Made by a program: the position numbers and the translations under genes
From: Actinomycetes bacterium
Lineage (GTDB): Bacteria > Actinomycetota > Acidimicrobiia > Acidimicrobiales > RAAP-2
NCBI GenBank assembly: GCA_021786095.1
Contig: JAJYNX010000109.1
Span: 1 to 45,940 of the forward strand
Reading direction: 5' to 3'
DNA length: 45,940 nucleotides
Part shown: one piece after another, positions 1 to 45,940 of the stretch
How the letters are laid out: each line of letters begins with the position of its first letter
How positions within the stretch are numbered: position 1 is the stretch's first letter
Notes under the pieces: generated by a model
The model's database searches: none
Seen by the model: only the letters and a program-made list of their open reading frames with translations
What the model was told of the DNA's origin: nothing

Positions 1-1
1 G

Positions 2-364
2 GCGCGCGGGGAGCTCGGTCGGCTGTGGCCGAGTGATCGTCCCCGCCTGGCCACCTGCCAGTCCTGGCTGCTGGACGAGCGCCTCGCCGACTCGGTGGGC
101 TCCACGAGCCGGCTGGTGGCCTTCGCCCGGCGTTTCACCCTGGTGCCGGGATGGGTCGACGGCGACGAGGACGTGGCCACCTTCGTGAGGGGGCGTCGCG
201 ACGCGGCCGAGCCGGTCCCCGCGACGCGCCTGGCGCGGGCCGTGGAGGCGCGCTGGCGCGCCGGAGAGCACTGGCGTGTGCGCACCGGCTGGCTGGCGTT
301 CGACGACGGGTCGTCGCCCGGCCGTGATGTGAGATTACGGGGCCAAAGACCGCCAGATTTGTGA
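2..364 (+). CDS. GNAT-like acyltransferase, C-terminal part (5' end outside window)
   Basis: Only the last 120 codons are present; the frame is open from base 2 to a TGA at 362-364. The segment matches what I remember of the GNAT-like C-terminal domain of acyltransferase domain-containing proteins: a Cys-x-Ser-Trp-Leu-Leu-Asp block near the start, an FARRFTLVPGW-like strand, and an RAGEHWRVRTGWL block close to the end. These correspond to the family's CHSWLLDP, F-x-RRF and GHWRVRTG blocks. The family probably transfers an acyl group, but the substrate is unknown. The gene ends 53 bases before the DeoR start, and one of two TGTGA-type repeats lies inside its 3' end. Family call is fairly sure; the function is not. 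Confidence 0.75.
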   Translation, partial: ARGELGRLWPSDRPRLATCQSWLLDERLADSVGSTSRLVAFARRFTLVPGWVDGDEDVATFVRGRRDAAEPVPATRLARAVEARWRAGEHWRVRTGWLAFDDGSSPGRDVRLRGQRPPDL

Positions 365-369
365 AATTA
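328..369 (+). promoter_or_regulatory. Pair of TGTGAgATTA / TGTGAaATTA direct repeats, candidate DeoR operator
   Basis: Two 10-base words differing at one position lie at 328-337 and 360-369, exactly 32 bases (about three helical turns) apart, upstream of the DeoR promoter. A third TGTGA appears inverted at 401-405, inside the promoter spacer. DeoR-family repressors often bind repeated sites next to their own promoter, so these are candidate autoregulatory operators. This is seen by eye only. Confidence 0.4.
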
Positions 370-382
370 TCTCAATCGCTAC

Positions 383-411
383 TTGAAGAGTGTTAAAAAA
401 TCACATATTGT
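383..411 (+). promoter_or_regulatory. Candidate sigma-70-type promoter giving a leaderless deoR-like mRNA
   Basis: TTGAAG at 383-388 (4 of 6 to the -35 consensus), a 17-base spacer, and TATTGT at 406-411 (4 of 6 to the -10 consensus). Transcription would begin about 6-7 bases later, at or next to the ATG at 418. No Shine-Dalgarno sequence precedes that ATG. The stretch is clearly AT-richer than its surroundings. Confidence 0.5.
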
Positions 412-417
412 GGCGTC

Positions 418-1206
418 ATGGACTCGAAGACGCGGCGCGCGACCATCGCCGAGCGGCTGCGCGTCGACGGGGAGGCCTCGATCGTCGACCTGGCGGAGCT
501 GTTCGGCACCTCGGCGATGACGATTCGTCGCGATCTGGAGGTTCTCGAGGGCGAGGGTCTGGCCCGGCGGGCCCGGGGCGGGGCGATCTCCGTGCAGAGC
601 CGCTCCTTCGAGCCGCCGATCCTCCAGCGGGCGGCCCACGAGGCCGAGGCCAAGCGCCGGATCGGGATCGCCGCGGCCGAGCTGGTGCACGAGAACGAGA
701 CCGTCGTGCTCGACGTGGGGACGACGGTCCACGAGATGGCCAAGGCCCTGCGCGAGGACCTGGTGCTCACCGCCATCACCAGCTCGCTGCTCATCGCCAC
801 CGAGCTCGCCACCAAGCCGCGCGTGCGCACCCTCGTGACCGGGGGAGTGGTGCGCCACGGCGAGATGAGCCTGGTGGGGCCCCGCGCGCGGGCCTCCTTC
901 GATGACCTCAACTGCGACGCCGTCTTCCTCGGGGTGGCGGGGCTGAGCGACGCTCGCGGCCTGACCGAGTACAACCTGGACGACGCCGACGTCAAGCGTG
1001 CCGCGATGGCCGCCGCGCGCCGCAAGATCGTGCTGGCCGACGCCAGCAAGCTCGGTCAGGTCGCGCTGGTGACCTTCGCTCCGGCCAGTGACGTCGACCT
1101 CCTGGTGACCGACGCGCCGGCCGACCACGACATCGTGCGCCGGCTGCGGGACCTGGACGTCGAGGTACTGCACGTGCAGCCCAGTGAGAAGGAGATGCCC
1201 TTATGA
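418..1206 (+). CDS. DeoR/GlpR family transcriptional regulator
   Basis: 262 residues, the usual length for DeoR regulators. An N-terminal winged helix-turn-helix spans about residues 6-57, with the typical SAMTIRRDLEVLE recognition-helix stretch. A DeoRC sugar-phosphate sensor domain follows (about 74-235), including DVGTTVHEMA and a VTGG loop. Family members usually repress a carbohydrate operon until a phosphorylated sugar binds. The next gene starts in the ATGA overlap at 1203-1206, so this regulator is probably co-transcribed with the BtpA, kinase and dehydrogenase genes and controls them and itself. The ATG at 418 has no ribosome-binding site, but a promoter ends just upstream of it, which fits a leaderless message. 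Family assignment is very sure; the effector is unknown. Confidence 0.93.
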   Translation: MDSKTRRATIAERLRVDGEASIVDLAELFGTSAMTIRRDLEVLEGEGLARRARGGAISVQSRSFEPPILQRAAHEAEAKRRIGIAAAELVHENETVVLDVGTTVHEMAKALREDLVLTAITSSLLIATELATKPRVRTLVTGGVVRHGEMSLVGPRARASFDDLNCDAVFLGVAGLSDARGLTEYNLDDADVKRAAMAAARRKIVLADASKLGQVALVTFAPASDVDLLVTDAPADHDIVRRLRDLDVEVLHVQPSEKEMPL

Positions 1207-2006
1207 CCCGCTTTCGCGACCTCTTCCCCGCGGTGGCCAAGCCGCTCATCGCCATGGCGCACGTGCCGCCCCTACCGGGCACGCCGCTGTACGACGAGCG
1301 GCGCGGGGTCCAGGGGCTGCTCGACGACGTCAAGCGCGACACCGCCCTGCTGCTCGAGGGTGGATTCGACGCCGTCCTCTTCTGCAACGAGGGCGACCGG
1401 CCCTACCAGCTGCACGCCGGGCTGGAGGCGTCGGCCGTCATGACGCGCGTGGTGACCGAGTGCCGGCCCGACGACCGACCCTTCGGCGTCGACTTCCTCT
1501 GGGACGCCCAGTGCGCGCTCGCGATCGCGGTGGCCACCGGGGCGCACTTCATGCGTGAGGTGGTGACGGGCTCGTGGGAGTCCGACATGGGCGCCTGGAC
1601 GCCGGACGCCGCGACGCTGCTGCGCAATCGACGCCACTTCGGTCGAGACGACCTGGCGATCTTCGCCAACGTCACCCCGGAGTTCGCCTCCCCGACGGGG
1701 TCGCGCACGCCCGCGCAGATGGCCCGCTCCACCGTGGTCTCCAGCCTGGCCGACGTCATCCTGGTCTCCGGCCCGATGGCCGGTGCGGAGCCCGACGTCG
1801 AGGTGGTGGCCGAGGTGCGCGAGGCGCTGGACCCGGCCGTGCCGGTGCTGCTCAACACCGGCGCCAAGGCCGCGACCATCGCGCAGTACCTGAAGTACGC
1901 CGACGGGTGCGTGGTCGGCAGTGACCTGAAGCGCGACGGCTACACCTGGAACGAGGTGGACGCGCAGCGCGTGGCGCGCTTCGTCGACGCCGCCCGCAGT
2001 GCCTGA
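1203..2006 (+). CDS. BtpA/SgcQ family TIM-barrel protein
   Basis: 267 residues with the BtpA/SgcQ pattern along its whole length: MAHVPPLPGTP near the N-terminus, FCNEGDRPY, FGVDFLWD, an FMREVVTGSW-like segment, and a C-terminal phosphate-binding-type stretch containing TGAK and GCVVGSDLK. The family is a (beta/alpha)8 fold. It includes BtpA, linked to photosystem I stability in cyanobacteria, and E. coli SgcQ from a cryptic sugar operon; no firm catalytic role is known to me. It overlaps the regulator by 4 bases and the FGGY kinase by 8, so it belongs to a sugar catabolic operon. Without a classical aldolase in the cluster, it might act on the phosphorylated sugar. That is inference. Confidence 0.88.
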   Translation: MTRFRDLFPAVAKPLIAMAHVPPLPGTPLYDERRGVQGLLDDVKRDTALLLEGGFDAVLFCNEGDRPYQLHAGLEASAVMTRVVTECRPDDRPFGVDFLWDAQCALAIAVATGAHFMREVVTGSWESDMGAWTPDAATLLRNRRHFGRDDLAIFANVTPEFASPTGSRTPAQMARSTVVSSLADVILVSGPMAGAEPDVEVVAEVREALDPAVPVLLNTGAKAATIAQYLKYADGCVVGSDLKRDGYTWNEVDAQRVARFVDAARSA

Positions 2007-3489
2007 GACCCTCCTGCTCGGCGTCGACGTCGGCTCGTCGGGGGTGAAGGCCGTCCTGGTGGACCCGCGGCGCGGCGTCGTGGCGAGCGCGTCGCGCGAG
2101 GTGGCTCTCTACAGCGACCACCCGGGGTGGGCCGAGGCCGACACCAACGAGTGGTGGCGTGCGCTCGGCGAGTTGGTGCCCGAGTTGCTGGCCAGCGCGG
2201 CGGCGACGTCGCGCGACGTGGTCGCGGTGGCGGCGAGTGGCATGGTGCCAGCGGTGGTGGTGAGCGACGCGCGAGGCCGGCCGCTGCGCCGGGCGATCCT
2301 GCAGAACGACGCGCGCGCCACCGAGGAGATCGACGAGATGGGCGAGCGCCTCGTCGGGGTGAACCTGCTCGCGCGCACCGGCTCGGTCCTCTCCCAACAG
2401 TCCGTGGCACCCACCGTGGCCTGGCTGGCTCGCCACGAGCCCGCGGTGTGGGCGGCCACGACGACCCTGCAGGGCTCCTACGACTGGCTGGCGACGGCGC
2501 TCGGGGCGCCGGCGCACGTGGAGCAGAACTGGGCCCTGGAGAGCGGGCTCTACGACCTCGACGGCGCGGTGCTCGGTGAGGTGCTGGACGCGGCGGGGGT
2601 GGACTGGCCGGCGCTGGCGCCGGTCGTGGCCCCGGGCACGCGTGTGGGCGAGGTCAGCGCGGCCGGCGCGGCGCACACCGGGCTCGCCGCGGGGACGCCG
2701 ATCGTGGTCGGGGGCGCCGACCACGTGCTGTCCGCCTACGGCGCGGGCCTGGTGGTGGCGGGCGACTGTCTGGTGAAGCTGGGCGGGGCCGGCGACATCC
2801 TGTGCGTGAGTGACCACGTCGTGCTCGACGCCCGGCTCTACCTGGACCGCCACCCGATGGCCGGCCTCTGGCTGCCCAACGGGTGCATGGCCACCAGCGG
2901 GTCGCTGCTGCGCTGGGAGCAGGCGCTGCTCGGCGGGGTGGACCTCGCGACCCTCGACGCCGAGGCGGCCGAGGCCGCTCCCGGTGCCCTGCTGGCTCTG
3001 CCGTACTTCCTGGGCGAGAAGACGCCGCTGCACGACCCCGACCTACGCGGGGCGCTGGTGGGGCTGCACCTGGGCACCACGCGCGGCGACCTGCATCGCG
3101 CGTTCCTCGAGGCCATCGCCTACGGGTTCCGCGCGCACGTGGACGCCTTCGCCGACGACGGGCTCGTGGTGGGACGCACCCGGGTGACCAATGGCGGCTC
3201 GCGGTCGCGACTGTGGCGTCAGATCCTCGCCGACGTGCTCGAGCGCGACCTCGTGTCGATCGTCGACCATCCGGGCGCCTCCTTCGCCGCCGCGGTGCTG
3301 GCGGGCCTGGGCACCGGCGTGATCGACGACTGGTCCTACGTCGTGGACGCCCTGCCGGTGGCGGAGGTGATCGCCCCGCGCCCGGCGCTCGTGGGAACCT
3401 ACCGCGAGCGCTACGCGCAGTACCTGGAGCTGGGATCTCTCACGACCGACATCTCTCACCGACTGGCAAGGAGCAACCGTGACGACTGA
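1999..3489 (+). CDS. FGGY-family carbohydrate kinase (xylulokinase-like)
   Basis: 496 residues, typical for FGGY kinases. The N-terminal ATPase lobe opens with LLGVDVGSSGVKAVLVD, the first phosphate-binding loop. The catalytic base is probably Asp241 in the GGADH motif. The second lobe carries GGAGDI, an NGCMATSG segment, a FLGEKTPLHDPDLRG-like stretch and a TNGGSRSRLWRQ-type adenosine loop. The enzyme should phosphorylate a pentose, tetrose or related polyol/ketose with ATP in the cytoplasm. The GTG start at 1999 overlaps the upstream gene by 8 bases, and its end overlaps the SDR by 11. The exact sugar cannot be read from the sequence. Xylulokinase is the closest general resemblance, but the neighbours are not those of a xylose operon. 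Confidence 0.9.
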   Translation: MPETLLLGVDVGSSGVKAVLVDPRRGVVASASREVALYSDHPGWAEADTNEWWRALGELVPELLASAAATSRDVVAVAASGMVPAVVVSDARGRPLRRAILQNDARATEEIDEMGERLVGVNLLARTGSVLSQQSVAPTVAWLARHEPAVWAATTTLQGSYDWLATALGAPAHVEQNWALESGLYDLDGAVLGEVLDAAGVDWPALAPVVAPGTRVGEVSAAGAAHTGLAAGTPIVVGGADHVLSAYGAGLVVAGDCLVKLGGAGDILCVSDHVVLDARLYLDRHPMAGLWLPNGCMATSGSLLRWEQALLGGVDLATLDAEAAEAAPGALLALPYFLGEKTPLHDPDLRGALVGLHLGTTRGDLHRAFLEAIAYGFRAHVDAFADDGLVVGRTRVTNGGSRSRLWRQILADVLERDLVSIVDHPGASFAAAVLAGLGTGVIDDWSYVVDALPVAEVIAPRPALVGTYRERYAQYLELGSLTTDISHRLARSNRDD

Positions 3490-4282
3490 CTCGTCCCCCA
3501 CCCCCCCGTCCCCGGCGGACGCTCGACCGGTCGCGGTGGTCACCGGCGCGGGTTCGGGCATTGGCGCCGCGATCGCCCGCGAGCTCGGCCGGCGCGGCCA
3601 TCGCGTGGTGGTGAGCGATCTGGACGCCGAGCGCGCCGCGCTGGTGGCGGGCGAGATCGAGGACGCGACGTGGCGTGTCCTCGACGTCACGGATCCGGAC
3701 GCCTGCGACGCCGCCGCGGGGGGAGTGGCCGCGCAGTACGGACGGCTCGACGTCTGGGTCTCCAACGCCGGCGTGTCGAGGATGGCCCGCTTCGTGGACG
3801 TGACGCGCGAGGACCTGGCGCGGACCTTCGCGGTCAACACCTACGGCGTCTTCTACGCCGGCCAGGCGGCCGCGCGCGCCATGATCGCGCTGGGCCGTCC
3901 CGGGCGGATCATCAATACCGCGTCGATGGCGGGCAAGCAGGGCCGGGTGCCCTTCCTGGCCGACTACGTGGCGAGCAAGTTCGCCGTCGTCGGGCTGACT
4001 CAAGCGATGGCCTTCGAGCTGGCGGCCCACTCGATCACCGTGAACGCGGTCTGCCCCGGCTTCGTGGCGACGCCGATGCAGGAGCGCGAGCTGGCCTGGG
4101 AGGCGTCACTACGCGGTGTGACGCCCGAGGAGGTGCGCGCGGCGTGGATCAACGACACGCCCCTGGGACGCCTCGAGACCCCCGAGGACGTGGCGAGCGT
4201 GGTGGCGTTCCTCGCCTCGAACGACGCCGCGTTCCTCACCGGCGAGTCCATCGCGGTCAACGGTGGTGCCTACATGGACTGA
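3479..4282 (+). CDS. SDR family oxidoreductase in the DeoR/FGGY operon
   Basis: 267 residues; classical short-chain dehydrogenase. TGAGSGIG (residues 22-29) binds the NAD(P) phosphates, an SNAG motif follows, the active-site Ser lies in the INTAS segment, and Tyr163/Lys167 form YVASK. The C-terminal LTGESIAVNGG stretch is typical. A short Pro/Ser-rich extension precedes the Rossmann fold. The GTG start at 3479 overlaps the kinase end by 11 bases and has an AAGGAG-type ribosome site at about 3467-3472. It probably oxidises a sugar alcohol or ketose, before or after phosphorylation. It converges with the SEC-C gene, with 6 bases between stop codons. Confidence 0.9.
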   Translation: MTTDSSPTPPSPADARPVAVVTGAGSGIGAAIARELGRRGHRVVVSDLDAERAALVAGEIEDATWRVLDVTDPDACDAAAGGVAAQYGRLDVWVSNAGVSRMARFVDVTREDLARTFAVNTYGVFYAGQAAARAMIALGRPGRIINTASMAGKQGRVPFLADYVASKFAVVGLTQAMAFELAAHSITVNAVCPGFVATPMQERELAWEASLRGVTPEEVRAAWINDTPLGRLETPEDVASVVAFLASNDAAFLTGESIAVNGGAYMD

Positions 4283-4288
4283 CGGAGG

Positions 4289-6766
4289 TCAGTCGAGCCC
4301 CAGTGCGCGGCGCAGCCGCGCGACGTCGAAGGTCGCGGCTCCCGCGGGTGCGGGCCCGTACCGTTCGAACTCGTTCAGCAGGGCCACCAGGTCCTCGCGG
4401 TGCGTGGGGTCGGCGGCGGCCTCTCGAGGGGTCAGCCCGTGCAGGGCGGGGATCGACTCGTCGAGCCAAGCGGCCTCGCGTTCGGCGACGAAGGCGGCGA
4501 GGTGCGCGGCGAGCGCGGGGTCGAGGACCTCGTCGCGCGGCGGCGCGACGGAATCCGGCTCGTAGGGGGCGTCGCGCGACAGGAACACGAGGTCGCCGAC
4601 CTCGCCCTCGAGCCGGTCGAGCGTGCGCGCGAAGCGTGCGGTGGAGTTGGACAGGACGATCAGCTCGTCCCCCTCGCGCAGGAGGAAGGACCGCACGACG
4701 GTCTCGCCATCGATCTCGACCACCTCACTCCACCGATCGTCGGCGGCGGGGCCGAAGACCGCGTCCAGGCGCGCGGCCAGCGCGGGCCAGGTCGTGGTGG
4801 GTCGGGCCACTGCCCGGCAGAGAACGGTCGCCTCGCCCTCGCGGTTGACGATCGACGGCGGTGCGAAGAGTCCACCGAGCCAGGCGGCGAGCTCGAAGGG
4901 GTCGCCCCCATCGTCGTCGAGTATCGCCAGCAGTGCGGGTCGCTGCGACAGCGGAACGGGGATCAGGGCGCCGAGGAGTTGGGGCGTCGCCCCCACCTCG
5001 ACGACGCGCGTGTAGAGGTAGTCCCCCACCTGGGGTCCTCGCGAGCCGGACTGCTCGAGCAGGTGGACGGCGCGTGCGTCGCGCGTGTCGAGCAGGTCGA
5101 GCGAGACGCCCGGGACGACCGCCGTGACCTGGAAGAGCCCGGGGCGCGACGTCTCCCAGGTGCGAACGAGAGATGCCTCGTCCTCGGGCAGGAGACCAGC
5201 GCGCGCGTCGAGGAAGTGCTCCAGGGAGTCCTCGTCCATCGCCGCCAGATCGCCGACCAGGGGGAGGAGCTGGGTGACGCGCTCGTCGTCGACGTCGCCG
5301 CACGCCTCGAGGGCCACGTCGAGCAGGTCGCGCAGGAGGGGGCGCTGGCCGGGACGCTGGGCGAAGGTGACGATCTTGTGGTAGAGCCACCCCGTGCGCT
5401 CCTCCAGGGGGGCGGGGCGCCCCTGGCAGCACGCCTTGTACTTGGCGCCCGATCCGCAGGGGCACGGGTCGTTGCGGCCCACACCGGTCACGGCCGGCCG
5501 GGCGTACTCGCGCTGGCGTGCGAGCTCGTCGGACACGTCGGGGCCGGTCACGCGGGACAGCAGCTGGACCGCGCGCGCCGCGTCGCCGCGATCGCTGGCG
5601 CACCAGGCCAGTTCGACCAGCGCCGGCTCGTACGTCGGGTCGGCGCGCAGTGCCGCGCGCAGCGCCGCCTCGCCGGCGAGACCCTCGTCGTCCGCCTCGA
5701 GGTTGCGCGCGAGCAGGTAGTGCCCGGGGGCCGCGAGGGGGCCGGTCAGCCGAGCGAGGGGGCGCGCGAACGCCGCGAGGTCTTCCGAGGCGACGGTCTC
5801 ATCGACCAGGACGAAGGCGACTAGGGCTGGGGCCACCGCGCCGTGGGCCAGGTCGCGCGCCACGTCGCGCCACGGGAGCAGGGTCGTCGCCGGGGTCGAC
5901 GTCGGGGTCGGGGTCACGGCGATCTCGAGGTGGCGATACCACGCCTCGAGCACGCGATCGAACGCCTCGTGGCAGCACGAGTCGAAGCCGAAGCGCTCTC
6001 CCAGTTCGGCCACGCGGTACTCGTGGAGGGCGACGAGCGGCGACTGGGCGTCCTCGCCGACGCGGCCGACCCACGAGCCGTCCGCCTCCAGGTTGGCGTG
6101 GGCCAAGAGCTCGCGGATCGGGGGGACCGGACGACGAAAGAGTGACGGGTCGTGGGCGAGCGCGTTCAGGACCAGCTCGGTGACCTCCTGGGCGACGCCC
6201 GTCTCGTACTCCTCGTCGAACGCGCGCGCCAGCGCGACGCTCTCACGGTCCCCCGGGTCGAGGTCTCCCACCGCGACGTCGACCACGGTCGCGGTGGCGC
6301 CCCGGCGGGTGAGTCCCACGATCGGCGAGGGGTGGGCGGCGAGCCAGCCCGGGGGCCCGGTCAGCAGACCGCCCGCCACGCCGTCGGGGGAGCCGTCGTA
6401 GCGGACCGTCAGACGTCCCCCGCTGGTCAGGCTCAGGTCGTCGCGGGCGGCGACGTCGAGCACCTCGAGGTCGGGTGCGAGCTCGAGCTCGTCGTCGAGG
6501 CGCTCGCGTTCGCTGACGCGGTGCGTGAAGACGACGCCGTCGAGCAGTGTGGCGGTGGCCGCCACCACGTTGTCGGGCGTGGTCCACAGGTCGTCGCTCT
6601 CGAGGAGGATCTCGTCCAGGGCGTCGGCCAGGGAGTCCTCGTCGAGGTCACGCCATTCGTCGAGCGAGCCGCGCACGAGGAGTCGCGCCATCAACTCGGC
6701 TAGGGGGAGGGGGCCCGCCGCTAGCTCGTCGAGGGCGTCACGGCGCGCCCGATCGCCGTTGGTCAC
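4289..6766 (-). CDS. SEC-C motif-containing protein of unknown function (825 aa)
   Basis: About 825 residues from a GTG at 6766. The frame stays open to 7171, but that extension would run over the divergent TetR gene and its protein looks like noise. The one recognisable motif is near residues 428-446: NDPCPCGSGAKYKACC, the zinc-binding SEC-C motif first seen at the end of SecA. Residues before it (about 330-425) look helical and TPR-like. The rest is acidic and dominated by Leu, Asp and Glu, with no signal peptide or membrane segment. SEC-C motifs occur in SecA and in many uncharacterised proteins, so a role cannot be assigned. It is transcribed away from the TetR gene at 6863, which may regulate it. 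Confidence 0.8.
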   Translation of the reverse strand: MTNGDRARRDALDELAAGPLPLAELMARLLVRGSLDEWRDLDEDSLADALDEILLESDDLWTTPDNVVAATATLLDGVVFTHRVSERERLDDELELAPDLEVLDVAARDDLSLTSGGRLTVRYDGSPDGVAGGLLTGPPGWLAAHPSPIVGLTRRGATATVVDVAVGDLDPGDRESVALARAFDEEYETGVAQEVTELVLNALAHDPSLFRRPVPPIRELLAHANLEADGSWVGRVGEDAQSPLVALHEYRVAELGERFGFDSCCHEAFDRVLEAWYRHLEIAVTPTPTSTPATTLLPWRDVARDLAHGAVAPALVAFVLVDETVASEDLAAFARPLARLTGPLAAPGHYLLARNLEADDEGLAGEAALRAALRADPTYEPALVELAWCASDRGDAARAVQLLSRVTGPDVSDELARQREYARPAVTGVGRNDPCPCGSGAKYKACCQGRPAPLEERTGWLYHKIVTFAQRPGQRPLLRDLLDVALEACGDVDDERVTQLLPLVGDLAAMDEDSLEHFLDARAGLLPEDEASLVRTWETSRPGLFQVTAVVPGVSLDLLDTRDARAVHLLEQSGSRGPQVGDYLYTRVVEVGATPQLLGALIPVPLSQRPALLAILDDDGGDPFELAAWLGGLFAPPSIVNREGEATVLCRAVARPTTTWPALAARLDAVFGPAADDRWSEVVEIDGETVVRSFLLREGDELIVLSNSTARFARTLDRLEGEVGDLVFLSRDAPYEPDSVAPPRDEVLDPALAAHLAAFVAEREAAWLDESIPALHGLTPREAAADPTHREDLVALLNEFERYGPAPAGAATFDVARLRRALGLD

Positions 6767-6862
6767 GTCGACGACTCTACGGGATCGGCGCGGGTCGCGC
6801 GCCGCGCCTCCGGCGTTCGCGCCGTCGCACGACGCGGCTGCGCTAGACCGGGGGGAGGTTGG

Positions 6863-7486
6863 ATGACGAAAGGTCGGGTCGTGCGTCAAGAGTCGGCGGT
6901 GCGCGAGCGCATCGTGAGTGTCACGATCGCGCTGATCGAGAGCGAGGGGGCGGAGCGCCTGCGCATCGCCGACCTCGCGCGGCGGGCCGGGGTTGGAATC
7001 CCGACCATCTACTACCACTTCGAGTCGCGCGCGCACCTGATCGCGGTCGCCCAGGTCGCGCGCTACGAGGCGATGATGGCGCCACTGCGCGAGCTGATGG
7101 ACACGATCGAGGCCGCGCTCGCCGCCCGTGACGAGGACAACTACTGGCGCTCGCTTCGCCGCTACTTCCAACTGGTGCTCGAGCCGGCGCAGGTCGACGG
7201 CAAGTACGCCATGGGCCGACTGTTCCTCGACGACACCGGGGGCCGCTCGACCGCGCGTGACGCCGCCGACTTCATCGCGCGCCAGTTCTCGCGCTGGGTG
7301 GCGACGGTCACCGGCGCCCAGGATCGCGGGTGGGTGAATCCGGCCCTCGACGCGACCACGCTCACGACGCTGTTCTGGTCGGCGGTCGTCGGACAGGCGA
7401 TGGCGGTGCGGACCACGGCGGTGGCGATGGACGCCGACGCGCTCATGGACCTGTTCGAGATGCTGGTACGCGTACGGACGGACTAG
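6863..7486 (+). CDS. TetR/AcrR family transcriptional regulator
   Basis: 207 residues. The N-terminal HTH (about residues 14-60) contains IADLARRAGVGIPTIYYHFE, the standard TetR fold with the YYHF turn. The C-terminal ligand domain has no recognisable subfamily mark. The ATG at 6863 has a strong GGGGGGAGG site at 6850-6858. It is divergent from the SEC-C gene (96 bases between starts) and convergent with a second TetR gene, the two stop codons sharing one CTAG. Target and ligand unknown. Confidence 0.9.
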   Translation: MTKGRVVRQESAVRERIVSVTIALIESEGAERLRIADLARRAGVGIPTIYYHFESRAHLIAVAQVARYEAMMAPLRELMDTIEAALAARDEDNYWRSLRRYFQLVLEPAQVDGKYAMGRLFLDDTGGRSTARDAADFIARQFSRWVATVTGAQDRGWVNPALDATTLTTLFWSAVVGQAMAVRTTAVAMDADALMDLFEMLVRVRTD

Positions 7487-8091
7487 TCCTGCTGAACCGC
7501 GCGCAGACCACCCCAGGCCAGGGTGGCGGTGCGCGCCGCGAGGCGCTGGGCCTCGTGGACCGACGGGGTCGGCCAGCCCTTACGGTGCTGTTGGACGAGC
7601 CACGCCACCGCCGCGCCCTCGGCGATGCCCACGACCCCGGCCGCGATCTGGCGGCGATGGTCGTCGCCGATGGCGACGTTGATGTAGGGCTCGAGGAACG
7701 ACACCAGCCCCAACTCGAGGTTGCGCAACTCGCCGACCGTCTCGCCCTCGTGGGAGTGGATGAACAGGATGCGAAAGGCGTCCGGCTCACGCACGACCAT
7801 CTCGAAGTAGACCCGGAAGGCGACCTCGATCTTCGCGCGCGGCGTGTCGGCGTGCGCCACCGCCTCGTCGAGCTGGCTCAGCAGCGCGGCGGCCGTCTGG
7901 GCCACGATCTGCCGGTACAGGGAGGTCTTGGACTCGAAGTACTGGTACAGGATCGGCTTGGTGAAGCCGGCGCGCCGGGCGATGTCGTCCATGGTCGTGG
8001 CCTGGAAGCCGCGCTCGGCGAACACCTCGCGCGCGACCCGCAGCACCAGGTCGCGCCGCTCGCGCTGATCGGGGCGCAGGTCGCTCACCAC
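7483..8091 (-). CDS. TetR/AcrR family transcriptional regulator
   Basis: 202 residues. The HTH lies at about residues 14-62 with TTMDDIARRAGFTKPILYQY, followed by a tetracyclin-repressor-like C-terminal domain. There are two adjacent GTG codons at 8091 and 8088; either could be the start. It sits 9 bases downstream of the GT4 glycosyltransferase stop on the same strand, so the two may be co-transcribed. It resembles TetR proteins next to lipid or efflux genes in actinobacteria, but no such gene is adjacent. Regulatory role is clear; target unknown. Confidence 0.9.
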   Translation of the reverse strand: MVSDLRPDQRERRDLVLRVAREVFAERGFQATTMDDIARRAGFTKPILYQYFESKTSLYRQIVAQTAAALLSQLDEAVAHADTPRAKIEVAFRVYFEMVVREPDAFRILFIHSHEGETVGELRNLELGLVSFLEPYINVAIGDDHRRQIAAGVVGIAEGAAVAWLVQQHRKGWPTPSVHEAQRLAARTATLAWGGLRAVQQD

Positions 8092-8100
8092 GCTCTCACG

Positions 8101-9159
8101 TCACTGCGCTCGCCCGTCGCCACGGTGCGAGCCTAGCGGCGACGCGATCCCCGACTCGGCGAGAAGGTCGGCCAGCCGCGCGGGCAGGTGCGCGATGTTG
8201 AAGTGACGCCGTGCGACGTCGAGGTTGCGCGCGAGGCGCACCTCGTCGGGAGCGCGCAACTCCGCGCGCAGGCCCTCGCGGTCGTCCAGGTCGAAGAACG
8301 CCAAGCCGTGTCGCGCGAACTCGCGCGACACGGGGTAGGGGTAGAGCGCGAGAGGTCGGCGGTGGGTCACTGACTCGAGCGCCGGATTGCCGAAGCCCTC
8401 CCAGGTGGAGGAGAGGACGACGAGGTCACACGCGGCGTAGGCGTCGTGGATGCTCGCCCCGTGGGGGCCACGGCGCACCGTCACCCCCGAGTGCGCGAGG
8501 AGCGTCCTCAGCTCCGCCTCGTAGTCGTCCTCGCTGGGGCCGAGGAGCCACAGCACCGCGTCGAGGTCGCGCGCCAGCGCCAGCGCTCCGGCGACGTTCT
8601 TGCGCGCGATGGCGCGGGTGGCCAGCAGCGCCACCGGCTGGTCCCCCACGTCCAGGCGCGCGCGCGCGCCCTCGCGGTCGCCCGGTGGCGGATCGCAGTC
8701 GAAGGAGTTGGGGATCGTGGACGCGGTGATGCCGCGCGCCGCCAGCTCGCGGCGCGAGAGGTCGTTGATGGTGACGTGGCGCCAGAGCGCCGCGTCGCGG
8801 GGCCCGGCCAGGCCGGCCGTGGCGGGCCGCTGCCAGGCCAGGTCGTGGTGGTGGAAGATCGCCCGGCGCCCCTCGAGGACCTGGTAGAGCACGTCACGGG
8901 CGCCCGGATTGAGGGGCAGCGACGCGAGGTTCTCCACGATCACCAGATCCGCGTCGACCAGTGCGGCCTCGAGCTGCGCGCGCGACGGCGCAGGCGCGCC
9001 GATGGCCAGCCCCGGGACGCGCCGGTCGACGGGGCCCTCGCCAGCGACCAGGGTGACGTCGTGGCCCAGCCGTGTGAGAGCCGCCACCCACTTGGCCGCC
9101 TCGATGGAGACCCCGTCGGTGCCGCCCAGGCGGAAGCTGACGACGCTGAGGCGGGCCAT
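8101..9159 (-). CDS. GT4-type glycosyltransferase
   Basis: 352 residues of GT-B architecture. The N-terminal acceptor domain starts with FRLGGTDGVSIEAAKWV, the Gly-rich loop and helix of GT4 enzymes, and includes an IFHHHD motif. The C-terminal nucleotide-sugar domain has IARKNV (the R-x4-K region), LLGPSEDDYE and WEGFGNPALE, the E-x7-E motif of retaining GT4 enzymes. It should transfer a sugar from a nucleotide donor to a lipid, glycan or other acceptor on the cytoplasmic face of the membrane. It is divergent from gmd (88 bases between starts), which makes GDP-6-deoxy-4-keto-mannose, so a GDP-sugar donor is possible. That link is inference. Confidence 0.85.
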   Translation of the reverse strand: MARLSVVSFRLGGTDGVSIEAAKWVAALTRLGHDVTLVAGEGPVDRRVPGLAIGAPAPSRAQLEAALVDADLVIVENLASLPLNPGARDVLYQVLEGRRAIFHHHDLAWQRPATAGLAGPRDAALWRHVTINDLSRRELAARGITASTIPNSFDCDPPPGDREGARARLDVGDQPVALLATRAIARKNVAGALALARDLDAVLWLLGPSEDDYEAELRTLLAHSGVTVRRGPHGASIHDAYAACDLVVLSSTWEGFGNPALESVTHRRPLALYPYPVSREFARHGLAFFDLDDREGLRAELRAPDEVRLARNLDVARRHFNIAHLPARLADLLAESGIASPLGSHRGDGRAQ

Positions 9160-9205
9160 CCGGACAGGTTAGGGCTCGTCGATGGCTCGCCAGACCCGGT
9201 AGTAA

Positions 9206-10210
<1,005 letters not shown>

Positions 10211-10213
10211 AGG

Positions 10214-10873
10214 GTGGCGCAGGGGTCGGCGTCGGTCGCGCGGCTGCGCGACGCCGTGGTGCTCGCGGCGGGCTTTCCCCTGCTCGCGGGCGTGGACCTC
10301 GACGTGGCACCCGCCAGCCTGACCGTGGTGACCGGCCCCAACGGCGCGGGCAAGACCAGCCTGTTGCGCCTGCTGGGCGGGCTGGTCGCCCTGTCGAGCG
10401 GTTCGGGCACGGTGGTGGGGATCGATCTGGCGACCGGTGACCGGCGCCTGCTGCGCCGGCGCGTGGGGTGGCTCGGCCACGAGGGCTCCTTCTACGACGA
10501 CCTGAGCGTCACCGAGAACCTGCGCTTCGCGGCGCGCGCCCTGGGGCGTCCACTGCAGGACATCGACGCCGCGATCGAGCGCGTGGGTCTCGGCGCGCGA
10601 CGCACGACCGCCGCGCGCCAGCTGAGCGCCGGCCAGCGTCGCCGTCTGGGCCTCGCCTGGCTGCTGGTGCGTCGCGCGGAGCTGTGGCTGCTCGACGAGC
10701 CCTACGCCTCGCTCGACGACGAGGGGCGCGCGTTCTTCGACGTCCTGCTCGGCGAGGTGTGCGCCGGCGGGGCGAGCGTGGTCGTCAGCGCGCACGATCC
10801 GCTGCGCTCGGCGGCCCTCACGCCGCGGACCCTGACCATCGCCGGGGGGCGCGTGGTCGAGCCGGCGCCGTGA
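10214..10873 (+). CDS. ccmA: Heme exporter ATP-binding protein CcmA
   Basis: 219 residues, a single small ABC ATPase as expected for CcmA. Walker A is GPNGAGKTS (41-49), the signature is LSAGQRRRLG, and Walker B is LWLLDEPYASLD. In System I, CcmA with CcmB and CcmC releases heme-loaded CcmE, using ATP hydrolysis at the inner face of the membrane. The GTG start lies 3 bases after the gmd stop, and its own stop overlaps the ccmB start (GTGA, 10870-10873). Identification rests on the short single-domain ATPase plus the full ccm order downstream. Confidence 0.9.
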   Translation: MAQGSASVARLRDAVVLAAGFPLLAGVDLDVAPASLTVVTGPNGAGKTSLLRLLGGLVALSSGSGTVVGIDLATGDRRLLRRRVGWLGHEGSFYDDLSVTENLRFAARALGRPLQDIDAAIERVGLGARRTTAARQLSAGQRRRLGLAWLLVRRAELWLLDEPYASLDDEGRAFFDVLLGEVCAGGASVVVSAHDPLRSAALTPRTLTIAGGRVVEPAP

Positions 10874-11526
10874 TCGCCACCGCGTGGCTGGTCGCGCGCA
10901 AGGACCTGCTGATCGAGGCGCGCAGCCGCGTGCTGATCTGGCAGGTGGTGCCCTTCGGCGTGATGGCCCTGCTGCTGAGTGGGTTGGCCCTGGGACCGAC
11001 CCAGGCCGGCCACTCGGGCGCCGGGCCGGGACTGTTCTACCTGGTCACGTTGCTGGTGGCGATCCTCACGATCAACCGCAACCGCGCGATCGAGTCCTCA
11101 CCGGGCACGCGCGCCTCGGTGGCCACGCTGGGCCTCGACCCGGCGGGGGTCTTCCTCGGCAAGACCCTCGCGCTGGCGGTGGAGCTGTGGGTCACCGCCG
11201 CGGTGCTGCTGGCCGGTGCGGTGCTGGTGCTGCACCTGCCCCTGCGCGCCACGGTGAGCGCCGCGCCGAGCGTGGTGGTGACGGTCGCGGCCCTCGCGGC
11301 GGCCGGTACGCTCTACGGAGCGCTCACCGGTGGTGACGCGTCGGCGACGTTGCTGCCCGTGCTGTCGCTGCCGGCGTTCGCACCACTGCTGATCGCCGGA
11401 GAACGCTCGCTGTCGGCCGCCGTCACCCACCAGGGACTGTGGCAGTGGTGGGTACTCGACGCGGTCGCCCTCGTCGCGTACCTGGCGGTCGGGATCCTGC
11501 TCTACGCGGTGCTGGAGGAGACATGA
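10870..11526 (+). CDS. ccmB: Heme exporter membrane protein CcmB
   Basis: 218 residues from the GTG at 10870 inside the GTGA overlap with ccmA; an upstream extension of the frame belongs to the ccmA region. The start [15 protein letters not shown] is typical of CcmB, with the cytoplasmic N-terminus followed by about six hydrophobic helices. It forms the permease partner of CcmA in the CcmABCD complex that releases holo-CcmE. The stop is nested in the ATGATGA at the ccmC start. Confidence 0.9.
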
Positions 11527-12242
11527 TGAAACTGATCCAACGGCTGCTTGGTCCCGTGACCCTCGTGCTGCTGGCGCTCACGATCTGGCTGGGGCTGGTG
11601 GTCACGCCGCCGGACCGGATCCAGGGCAATCTGGTGCGTCTGCTCTACGTGCACCCGGCGGTCGCCTGGGACGCGCTGTACCTCTCCTACGGGACCGCGA
11701 CGATCGCGAGCGCCCTGTACCTGTGGCGGCGCACGCGCTCGATGGTGATGGACCGCGTCGCGTACTGCGCGATGGAGGTGAGTGTGGTGTTCATCGCGCT
11801 CACGCTCATCACCGGCTCGATCTGGGGTCGGCCCACGTGGGGCGTGTGGTGGGCCTGGGACGCCCGTCTCACGTCGACGGCGATCCTCGGGGTGCTGGCG
11901 GTGGGCTACCTGGCGCTGCGCCGGGCCAACGACGACCCCACCGTGCGCGCCCGGCGCGCCGCGGTCTTCGCGGTGCTGTCGGCGATCAACGTGCCGATCG
12001 ACCACTTCTCGGTGGTGTGGTGGAGGACGCTGCACCAGAACGCCACCGTGTTCACCACCAATCGCACCCTGCTGGTCCACGGCTCGATGGCCTGGACCCT
12101 CCTGGTGAGCTTCGTCGCCTTCTCGCTGGCCTACGCCTGGCTCTTGCGCGCGCGCTACCGCCTCGAGGTGGCGCGCGAGGCGCGCCTCGCGCGCCGTTAC
12201 GACGAGGCGATCCTCGAGCGTCGCCGCGAGGGGGTCCACTAG
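11523..12242 (+). CDS. ccmC: Heme-handling membrane protein CcmC
   Basis: 239 residues with six predicted helices. The Trp-rich WWD-type heme segment reads [17 protein letters not shown]. Conserved flanking histidines appear in LYVHPAVAW and in [11 protein letters not shown], which would ligate heme from both sides. CcmC passes heme to CcmE in the outer leaflet or extracytoplasmic space. Two tandem ATG codons (11523 and 11526) could start translation; I chose the first. The TAG stop shares its last base with the ccmD GTG. Confidence 0.93.
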
Positions 12243-12337
12243 TGGGCTACGTCGCCGCCGGCTACGGGTTCGCCTTCGGGGGACTCGCGCTCTACGCGCT
12301 GTCGATCTGGTGGCGGGGACGCCGTGACTCGCACTGA
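12242..12337 (+). CDS. ccmD: Small heme exporter protein CcmD
   Basis: A 31-residue protein between ccmC and ccmE. It starts at GTG 12242 (TAGTG, sharing one base with the ccmC stop) and ends at TGA 12335-12337, overlapping ccmE by 14 bases. Sequence features match CcmD: a Tyr-Val-Ala-Ala-x-Tyr N-terminus, one hydrophobic helix (about residues 8-22) and a basic WWRGRR tail. CcmD helps release holo-CcmE from the CcmABC complex. Its position and pattern make the call good even though the protein is very short and easily missed. Confidence 0.82.
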   Translation: MGYVAAGYGFAFGGLALYALSIWWRGRRDSH

Positions 12338-12809
12338 GACGTTGGGCGACGTGACCCCGGTCGCGCCGCCCCCCTCGCCCAGTCGTAGTCGGTGGCGCAG
12401 CGTCGGCGTGCTCGCGGTGCTGGCCGCGGTCATCGTCGTGCTGCTCGCCCAGGGTCTGCTGCACTCGCTCAACTACTTCGAGACCGTCGATCAGGTGCTG
12501 GCCCAGCGTCACGCCATCGGCGTGAAGGAGATCCGCCTCGAGGGCGTGGTCGTGGCCCACACCATCGACCGCACGTCGAGTGGTGCGTCCTTCACCCTGG
12601 TCGGCTCGCCGGGACGCACGGTGCGGGTGATCGCCCACGGCTCGCCGCCGGGACTGTTCCAGGCCAACATCCCGGTGGTGGTGGTGGGTCACTTCACGAC
12701 GCCCACCTCCCTGGTCTTCGACGGCAGCCAGATCATGGTCAAGCACAGCGCGACCTACATCGCCGAGCACCCGGGGCGCGTGCGCGCGCCCAACGGGAGC
12801 GTGCGGTGA
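12324..12809 (+). CDS. ccmE: Heme chaperone CcmE
   Basis: 161 residues. A Pro/Ser-rich cytoplasmic stretch is followed by one membrane anchor (about 26-44) and an OB-fold domain. The heme-binding region reads VKHSATY: His141 is the likely covalent heme ligand and Tyr145 the following axial Tyr, matching the H-x3-Y pattern of classical CcmE rather than the Cys variant of some bacteria and archaea. After Tyr145 the usual Pro-Pro-Glu is changed to Ile-Ala-Glu. It carries heme to CcmF/H. The GTG start overlaps ccmD; the stop overlaps ccmF by GTGA. Confidence 0.92.
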   Translation: MTRTETLGDVTPVAPPPSPSRSRWRSVGVLAVLAAVIVVLLAQGLLHSLNYFETVDQVLAQRHAIGVKEIRLEGVVVAHTIDRTSSGASFTLVGSPGRTVRVIAHGSPPGLFQANIPVVVVGHFTTPTSLVFDGSQIMVKHSATYIAEHPGRVRAPNGSVR

Positions 12810-14758
12810 TCCTCACCTGGCTCGGGCGCGCGTCGCTCTACCTGGCCCTGCTGGCGCCGATCGTGGGGGTGATCGACCAGGGTCGGGCGCTGGCGCGCCA
12901 CCGGCGCTCGCACGCGCTGGCTCTCGCGGTGGTGGCGATGGTCGGCATCGCCGGCGCGGTCGGGGTGATGCAGTACGCGCTGGTGACCCACAACTTCTCG
13001 CTGGCCTACGTGGCCGAGAACAACGCGACGTTCACGCCCCTGCTCTACTCGATCACCGGCATGTGGTCGGCGCTGGAGGGCTCGCTGCTGCTGTGGGTGC
13101 TGCTCCTCGACGCGCTGGTGCTCGGCGTCGTCGTCTACTACCGGCGCGAGGCCCGCGACGCGGTGGTGGGCTGGGCGACTCTGGTGCTCTTCGCGGTCAC
13201 GACCTTCTTCACGCTGCTGATGGTGGGCCCGGCCGATCCGTTCCTGGCCAACCCCGCGGTGGTGCACCAGGGGGCGGGACCCAACGCGCTGCTCCAGGAC
13301 AACCCGCTGGTGGCGATGCACCCCCCGCTCTTGTACCTGGGCTTCGTGGGCTTCACCGTGCCCTTCGCCTTCGCGGTGGCGATGCTCATCACCGGTCGGG
13401 TGCAGGATCGTTGGCCCCTGGAGCAGCGCCGCTGGAGCGTCCTCGCCTGGGGGGCGCTGTCGGTGGGGATCGTGCTCGGCGCGTGGTGGAGCTACCAGGT
13501 GCTGGGCTGGGGCGGCTTCTGGGGCTGGGACCCCGTCGAGAACGCGGCCCTGCTGCCGTGGCTGACGGGGACCGCGTACATCCACTCGGTGATCGTCCAG
13601 GACCGGCGGGGCCTGTTTCGGGTGTGGAACCTCTCGCTGGCCATCGCGACCTTCGCGCTCACCGTGCTCGGTACCTTCTTCACCCGATCGGGGGTCCTGC
13701 AGAGCGTGCACGCCTTCTCCTCGTCCACGCTGGGCCCGCTGCTCATCGGCTTCTTCTTCGTGGTCGTGGCGCTCGGCGCGGCCCTGCTCGCCTGGCGAGG
13801 GGACCGCCTGCGCTCGCCGGTGGGCGTCGGTCACCCCTTCTCGCGCGAGGGGCTCTTCGTGGCCAACAACGTGCTCTTCGTCGGCTTCGCGATCGTGGTC
13901 CTGCTCGGGACGGTCTTCCCGCTGCTCTACGAGGCGGTGAACGGGGGCTCGGTGAGCGTCGGCACCCCCTACTTCGCGTCGGTGGCCGCGCCGATGAGCG
14001 TGGTGCTGCTCGTGCTGATGGCGCTGGCGCCGCTGGTCAGCTGGCGCTCGGCGAGCGCGGCGGTGCTGTGGGGGCGCCTGCGGGTCACGGCCTGGGTGGC
14101 GCTCGGCGTGGTGGTGACGCTGATCGCGGCCGGCGTGCGCCGGCCCACCGAGCTGGTGGCGTGCTTCCTCGCCGTCGGCGCCGCCGGTGCCGCACTGCGC
14201 ACGCTGCGCGGTGCGCTCGTGAGCGCGCGGCGGCGCGGACGCTGGCTGGCGGTGCTGCGCGCGCCGTCCACCGGGGGAATGATCGTGCACCTGGGCGTGG
14301 TGGTGCTGGCGCTGGGGATCGTCACCTCCACGTCCTACGCGACGCGCACCGAGGTCACCCTCGCCGCGGGCCAGCGCACCGTGGTCGACGGCCAGTACGT
14401 GTCCTTCACGGGTTTCCACCAGGTGCGCGACGCCCTGGAGACCCAGACCCAGGTGCTGGTCACCGTGGACGGCCACCCGCTGCGCCCGGCGATCACCACC
14501 TACAACGGACGCCAGGGCCAGAGCGTCGGCACGCCGGCGATCGACTCGAACTTGGCGCGCGACGTCTACGTGACCTTCGACGCCCTCGGCGGCGGGGCCA
14601 CGTCGGGGGCTCAGGTGGGCGGCGTCCTGCCCCCCGGGTCGGTGGTGCTCGGGGTCACGGTGGAGCCGCTGCTCGCCTGGCTGTGGATCGGGGGGCTGGT
14701 GGTCGGGCTGGGGGCGTTGGCGACTCTGGTGCGCCGTCCCCAGGGGGTGGCGACGTGA
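12806..14758 (+). CDS. ccmF: Cytochrome c heme lyase subunit CcmF
   Basis: 650 residues with many membrane helices. Hallmarks in order: HNFSLAYVAENN, YSITGMWSALEGSLLLW, AMHPPLLYLGFVGFTVPF, the WWD heme domain GWGGFWGWDPVENAALLPWL with a following IHS, and FFTRSGVLQSVHAF. CcmF with CcmH takes heme from CcmE and attaches it to apocytochrome c outside the membrane. The true start is the GTG at 12806, within the GTGA overlap with ccmE; upstream sequence in the same frame belongs to ccmE. The length fits the family (about 640-660). Confidence 0.95.
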   Translation: MILTWLGRASLYLALLAPIVGVIDQGRALARHRRSHALALAVVAMVGIAGAVGVMQYALVTHNFSLAYVAENNATFTPLLYSITGMWSALEGSLLLWVLLLDALVLGVVVYYRREARDAVVGWATLVLFAVTTFFTLLMVGPADPFLANPAVVHQGAGPNALLQDNPLVAMHPPLLYLGFVGFTVPFAFAVAMLITGRVQDRWPLEQRRWSVLAWGALSVGIVLGAWWSYQVLGWGGFWGWDPVENAALLPWLTGTAYIHSVIVQDRRGLFRVWNLSLAIATFALTVLGTFFTRSGVLQSVHAFSSSTLGPLLIGFFFVVVALGAALLAWRGDRLRSPVGVGHPFSREGLFVANNVLFVGFAIVVLLGTVFPLLYEAVNGGSVSVGTPYFASVAAPMSVVLLVLMALAPLVSWRSASAAVLWGRLRVTAWVALGVVVTLIAAGVRRPTELVACFLAVGAAGAALRTLRGALVSARRRGRWLAVLRAPSTGGMIVHLGVVVLALGIVTSTSYATRTEVTLAAGQRTVVDGQYVSFTGFHQVRDALETQTQVLVTVDGHPLRPAITTYNGRQGQSVGTPAIDSNLARDVYVTFDALGGGATSGAQVGGVLPPGSVVLGVTVEPLLAWLWIGGLVVGLGALATLVRRPQGVAT

Positions 14759-15297
14759 GGCGTCCGGTCCTCGTGGCCTCGATGGTCGCGCTGGTGCTGG
14801 TCGGCGCGCTGTCGGTGCTGTTGGCGACCCGCCACCCGGTGAGCGACGCCACCAGCGCCAACAGCCCGCTGGTGGGGCGACCGGCACCCCCGCTCGTGGG
14901 CCCCTACCTCGGCCGGTCGGGCACCTTCGACTTGGCGGCGCAGCGCGGCCGGATCGTCGTCGTGAACTTCTGGGCCTCGTGGTGCGTCCCGTGCCAGCTG
15001 GAGGCGGCCAACCTCTCGACCGTCGCGTGGGCGGAGCGTCACCGCGGTGTGGAGCTGGTGGGGGTCGTGTTCAACGACACGGTCGCCGCGGCGCTGGCCT
15101 TCGCGCACCACTACGGCTCGCTCTACCCTTCGATCGTGGACCGCGGCGGCGTGCTGGCCAATCGCTACGGGGTGGTCTCGCCGCCCACCACCTTCGTCGT
15201 CGGTCCCACCGGACGGGTGGTGGCCTACCTGGTGGGTCCACTCGGCACCGCCCAGCTCGAGGGTGTGCTCGCGCGCGTGCGCGCGCAGGGATCGTGA
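14755..15297 (+). CDS. ccmG: Thiol-disulfide protein CcmG/DsbE-like
   Basis: 180 residues: one N-terminal membrane anchor (about residues 5-24), then a thioredoxin fold with WASWCVPC (Cys77 and Cys80) and the cis-Pro region in VSPPTTFVV. It reduces the apocytochrome or CcmH disulfide on the outer side so heme can be attached. The GTG at 14755 lies in a GTGA overlap with ccmF, and the stop overlaps ccmH in the same way. Thioredoxin-like membrane proteins are common, so the gene order makes this call. Confidence 0.92.
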   Translation: MRRPVLVASMVALVLVGALSVLLATRHPVSDATSANSPLVGRPAPPLVGPYLGRSGTFDLAAQRGRIVVVNFWASWCVPCQLEAANLSTVAWAERHRGVELVGVVFNDTVAAALAFAHHYGSLYPSIVDRGGVLANRYGVVSPPTTFVVGPTGRVVAYLVGPLGTAQLEGVLARVRAQGS

Positions 15298-15698
15298 GCG
15301 TCCTGCGGTCCTTTCGACTCTGGGCGGTCGCCCTGGTGGCGGTGGCGGGGCTCGCCCTCGTGGCCGGGCCCCACGCGTCGGGCGACGCCGCTCGCGTGGC
15401 CCACCTGGAGTCGCTCGTGCGCTGTCCGTCGTGCGAGGACCTGTCGGTCGCCCAGAGCGACGCCACGTCGGCGGTCGCGGTGCGCGCGGACATCGCGCGC
15501 GCCGTCGCGCGCGGCCAGTCCGACAGCCAGATCCTGACCTCGCTGGAGGCCACCTACGGGTCGACCATCCTGCTGAGTCCGCCGACCACCGGGATCGGCG
15601 TCCTGCTGTGGATCGTGCCGCTCGCGGCACTGGCGGCACTCGTCGGCGTCGTGGTGCGCCTGGCCCGCCGACGTGACGTCGCGGAGGGGCCGTCGTGA
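15294..15698 (+). CDS. ccmH: Cytochrome c maturation protein CcmH (CycL type)
   Basis: 134 residues. An N-terminal signal or anchor is followed by LVRCPSCEDLSVAQSDA, the LRCxxC motif of CcmH (Cys44, Cys47) with the conserved Ala-x-Ser-x-Ala continuation. A helical bundle and a C-terminal membrane helix (about residues 101-124) follow. CcmH acts with CcmG in handling apocytochrome cysteines. This is the short form, lacking the TPR domain fused in E. coli CcmH; that part is the next gene. Both ends overlap neighbours by GTGA. Confidence 0.92.
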   Translation: MSVLRSFRLWAVALVAVAGLALVAGPHASGDAARVAHLESLVRCPSCEDLSVAQSDATSAVAVRADIARAVARGQSDSQILTSLEATYGSTILLSPPTTGIGVLLWIVPLAALAALVGVVVRLARRRDVAEGPS

Positions 15699-16438
15699 GT
15701 GAGGTGAGCGAGCGGCTGATCGACGAGATCGCGCTGCGTGAGGCGTCGCTCGCCGACGCACGTCGCGAGCACGACGCCGGCGAGCTGAGCGAGCGCGAGT
15801 TCGCCCGCATCGCGGCGCGCGAGTCGGCGGGCCTCGCGCGCGCGCGCCGTGACCTGGTCGCCCTGGGCGCGGCGCCCGGCTCGACGGCCGACGTCGGCGA
15901 CGCGCGGGTCCGCGTGCACCGGCGTCGCTGGCTGGCCGTCGCCCTGGTCGCCTTCGCGACCGCCCTGGGCGTCGTGCTGTGGTCGGCGGTCGGCCCGCGT
16001 CAGGCCGGCAACTCGATCACCGGCTCGATCACGTTGGGCCACGCCCAGCAGATCCAGCAGCTGTTGACCGAGGCCGAGGCCGACGTGGCCAACGGCGATC
16101 CGGTTACCGCACTCGCCGCCTACGAGCAGGTGCTGGGGCTGGACGCGCGCAACGTCGTGGCCCTCACCCAGGCGGGCTGGCTCGAGGTCTCCGCGGGCAG
16201 CTCCGGTCACGACCCTCTGCTGGTCACGCTGGGGGAGCGGTACCTGGCGCGCGCCGTGGCGGCGGCGCCGCGCGATCCCGCGCCGCGCCTGTACGAGGCG
16301 ATCGTCGCCGACTCCACGCGCGGTGACGCGCCACTGGCGCGCCGCGAGTTCCGCATCTTCCTCTCCCTCTCGCCCTCGACGGGCCAGCTGGCGATCGCGC
16401 GTCCCTTCCTGGTGGCGCTGGGCCTGCCGACCACCTGA
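15695..16438 (+). CDS. CcmI-like TPR protein
   Basis: 247 residues. A charged coiled-coil-like N-terminus (about residues 1-57, with ERLIDEIALREASLADARRE) resembles the cytoplasmic loop of CcmI, then one membrane helix (about 72-92) and a TPR-type C-terminal region (about 110-240). In System I, CcmI or the C-terminal part of CcmH holds the apocytochrome C-terminus for heme ligation. It is the last gene of the operon, starting in a GTGA overlap with ccmH and followed by a UUCG hairpin. It has only one obvious N-terminal membrane helix rather than the two of E. coli-type CcmI, so I call it CcmI-like. Confidence 0.8.
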   Translation: MSEVSERLIDEIALREASLADARREHDAGELSEREFARIAARESAGLARARRDLVALGAAPGSTADVGDARVRVHRRRWLAVALVAFATALGVVLWSAVGPRQAGNSITGSITLGHAQQIQQLLTEAEADVANGDPVTALAAYEQVLGLDARNVVALTQAGWLEVSAGSSGHDPLLVTLGERYLARAVAAAPRDPAPRLYEAIVADSTRGDAPLARREFRIFLSLSPSTGQLAIARPFLVALGLPTT

Positions 16439-16443
16439 TCGCC

Positions 16444-16461
16444 CGCGACGTTCGCGTCGCG
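16444..16461 (+). terminator. UUCG-tetraloop hairpin after the ccm operon
   Basis: A perfect 7-bp stem (CGCGACG / CGTCGCG) closes a TTCG loop, starting 6 bases after the last ccm stop codon. There is no T-tract, as often seen in very GC-rich genomes, so it could be a terminator or a 3' stabiliser. The following 195 bases to the next start hold nothing else I recognise. Confidence 0.5.
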
Positions 16462-16656
16462 CCGCCGCCCGGTGGCGCACGCCCGCGATCGACGCGGGGC
16501 AGAGTCCTCGCGTCCCTCCGGACGATCGGGGGGTTCGGTACTAGCGTCGAGTCGGGGTCGGTCGCATGGTCGTCGGGGCCGGCTCGGGTGCCGTGCTCGT
16601 GCGATCGGGGGCTCGTCGGTGCGGCCGCGACCCGGCGACAGAAGGCGAGGTCCCCC

Positions 16657-18054
16657 ATGATCCACGTCGAGGAGGTCGACACCCTGACCCTGGGAGCCGG
16701 TGGCGGCGCCTACCCGGCCGGCTTCGCGCTGGCTCGCGCGGGCCAGCGCGTCGTGATGGTCGACCCCAAGGGGGTGACCAGTGGCAACTGCCTGGCCGAG
16801 GGCTGCGTGCCCTCCAAGGCGGTCTTCGAGGCCGTGGAGCTGCACCGGCGCCTGTCCGGACCGGTGGGGCGCGCCGCCGGCGGACTCGGCGGTTCGCCCG
16901 ACTACGGCGCGATCGTCGCCTGGAAGGACGGCGTCCAGCGCCGGCGCTACGCCCAGCACGATCGCGAGCTGGCCGCGACCCCCACGCTGCGCCTGGAGGC
17001 GGGGACCGGGCGACTGGTGGACCCGCACACCGTCGACGTGACGACGGAGGACGGCGTGCACCGGTACCGGGCGTCCTCGATCATCCTGGCGACCGGGGCC
17101 GACGTGTACGTGCCACCCCTGGAGGGGGCGGAGTTGTGCGTCACCAGTCGTGACCTGTTCGCCCTCGAGCCGTCGGTGACTGCTCTGCCAGCGCGTCTGG
17201 CCGTGATCGGCGGCGGCTACGTCGGGCTCGAGGTGGCCTGCATGTACCGGGCGCTCGGCGTCGAGGTCACGGTGATCGAGGCGCTGCCCACGCTGCTCGC
17301 GGGGATGGACCCCGACTTCGTGGCCCTGATCGCGGCGGGCCTCGATCCCGCGATCACGCTGCACCTGTCGTCGCCGGTTCGTCGCGTGACGCGCGTCGAG
17401 GGGGGACTGCGCGTGCACGTGGCCCGCGACGGGGAGGAGACCACCGTCGACGCCGACATGGTGCTGTTGGCGGTCGGTCGCCGCCCGGTGCTGGCGGAGG
17501 GGGCGAGCGAGCTGGGACTCGCCCTGAGCGGCCACGGTCTCGCGGTCGACCCCGCGATGCGAGTGCCCGGCCACGCGCACCTCTACGCACCCGGTGACGT
17601 GAACGGCCGTTCGATGCTCTTCCACTCGGCGGTGCGCCAGTCGATGGTGGCGGCCCACAACATCCTGGCGGGGAATCGGGCGGTCGACCGCGTGGACTTC
17701 GACGCGGTGCCGGCCACGGTGTTCACAACACCGTCGGGGGCGTTCGTCGGGCTCACCCGCGCCAGCGGGGCCGCGCGCGGCGTCGACCTCGTCGAGGCGG
17801 CCTACTCCTTCGAGGAGGACTCGCGGGCCCAGATCCTCGGCGAGACCGACGGGGAGATCCGGCTCTTCTTCGATCCCGGGAGCCTGCGTCTGCGCGGTGG
17901 CTGGGTGGTGGGCGTCGACGCCGCCCAGCTGATCGGGCAGATCGGGACGGCGACGGCCGCCGGGCTGAGCGCCTACGACCTCGCCCGCTTCGCCGATCAG
18001 CACCCGATGGCGGCCGAGGGCCTCGACCGCGCCGCGAGGTCCCTGGTCGGCTGA
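16657..18054 (+). CDS. Dihydrolipoamide-dehydrogenase-like FAD/NAD oxidoreductase
   Basis: 465 residues, class I pyridine nucleotide-disulfide reductase. FAD loop LTLGAGGGAYPAG (12-22 region), redox cysteines Cys45 and Cys50 in NCLAEGCVPSK, NAD-binding GGGYVGLEVACMY, second FAD motif YAPGDVNG, and a C-terminal catalytic dyad His449/Glu454 (HPMAAE). All residues for disulfide reduction are present, so it should oxidise a dihydrolipoyl group or a similar dithiol with NAD. No E1 or E2 gene is nearby, so the partner is unknown. I chose ATG 16657, preceded by a GAAGGCGAGG site; an in-frame extension to 16588 has no family similarity. It converges with the CAP-like gene, 13 bases between stops. Confidence 0.85.
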   Translation: MIHVEEVDTLTLGAGGGAYPAGFALARAGQRVVMVDPKGVTSGNCLAEGCVPSKAVFEAVELHRRLSGPVGRAAGGLGGSPDYGAIVAWKDGVQRRRYAQHDRELAATPTLRLEAGTGRLVDPHTVDVTTEDGVHRYRASSIILATGADVYVPPLEGAELCVTSRDLFALEPSVTALPARLAVIGGGYVGLEVACMYRALGVEVTVIEALPTLLAGMDPDFVALIAAGLDPAITLHLSSPVRRVTRVEGGLRVHVARDGEETTVDADMVLLAVGRRPVLAEGASELGLALSGHGLAVDPAMRVPGHAHLYAPGDVNGRSMLFHSAVRQSMVAAHNILAGNRAVDRVDFDAVPATVFTTPSGAFVGLTRASGAARGVDLVEAAYSFEEDSRAQILGETDGEIRLFFDPGSLRLRGGWVVGVDAAQLIGQIGTATAAGLSAYDLARFADQHPMAAEGLDRAARSLVG

Positions 18055-18067
18055 GCCGAGGAGCTGG

Positions 18068-18985
18068 CTACGGGTGGGCCGCGACGTTCGCGTGGCTCGC
18101 GGGAGCGCCGGGTTGGCCGGAGGTGAAGTACGCCAGCTCCTCGCGCCACGAGAAGACGACCGCGGCGGGCCGGCCCGCGGGCCGCGCGACCAGGTCCACG
18201 TAGGAGGCGCCCGCGGTACGCGCGGCGCGCGGCGCGTAGGCGGCGCCCATCTCGCAGTCGTGACAGTACGCGCCCACGCCCCCGAGGCGCGCGAGCTCGT
18301 CGCCCAGCAGTGCGTCGCGGTGGCGCCAGCAGCCCGGTGCGCCCGGCGCGGTGCAGGCCAGGTTGGCGGTGGCGCCGGCGCTACCGCCCCACCCGTCGTC
18401 GTAGATCCAGAGGTAGTCCGCGACGAGCGGTGAGTAGCCGGACGCCCACGCCCCGCCCCAGGTCACCGCGCGGTAGGAGCCGGTGCCGGTCGGGTCGGTG
18501 CCGCGTCGCGCCGCGCGCTGCGCCGCGGCGTCGAGCGAGGCGGTGAGCCCGAGGTAGGGGGGCAGGCCTCGATCGACCCGCTCGAGGTCGGCCAGGACGA
18601 AGAGCTGCTCGGCGACCGTGAGCCGCGCCCAGTTCGAGGGCAGCGCGAGAGGGGCCGCGCCGTCGAGGACGCTGGCGCGCGCCAGGGCGCGCGTCAGGAA
18701 CGACGTGCAGGCCTGATCAGCGTCGTTGGCGCGCGGGAAGGCGAGTCGCGACCCCACGCAGGGGTTGGCGCACGAGCCGTGACGCGACGTCGTCGCGGCG
18801 CAGTGACCAGCGGAGAAGAAGTTCGGCGAGGGTGCGATGTTGGCGCGCGGGTTGGCGAGCGGACTGGTCGTCGCGCGTGCCGGCGTCGCGGACGCGATCA
18901 GGGCCAGTGCGCTGAGCAGGACGACGGCGCCGCGACGGACTCGGCGATCGGGACGACCAGGGCCGCGGCGGGCGGGGACTAGCAC
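18068..18985 (-). CDS. Secreted CAP-like hypothetical protein
   Basis: About 305 residues from GTG 18985; a GTG at 19048 would add 21 residues. I chose the shorter form because it gives a normal basic n-region before the signal peptide helix GAVVLLSALALIASATPARA. The mature protein has several cysteines (including CHDCEMG) and a segment with LADLERVDRGLPPYLGLT followed by AAQRAARRG, like the first helices of CAP/SCP extracellular domains. A Gly/Trp-rich stretch (WGGAWASGYSPLVADYLWIY) follows, as CAP proteins show around their cleft. It is probably exported to the cell surface or medium. Function unknown. Confidence 0.65.
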   Translation of the reverse strand: MLVPARRGPGRPDRRVRRGAVVLLSALALIASATPARATTSPLANPRANIAPSPNFFSAGHCAATTSRHGSCANPCVGSRLAFPRANDADQACTSFLTRALARASVLDGAAPLALPSNWARLTVAEQLFVLADLERVDRGLPPYLGLTASLDAAAQRAARRGTDPTGTGSYRAVTWGGAWASGYSPLVADYLWIYDDGWGGSAGATANLACTAPGAPGCWRHRDALLGDELARLGGVGAYCHDCEMGAAYAPRAARTAGASYVDLVARPAGRPAAVVFSWREELAYFTSGQPGAPASHANVAAHP

Positions 18986-19186
18986 CCCCTCACGATAGGC
19001 GAGGCGGTCGGGGACGCTCGTCCGTCGGCGGAGAAGGGCCGAGACCACGGTGCGGCCGCGTCACGGAGAGTTCACCGGCCGCCCCCGCGCCCTTTCACCT
19101 CTGGTCACCCGCTCGCCGGGGTCGTCCGCTACTGTGAGCCTCGGCGCGCCACCGTGGCGGGCTGTGTTCCCGAGGGGGCAAGGTAC

Positions 19187-20341
19187 ATGGCATTGCAACG
19201 AACCAGGGTGGCACTCGTCGCGGGGGTCGCGGTGGCGAGCCTCGCCGCCGTGTCGATCCCGGCGCTCACCGGCAGCGCCGGTGCGGCGTCGGCGGTGAAC
19301 TGGGCGAAGGTGACCCACCTGACCAAGTCGGGCCCGACCTCGATGGCCGCGCTCGTGAAGGCGGCCAAGGCCGAGGGTCATCTGAACGTCATCGCGCTGC
19401 CGAACAACTGGGCGAACTACGGCAACATCATCAAGGACTTCCACAAGAAGTACGGCATCACGATCAACTCGGAGAACCCCGAGGGCTCGAGCGCCGAGGA
19501 GATCCAGGCGATCCAGCAGGACAAGGGCCGCTCGAGCGACCCCGACGTCATCGACGTGGGCACCAGTTACGCGGTGACGGCGAAGTCCGAGGGCCTGCTC
19601 GCCCCCTACAAGGTGTCGACCTGGGCGGCGATCCCGCCCGCGTTGAAGAATCCGGCCGGCTACTGGTTCGACGACTACGGCGGCTACGTGGCGATCGGGT
19701 GTGACACCAAGACCGTGAAGCACTGTCCGACGTCGCTTACGCAGATGCTCACCGAGACGGGCGCGCAGGGCTACAAAATTGGGATCAACAACAGCCCGCT
19801 CACCTCGAACTCGGCTCTCGCCGCGGTGCAGGCGGCGGCGATCGCCAACGGCGGCTCGCTGAACAACGTGGCGCCCGGTGTGAACTTCTTCGCGACGCTG
19901 AACAAGCACGGCGCCTTCGTGAACACGATCGCTGACGCCACGACGGCCGAGAACGGCTCGACCAACGTGATCCTGTGGTGGGACTACCTGATGGCCAACG
20001 GCGGCATCGCGCTGCCCGGCTGGAAGGTGACGATCCCGAGCGACGTGCTGCTCGGGGAGTCCTACACCCAGGCGATCAACGCGAGCGCCCCGGACCCGGC
20101 GGCCGCGCGCCTGTGGGAGGAGTTCCTCTACTCGCCCCAGGGCCAGAACCTCTGGCTGGCGGGTGGGGCTCGTCCGGTGGAGCAGGCGTACATGACGGCG
20201 CACGGCACCATCAACAAGGCGCTGCTCGCGAAGTTGCCGCCGCTGCCGAAGGGTCAGAAGCCCCAGTACCCGACGACGGCGCAGATCACGAAGGCCGCCG
20301 CCACGGTGAACAGCACCTGGGCGGCCAAGGTTGGCTCCTAG
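19187..20341 (+). CDS. ABC transporter substrate-binding protein (PotD/Fbp-like)
   Basis: 384 residues. A Sec-type signal peptide (about residues 1-34, ALVAGVAVASLAAVSIPAL) with no convincing lipobox, then a type II periplasmic-binding fold with NVIALPNNWANYG and DVIDVGTSYAVTAKSEGLLA. These resemble polyamine, iron and aminoethylphosphonate binding proteins. I chose ATG 19187 because a GAGGGGGCAAGG site precedes it; a longer in-frame start at 19154 would place residues before the signal peptide. It heads the operon with two permeases and an ATPase. Several Lys-rich patches and a Cys pair are visible, but the ligand cannot be read from the sequence. Confidence 0.87.
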   Translation: MALQRTRVALVAGVAVASLAAVSIPALTGSAGAASAVNWAKVTHLTKSGPTSMAALVKAAKAEGHLNVIALPNNWANYGNIIKDFHKKYGITINSENPEGSSAEEIQAIQQDKGRSSDPDVIDVGTSYAVTAKSEGLLAPYKVSTWAAIPPALKNPAGYWFDDYGGYVAIGCDTKTVKHCPTSLTQMLTETGAQGYKIGINNSPLTSNSALAAVQAAAIANGGSLNNVAPGVNFFATLNKHGAFVNTIADATTAENGSTNVILWWDYLMANGGIALPGWKVTIPSDVLLGESYTQAINASAPDPAAARLWEEFLYSPQGQNLWLAGGARPVEQAYMTAHGTINKALLAKLPPLPKGQKPQYPTTAQITKAAATVNSTWAAKVGS

Positions 20342-20355
20342 GAGAGTCGGACGTC

Positions 20356-21294
20356 GTGTCTCGTCGTGAGGCCGCTCTCTCGTCCCGTGGTGCTGCGGCG
20401 CCGCGAGACGAGAGAGCGGCGCCGTCGCGGTGGCGCCGCGCGCTGCGGCGCCTCGAGCCGGCGCTCGCGGTCTCGCCGTTCCTCGTCTACACCTTCCTGG
20501 GGCTGGGCATCCCCTCGCTGGCGGTCATCTACTACGCCTTTCACGGGGAGACCGGGGGCTGGAGCACGGCCAACATCGCCATCATCTGGCACGGGGATCA
20601 GGGGATCTTTCGCACCGGCTTCGTGAACAGCATCAAGTTGGGCCTCCTCTCGTCGATCATCCCCGGGGTCCTCGGCGTGTTCATCGCCTACGCGATCCAG
20701 ACGTCCAAGAGCCCGTTCCTCCAGCGCCTGACCTCGACGGCGTCGGGGGTGCTGGCGAACTTCGGGGGGATCAACCTGACCTTCATGTTCATCGCCACGC
20801 TGGGCTCGACGGGGATCCTTACCGCGTGGCTGCACGCCATCGGCATCAACCTGGCCACCATCGGCTTCAACCTCTACACCTTCTCGGGCGTGGCGGTGGT
20901 GTACATGTACTTCCAGCTTCCCCTCATGGTCCTCGTGATCACGCCCGCGCTGGGGGGGCTGAGAGCCTCGTGGCGCGAGGCGGCGGAGAATCTCGGCGCG
21001 TCGGCGTGGAGCTACTGGCGCCACGTGGGCATCCCCGTGCTGTTGCCCTCGATCCTGGGGGGGATGCTGCTGCTCTTCGGCAGCGCCTTCGCCGCCTACG
21101 CGACGGCGGAGTCGCTGACGTTGGGGCTCATCGCCCTGTCGCCGATCCAGATCGGCAACTTCCTCAACGGCAACGTCATCGCGGGCGAGACCCACGTGGG
21201 CTACGCGATCGCCTTCGGGATGCTGGTCATCCTGGCGGTGACGATGACCCTCTACAGCCTGGTTCGAAAGAGGGCGTCACGATGGCTCCGCTGA
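20356..21294 (+). CDS. ABC transporter permease (PotB/PhnU-like)
   Basis: 312 residues from GTG 20356 (TAGGAGAG just upstream). A charged N-terminal tail of about 40 residues is followed by six or so helices. The cytoplasmic EAA loop reads EAAENLGASAWSYWRHVGIP, which contacts the ATPase. It pairs with the next permease to form the membrane channel of the importer. It overlaps the second permease by 13 bases. Confidence 0.88.
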   Translation: MSRREAALSSRGAAAPRDERAAPSRWRRALRRLEPALAVSPFLVYTFLGLGIPSLAVIYYAFHGETGGWSTANIAIIWHGDQGIFRTGFVNSIKLGLLSSIIPGVLGVFIAYAIQTSKSPFLQRLTSTASGVLANFGGINLTFMFIATLGSTGILTAWLHAIGINLATIGFNLYTFSGVAVVYMYFQLPLMVLVITPALGGLRASWREAAENLGASAWSYWRHVGIPVLLPSILGGMLLLFGSAFAAYATAESLTLGLIALSPIQIGNFLNGNVIAGETHVGYAIAFGMLVILAVTMTLYSLVRKRASRWLR

Positions 21295-22145
21295 GCTCGG
21301 GCTCGGTCTTTGACGTCGCCCAGGTGGAGGACGAGGCCATCGCGCCCTACTCGTCGGGCCGACCGCGGCGCCGCGTGCGGTGGTGGCGTGGCGTCGTGCT
21401 GCTGCTGGCCGGCGCCTACTTCCTGATCCCGCTCTACGCCGGCCTCAAGTTCTCTCTGCAGGGCGTCAACGGTGGCTTCTCCTTCCTGGCCTTCCAAAAA
21501 CTGCCGTCCGCCCCCGGCTTCAGCGCGGCGCTGACCCTGTCGCTCAAACTGGCCGTCGCGACCATGGTCGTCTCGACCCTGCTGATGGTGCCGACCGCCA
21601 TCTACGTGCACGTCCGCCTGCCCCGGCTGAGGCGCATGATGGACGTGGTCACGATCCTGCCGATCGTGATCCCGCCCATCGTGCTGATCGTGGGGGTGCT
21701 CGGGGCCTTCCCCGAGTGGGCCAAGGCGTCGCCCTACCTGCTGAGCTTCATGTACGTGATTCTGGCAATGCCCTTTGTCTACCGCTCCCTCGACGCCGGC
21801 CTCGGGGCCATCGACCTCAAGACGCTCACCGAGGCGTCGCGCTCCCTCGGCGGCAACTGGTTCAAGACCATCTGGCGCGTCGTCCTGCCCAACATCCGCC
21901 CGGCCCTGCTCTCGGCCACGGTGCTGACCCTGGCGCTGGTGTTCGGCGAGTACACGATGGCGAGCCTCGACCTGTGGACGACGATCCCGGTGTGGATCAC
22001 CCAGTTCCAGGTGTCCTCGGACGGCCACATCCAGGTGGCGGCGTCGATGCTCGGCCTCGTCGGCACCTGGATCCTGCTGGTTCTTGTAGTATCGCTCGAT
22101 CGATCGCAGTCTCGTCGATCGCGCCGTCGCCAAGGAGCGTCATGA
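21282..22145 (+). CDS. ABC transporter permease (PotC/PhnV-like)
   Basis: 287 residues from ATG 21282. Membrane helices start near residue 32 (GVVLLLAGAYFLIPLYAG), and the EAA loop is EASRSLGGNWFKTIWRVVLP. The C-terminus after the last helix is basic (RSQSRRSRRRQ). Together with the previous permease it forms a heterodimeric channel of the polyamine/iron/phosphonate type. The stop overlaps the ATPase start by 4 bases (ATGA, 22142-22145). Confidence 0.88.
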   Translation: MAPLSSGSVFDVAQVEDEAIAPYSSGRPRRRVRWWRGVVLLLAGAYFLIPLYAGLKFSLQGVNGGFSFLAFQKLPSAPGFSAALTLSLKLAVATMVVSTLLMVPTAIYVHVRLPRLRRMMDVVTILPIVIPPIVLIVGVLGAFPEWAKASPYLLSFMYVILAMPFVYRSLDAGLGAIDLKTLTEASRSLGGNWFKTIWRVVLPNIRPALLSATVLTLALVFGEYTMASLDLWTTIPVWITQFQVSSDGHIQVAASMLGLVGTWILLVLVVSLDRSQSRRSRRRQGAS

Positions 22146-23260
22146 CCCTAGTGAAAGGGGCACCGGTGACCAACGCCGACGTCACGCCGTCCGCACCGAG
22201 CGGCGCGAGGGTCACGCTGGAGAACCTCGTTCGCACGTTCGGCAAGGTTCGCGCGCTGGACAACCTGAGCCTCACCATTGAGCCCGGCGAGTTCATGGCC
22301 CTCCTGGGCCCGTCGGGCTGCGGCAAGACGACCGCCCTGCGAGTGCTCGCCGGCTTTGAGCAGCTCGACGGCGGACGGGTGATCGTCGACGGCCAGGATC
22401 TCTCCGACGTGAACGCGCGTAAGCGTGACATGGGCATGGTCTTCCAGAGCTACTCGCTCTTTCCCAATATGAACGCACTCGACAACGTCGCTTTCGGCCT
22501 GCGCATGCGCGGCCAGTCGGCGAACGTGCGCCGACGCAAGGCGACCGAGCTGTTGGAGATGGTGGGTCTGGGCGACCAGAGCGCCAAGTATCCGCACCAG
22601 ATGTCGGGCGGCCAGCAGCAGCGCGTGGCTTTGGCCCGCGCCCTGGCCATTGAGCCGCGTGTCCTGCTGCTGGACGAGCCCCTGTCCGCTCTCGACGCCA
22701 TGGTCCGCGCGGAGCTGCGCGACCAGATCCGCGCGCTGCAGCAGCGCCTCGCGATCACCACGGTGTTCGTGACCCACGACCAGGAGGAGGTGCTCTCGAT
22801 GGCCGATCGGGTCTGCGTGATGTCCCACGGCACGATCGAACAGGTTGCCTCCCCGGCCGAGCTCTACGCCCGCCCGTCGACGGCCTTCGTGGCACAGTTC
22901 GTGGGGATCTCGAGTCGCGTGCCGGTGACCGTCGCGAATCACGAGGTCGTCGTCTTCGCCCAGCGCTGCCCCGTGCGCAGTGGGGAGGGGGAGTCGGTGA
23001 CCGGTGAGGCCGACGTGCTGCTGCGCCCCGAGGACATCGCGATCGAGCTCGATCCCGAGGGCGCGGGGTTCGTCACCCGCAAGAGCTTCCTCGGCGCGAT
23101 GACGCGTCTCGTCGTCCAGGTGGGCGAGGTCCCGGTCCGCGTGGACGTGCGCAGCGAGCGCGCCACCGAGATCGAGCTCGGCCAGCGTGTTCGTCCGAGC
23201 ATCATCGCGCGTGACGTGCTGGTGGCCCCGCGTCTGGCGAGCCCGAGCGCCCCGATCTAG
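22142..23260 (+). CDS. ABC transporter ATP-binding protein (PotA-like)
   Basis: 372 residues. Walker A GPSGCGKTT (56-64), Q-loop FQSYSLFPNM, signature MSGGQQQRVALARAL, Walker B VLLLDEPLSALDA and a THDQEE switch His. A C-terminal TOBE-like beta region (about residues 255-365) contains DVLLRPEDIAIE, usual for PotA, FbpC and PhnT ATPases. It powers import through the two preceding permeases. Start uncertain: ATG 22142 (used here, ATGA overlap) or GTG 22166. The substrate could be a polyamine, iron or 2-aminoethylphosphonate; a polyamine would fit the glutamyl ligase and aldehyde dehydrogenase at 33602-36324, but that is inference. Confidence 0.9.
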   Translation: MTLVKGAPVTNADVTPSAPSGARVTLENLVRTFGKVRALDNLSLTIEPGEFMALLGPSGCGKTTALRVLAGFEQLDGGRVIVDGQDLSDVNARKRDMGMVFQSYSLFPNMNALDNVAFGLRMRGQSANVRRRKATELLEMVGLGDQSAKYPHQMSGGQQQRVALARALAIEPRVLLLDEPLSALDAMVRAELRDQIRALQQRLAITTVFVTHDQEEVLSMADRVCVMSHGTIEQVASPAELYARPSTAFVAQFVGISSRVPVTVANHEVVVFAQRCPVRSGEGESVTGEADVLLRPEDIAIELDPEGAGFVTRKSFLGAMTRLVVQVGEVPVRVDVRSERATEIELGQRVRPSIIARDVLVAPRLASPSAPI

Positions 23261-23282
23261 GACGTTCGCGAAGCCGCGTCGC

Positions 23283-23298
23283 GCCCCACCCTCGGGGC
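23283..23298 (+). terminator. Short GC hairpin after the PotABCD-like operon
   Basis: GCCCC and GGGGC arms with a 6-base loop, 22 bases after the ATPase stop. Stem is only 5 bp and there is no T-tract, so this is a weak terminator candidate. Confidence 0.25.
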
Positions 23299-23399
23299 AC
23301 GTGACGCACGACAGCGAGCTCCTGGCCCAGTGAATAGGCTGTGGCTCCGTGGCGTCCGTCGAGTCGGCGGAGCCACCGGCCAGAGGCGGTGAAGAGCAA

Positions 23400-23948
23400 A
23401 TGTCGCGCACGTGGCTGTCGATCCGAGTCGACCTCGTCGAGGGCCACGGCGAGCCCGTCTGGCCCCGGCCGGGTCGCATCGTGGCCGCCGCGCGCACCCA
23501 CACCTTCGAGCAGTTGGCGGACGCCATCGACGACGCCTTCGCTCGGTGGGACCGGTCCCATCTCCAAGAGTTCACGTTGGCCGACCGGACGCGCCTCGGC
23601 TTCCCTGATCTCGACTGGGAGGTCGACGACGAGACGACCGCGGACTTCCGTCGCGTGACGCTGTCACGCCTCCGCGCCGGCGAGCAGTTCGTGTACGTGT
23701 TCGACCTCGGTGACGACTGGGCTCATCTGTGCACGGTCGGACCCGAGCGGATCGATCCCGTCACGACGCTCGGCATTCTCCCGGACCGCCCGCTGCCGTA
23801 CTGGGGGTGGGGCGACATTCCCGACCAGTACCGCCGCCGGTGGGACGGCGATGACGGAGAGTCGCCGCCGCCGGAGGATCCGGGACTCACGGACCTGCCG
23901 GCGCTGCGACCGGACTGGGGACCCGAGGGTCGCCGGCCGTGGCGGTGA
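23400..23948 (+). CDS. Plasmid pRiA4b ORF-3-like family protein
   Basis: 182 residues with features of the pRiA4b ORF-3 family: a beta-rich start (WLSIRVDLVEG), a FEQLADAIDDAF helix, LRAGEQFVYVFDLGDDWAH (the diagnostic YDFGDDW-like motif) and a C-terminal tail rich in Pro, Asp and Trp. The family is widespread on plasmids and chromosomes and its function is unknown. ATG 23400 follows a GGCGGTGAAGAG site; a longer frame to 23349 has no support. It stands alone between two transport operons. Confidence 0.8.
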   Translation: MSRTWLSIRVDLVEGHGEPVWPRPGRIVAAARTHTFEQLADAIDDAFARWDRSHLQEFTLADRTRLGFPDLDWEVDDETTADFRRVTLSRLRAGEQFVYVFDLGDDWAHLCTVGPERIDPVTTLGILPDRPLPYWGWGDIPDQYRRRWDGDDGESPPPEDPGLTDLPALRPDWGPEGRRPWR

Positions 23949-24595
23949 CCGTCCCCCTCGGCGCCCCTCGGTGCTCCTCCGAACCATCGGAGAGCCCAGG
24001 CGCCGCGTCGGGCCTCGAGTCGCTCACCGGCGTGGCCGCCGCCGATCGCGTGGGCCGGCCCTCGCTGAGTCACCTCCCGGTCGTCGAGCGCCAGCGCCCA
24101 GCGTTGACGTCGCCACGAGCCCCGGGCGAACAGGCGCTCGTCGCTCGTGTCCGTCCATCGCCGCGGCGAGGATCTCCTCGGCGACCGGCGTGACGTCCTC
24201 GACGCCCACGCCGACGTGCACCACGTCGCTGCTGGTGCCGCGTCTCGCGGACGAGCCCGTCGTCGTCACACCCCCTCGTCGACCTGACGTCACGCCAGCG
24301 CCCGGTCCCGGCACGGTCACCGCGGTGCGAGTGGTGGCCGACGAGGACCCTCCGGTGGCCCGACGACCCCTCTCGCGATCCCTGGTGAATCACGTCGAAC
24401 CCGCGGTCGAGAAACCAGCGGGGTAGCGGCGACGAGGCTGTCGTGCGACGACGACGTGTTCGAGGTCGAGGTCGGCGGCGACGCGGCGGACACGGTGGGG
24501 TGACGACTCACGTGATCGATCACCGGCTACGGAGCCGTTCGAGAGCCGTCGCGTCGATCGGCGCGACCCGTCCACCAACGGGGGAGGAGTTAATG

Positions 24596-24609
24596 CGAAA
24601 GCGCTTACG
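24596..24609 (+). promoter_or_regulatory. LacI-family operator, upstream site
   Basis: CGAAAGCGCTTACG: an imperfect palindrome centred on AAGCGCTT, with the central CG/GC typical of LacI-family sites. Its centre is 90 bases upstream of the second site. Confidence 0.5.
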
Positions 24610-24657
24610 AGTATTGCGAAGTTTCTAACATGCCTGATCACATCCACTATTGATGAC

Positions 24658-24686
24658 TTGACAGGGGGGCGACGCGTGACTACTTT
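24658..24686 (+). promoter_or_regulatory. lacI operon promoter
   Basis: A perfect TTGACA at 24658-24663, 17-base spacer, and TACTTT (3 of 6) at 24681-24686. The weak -10 overlaps the downstream LacI-type operator, the expected arrangement for repression by the regulator encoded just downstream. Confidence 0.55.
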
Positions 24687-24701
24687 GTAAGCGGTTACAA
24701 A
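24684..24701 (+). promoter_or_regulatory. LacI-family operator over the -10 region
   Basis: TTTGTAAGCGGTTACAAA: 16 of 18 positions are symmetric, with a central CG as in most LacI/CcpA-type operators. It overlaps the -10 box and lies 35 bases before the lacI GTG, suggesting autorepression and control of the whole dpp-GH1 run. Confidence 0.7.
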
Positions 24702-24736
24702 TCGGGTTCGGGTTCTGGTGGGGGCGAGGAGACGCA

Positions 24737-25849
24737 GTGGCCGAGGCACAGCCGACGATCTATGACGTGGCGCAGAGTGCCGGAGTGTCGATCGCGACCG
24801 TGAGTCGCGCGTTGAACGACCAGTCGTCGGTCCGTCCCGCGACGCGCGAGAAGGTCCTACGCGCGATGCGCGAACTGCAGTTCGTCCCCAGCTCGGTGGC
24901 CCGGGGACTCTCGAGCGGCAAGCACTGGGTCCTCGGGCTCGTCTTCGTTCACTCGCCGGTCACCAACAGCGTCGACGCGGTGGAGGAGGCCAGCCTGCTC
25001 TACACCGACATCGTGATTCGAGGTGCCGAGTCGCGCGCGGCGCATCACGGCTACTCCTTGCTCCTGAGCGGCGCCGGCAACGGACGCCCGGCGGGGATGG
25101 AGCCTCTGCTGGCGCTCAGTGGATCCGTGGACGGGCTGATCCTGATGGATCGCGTCCTGCGCGAGGAGAACGTGTCGGACCTCGCACGCCGCTTGCCGGT
25201 GGTATTGCTCGCGGGACGCGGGGAGTCGAACGGGGCGATCACGGTACGCACGGACAACGAGGGCGCGATACGGGCCCTGGTCGACCACCTCGTCGACGAG
25301 CACGGCGTTCGCTCCGCGGGCTTCGTCGCCGGGCTCGACGAGAGTCCCGACAGCGCGGCGCGGCTGCGGACCTTTCGCGACGCGAGTGACGCGCGGGGCG
25401 TCGCGGTGCGTGAGCGCAATGTGCTGCGCGGCGACTGGACGTCGGCCGGCGGGGAGCGGGCGATGCGCGCCCGCCTGTCGCGCGGCGGGTCCCTGCCCGA
25501 GGTCCTCGTCTGCGCCAATGACCAGATGGCCGTTGGGGTGATCCACGCCTTGCGCGCCAGCGGCTACGAGGTGCCGCGCGACGTGGCCGTGACCGGCTTC
25601 GACGACATCTCGTTGACGCGCTACTTCCGCCCGTCGTTGACGACGATCCGTCAGTCGGGAGCCCGGCTCGGCGAGGCGGCGGTGGACTCTCTGGTCGCCG
25701 CACTGGACGGGACGCCACCCGCGAGCACCACGGTGGTGCTCGAGACCGAGTTGGTCGTTCGCGAGAGCTGCGGGTGCGCCGTTCCCTCGACGTCGTCCGC
25801 TCTCGCCACTTCTGGTCTCGTCGGTGCGCGCGACGGGGACGGTGGCTAG
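24737..25849 (+). CDS. LacI family transcriptional regulator
   Basis: 370 residues. The HTH and hinge (about residues 5-57) read IYDVAQSAGVSIATVSRALN, continuing to VRPATREKVLRAMRELQFVP and the minor-groove helix SVARGLSSG. A periplasmic-binding-like sensor domain follows (about 62-345), with CANDQMAVGVIHALRASGY and TGFDDISLTRYF. These are the usual GalR/LacI landmarks. It probably represses its own operon until a sugar from a beta-glucoside or oligosaccharide binds. GTG 24737 has a GGCGAGGAG site. The dppB-like gene starts immediately after its TAG stop, so they are co-transcribed. Confidence 0.93.
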   Translation: MAEAQPTIYDVAQSAGVSIATVSRALNDQSSVRPATREKVLRAMRELQFVPSSVARGLSSGKHWVLGLVFVHSPVTNSVDAVEEASLLYTDIVIRGAESRAAHHGYSLLLSGAGNGRPAGMEPLLALSGSVDGLILMDRVLREENVSDLARRLPVVLLAGRGESNGAITVRTDNEGAIRALVDHLVDEHGVRSAGFVAGLDESPDSAARLRTFRDASDARGVAVRERNVLRGDWTSAGGERAMRARLSRGGSLPEVLVCANDQMAVGVIHALRASGYEVPRDVAVTGFDDISLTRYFRPSLTTIRQSGARLGEAAVDSLVAALDGTPPASTTVVLETELVVRESCGCAVPSTSSALATSGLVGARDGDGG

Positions 25850-26830
25850 ATGCGATTGATCCTGCACCGACTGGGGCTGTACGCGATCACCGCGTGGGTG
25901 GCGATTACCGTGAACTTCCTGCTGCCGCGTCTGATGCCGGGAAATCCGATCCAGACGATGATCGGCAAGCTCCAGTCCAACGTGACGCCCGCCGAGGTCC
26001 GCTCCATTCAGCTGTCCTTCGGCGGCAGTCTGCACAGTGGACTGGTCCACCAGTACGTCACCTACCTGGACCAGATGGTTCACGGCAATCTGGGCGTGTC
26101 GATCACGCTCTCGTCGCCGGTCAGCACCATCCTGCGCGGCGCCGTCCCCTGGACGGTGGGCCTCATAGGGATCTCGACGGTGCTGAGCTTCTTCATCGGC
26201 ACGATCGCCGGCGCGCTGCTGGGCTGGACGCGCGGTTCTCGGCTGGACGCGTTGATCCCCACGGCGACGTTCTTTCAGGCCGTCCCCTACTTCTTTCTGG
26301 GCACCGTGATGCTGATGATCTTCGGCAGCGAACTGCACTGGTTCCCTCAACTGGGCGCCTACAGTCTCAACGTCTCACCTTCGTGGACGTGGGCCTTCGT
26401 CGCGAGTGCCCTGCGCTACGGCGAGTTGCCCATGATCTCGATCGTCCTGAGCTCGATCGCGGGCTGGATCCTCGGGATGCGCAACATGATGATCACGATG
26501 GTGGCCGAGGACTTCGTGCTCATGTCGGTCGCGATGGGCCTCCCGCGCCGCAGGGTGATCTGGACCGCGGCCCGCAACGCCATTCTGCCGAGCATCGCCA
26601 ATCTGTCACTGGCGATCGGCCTCGTCGTCTCGGGCGCGTTGCTGGTCGAGCTCGTCTTCAACTACCCCGGTGTCGGCGACCTGCTGTTGAACGCCGTGGA
26701 GAACGAGGACTACCCGCTGATCCAGGGAATCTTCTTGGTCATCACCCTGGCCGTCCTCGCCGCCAACTTCATCGCGGACATGGTCTACTTCGCCCTGGAT
26801 CCGCGCACGAGGACCGAGGCCCAGTCGTGA
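25850..26830 (+). CDS. Dpp/Opp-type ABC transporter permease (DppB-like)
   Basis: 326 residues with the DppB/OppB plan: a first helix at the N-terminus (about 10-28), a large extracytoplasmic loop (PGNPIQTMIGKLQSNVTPAE) and five more helices. The EAA-like loop is MGLPRRRVIWTAARNAILPS, and ELVFNYPGVGDLL near the end is characteristic. It forms half of the importer channel. Although the family is named for peptides, such transporters also carry oligosaccharides. The LacI upstream and beta-glucosidase downstream favour sugars. The ATG follows the lacI stop directly. Confidence 0.9.
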   Translation: MRLILHRLGLYAITAWVAITVNFLLPRLMPGNPIQTMIGKLQSNVTPAEVRSIQLSFGGSLHSGLVHQYVTYLDQMVHGNLGVSITLSSPVSTILRGAVPWTVGLIGISTVLSFFIGTIAGALLGWTRGSRLDALIPTATFFQAVPYFFLGTVMLMIFGSELHWFPQLGAYSLNVSPSWTWAFVASALRYGELPMISIVLSSIAGWILGMRNMMITMVAEDFVLMSVAMGLPRRRVIWTAARNAILPSIANLSLAIGLVVSGALLVELVFNYPGVGDLLLNAVENEDYPLIQGIFLVITLAVLAANFIADMVYFALDPRTRTEAQS

Positions 26831-27795
26831 GGGCCCTCCGCCTGCCTCATTCGCCCAAGGTGCTCCTCGGACTCGGCATCACGGTCTTCTTCCTGCTCTT
26901 GACGATCGTCGGACCGTACCTCGCCCCCGACAGCCCCAACAACACCTCGTTCGCGCCGAACCTGACTCCCTCGTGGCACCACCTCTTCGGCACGACCAGT
27001 CTGGGCCAGGACATCTTCTCCCAGACTCTCGTCGGCGCGCGCGCCACCGTCGTCGTCGCCCTCGTGGCGGGCTTGGTCGCCGCGTTGCTCTCCACGGTTG
27101 TGGGAGTCGCCGCGGGCTACCTCGGTGGCGCCGCCGACGACGGCCTGTCGCTGCTGTCCAACGTCTTCCTCGCGATTCCGGGCCTGCCGCTGCTGATCGT
27201 CATCGACAGCTACCTGCCGGTCAACAGCCGGTCGAACGCCCTGGTCATCGGTCTCGTGATCTCGGTCACCGGCTGGGCCTGGGGAGCGCGCGTGCTGCGG
27301 GCCCAGACCATGTCGCTGCGCAACCGCGACTTCGTCGAGGCCGCGCGGATCATCGGTGAGAGGCGTTGGCGCATCATGTTCAGCGAGGTCGCGCCGAACC
27401 TGTTGCCGATTCTGGCGTCGTCGCTGCTGTTCACGGTGCTCTACTCCATCGGCGCGTACGTGACCCTCGCGTACATCGGGCTGACGAGCACGTCCGTGTG
27501 GAACTGGGGAACGATGCTCTTCTGGGCGCAGGCCAACAACGCGCCCCTGTCGGGGGAGTGGTACTGGTTCGTGCCGCCGGGCGTGTGCATCGCCCTGGTG
27601 GGCACCGGGCTGGCGCTGTTGAACTTCGGGATCGACGAGTTCATCAACCCTCGTCTGCGCGAGTCGGGCTTGACGGCCCGTCAGCGCCGTCAGCGGGGCC
27701 TTCCCCGGCGCGTTCGTCTCGGGCTGACGCCGGTGCTGCGCGACGCGCCCGTGAGGCGAGCTCGAGTGATGGATGCGTCGAAGGTGTCCTCATGA
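26827..27795 (+). CDS. Dpp/Opp-type ABC transporter permease (DppC-like)
   Basis: 322 residues from the GTG at 26827 (GTGA overlap with the previous gene). After a short basic N-terminus the first helix is LGLGITVFFLLLTIVGPYL, then HHLFGTTSLGQDIFSQ, the DppC hallmark, and an EAA loop AARIIGERRWRIMFSEVAPN. The C-terminal tail is basic. It pairs with the DppB-like permease. Its stop overlaps the ATPase ATG (ATGA, 27792-27795). Confidence 0.9.
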   Translation: MRALRLPHSPKVLLGLGITVFFLLLTIVGPYLAPDSPNNTSFAPNLTPSWHHLFGTTSLGQDIFSQTLVGARATVVVALVAGLVAALLSTVVGVAAGYLGGAADDGLSLLSNVFLAIPGLPLLIVIDSYLPVNSRSNALVIGLVISVTGWAWGARVLRAQTMSLRNRDFVEAARIIGERRWRIMFSEVAPNLLPILASSLLFTVLYSIGAYVTLAYIGLTSTSVWNWGTMLFWAQANNAPLSGEWYWFVPPGVCIALVGTGLALLNFGIDEFINPRLRESGLTARQRRQRGLPRRVRLGLTPVLRDAPVRRARVMDASKVSS

Positions 27796-28934
27796 GCACG
27801 GATGCGGTGGAGCAGGTCGTGGCGGACGAGGCGACCAGCCCCGAGTCGATCGCGACGGCGGCCCCGACCCCCGTGCTGCAGCTGCAGGACTTCTGCGTCG
27901 ACTACGGGGTGGGCGCGAGAGCGGTTCGCGCGGTGGACCGAGTGAACCTTCGAGTCGATCGCTCGAAGGTCCTCGGCGTCGCCGGCGAGAGCGGATCGGG
28001 CAAGTCGACACTGGTCTACGGGTTCACGCGGCTCCTCCGCGCGCCTGCGGTGATCAGTGGCGGGTCGGCGCTGTTCACGGCCGGTCCGTCCCGCGAGGAC
28101 AGCGGGGAGGAGCTCATCGACCTCGTGGGCGCGGACGAGGCGACGTTGCGGCGCCTGCGATGGACGCAGATCTCCGTGGTACTCCAGAGCGCTCTGAACG
28201 CCCTCAATCCCGTGGTCCGCGTGGGCACCCTGTTCGACGCGGTCTACCGCGCGCACCGGTCCGACATGTCCAGGGCTGAGCGTCGTGCGCGGTCCGTCGA
28301 GCTGCTCTCCCTGGTTGGCCTGAATGAGGACCGCCTGCAGCGCTTCCCGCACGAACTCTCCGGTGGCCAGCGTCAGCGCATCATGATCGCCCTCGCGCTG
28401 GCCCTCGACCCCTCGCTGGTGATCATGGACGAGCCGACAACGGCGCTGGACGTGGTCACTCAGCGCGAGATTCTGAACAAGCTCGCCGAGTTGCGCGCCC
28501 GCTTCGGCTTCGCCATGATCTTCATCACCCACGACCTCTCGCTGCTCGTCGAGCTGGCCGACGAGATCGTGGTCATGTACGCCGGCCGACTCGTGGAGCG
28601 CGCGAGGGCCCGTGACCTGTACGAGTCGCCGCGCCATCCCTACACGCTCGGACTGCTCAACTCCTTCCCGCCGATGCACGGCGCGCGACACGAGCTGACG
28701 GGGATACCGGGTTCGCCCCCGGACCTCTCGCAGCTGCCGAGTGGCTGCGCCTTCCAGCCGCGGTGCCCCTACGCGATGGATCGTTGCGCTCGCGAGCAGC
28801 CGCCGCTGGCGCCGCTCGACGAGGCGGGCCGCTACGTGGCGTGCTGGCTGCACGTCGCGGGCGAGCACGCGACGGTCCCCGTCGAGTTGCGTCGAGCGGC
28901 GCCGTCGAGCCGGGATGGGGGCAGTGGCGCATGA
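27792..28934 (+). CDS. Dpp/Opp-type ABC ATPase (DppD-like)
   Basis: 380 residues with an Ala/Thr/Glu-rich lead of about 25. Walker [10 protein letters not shown] (65-73), signature LSGGQRQRIMIALALA, Walker B LVIMDEPTTALD, and switch His in FITHDLSLL. The C-terminal oligo_HPY region has CAFQPRCPYAMDRC, the cysteine motif of Dpp/Opp ATPases that can hold an iron-sulfur cluster. Drives import with the DppF-like ATPase. Confidence 0.92.
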   Translation: MSTDAVEQVVADEATSPESIATAAPTPVLQLQDFCVDYGVGARAVRAVDRVNLRVDRSKVLGVAGESGSGKSTLVYGFTRLLRAPAVISGGSALFTAGPSREDSGEELIDLVGADEATLRRLRWTQISVVLQSALNALNPVVRVGTLFDAVYRAHRSDMSRAERRARSVELLSLVGLNEDRLQRFPHELSGGQRQRIMIALALALDPSLVIMDEPTTALDVVTQREILNKLAELRARFGFAMIFITHDLSLLVELADEIVVMYAGRLVERARARDLYESPRHPYTLGLLNSFPPMHGARHELTGIPGSPPDLSQLPSGCAFQPRCPYAMDRCAREQPPLAPLDEAGRYVACWLHVAGEHATVPVELRRAAPSSRDGGSGA

Positions 28935-29977
28935 GTGACGCGGACGTCCCGGTGAGCGTGCTCCAATCGCGTCACCTCACCCGACACTTTCGGGTGCGCG
29001 TGGCCGGACAGGGATGGCGGCGCAGGGTCGTGCACGCGGTGGACGACGTCAGCCTCGACCTCCGCGCGGGTGAGGTCACCGCGGTGGTGGGCGAGAGCGG
29101 TTCGGGGAAGTCGGTGTTAGCGCGGGTGCTGGCGCGCATCATCGCTCCCACCTCGGGCGAGCTGTACCTTCACGGTGAGCCCGTCGCGGCGACGTCGCGA
29201 CGCACGTTGGCCTACGCGTCCGACGTCCAGCTGGTTCTCCAGGACCCGTTCGGATCGATGAACCCCGTCCACCAGATCCGCCACAACCTCGAGCGTCCCC
29301 TGATGATCCACGGCGCAGCACGCCAGGAGGTACGCGCCCTGTCGGAGGCCGCCCTGCGCCGGGTGTCACTGGAGCCACCGGAGCGGTTCCTGGATCGCTA
29401 TCCCCACGAGCTCTCGGGAGGGCAGCTCCAGCGCGTCTCCATCGCGCGGGCCCTGTGCGTACGACCCAAGGTCCTCCTGGCGGACGAGCCGATCTCGATG
29501 CTCGACGTCTCGGTGCGACTCGGAGTGCTGAACCTGCTGCGCGGTCTGTGTGACGACGAGCATCTGGCGATTCTCTACATCACGCACGACATCGCGTCGG
29601 CCCGCTACTTGGCCGAGGAGATCATCGTCATGTACGCCGGGCAGGTGGTCGAGCAGTCGCGCGGCACGGCGCTGGTGGATGACCCGACCCACCCCTACAC
29701 CCAGCTGCTCATCGCGTCGGTGCCCGACCCCGTCAATCCGGTCGCGGCGGCGCCGGACACCGGGGAGCAGAATCTGTCGACGATTGCCACGCAGGGCTGC
29801 CGGTTCCACCCGCGCTGCCCACGCGCGATGGACATCTGCCGGGCCCAGGAGCCGCCGGCGTACCTCGTGGGCGAGGCCCACACCTCGAAGTGCTGGCTCT
29901 ACCGCGACCATCCCGGGGCCCCGGTCGAGCTGGCGATACCGAGGCGGCGAGGGGAGGGGGTCACCACGATGACATGA
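28931..29977 (+). CDS. Dpp/Opp-type ABC ATPase (DppF-like)
   Basis: 348 residues. Walker A GESGSGKS (54-61), signature [15 protein letters not shown], Walker [15 protein letters not shown], switch His in YITHDIASA, and the C-terminal cysteine motif [14 protein letters not shown]. It is the second ATPase of the heterodimer. Starts in an ATGA overlap with the DppD-like gene. The 155 bases after its stop hold palindromes and a long inverted repeat before the binding protein gene. Confidence 0.92.
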
Positions 29978-30013
29978 GTACCTCGTAGCACGTTGCCGCG
30001 GCGTTGAGACGGG

Positions 30014-30028
30014 TCGTGGTGACCACGA
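30014..30028 (+). promoter_or_regulatory. 15-bp palindrome upstream of the binding protein gene
   Basis: TCGTGGTGACCACGA: perfect 7-base arms around one G. The core GGTGACCAC recurs in a palindrome before the GH1 gene (31974-31992), so both may bind the same regulator, distinct from the lacI-type sites. Confidence 0.4.
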
Positions 30029-30036
30029 TCGCGAAG

Positions 30037-30110
30037 GTCTAACCGGCCTCGCGTCGTTCATATGAATCCTCGCACGGATCATCAGAAACATCGGCGAAGG
30101 CCGGCTAGAC
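30037..30110 (+). repeat. Long inverted repeat between dppF-like and binding protein genes
   Basis: Arms at 30037-30052 and 30094-30110 pair over about 16 bases (GTCTA, CCGGCC and TCGC against GCGA, GGCCGG, TAGAC) with one mismatch and one bulge, enclosing a 41-base loop that holds the perfect palindrome TTCATATGAA (30057-30066). It ends 12 bases before the AAAGGAAAG ribosome site at 30122-30130. It could end or slow transcription after dppF, protect the binding protein mRNA from decay, or control its translation. Confidence 0.45.
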
Positions 30111-30132
30111 ACTACAAATATAAAGGAAAGAA

Positions 30133-31800
30133 ATGTTCAAGAAAGCAGGAGTCCTCATCACCGCGGTGGCGTGTGTGAGCCTCGGTCTCGTGACGAGCGT
30201 GGGGCTGAGTGCCGCGTCCGCCGCGAGTCCGCCCCTCGTACTGGAGGGCAACACGGGCGTCACGTTCACCAACAACTTCAACCCGTACGACTCGAACTCG
30301 TTCTGCCATGAGATGAGCGTGTGTTCGCTCGTCTACGAACCCTTGTTTCAGTTCGACACCATCAAGGCGGGCGTGGTCCATCCGTGGCTGGCCACGGCCT
30401 ACCAGTGGTCGAATGGTGGCAAGACGCTCACCTTCACGATCCGCTCGGGCGTGAAGTGGAGCAACGGAGCGGCCTTTACCCCCGCGGACGTCGCCGCGAC
30501 GTTCAACGGCGTCAATGACAACGCCGCCGCCAACGTGAACGGTCTGCCACCGCTCGCGAGCCCCGCGACGGTGAACGGCAACCAGGTCGTGTTGACCTAC
30601 AAGACGCCGGAGTACTCGAACATCGTGGCGATTGCGGGCGACCAGTTGATGGTCCCCTCCAGTTTCTGGACGACGTTCAGTCCGGTGGCCACCGCGTCGG
30701 TGTCGAACACGCAGGCGATTGGCACTGGTCCCTACGTACCGACGAGCTACTCGTCGTCGGTGGTCGACTACTCGGTGAACGCGACGTACTGGGGTGGCAC
30801 GCCGGCCGCGAGCGAAGTGCAGGTGCTGAGTGTCAACACCAACGCCAACGCCGCGACCGACTTGGCCGACGGGACGCTGACCTGGGCGGGTAACGACATC
30901 GCCAACGTGAACAGCATCTTCGTCAACAAGGACAAGGCGACCAATCACACGTTCTTCGCTCCGGGCAACACGGTCACGCTGGAGCTCAACGTCACCAAGG
31001 CACCCCTGAACAACCCGAAGGTTCGCGAGGCGATCAGCGTCGGGATCAACCGTCGGGTGCTGGGCATCAAGGGCGAGAGTGGCTACGAGAAGCCCGCGAC
31101 GTCGTTGAGCGGCCTGATCCTGCCCAACCAGGCGGCGTACTTGGGCGCGCAGTTCAGGAACGACGTGAGGCCCACCAACGATCCGGCGATGGTGAGGAAG
31201 ATCCTGACGTCCGCCGGTTACAAGAAGAACCGTCAGGGCTTCTACGCCAAGAACGGCAAGGAGATCAAGTTCACCATCGAGGACCCGATCGCGTACTCGG
31301 ACTACTACGCGGACGCGCAGTTGATGTCGTCGGAGTTGAGGTCCGAGGGCATCGACGCCACGGTCTACGGCGTGCAGGCGTCACAGTGGTACACCGACTC
31401 GGCGGACGGGAATTTCACGTCCATCGAGCACTGGGGCAACGGCGGCACCGACCCGTACACGCAGTTCAGCAACTGGCTGGACTACACCACCTCGGCGCCG
31501 ATTGGCAAGTCGGCGGTGGGTGACTACGGTCGGTACCACAACGCCGCGGTGCAGAGGGACCTGAGCAAGCTCGCCGCAACCAACCCGAGTGACACGGCGG
31601 CCGTGAAGGCGGCGTCGTTGCCGCTGGAGAAGGTCGTGGCAACCACGTTGCCGGTGATCCCGTTGCTCTACGGTGCCACGTGGTGCGAGTACTCGACCGC
31701 GACCTACACGGGCTTCCCCACGCCGTCGAACCCGTACATGGACCCGGCGCCCGGCGACCCCCAGATGCCCTACATCTTGATGCAGCTCAAGAGGGCGTAG
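30133..31800 (+). CDS. Dpp/Opp-type ABC substrate-binding protein (SBP family 5)
   Basis: 555 residues. Signal peptide at about 1-32 (ITAVACVSLGLVTSVGLSAA); the Cys in it lacks a normal lipobox, so secretion by Sec with signal cleavage near ASA is more likely than a lipoprotein. Mature features of SBP family 5: LVYEPLFQFD, YQWSNGGKTLTFTIRSGVKW, FTPADVAATFN, AIGTGPYVPTSY and NPKVREAISVGINRR. It captures the substrate outside and delivers it to the Dpp-type permeases. ATG 30133 follows AAAGGAAAGAA. Lower GC at third positions (Asn, Lys and Thr codons) than its neighbours reflects its composition, as often seen in exported proteins. Substrate probably an oligosaccharide, given GH1 next door. Confidence 0.92.
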   Translation: MFKKAGVLITAVACVSLGLVTSVGLSAASAASPPLVLEGNTGVTFTNNFNPYDSNSFCHEMSVCSLVYEPLFQFDTIKAGVVHPWLATAYQWSNGGKTLTFTIRSGVKWSNGAAFTPADVAATFNGVNDNAAANVNGLPPLASPATVNGNQVVLTYKTPEYSNIVAIAGDQLMVPSSFWTTFSPVATASVSNTQAIGTGPYVPTSYSSSVVDYSVNATYWGGTPAASEVQVLSVNTNANAATDLADGTLTWAGNDIANVNSIFVNKDKATNHTFFAPGNTVTLELNVTKAPLNNPKVREAISVGINRRVLGIKGESGYEKPATSLSGLILPNQAAYLGAQFRNDVRPTNDPAMVRKILTSAGYKKNRQGFYAKNGKEIKFTIEDPIAYSDYYADAQLMSSELRSEGIDATVYGVQASQWYTDSADGNFTSIEHWGNGGTDPYTQFSNWLDYTTSAPIGKSAVGDYGRYHNAAVQRDLSKLAATNPSDTAAVKAASLPLEKVVATTLPVIPLLYGATWCEYSTATYTGFPTPSNPYMDPAPGDPQMPYILMQLKRA

Positions 31801-31804
31801 TGAT

Positions 31805-31858
31805 CTCCGCTACGCGCTCGCGGGTCTTCCCAACCCTTCGCGCTCGCGCGTAGCGGAG
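31805..31858 (+). terminator. 13-bp perfect hairpin after the binding protein gene
   Basis: CTCCGCTACGCGC at 31805-31817 pairs perfectly with GCGCGTAGCGGAG at 31846-31858; the 28-base loop contains GGGTCTTCCCAACCC, itself able to fold. It begins 5 bases after the stop codon. No T-tract follows, so it may act as a terminator or as an mRNA end protector. Confidence 0.6.
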
Positions 31859-31870
31859 AGTTCCAGCGTA

Positions 31871-31909
31871 CGCGTCGCCCCCCGGGACGGTGTCCGGGGG
31901 GGCGACGCG
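31871..31909 (+). terminator. Second GC hairpin before the GH1 gene
   Basis: Arms CGCGTCGCCCCCCGG and CCGGGGGGGCGACGCG form about 15 bp with one bulged G around an 8-base loop. Very stable. Two consecutive strong hairpins suggest that most transcription from the dpp operon ends here and that GH1 has its own control. Confidence 0.55.
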
Positions 31910-31973
31910 CTGGGACCGACCGGCCCACCGCGTCACCCCAATCGAATCATTCCCACCGCGACACCCCCCAATC

Positions 31974-31992
31974 TGGTCACCGCGGGTGACCA
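31974..31992 (+). promoter_or_regulatory. 19-bp palindrome upstream of the beta-glucosidase
   Basis: TGGTCACCGCGGGTGACCA: perfect 8-base arms around GCG, ending 20 bases before the GTG at 32012. Shares GGTGACCAC with the palindrome at 30014-30028. Position suggests an operator or activator site. Confidence 0.5.
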
Positions 31993-32011
31993 CCAACGAG
32001 AGAGACATCAC

Positions 32012-33466
<1,455 letters not shown>

Positions 33467-33549
33467 GGCGCGTCCGCGGCGCGCGCCCGCGACCGTCGCC
33501 CAACTGACGACGGGCGGGCGTCGTCGTACGCGAGACGCGGTCCGAAGTT

Positions 33550-33578
33550 TGGACACGGGTCCGGTGGTTGGTTACTAT
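33550..33578 (+). promoter_or_regulatory. Promoter of the glutamine-synthetase-like operon
   Basis: TGGACA at 33550-33555 (5 of 6), 17-base spacer, TACTAT at 33573-33578 (4 of 6). The start codon at 33602 lies about 17 bases beyond the expected start point, with a GAGAGGAGAGAG ribosome site between. Confidence 0.6.
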
Positions 33579-33601
33579 CGCGTCACGTCGAGAGGAGAGA
33601 G

Positions 33602-34969
33602 ATGACGTCGTCGGCTCCTGGTCGGCTCACGTCCGAGCAGTTGGGCGATCTCGTGGCGCGCGGCGACGTCGACACCGTGATCCTGGCGATGACCGACGTG
33701 CAGGGCCGGTTGCAGGGCAAGCGCCTCGACGCGACCTACTTCGTCAACGACGTCGTCGGGGGGGTCGCCGAGGGGTGCGCGTACCTGCTGGCCAGCGACG
33801 TCGACATGCGCACGATCGACGGCTTCGCCCTCACCTCGTGGGAGCGCGGCTACGGTGATCTGGCCCTGCGCCCCGACCTCTCGACGATTCGTCGCGTGCC
33901 CTGGCACGAGCGCACCGCCATCGTCTTCGCCGACGTCGAGACGGTGGACGGGCGGGCGGTGGCGGTGTCGCCCCGTCAGATCCTGGCCGAGCAGGCGTCG
34001 CGGCTCGCGGCTCGTGGCTGGACGGGCCTGACCGGCACGGAACTCGAGTTCCTCGTCTTTCGCGACAGCTACGAGGACGCCTGGCGACGGGGCTACCGCG
34101 AGCTCACGCCGGCCAACCAGTACAACGTCGACTACTCCATCCAGGGCACCTCGCGGGTGGAGCCTCTGCTCGGCCGCGTGCGCCGTGCGATGCGCGGCGC
34201 CGGCATGGAGGTGGAGTCGCTCAAGGGTGAGTGCAACTACGGCCAGCACGAGATCGCCTTCACGTACGCCGCGCTGGTGGACAAGTGCGACGAGCACGGC
34301 CTGTTCAAGCTGGGCGTGAAGGAGATCGCCGCCCAGGAGGGCGTCGCGGTGACCTTCATGGCCAAGTTCGACGAGCGCGAGGGCAACTCCTGCCACGTGC
34401 ACCTCTCGCTGCGTGACGCCGCGGGCCATCCCGTCTTCGCCGGGGAGGGCCGACACGGCTTCTCCCGGGTCTTCGAGCAGTTCCTCGCCGGGCTGGTGGC
34501 CCACACCGGCGAGCTGACGCTGTTCCTCGCACCGAACGTGAACAGCTACAAGCGCTACGTGGCCGGATCCTTCGCCCCCACGGCGCTCGCCTGGGGGCTG
34601 GACAATCGCACGTGCGCCTTTCGCGTGGTGGGCCACGGCTCGTCGCTGCGCGTGGAGTGTCGCATCCCCGGCGGCGACGTGAACCCCTACCTCGCGGTGG
34701 CGGCGCTGGTCGCCGCGGGTTTGGCGGGGATCGACGCGTCGCTGGACCTGCCGGCGCCGGAGACCGGCAACGCCTACGAGTCCGCGGCGCCCCGGGTGCC
34801 CGCCACCCTGCGCGACGCGATCGACCTCTTCGAGGGCTCGCTCGTCGCCCACGAGGCCTTCGGTGACGAGGTGGTGGCCCACTACGCGCACGCGGCGCGC
34901 GTGGAGGTGGCGACCTTCGACGCCGCGATCACCGACTGGGAGCGCTACCGGGGGTTCGAGAGACTATGA
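33602..34969 (+). CDS. Glutamine synthetase family ligase (gamma-glutamylamine synthetase-like)
   Basis: 455 residues with the beta-Grasp N-terminal and catalytic C-terminal domains of the glutamine synthetase family. Motifs include MTDVQGRLQGKRLD near the start, GTELEFLVF (metal and ATP Glu), ESLKGECNYGQHEI, NSCHVHLSL (ammonia/ATP His), FLAPNVNSYKRYVAGSFAP and RVECRIPGGDVNPYLA. It lacks the adenylylated Tyr region and hexahistidine-site pattern of housekeeping GS. PuuA-type enzymes (GlnA3/GlnA4 in Streptomyces) join glutamate to putrescine, polyamines or ethanolamine. The next two genes, an aldehyde dehydrogenase and an SDR, fit that pathway. It overlaps the ALDH gene by 4 bases (ATGA). Confidence 0.88.
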   Translation: MTSSAPGRLTSEQLGDLVARGDVDTVILAMTDVQGRLQGKRLDATYFVNDVVGGVAEGCAYLLASDVDMRTIDGFALTSWERGYGDLALRPDLSTIRRVPWHERTAIVFADVETVDGRAVAVSPRQILAEQASRLAARGWTGLTGTELEFLVFRDSYEDAWRRGYRELTPANQYNVDYSIQGTSRVEPLLGRVRRAMRGAGMEVESLKGECNYGQHEIAFTYAALVDKCDEHGLFKLGVKEIAAQEGVAVTFMAKFDEREGNSCHVHLSLRDAAGHPVFAGEGRHGFSRVFEQFLAGLVAHTGELTLFLAPNVNSYKRYVAGSFAPTALAWGLDNRTCAFRVVGHGSSLRVECRIPGGDVNPYLAVAALVAAGLAGIDASLDLPAPETGNAYESAAPRVPATLRDAIDLFEGSLVAHEAFGDEVVAHYAHAARVEVATFDAAITDWERYRGFERL

Positions 34970-36324
34970 CGACGCTGTCCATTGTGAATCCGGCGACGGA
35001 GGTCGAGGTCGCCACCGTCGAGATGCTGGACGTCGAGGCGGTCGACGAGCGTATCGCGCGCGCCCTCGACGCGGCGGGGACCTGGCGCGCGGTGGATCCG
35101 GCCGATCGAGCGCGGCTGCTGCGGCGCTTCGCCGACGTGGTCGACGCGCACCGCGAGGAGCTGGCGCGCCTCGAGGTGGCCAACTCCGGACACACGATCG
35201 CCAACGCGCGCTGGGAGGCCGGCAACGTGCGTGACGTCCTGGCCTACTACGCCGGGGCGGTGGAGCGCCACAGTGGGCGCCAGATTCCGGTCGCCGGCGG
35301 CGTGGACATCACCTTCTACGAGCCGATCGGCGTCGTCGGGGTGATCGCTCCGTGGAACTTCCCGATGCCGATCGCCGGCTGGGGCTTCGCCCCGGCCCTC
35401 GCGGCCGGCAACGTGGTGCTGCTCAAGCCGGCTACGCTCACCCCGCTGACCGCGCTGCGCCTCGGCGAACTGGGGCTCGAGGCGGGCCTACCCGAGGGAG
35501 TCTTCCAGGTACTGGTGGGCGCCGGTCCGGTGGTGGGCCAGCGCCTCGTCACCCACGAGGCCGTGCGCAAGATCTGCTTCACCGGCTCCAACGAGGCGGG
35601 TCGCGCGGTGATGGCGGGCTGCGCCGAGCGGGTGAAGCGGGTCACCCTCGAACTCGGCGGCAAGAGCGCCAACGTCATCTTCGCCGACGCCGATCTGGAG
35701 CGCGCCGCCGCCGCGGCGCCCTACGCGGTGTTCGACAACGCGGGCCAGGACTGCTGCGCGCGGTCGCGGATCCTGGTCGAGGCGTCAGCGCACGACCGGT
35801 TCATGGAGCTCTTCGAGGCGGCGGTGAAGAGGGTGCGCGTGGGCGACCCCTCGGAGGAGACCAGCGAGATGGGTCCGCTCATCTCCGCGGCGCAGTGCGC
35901 CAGCGTGGCGCGCTACGTCGACGAGGCGACCGTGGCCTTTCGGGGTAGCGCCCCCGAGGGACCCGGCTACTGGTACGCGCCGACGGTGCTCGAGGGGGAC
36001 CGTGATCGTCCCTCGTACCGCGAGGAGATCTTCGGTCCGGTGGTCTCGGTGGTCCCCTTCGCCGACGAGGCCGAGGCCGTGACCCTGGCCAACGAGGGGC
36101 CCTACGGTCTCTCGGGTTCGCTGTGGACGCGCGACGTGGGTCGGGCGCTGCGCGTGGCGCGCGCCATCGAGACCGGGACGCTCTCGGTCAACTCGAACTC
36201 CTCGGTGCGCTACGCGACGCCCTTCGGGGGGTACAAGCAGTCGGGCCTCGGCCGCGAGCTCGGCCCCGACGCGCTGCTCGGCTTCAGCGAGGAGAAGAAC
36301 GTGTTTCTCTCAACGGAGGTGTGA
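34966..36324 (+). CDS. Aldehyde dehydrogenase family protein
   Basis: 452 residues. Catalytic Cys263 in NAGQDCCAR (first Cys of the pair), general base Glu229 in VTLELGGKS, NAD-binding GSNEAGRAV and PWNFPMPIAGWG, and FGPVVSVVPF near the C-terminus. It oxidises an aldehyde to an acid with NAD(P). In this operon the probable substrate is a gamma-glutamylamino aldehyde formed after amine oxidation, but no amine oxidase gene is here, so that is inference. Its stop shares bases with the SDR start. Confidence 0.92.
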   Translation: MTTLSIVNPATEVEVATVEMLDVEAVDERIARALDAAGTWRAVDPADRARLLRRFADVVDAHREELARLEVANSGHTIANARWEAGNVRDVLAYYAGAVERHSGRQIPVAGGVDITFYEPIGVVGVIAPWNFPMPIAGWGFAPALAAGNVVLLKPATLTPLTALRLGELGLEAGLPEGVFQVLVGAGPVVGQRLVTHEAVRKICFTGSNEAGRAVMAGCAERVKRVTLELGGKSANVIFADADLERAAAAAPYAVFDNAGQDCCARSRILVEASAHDRFMELFEAAVKRVRVGDPSEETSEMGPLISAAQCASVARYVDEATVAFRGSAPEGPGYWYAPTVLEGDRDRPSYREEIFGPVVSVVPFADEAEAVTLANEGPYGLSGSLWTRDVGRALRVARAIETGTLSVNSNSSVRYATPFGGYKQSGLGRELGPDALLGFSEEKNVFLSTEV

Positions 36325-37088
36325 TGGGACGACTGGACGACAAGGTGGCCGTGATCACGGGCGCGGCGAGCGGCATCGGGCGCGCGAGCGCGCGGCGCTT
36401 CGCCGCCGAGGGGGCCTCGGTGGTGGTCGCGGACGTGCTGGTGGACGAGGGCACCGCCCTGGCCGCGGAGATCGGCGGAACGTTCGTGGAGGTGGACGTG
36501 GCCAGCGAGGAGAGCGTGCGCGCCCTCTACGAGCGCGCCGCCGCGGTCTACGGGGGCGTGGACGTTCTCTTCAACAACGCCGGGATCTCGCCGCCGGAGG
36601 ACGACTCGATCCTCACGACCACCCTGGAGGCGTGGCGTCACGTCCAGGACGTCAACCTCACCTCGGTGTACCTGTGCTGCAAGTACGGGATTCCCCACCT
36701 GCTCGCGCGCGGGGGCGGCTCGGTGATCAACACGGCCTCCTTCGTGGCGGTGCTGGGCTCGGCGACGTCCCAGATCTCCTACAGCGCCTCCAAGGGTGGG
36801 GTCCTGTCGATGAGCCGCGAGTTGGCTGTCCAGTTCGCGCGCCAGGGGGTGCGGGTGAACGCGCTGTGCCCCGGGCCGGTCAACACGCCCCTACTCCAGG
36901 AGCTGTTCGCCAAGGATCCCGAGCGCGCCGCGCGCCGGCTGGTGCACGTGCCGATGGGCCGTTTCGGGGAGCCCGAGGAGATCGCCGCCGCGGCGCTCTT
37001 TCTCGCGAGCGACGACGCCTCGTTCGTCACGGCCACCACCTTCATGGCCGACGGCGGCGTGGCCGCGGCCTACGTCACGCCGCTGTAG
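36324..37088 (+). CDS. SDR family oxidoreductase after the GS/ALDH genes
   Basis: 254 residues. TGAASGIG nucleotide motif (about residues 12-19), NNAGISPPE, Tyr153/Lys157 in SYSASK, and PMGRFGEPEEIAAAALFLAS near the C-terminus. Typical NAD(P)-dependent dehydrogenase, most like 3-oxoacyl-ACP reductase-type enzymes. ATG 36324 has a CGGAGGTG site just upstream; GTG 36321 is an in-frame alternative. Third gene of the operon; substrate unknown. Confidence 0.9.
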   Translation: MGRLDDKVAVITGAASGIGRASARRFAAEGASVVVADVLVDEGTALAAEIGGTFVEVDVASEESVRALYERAAAVYGGVDVLFNNAGISPPEDDSILTTTLEAWRHVQDVNLTSVYLCCKYGIPHLLARGGGSVINTASFVAVLGSATSQISYSASKGGVLSMSRELAVQFARQGVRVNALCPGPVNTPLLQELFAKDPERAARRLVHVPMGRFGEPEEIAAAALFLASDDASFVTATTFMADGGVAAAYVTPL

Positions 37089-37094
37089 CGGCCG

Positions 37095-37121
37095 CCGTCG
37101 TCCGGGTACCCCGGACGACGG
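37095..37121 (+). terminator. 12-bp perfect hairpin between convergent genes
   Basis: CCGTCGTCCGGG pairs perfectly with CCCGGACGACGG around a TAC loop. It lies between the SDR stop (37088) and the cysteine-synthase-like stop (37127), so it can act on both strands. No T-tract. Confidence 0.65.
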
Positions 37122-37126
37122 TCAGT

Positions 37127-38050
37127 TCAGGCCTGGGTGAAGTACTCGCTGAGGTACTTCTCGCCCTCGTCGGCGAGGATCGTGACGACGGTGCGCGACG
37201 GGTCCTCGGCCAGCAGGCGGCGCGCGGCCACCACGTTCGCGCCCGAGCTGGGTCCGACCAGGAGGCCGAAGTCGCGGGCGAGGCGGCGCATCTCGGCGAC
37301 CGCGTCGTCACTGTGCACCGCGACGACGCGGTCCACGATCTCGCGGTGGCGCAGGTAGATGCCGGGCACGAAGCCGTCGGCGATGCCCTCGATGTGGTGC
37401 AGCCCCGTGTCACCGCAGGCGATGGTGCACGACTCGTCGGGCTCGAGGGCCACCAGGAGGGTGTCGGGGTTGGCCGCGCGCAGTGCGTATCCCACCCCGA
37501 TCAGGGTGCCCCCGGTCCCGACGCCCATGACGAAGGCGTCGACGCGCCGTGGCGCGAGCTGACCGATGATCTCCGGGCCCAGCCAGGTGCGGTTCTCCTC
37601 GACGTTCCACTCCGACTCGAACTGGTGGGGCGCGAAGAATCCCGGGAGCGCGCCGAGTCGGTTGGCCTCCTCCACCGCCTCGTTGACGGCGAAGGTGCCG
37701 ATGGAGCGCACCTCGGCGCCGAAGGCGCGCGAGATCGCGGTGCGCTCGGGGCTGAACCCCTCGGGGGTGAGCACCAGCATGGGGTAGCCCTTGACGGCGG
37801 CGACCATGCTCATGGCGTTGCCGGTGTTGCCGCTGGAGGCCTCGACGATGGTGTCGCCGGGGTGGAGCACGCCCTCGCGCTCGGCGCGCTCGATGATGTA
37901 GCGCGCCATGCGGGCCTTGACCGAGCCCGACGGGTTGAGGTACTCGAGCTTGACCCACACGCCGTCGATCTCCAGCAGGGGGGTGGCGCCGATGGCGTCG
38001 AGGACGGTGGTCGCGCTCGTCGCGCTCGTCGTCGTCGTGGTGGCTGTCAT
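37127..38050 (-). CDS. PLP-dependent cysteine synthase-like enzyme
   Basis: 307 residues, fold II PLP enzyme of the CysK/CysM/CBS family. The internal aldimine Lys is Lys45 in NPSGSVKARMA; SSGNTGNAMSM binds the substrate carboxylate, and GVGTGGTLIGVGYAL binds the PLP phosphate. GLLVGPSSGANVVAA lies near the C-terminus. It should make cysteine from O-acetylserine (or a related acceptor) and sulfide. Thr/Ser repeats (TATTTTTSATSATT) sit before the fold, encoded by a GTC/GTG-rich stretch. I chose the ATG at 38050; the frame continues upstream without family similarity. Divergent from the Acs-like gene (136 bases between starts). Confidence 0.87.
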   Translation of the reverse strand: MTATTTTTSATSATTVLDAIGATPLLEIDGVWVKLEYLNPSGSVKARMARYIIERAEREGVLHPGDTIVEASSGNTGNAMSMVAAVKGYPMLVLTPEGFSPERTAISRAFGAEVRSIGTFAVNEAVEEANRLGALPGFFAPHQFESEWNVEENRTWLGPEIIGQLAPRRVDAFVMGVGTGGTLIGVGYALRAANPDTLLVALEPDESCTIACGDTGLHHIEGIADGFVPGIYLRHREIVDRVVAVHSDDAVAEMRRLARDFGLLVGPSSGANVVAARRLLAEDPSRTVVTILADEGEKYLSEYFTQA

Positions 38051-38186
38051 GGGATCTCCCTCGATCGTGACATCCACAGTACGACGTTGCCCGGCGGCGA
38101 GCGCGGCGGCCCGACGTCGAGTCGCGGGCGGCGGTAGTGTCGGTCGCGAGTCCGCCTGCGCGGTGGGCCGTGGACCGGGGGGTGAC

Positions 38187-40196
38187 ATGGACGGGCGACC
38201 TCAGGACGAAGAACGAGGGGGCGAACCGGGCGGAGCGCTCGGCGATCTGCCCGCTCTGGTGCGTGACGCCGAGCTGGTGCCTCCGCCCCGCCCGGCGTCG
38301 GGCCGCTTGCCGGTGGCCACCCTCGAGGAGTTTCGCGCCCTCTACCGGCGCTCCATCGACGACGTCGGTGCGTACTGGGCCGAGGTCGCCGGCGAGCTCG
38401 AGTGGAGCGCCGGCTGGCCACCCTCGCCGGCGATGACCGGGAGCCTGGCCGAGGGGTTCAACTTCTTCCCCGGGGCGCGGGGCAACGTGAGCGTCAACTG
38501 CGTCGATCGCCACGCGCGCGCCACACCACACAAGGAGGCGGTTCGCTGGATCGGTGAGGACGGGGCGCAGCGGGCGTGGACCTACGCCGAGTTCGCCGAC
38601 CAGACCGCGCGCTTCGCCCAGGTCCTGGTCGACCTCGGGGTGTCGCGCGGTGACGTCGTGGCGCTCTACCTGCCCAACCTGCTCGAGACCTTCGCGGTGG
38701 TGCACGCGTGCCTGCGTATCGGGGCGATCTACAACATCATCTTCTCGGGCTTCTCCGCGACGGCCCTCGCCGAGCGTGTCGTCGACACCGGGGCGCGGGT
38801 CGTGGTGACCGCCGACGAGACGTTCCGTCGCGGCCGGGCCCTCGCGCTCAAGGCGACGCTCGACGAGGTCCTGGACCGCCTGCCCAGCGTGGAGCACGTG
38901 GTCGTCGTGCGTCGTAGCGCCAACCCCGCGACGCCCATGACCGCGCCGCGCGATCGCTACTACGACGACCTGATGGCGGCGACCCCCCACGGAGCCGACC
39001 CCGTGCCCCTCGAGGCCAACGACCCCGGCTTCATCATCTACACGAGCGGGACCAGCGCCCGCCCCAAGGGGCTCGTGCACAGCGGACTGGGTTTTCTCAC
39101 CGGCGCCTACCACAACGTGAAGTACGCGCTCGACCTCGGGCCGGAGGACGTGTACTGGTGCACGGCCGACTGTGGCTGGCTGACCTTCCCGATCTTCGAG
39201 CTGATCGGCGCGACGGCCTGCGGCGCCACGATGCTGGCGACCGAGGGCGCGCTGGACTATCCCGGACCGCAGCGGCTCTACTCGATCCTGGAGGAGCACC
39301 GGGTGACCAAGGTCTTCACCGCGCCGACGGTGCTGCGCATGCTGGCGCGTCACGGGGGCGAGCTGGCCTCGCGTTTCGACCTCTCGGCGCTGTCGCTCCT
39401 GGCGCTGGTGGGTGAGCCCCTCGACGCCACCACCTGGCACTGGGTGCGCGACCACCTCGGCGACGGGTCGCTCGAGATCAACAACACCTACGGCCAGAGC
39501 GAGACGGGCAGCGCGTGGACCTCCTCGGCGGTGGGCGTGACGCCGGCCAAGCCCGGCTCGTGCGGCGTCGCCCTACCGGGCCACGACTACGCGATCGTCG
39601 ACGAGGCGGGCGAGCCGGTGGCGACCGGGTCGGTCGGGTACCTCACGATCACTCAGCCCTTCCCGGCGCTGGTTCGCACCATCTGGGGAGACCCGCAGCG
39701 CTACCGCGCGCAGTACTTCACGCGTTTTGGGCCCTCGCGCTACGACAGCGCCGACGCCGCGATCAAGGACGCCGACGAGCACGTCTGGGTCGTGGGTCGG
39801 GTGGACGACGTGATCAACGTGGCGGCGCACCGGCTCTCGACGATGGAGATGGAGAGCGCGCTGCTGACGATGCCCGGCGTGGCGGAGGCTGCCGTGATCG
39901 GCGTCGACGACTCGGTCAAGGGCCAGGTGCCCGAGGCCTTCGTGACGCTCACGTCCGCGCCGGGGACCGCGATCAGTGAGGAGGACCTGCGCCAGCGCCT
40001 GGTCGATCAGATCGGCGCGATCGCGCGCCCACGCCGCGTCCACGTGCTCTCGACGATGCCGCGCACCCGCAGCGGCAAGATCGTGCGTCGGCTGTTGCGC
40101 GAGCTGGTGGTCGACGGTGCCGCGCGCGGTGACACCAGCGGCCTCGAGGACCCCGAAGTCCTGGCGCAGCTCGAGGCCGAGTTGCGCCGCGAGTAG
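38187..40196 (+). CDS. Acetyl-CoA synthetase-like AMP-forming acyl-CoA ligase
   Basis: 669 residues. An N-terminal ACAS_N-type segment has FRALYRRSIDDVGAYWAEVA and LNVSVNCVDRH-like FPGARGNVSVNCVDRHA. P-loop IIYTSGTSARPKG (Tyr285), ADCGWLTFPI, and catalytic Lys631 in RTRSGKIVRR, all like acetyl-CoA synthetase. But the acyl pocket block reads NTYGQSETG: Gly436 replaces the Trp that limits true Acs to acetate, so a larger acyl chain is expected. Early residues are variable and the start ATG (GGGGGTGACATG) is reasonable. The gene ends 6 bases before the SufR-like stop (convergent). Confidence 0.88.
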   Translation: MDGRPQDEERGGEPGGALGDLPALVRDAELVPPPRPASGRLPVATLEEFRALYRRSIDDVGAYWAEVAGELEWSAGWPPSPAMTGSLAEGFNFFPGARGNVSVNCVDRHARATPHKEAVRWIGEDGAQRAWTYAEFADQTARFAQVLVDLGVSRGDVVALYLPNLLETFAVVHACLRIGAIYNIIFSGFSATALAERVVDTGARVVVTADETFRRGRALALKATLDEVLDRLPSVEHVVVVRRSANPATPMTAPRDRYYDDLMAATPHGADPVPLEANDPGFIIYTSGTSARPKGLVHSGLGFLTGAYHNVKYALDLGPEDVYWCTADCGWLTFPIFELIGATACGATMLATEGALDYPGPQRLYSILEEHRVTKVFTAPTVLRMLARHGGELASRFDLSALSLLALVGEPLDATTWHWVRDHLGDGSLEINNTYGQSETGSAWTSSAVGVTPAKPGSCGVALPGHDYAIVDEAGEPVATGSVGYLTITQPFPALVRTIWGDPQRYRAQYFTRFGPSRYDSADAAIKDADEHVWVVGRVDDVINVAAHRLSTMEMESALLTMPGVAEAAVIGVDDSVKGQVPEAFVTLTSAPGTAISEEDLRQRLVDQIGAIARPRRVHVLSTMPRTRSGKIVRRLLRELVVDGAARGDTSGLEDPEVLAQLEAELRRE

Positions 40197-40202
40197 GCCC
40201 GA

Positions 40203-40916
40203 TCAGGCGGTCACGCGGCAGGCGTCGTCGCCGCGCGCGCGCGAGCTGAGCGTGACCGTCGAGCGCCCGTGGCCCAACCCCTCGAGCAGGCCCGCGATGA
40301 GGCCGCGATCGAGCGCGCACAGGACCGGGTGGTGGGTCGCCACCGAGCCGAAGGGGCAGTTCTCGGAGACGACGGCGTTGGCGTTGGTCTCGTCGGGGCG
40401 CGCCGCGAAGCCGTGCGCGGTGAGCAGGCCCGCGATCGCGCTCATGGCGTCCTTGACCGAGCGCGTCGAGGAGTCGCCGGCGCCCAGACCCGGCGCCAGC
40501 GTGCGCCCGTACTCGACGCCCACGTCGTGGGCCAGTGACTCCGAGGCGTCCGGACCCAGGCGCTCCAGGGCCATCTCCAGCAGCGCGACCAGCAGCGCGT
40601 CGCGGCGCACCGAGCCCTCCATGGCGAGCGAGTCGTCGATCACGCGGTAGCCACGGGCCGGTCGACCCGCCGTGGCCTTGCGCACGTTGTCGAAGGTGAC
40701 GTAGCCGCCCTCGGTGAGCCGTTCGAGGTGGTGGCGCACGACGTTGGCGTGCACCTGGCAGTGCTCGGCGAGGGTGGCGGCGGTGGCGCCGGGGTTCTCC
40801 CGGAGGAACAGGTAGATCTTGCGTCGGGTCGAGTCACCGAAGGAGTGGGTGAGGCTGGTCACCGTGGCCGTGAAGAGGGCGGGGTCGAGGTCGTGTTCCA
40901 CCGGCGTCGACGTCAT
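40203..40916 (-). CDS. SufR-like HTH regulator with C-terminal cysteines
   Basis: 237 residues. N-terminal ArsR/MarR-type winged helix (about residues 18-90): STRRKIYLFLREN, TAATLAEHCQVHANVVRHHL and a GRPARGY wing. The C-terminal domain ends with ENCPFG, HHPVLCALD and DACRV, giving Cys187, Cys200 and Cys233 (C-x12-C-x32-C). SufR-type iron-sulfur regulators have a comparable C-x12-C start in this region. It is divergent from mrp/apbC, 77 bases between starts, a carrier in the same cluster-assembly function. It may sense Fe-S status and control mrp. Family resemblance is good; Fe-S binding is inferred. Confidence 0.8.
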   Translation of the reverse strand: MTSTPVEHDLDPALFTATVTSLTHSFGDSTRRKIYLFLRENPGATAATLAEHCQVHANVVRHHLERLTEGGYVTFDNVRKATAGRPARGYRVIDDSLAMEGSVRRDALLVALLEMALERLGPDASESLAHDVGVEYGRTLAPGLGAGDSSTRSVKDAMSAIAGLLTAHGFAARPDETNANAVVSENCPFGSVATHHPVLCALDRGLIAGLLEGLGHGRSTVTLSSRARGDDACRVTA

Positions 40917-40993
40917 GGGCTCAGTGTACGGGGTGGCGGCGCGGACTCGGCGGTAACCTCGACGTGGCCCCACTACCAGGCAAAGGACGTACC

Positions 40994-42116
40994 GTGACCC
41001 TCGACCCCCAGCTGCGCGAACGGATTGACGCGATCGTGGAGCCCCAGCTCGTGCGCCCCCCTGGGCGAGCTGGGCTTCGTGGGGGCGCTCGGCGAGAGTG
41101 GGGGCGCGCCCTTGGTCGAGCTGGTGCTGCCGGTCACCGGGTGGCCGAACCTGGCGTACCTGGAGGCCGCCGTGGTCGAGCGCGTCCCCGGGGCGCGGGT
41201 GGTCGTGCGCGCGATGAACGACGACGAGCGCCTCGCGCTGCGCAACTTCCTGCGCGGGGCGATGGTCGGCGAGGCGTCCGAGCACGGTCACGCTCACGGG
41301 GAGGGGGAGGCGTCGCCGCGCTTTCTGGCCAAGACGTCGCGCACCCGCGTGCTGGGCATCTCGTCGGGCAAGGGCGGAGTTGGCAAGTCGTCGGTCAGCG
41401 TGAACCTGGCGATCGCGCTGGCTCGCGCCGGCCACCAGGTGGGCGTCCTGGACGCCGACGTCTACGGCTTCTCCCTGCCCAAGATGCTCGGGGCGGTCAA
41501 CGACCCGATCGTGCTGGGCGACCTGGTGATCCCCACGCTCGCCCACGGGGTGCGCTGCGTGTCGATGGGCTACTTCGTGCCCGACGAGCAGCCGGTCATC
41601 TGGCGCGGACCGATGCTGCACAAGGCGATCGAGCAGCTCGTCACCGAGGCGTGGTGGGACGAGCCGGACTTCCTGCTGATCGACATGCCGCCGGGCACCG
41701 GCGACGTCGCGCTGACGCTGTCCGAGGTGCTGCCGCGTATCGAGATGTACGTCGTGACGACGCCCCAGGCGGCGGCCCAGCGCGTGGCCCAGCGATCGGC
41801 CTACGCGGCGCGCAAGCTCAAGCTGGCCGTTCGCGGGGTGATCGAGAACATGAGCTGGTTCACCGGTGACGACGGACGTCGTTACGAGATCTTCGGTTCC
41901 GGTGGAGGCGAGCAACTCGCGCGTGACCTCGGGGTTCCCCTACTCGGACAGATCCCCCTGGACGTCGTGCTGCGCGAGGGTGGCGACGCGGGCGCCCCGG
42001 TGGTGGTGGCCCATCCCGAGTCCGAGGCGGCGCGGGCCTTCACCGCGCTCGCCGGCGCGGTGGCGGCGCAGGGCGCGGCGCGGGTCTATCGTCAGGAGCT
42101 CAAGCTGCTCTCGTGA
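40994..42116 (+). CDS. Mrp/ApbC family P-loop ATPase, apparent frameshift near residue 22
   Basis: Two joined frames. From GTG 40994 (AAAGGACG site) the protein reads TLDPQLRERIDAIVEPQLVR, a DUF59/MIP18-like start. After the run of six C at 41056-41061 the matching continuation (PLGELGFVGALGESGG) is in the next frame to the TGA at 42116. Removing one C gives 373 residues, the family length. The ATPase part has ISSGKGGVGKSS (the deviant P-loop Lys), LDADVYGFSLPKM and LIDMPPGTGD. The CxxC that bridges a cluster in many ApbC proteins is not visible where expected (ENMSWFTGDDGRRYEIFG). Read unchanged, translation could begin at TTG 41025. Sequencing error in the C run is most likely. Confidence 0.85.
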
Positions 42117-42152
42117 TCGTCGACCCTCGGGCCGGGGGCCCACCGAGCAGGT

Positions 42153-42190
42153 AGTCACAGCCAGTCACAGTCAGTCCGTCGCAGTCCGCC
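42153..42190 (+). repeat. Four degenerate 10-bp tandem repeats upstream of an SDR gene
   Basis: AGTCACAGCC, AGTCACAGTC, AGTCCGTCGC and AGTCCGCC in register at 10-base spacing, ending 16 bases before the GTG at 42207. The period is one helical turn, as in direct-repeat operators. It follows a GC hairpin (42126-42147) that may terminate mrp. Confidence 0.4.
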
Positions 42191-42206
42191 AGAGGGGGGG
42201 TACAGG

Positions 42207-43052
42207 GTGAACCTGGAGGGAAAGACCGCCGTCATCACGGGAGGCGCCAGCGGCATCGGCCTGGCGACGGCTCGGCGCTTCGCCGCGGCCGGTGTGAACC
42301 TGGTGCTGGGCGACGTGGAGCCCGACGCCCTGGAGCACGCGCTGCGTGCGTTGCGCGCGGACGGCGCGTCGGTGCTCGGGGTAGGGGTGGACGTGGCGCG
42401 CGAGGCGGACGTGATGGCGCTGCGTGACGCCGCGCTATCCCACTTCGGCGCGGTGCACATCGTGTTCAACAACGCGGGCGTGGGGGGCGGCGCCACCATC
42501 GGCACGCCCAAGGCGGTCTGGGACTGGGTCCTCGGGGTCAACCTCGAGGGGGTGATCAACGGCATCAACGCCTTCGTGCCGTACTTCCTCGAGCGCGACG
42601 AGGGTCACGTGATCAACACCGCGTCGCTCGCGGGTCTCGGTGGAGTGCCCGGCATGGGGGCCTACTGCGCCTCGAAGTTCGCCGTCGTGGGGGTCTCCGA
42701 GGCGTTGTTCCACGAGCTGGCGCTGCGCGACGCGAACGTGGGGGTCTCGGTGCTCTGCCCCGGCTTCGTGCGCACACGCATCGCCGACGCCGCGCGCAAC
42801 ATGCCCCGAGGGCTGATCGACGACGAGGACGATCCGCGCGCGCGGGCTCTCGACGACCTGGCCCGCGAGGCCGTCGAGGCGGGCATCGACCCGGCCATCG
42901 TGGGCGAGCGGGTGGCGCACGCCGTGGAGGCCAACGAGTTCTGGATCCTCACCCACGAGCGCGCGGCCCTGCGCACGACCGAGCAGCGCCTCGCGTGGAT
43001 GCGCGGAGGTCCGGCGCCGGGCATCAACCTGCGCGCGGCCGCGCAGCCCTAG
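42207..43052 (+). CDS. SDR family oxidoreductase
   Basis: 281 residues. ITGGASGIGLATA holds the nucleotide loop (about residues 10-18), NNAGVGGG, Tyr153/Lys157 in AYCASKF, and LCPGFVRTRI. A C-terminal region of about 85 residues contains VGERVAHAVEANEFWILTH, seen in SDRs that handle larger hydrophobic substrates. The GTG start at 42207 follows a GAGGGGGGG-type site at 42192-42200. Alone on its strand; 67 bases before the next gene's start. Substrate unknown. Confidence 0.9.
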   Translation: MNLEGKTAVITGGASGIGLATARRFAAAGVNLVLGDVEPDALEHALRALRADGASVLGVGVDVAREADVMALRDAALSHFGAVHIVFNNAGVGGGATIGTPKAVWDWVLGVNLEGVINGINAFVPYFLERDEGHVINTASLAGLGGVPGMGAYCASKFAVVGVSEALFHELALRDANVGVSVLCPGFVRTRIADAARNMPRGLIDDEDDPRARALDDLAREAVEAGIDPAIVGERVAHAVEANEFWILTHERAALRTTEQRLAWMRGGPAPGINLRAAAQP

Positions 43053-43119
43053 CCCGCCACTCTCGGCCGTGCGTCGCGTCGGGCGCTCCGGGGCGTCGAC
43101 CGTGCGTAACGTGAGGGGC

Positions 43120-45777
43120 ATGGCGAGTGACGACCTTTCCACCGGTGAGGAGACGCTGCGCGACGGCCGCGTCGTCAGGATCCGACCGCTGTGCGGCGAC
43201 GACGCGCGCGGCGTCGAGGCGTTCTGGCGACGCCTGGGCGCTCGGGACCGCCACCTGTTCTTGAGCCTGGCCCACCTCTCGACCGAGGACCCCGGGGCGG
43301 TGGCGCTCGCGCACCCGGGGACGGCCGGTATCGTCGCGGTCGCGCCAGACTCGTCGGAGCGCCTCGCCGGCGTGGCGCGCTACGAGTTGCGCGGCGCCGA
43401 CGCCGCGCAGTTCATGGTGTTCGTCGATTCCTCCTATCGGCGCGCGGGACTGGGCACCGTGTTGATCGGTCGCCTGGCCGACGCGGCACGTCACGCGGGC
43501 GTGCGTCGCCTGGTGGGCGACGTGCCCGCCCGTGACGCCGCGATGCGCGCGCTGCTCCACCAGCTCGGGCTCGACGACGACGAGCGCGTCACCGGTGAGC
43601 GGGTGCGGGCGAGCTTCGCCGTCCAGGAGACCGACGCGTACCTCGACGCCCTGGTGGCCGACCAGCGCGCCGCCGCGCGCGCCGCCCTCGACAGCTTCCT
43701 CGCCCCGCGCTCCATCGCCGTCGTGGGGGCCAGTGACGATCGCACCAGCATCGGCGGGCTGCTGTTCGCCAATCTGCGCGCCAGTGGCTACGACGGCGAC
43801 CTGTTCCCGGTCAACCCCAACCACGACGTCATCCAGGGCGTGCCCAGTGTGGCGGACTTGGCCGAGTGCGCCCGGCGTCCCGATCTGGCGGTGGTCGCCG
43901 TCCCCGCGCCCCTCGTCGCGGGGATCGTCGACCAGGCGGGGGAGCTGGGCGTGCACGCGCTGTGCGTGATCTCGGCGGGCTTCGCCGAGGTGGGCCCCGC
44001 CGGCCGCGCGCTGCAGGACGACGTGCGTTCGCGCGCCCGGGCGGGGGGTGTGCGCCTCATCGGCCCGAACTGCATGGGCGTGCTCAACGGCGGTCCCGAG
44101 ACGCGCTTCAACGCGACGTTCAGCCCCGTCTTCCCCCCACCGGGGCGCGTGGCGTTCGTCTCGCAGTCGGGTGGGTTGGGGCTGGCCGCCCTCGCCCTGC
44201 TCGACAGTCCGGCCCTCGGCGTGAGCGGCTTCGTGTCGGTGGGCAACACGGCCGACCTGAGCGCGAACGACCTGCTCCTCTACTGGGGCGACGACCCGCG
44301 CACCGACGTCATCCTCGCGTACCTCGAGTCGGTGGCCGACCCCCGTCGCTTCGCGCGCATCGCGCGGCGGGTCTCGCGGCGCAAGCCGATCGTGGTCGTG
44401 AAGTCGGGCCGGACCAGCGCGGGTCGGCGCGCGGCGTCGTCGCACACCGCGGCACTGGCCGCCGGCGACCAGGTCGTCGAGGCGCTCTTTCGCCAGGCCG
44501 GCGTGATTCGGGTCAACGCGCTGGAGGAGATGTTCGACGTCGCCGCGGTTCTGACCTCCCGGTCGTCGACCTCGGGACGGCGCGTGGCCGTGCTGACCAA
44601 CGGCGGCGGGCCGGGGATCCTGGTGGCCGACGCCTGCGAGGCCGCGGGGCTGCTGGTGCCCGAGCTCTCGGGGCCGACTCGCGACGCCCTCGGGGCCGAT
44701 CTGCCCCCAGAAGCGTCGTTGTCCAATCCCGTGGACATCGTCTCCAGCGCCACGGCCGAGCAGTACGGTCGATCGTTGCGGCTGCTCGGCGCGGCCGACG
44801 AGGTCGACGCGATCATCGTCGTGTTCATCCCGCCCTTCCTCACCCGCGCCGAGGACGTCGCGCGCGAGATCGTCGCCGCGGCGAGGGATCTGGCGCCGAC
44901 CAAGCCGGTGCTCGGGGTCTTCATGATGAGTGATCCGCCGGTGCGGGCGCTGGCGGACGCCGGGATCCCGGTCTTCGCGTACCCCGAGCAGGCCGCCACG
45001 GCACTGGGGCGGGTGGCGCGGTGGTCGGAGTGGCGTGACCGTCCGGCCGGTCAGGTCGTGACGCCGTCGGGAATCGACCCGCGCCGCGCCCGTGTGTCGA
45101 TCGACGCGGCGTTGCGCGACCAGCCCGACGGCGGCTGGCTCGACGCGGCGACGGCCCTCGAGCTGCTCGCCGCCTACGGCGTCACCTCGGTGCGCTCGCG
45201 GATCGTGCGTACGCCTGAGGAGGCGAGCGCCGCCCAGGCCGAGTGGGGGGTACCGGTGGTGGTGAAGGTCGCGGCGGCGATTCACAAGAGCGACGTCGGC
45301 GGCGTCGCCCTGGGGATCGAGAGCCCCGACGCGGCCGCCGACGCGGTGCGTTCCATCCGCGAGGCGCTGACCCGGGCGGGGGCCGGTGAGCACGCCGGCG
45401 CGTTCCTCGTCCAGGAGCAGATCGGTGACGGCGTCGAGATGATCGTGGGCGTGAACCACGACCCCGCCTTCGGTCCCGTCGTCATGGCCGGCTGGGGTGG
45501 CACGTTGGTCGAGATCGTGGCCGACGTCGCGGTGCGACTGACCCCGCTCAGTGACCTGGACGCCGACGAGATGATCCGCTCGTTGCGCTCGTACCCGCTG
45601 CTCACGGGGTACCGCAACGCGGCGCCCTTGGACGTCGCGGCCTTCGCGGATCTGCTGCTGCGAGTCAGCGCCATGGTGGAGGACGTGCCCGAGATCGCCG
45701 AGTTGGACTTCAATCCGGTGTTCGTGCGCCGTAGCGGAGTGGCGGTGGTGGACGTTCGCGTTCGCGTGGCGCCGTAG
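43120..45777 (+). CDS. GNAT acetyltransferase fused to ADP-forming acyl-CoA synthetase
   Basis: 885 residues. N-terminal GNAT domain (about 10-175) with acetyl-CoA loop YRRAGLGTVLIGRL. Then a CoA-binding Rossmann domain (from about 200: PRSIAVVGASDDRTSIGG), a succinyl-CoA-ligase flavodoxin domain with phospho-histidine His442 in SSHTAAL, and a C-terminal ATP-grasp domain (from about 665) with VVVKVAAAIHKSDVGG and IVGVNHDPAFGPVV. In the Pat/Pka family such fusions acetylate lysines of metabolic enzymes, including acetyl-CoA synthetase. Here GNAT comes first, the reverse of E. coli Pka. The synthetase half keeps its His, so it may be active. The Acs-like gene at 38187 is a possible target. ATG 43120 follows GAGGGGC; an extension to 43069 lacks support. 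Confidence 0.9.
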   Translation: MASDDLSTGEETLRDGRVVRIRPLCGDDARGVEAFWRRLGARDRHLFLSLAHLSTEDPGAVALAHPGTAGIVAVAPDSSERLAGVARYELRGADAAQFMVFVDSSYRRAGLGTVLIGRLADAARHAGVRRLVGDVPARDAAMRALLHQLGLDDDERVTGERVRASFAVQETDAYLDALVADQRAAARAALDSFLAPRSIAVVGASDDRTSIGGLLFANLRASGYDGDLFPVNPNHDVIQGVPSVADLAECARRPDLAVVAVPAPLVAGIVDQAGELGVHALCVISAGFAEVGPAGRALQDDVRSRARAGGVRLIGPNCMGVLNGGPETRFNATFSPVFPPPGRVAFVSQSGGLGLAALALLDSPALGVSGFVSVGNTADLSANDLLLYWGDDPRTDVILAYLESVADPRRFARIARRVSRRKPIVVVKSGRTSAGRRAASSHTAALAAGDQVVEALFRQAGVIRVNALEEMFDVAAVLTSRSSTSGRRVAVLTNGGGPGILVADACEAAGLLVPELSGPTRDALGADLPPEASLSNPVDIVSSATAEQYGRSLRLLGAADEVDAIIVVFIPPFLTRAEDVAREIVAAARDLAPTKPVLGVFMMSDPPVRALADAGIPVFAYPEQAATALGRVARWSEWRDRPAGQVVTPSGIDPRRARVSIDAALRDQPDGGWLDAATALELLAAYGVTSVRSRIVRTPEEASAAQAEWGVPVVVKVAAAIHKSDVGGVALGIESPDAAADAVRSIREALTRAGAGEHAGAFLVQEQIGDGVEMIVGVNHDPAFGPVVMAGWGGTLVEIVADVAVRLTPLSDLDADEMIRSLRSYPLLTGYRNAAPLDVAAFADLLLRVSAMVEDVPEIAELDFNPVFVRRSGVAVVDVRVRVAP

Positions 45778-45794
45778 CGGACGATATCTACCGG

Positions 45795-45940
45795 CTACCG
45801 GTCGATGCCGTTGGGCAGTTGATCGATGGGCCAGTCGAGGAGCGTGACCGCGCGCCGGCAGGCGAAGCGGTCGGTCATGCCCGCGACGTAGGCGACCGCG
45901 TCGTGCAGGGCCTCGGACGAGCCTGGTGACGCGCCCTCAC
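45795..45940 (-). CDS. dGTPase (dNTP triphosphohydrolase), C-terminal end
   Basis: The last 48 codons of a minus-strand gene whose start lies beyond the window. The frame ends TAG at 45797-45795 and reads VAYVAGMTDRFACRRAV, the conserved DYVAGMTDRFA block close to the end of HD-domain deoxyguanosine triphosphate triphosphohydrolases (dgt). The HD metal site is outside the window. It converges with the GNAT-synthetase gene, 17 bases between stops. Confidence 0.75.
   Translation of the reverse strand, partial: EGASPGSSEALHDAVAYVAGMTDRFACRRAVTLLDWPIDQLPNGIDR

Follow-up and report, generated by a model that had tools for sequence, protein, structure and literature searches.

A probable SufR of Acidimicrobiales encoded beside mrp, and the dyad box that accompanies it at suf promoters

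We propose that the winged-helix protein encoded opposite an mrp/apbC-like gene in the window (the whole analysed stretch of 45,940 nucleotides, from a genome of 2.1 Mb in 117 contigs) is very probably the SufR of Acidimicrobiales, which would govern suf from a position beside mrp. It appears ordinary in kind, as a SufR, and unusual in its place and its operator, and the footprints that speak for it are spread over many genomes. The features on which the proposal is built were computed: the pairing with mrp, the invariant cysteines, a dyad box, the restriction of that box, in ten genomes, to Fe-S genes, and the lack of it in genomes that retain mrp without the regulator. Control of suf by the regulator is what we strongly infer. 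The original prediction of a SufR-like identity agrees with this, as the winged helix-turn-helix and the three-cysteine pattern are conserved in all complete orthologues, and the presence of the gene follows that of the dyad box at the suf promoter.

Re-reading of the sequence returned the same coordinates, strand and cysteine numbering for the regulator as had been predicted (Table 1). The list of cysteines named Cys187, Cys200 and Cys233 rightly and omitted a fourth, Cys53, which is not conserved, the equivalent place being occupied by Phe in 119 of 133 orthologues. The three named residues, in the pattern C-x12-C-x32-C, passed the conservation check proposed for them in all 132 complete orthologues, i.e. 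the 133 strong orthologues minus one copy truncated by a contig end. In Pfam the N-terminal part matches the winged helix-turn-helix families HTH_20 (41.9 bits, cut-off 27), HTH_24 and HTH_5, and the cysteine-bearing residues 157-235 match MetOD1 (24.6 bits, cut-off 23.8). The best match in NCBIfam is the cyanobacterial SufR family (TIGR02702, SufR_cyano), at 42.4 bits far below its cut-off of 178.8, which counts against the SufR assignment. A PDB sequence search gave nothing better than E 0.02, and an AlphaFold2 model built with 20 sequences (mean pLDDT 61, pTM 0.43) was too weak for a fold search.

Table 1. Coordinates of the features discussed, in the window or, where a contig is named, elsewhere in the same genome; all -10 assignments were made by eye
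Feature	Position	Strand	Remark
SufR-like winged-helix regulator, 237 aa	40203..40916	-	stop codon 40203-40205, ATG 40914-40916; strong orthologues in 133 genomes, own included
Cys233 codon, GDDxC	40218..40220	-	invariant in 132/132 complete orthologues
Cys200 codon	40317..40319	-	invariant in 132/132 complete orthologues
Cys187 codon, NCPF motif	40356..40358	-	invariant in 132/132 complete orthologues
Divergent intergenic region	40917..40993		no copy of the order's putative CTAY-N4-RTAG operator
Putative -10 hexamer TACACT of regulator	40923..40928	-	6 nt before ATG
Putative -10 hexamer TAACCT of mrp	40954..40959	+	GGTAACCT/GGTAGCCT recurs here in many own-genus loci
mrp/apbC-like P-loop NTPase	40994..42116	+	Walker A GKGGVGKS present, CxxC absent
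Six-C run, frame change in mrp	41056..41061	+	one continuous frame in 18 related loci
Family-type box TTACTACTATGACCGTAGGGGTAAT	C108:354-378		12 nt before sufB ATG at 391, scores 14/15

A close parallel is SufR of Mycobacterium tuberculosis (Rv1460), a repressor of suf with three essential cysteines, C203, C216 and C244, and a leaderless transcript, according to PMC6034842. Compared by pattern, the two proteins share three C-terminal cysteines and the x12 spacing of the first gap, but the second gap is x27 in Rv1460 and x32 here. The leaderless start may also be shared: because the putative -10 hexamer of the regulator lies so close to its ATG, a leaderless transcript is probable, and a TANNNT hexamer 5-8 nt before the in-frame start is found in 124 of 131 genomes, compared with 5 hits in two out-of-frame control frames combined. 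In M. tuberculosis the suf operon begins with Rv1460, whereas the present gene is unlinked to suf and divergent from mrp; the same paper states that a SufR gene can lie away from suf. The cyanobacterial form carries four cysteines, C-X12-C-X13-C-X14-C, which the window protein does not match, having three conserved cysteines and none between C200 and C233.

Five more distant homologues from other Actinobacteria (L329, L330, L331, L335 and L341; 31-34% identical) carry the same three cysteines and are likewise divergently arranged, with sufB in the place of mrp, which speaks for the SufR assignment. Their intergenic regions contain neither the CTA-N6-TAG dyad of the order nor the published SufR operator CAAC-N6-GTTG, which weighs against it. 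In the tree the regulator clade is joined by relatives from its class (80/83) and the sufB-divergent clade by three other sequences (81/84); these clades and another two groups join at a fork that the tree does not resolve, and a number of branches are long. The regulator and the suf-linked SufR proteins are likely orthologues.

The arrangement with mrp is that of the prediction, two divergent genes over 77 bases, with strands, gap and coordinates correct. Among 198 genomes sampled from the order, 163 have some match to the regulator at E 0.001, and 133, including the window's own genome, were kept at E 4e-33 or better. A divergent mrp lies directly upstream of the regulator in 126 of these 133 by a strict filter, so that the pairing is fixed rather than a matter of chance, and in 127 if one counts G181, where the match to the divergent mrp abuts that to the regulator and was removed by the filter. 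The remaining genomes comprise two in which the contig stops within 70 nt of the regulator (G069, G111), one without mrp in the only 723 nt available upstream (G043), one with just a 44-residue piece of mrp on the same strand near a contig end (G103), and two in which at least 5 kb upstream of the regulator is available and no mrp was found (G140, G048). Outside the order, the regulator is paired with mrp in three of the four genomes of the same class in a phylum-wide sample (L324, L326, L328). Behind the regulator, a cysteine desulfurase gene of the same orientation is present in 91 of the 133 genomes, and 5 of the other 42 have less than 1.2 kb of contig there; the one enzyme that was typed is NifS/IscS-like. 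It is absent from the window's regulator locus and, within 1.5 kb, from 15 further loci of the same genus, and present in 11 loci from other genera of the window's family. Within the genus itself, 6 of 27 genomes have no regulator at E 1e-25; window-type mrp was not found in five of these, and the sixth (G279) has its C-terminal fragment only.

The partner gene belongs to the P-loop family of Mrp, ApbC and NUBPL, with the Walker A sequence GKGGVGKS and a ParA/NUBPL domain (PF10609, 278 bits); it scores 253 bits on the NCBIfam ApbC equivalog, under the cut-off of 348. The CxxC motif of ApbC cluster binding, as defined in PMC8593673, was found in none of 121 partners read, the window's included, the other 5 of 126 having the relevant segment unmatched. 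In this respect the partners differ from the known P-loop Fe-S carriers, and since the motif is missing throughout, the name "Fe-S carrier" would follow for the window-type Mrp from membership of the P-loop family alone. The window's mrp, with a GTG at 40994, is not readable in a single frame, for which either a sequencing error or a real lesion may be the cause. Two Mrp genes were seen in 15 of 30 genomes, the second being about 46-50% identical to the window's.

The prediction had suggested a search for conserved palindromes between the two genes across relatives, and its outcome is divided. In the 126 intergenic regions the dyad GGTA-N3-TACC occurs in 46 and CCTA-N6-TAGG in 43, whereas no 4-base dyad exceeds 9 in 20 dinucleotide shuffles; both are parts of one block, near CGGTATTCTACCTAY-N4-RTAGG-N-GAAAT, whose core CTAY-N4-RTAG is a dyad and whose right flank GAAAT is conserved without symmetry. 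Outside the window's family this box scores at least 12/15 in 70 of 120 order members, a level reached by about 1% of mononucleotide shuffles, and among the class relatives its core is present in the intergenic regions of L324 and L326 and not in that of L328. On the other hand, none of the 6 members of the window's family has it at mrp (all score at most 11/15), and no conserved palindrome was found within 40917-40993 in the window or its family; the best scores in 39900-42200, namely 11/20 and 11/15, both lie outside the intergenic region. The lack of the box at mrp in these 6 genomes and in 50 of the 120 others speaks against the SufR assignment.

The operator of the cyanobacterial and Streptomyces avermitilis SufR is CAAC-N6-GTTG, according to PMC8593673 and PMC11995493. 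The present box resembles it as a dyad with N6 between 4-base half-sites, and further in that the S. avermitilis operator overlaps the -10 and the start site (PMC11995493) while here the left half-site overlaps a -10-like TACTAT. The half-sites differ, being CAAC and GTTG there and ACTA/CCTA and TAGG here, and the published operator itself was found in none of the 126 mrp-regulator intergenic regions and none of 80 regions upstream of sufB.

It is at the promoters of the suf genes, unlinked to the regulator, that the box is most regular. Before sufB its consensus is [AC]CTAY-N4-RTAGK-N-GAAAT, and in regulator-bearing genomes it takes the form TTGTTACTAY-N4-RTAGG-N-GAAAT, starting roughly 35-190 nt upstream of the gene. 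Of 46 genomes with the regulator from outside the window's family, 45 have a sufB box of at least 13/15, compared with none of 14 genomes, from 7 families, in which mrp is kept and the regulator is missing (Fisher p 8.6e-13, uncorrected for relatedness); in two of these families (f18 and f21) a sister genus has regulator and box together. Of the 46 genomes, 25 had been chosen for looking box-poor at mrp, and 24 of them still have the box at sufB. The reading of sufB promoters left out, from 30 genomes, one with no SufB match (G029) and one with a SufB relative of only 46% (G061), as well as 11 of 40 genomes without a usable strong match or locus; the comparison of boxes left out 4 of 30 genomes without a strong SufB match, plus G045, where SufB is matched from residue 118 onwards. 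Four further genomes without the regulator (G027, G098, G130 and G112, with sufB boxes of 12, 9, 9 and 11 of 15) stand outside the groups compared, as mrp was not searched there.

Not all genomes follow the rule, and the exceptions count against the SufR assignment. Eleven genomes lack both the regulator and a complete window-type mrp (in 10 of them the best Mrp reaches just 37-51% identity, and G279 has the C-terminal fragment), yet the box before sufB still scores at least 13/15 in 7 of the eleven; G287, likewise without the regulator, has it in the genus form. These cases may reflect gaps in the assemblies, or a different protein that reads the box. Within the window's family, 2 of 5 members besides the window's genome have a sufB box of at least 13/15 and the other three score 11-12/15.

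The same data bear on the possibility that mrp is the sole target of the regulator, the two forming a distinct module of Fe-S delivery, and that another protein reads the box at suf. The divergent pairing, which extends across the order and to three further members of the class, would suit this arrangement, as would the box between the two genes in 70 of the 120 non-family genomes. However, the same box stands at suf promoters, it is missing from sufB in all 14 genomes that keep mrp without the regulator, and it persists at sufB in nearly all regulator-bearing genomes that lack it at mrp, so that we regard this possibility as very unlikely. The separate Fe-S homeostasis module of the original prediction is accordingly not supported, the box recurring at sufB, sufD and sufC promoters elsewhere in the order, the window's own genome carrying its exact genus-type box at sufB, and neither of the two other homologues found in that genome being on the suf contig.

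If another protein were to read the box, a candidate would be the Rrf2-family protein encoded at C108:11700-12155, 2.7 kb from the suf genes of the window's genome and above the Rrf2 superfamily cut-off; the co-occurrence of regulator and box would then be indirect. A close form of this protein (E 1e-28 or better) is indeed absent from all 14 box-less genomes. It is, however, present in just 17 of 26 regulator-bearing genomes, and each of the 9 without it has a sufB box of at least 13/15, which weakens the candidate; moreover, 70 of 120 genomes carry the box at the promoter of the regulator itself. We give this explanation little credence.

An exact search for CTAY-N4-RTAGGRGAAAT found 23 copies in 10 regulator-bearing genomes and none in 3 regulator-less ones, compared with a single hit of the reversed-pattern control in all 13; the genome-wide scan covered exact copies. 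All 23 lie at promoters of Fe-S assembly genes (sufB 10, mrp//regulator 7, sufD 4, sufC-sufS 2), the suf genes having been recognised by BLAST with proteins of the window's genome or by known SufB places. This distribution is difficult to reconcile with the idea that the box is no operator but a conserved core promoter or initiation element of Fe-S genes: although the overlap with the -10-like TACTAT and the asymmetric conservation of GAAAT would be expected of such an element, and part of the asymmetric box may indeed be core promoter, no exact copy stands elsewhere in the ten genomes, the genomes that retain mrp without the regulator lack the box, and its core is a dyad, far more frequent than in shuffles. 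We therefore consider that idea improbable. We give still less credence to the protein being, instead of a SufR, a 4Fe-4S regulator of respiration like ArnR. ArnR, too, is a winged helix-turn-helix protein with three cysteines (179, 193 and 223, according to PMC12343034), and it is described as controlling narKGHJI and hmp through promoter sites. Against this reading, the 23 exact sites classified here all stand at Fe-S assembly genes, and five of the distant homologues in the phylum are divergent from sufB, the comparison with ArnR being one of described features.

The suf genes of the window's organism lie on a separate contig (C108) from the regulator, which is thus neither in nor beside the suf operon. 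The genus form of the box, TACTAT-N4-RTAGGR-N2-AA, occurs once each in 23 of 41 genomes of the genus, always just before sufB, the own genome included; its exact form was not found in the other 18, a further point against the SufR assignment. In the window's genome the sufB copy is the single exact site, and nothing alike lies between the regulator and mrp. The sequence therefore supports control of suf at a distance in this organism, and gives no support for control of mrp. The prediction also raised the question of a second SufR at the suf operon; none was found, within a contig that starts 390 nt before sufB, and the two further homologues found in this genome are on contigs C11 and C29. 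The former (L002, 1369-2106) is 33% identical to the regulator and has the same three-cysteine pattern, and its neighbour encodes a 438-residue protein that appears, on inspection by eye, to be a multi-span membrane protein. Between sufB and sufD, an open reading frame at C108:2255-3325 resembles by eye an IS630-type transposase.

We propose the following mechanism for the SufR of Acidimicrobiales. The regulator would be a winged-helix repressor, probably a dimer, with a 4Fe-4S cluster that is probably bound by Cys187, Cys200 and Cys233. With an ample supply of clusters, the holo-protein would bind the dyad [AC]CTAY-N4-RTAGG, which is predicted to overlap the -10 region and the start of suf transcription units, and shut these units down; upon loss of the cluster under iron shortage, oxidants or NO, it would release the dyad, allowing suf to be expressed. 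Repression by the holo-protein and derepression upon cluster loss are taken by analogy from published SufR proteins (PMC8593673, PMC11995493, PMC10848736), and the DNA binding, the cluster and the direction of control are presumed accordingly for the present one. Where the dyad sits between regulator and mrp, the regulator would also control itself, the desulfurase and mrp. A desulfurase behind the regulator would fit the link reported in M. tuberculosis, where loss of IscS alters the SufR regulon (PMC10848736).

With respect to the evolution of this system, we find it rather more plausible than otherwise that the SufR gene left suf for mrp in Acidimicrobiia and kept its three-cysteine sensor, that its operator changed from CAAC-N6-GTTG to ACTA/CCTA-N6-TAGG at equal spacing, and that it now heads a single regulon comprising every suf unit and, in more than half of the order members read from outside the window's family, also mrp and an IscS-type desulfurase. 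This would represent a case of operator change at constant spacing. A 2021 review speaks of SufR as described in only two Actinobacteria and of the control of suf in most Gram-positives without SufR as unknown (PMC8593673); the SufR of Corynebacterium glutamicum is treated in the later PMC11995493. Most sampled members of the order, and three of the four genomes of the class outside it, now have a candidate SufR, with a defined site in the order; placed beside mrp rather than suf, such a gene could be overlooked. A full-text literature search for SufR with Acidimicrobi- found no paper, and one for SufR with mrp a single review; searches for SufR with operator, cysteine desulfurase and divergent, and for Mrp/ApbC in mycobacteria with CXXC, returned none. 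The seven families in which sampled genomes miss the regulator and the box together offer a natural experiment.

The 20 named related loci all come from metagenome-assembled genomes, mostly labelled Acidimicrobiaceae or Acidimicrobiales in their record titles, and the isolate names of 8 contain palsa, bog or fen. In three genomes of the sample (G100, G130 and G098; L236, L237 and L238), SufB carries, behind residue 294, an interrupting insert whose first residues are CLAEGSRVTT and which looks intein-like by eye.
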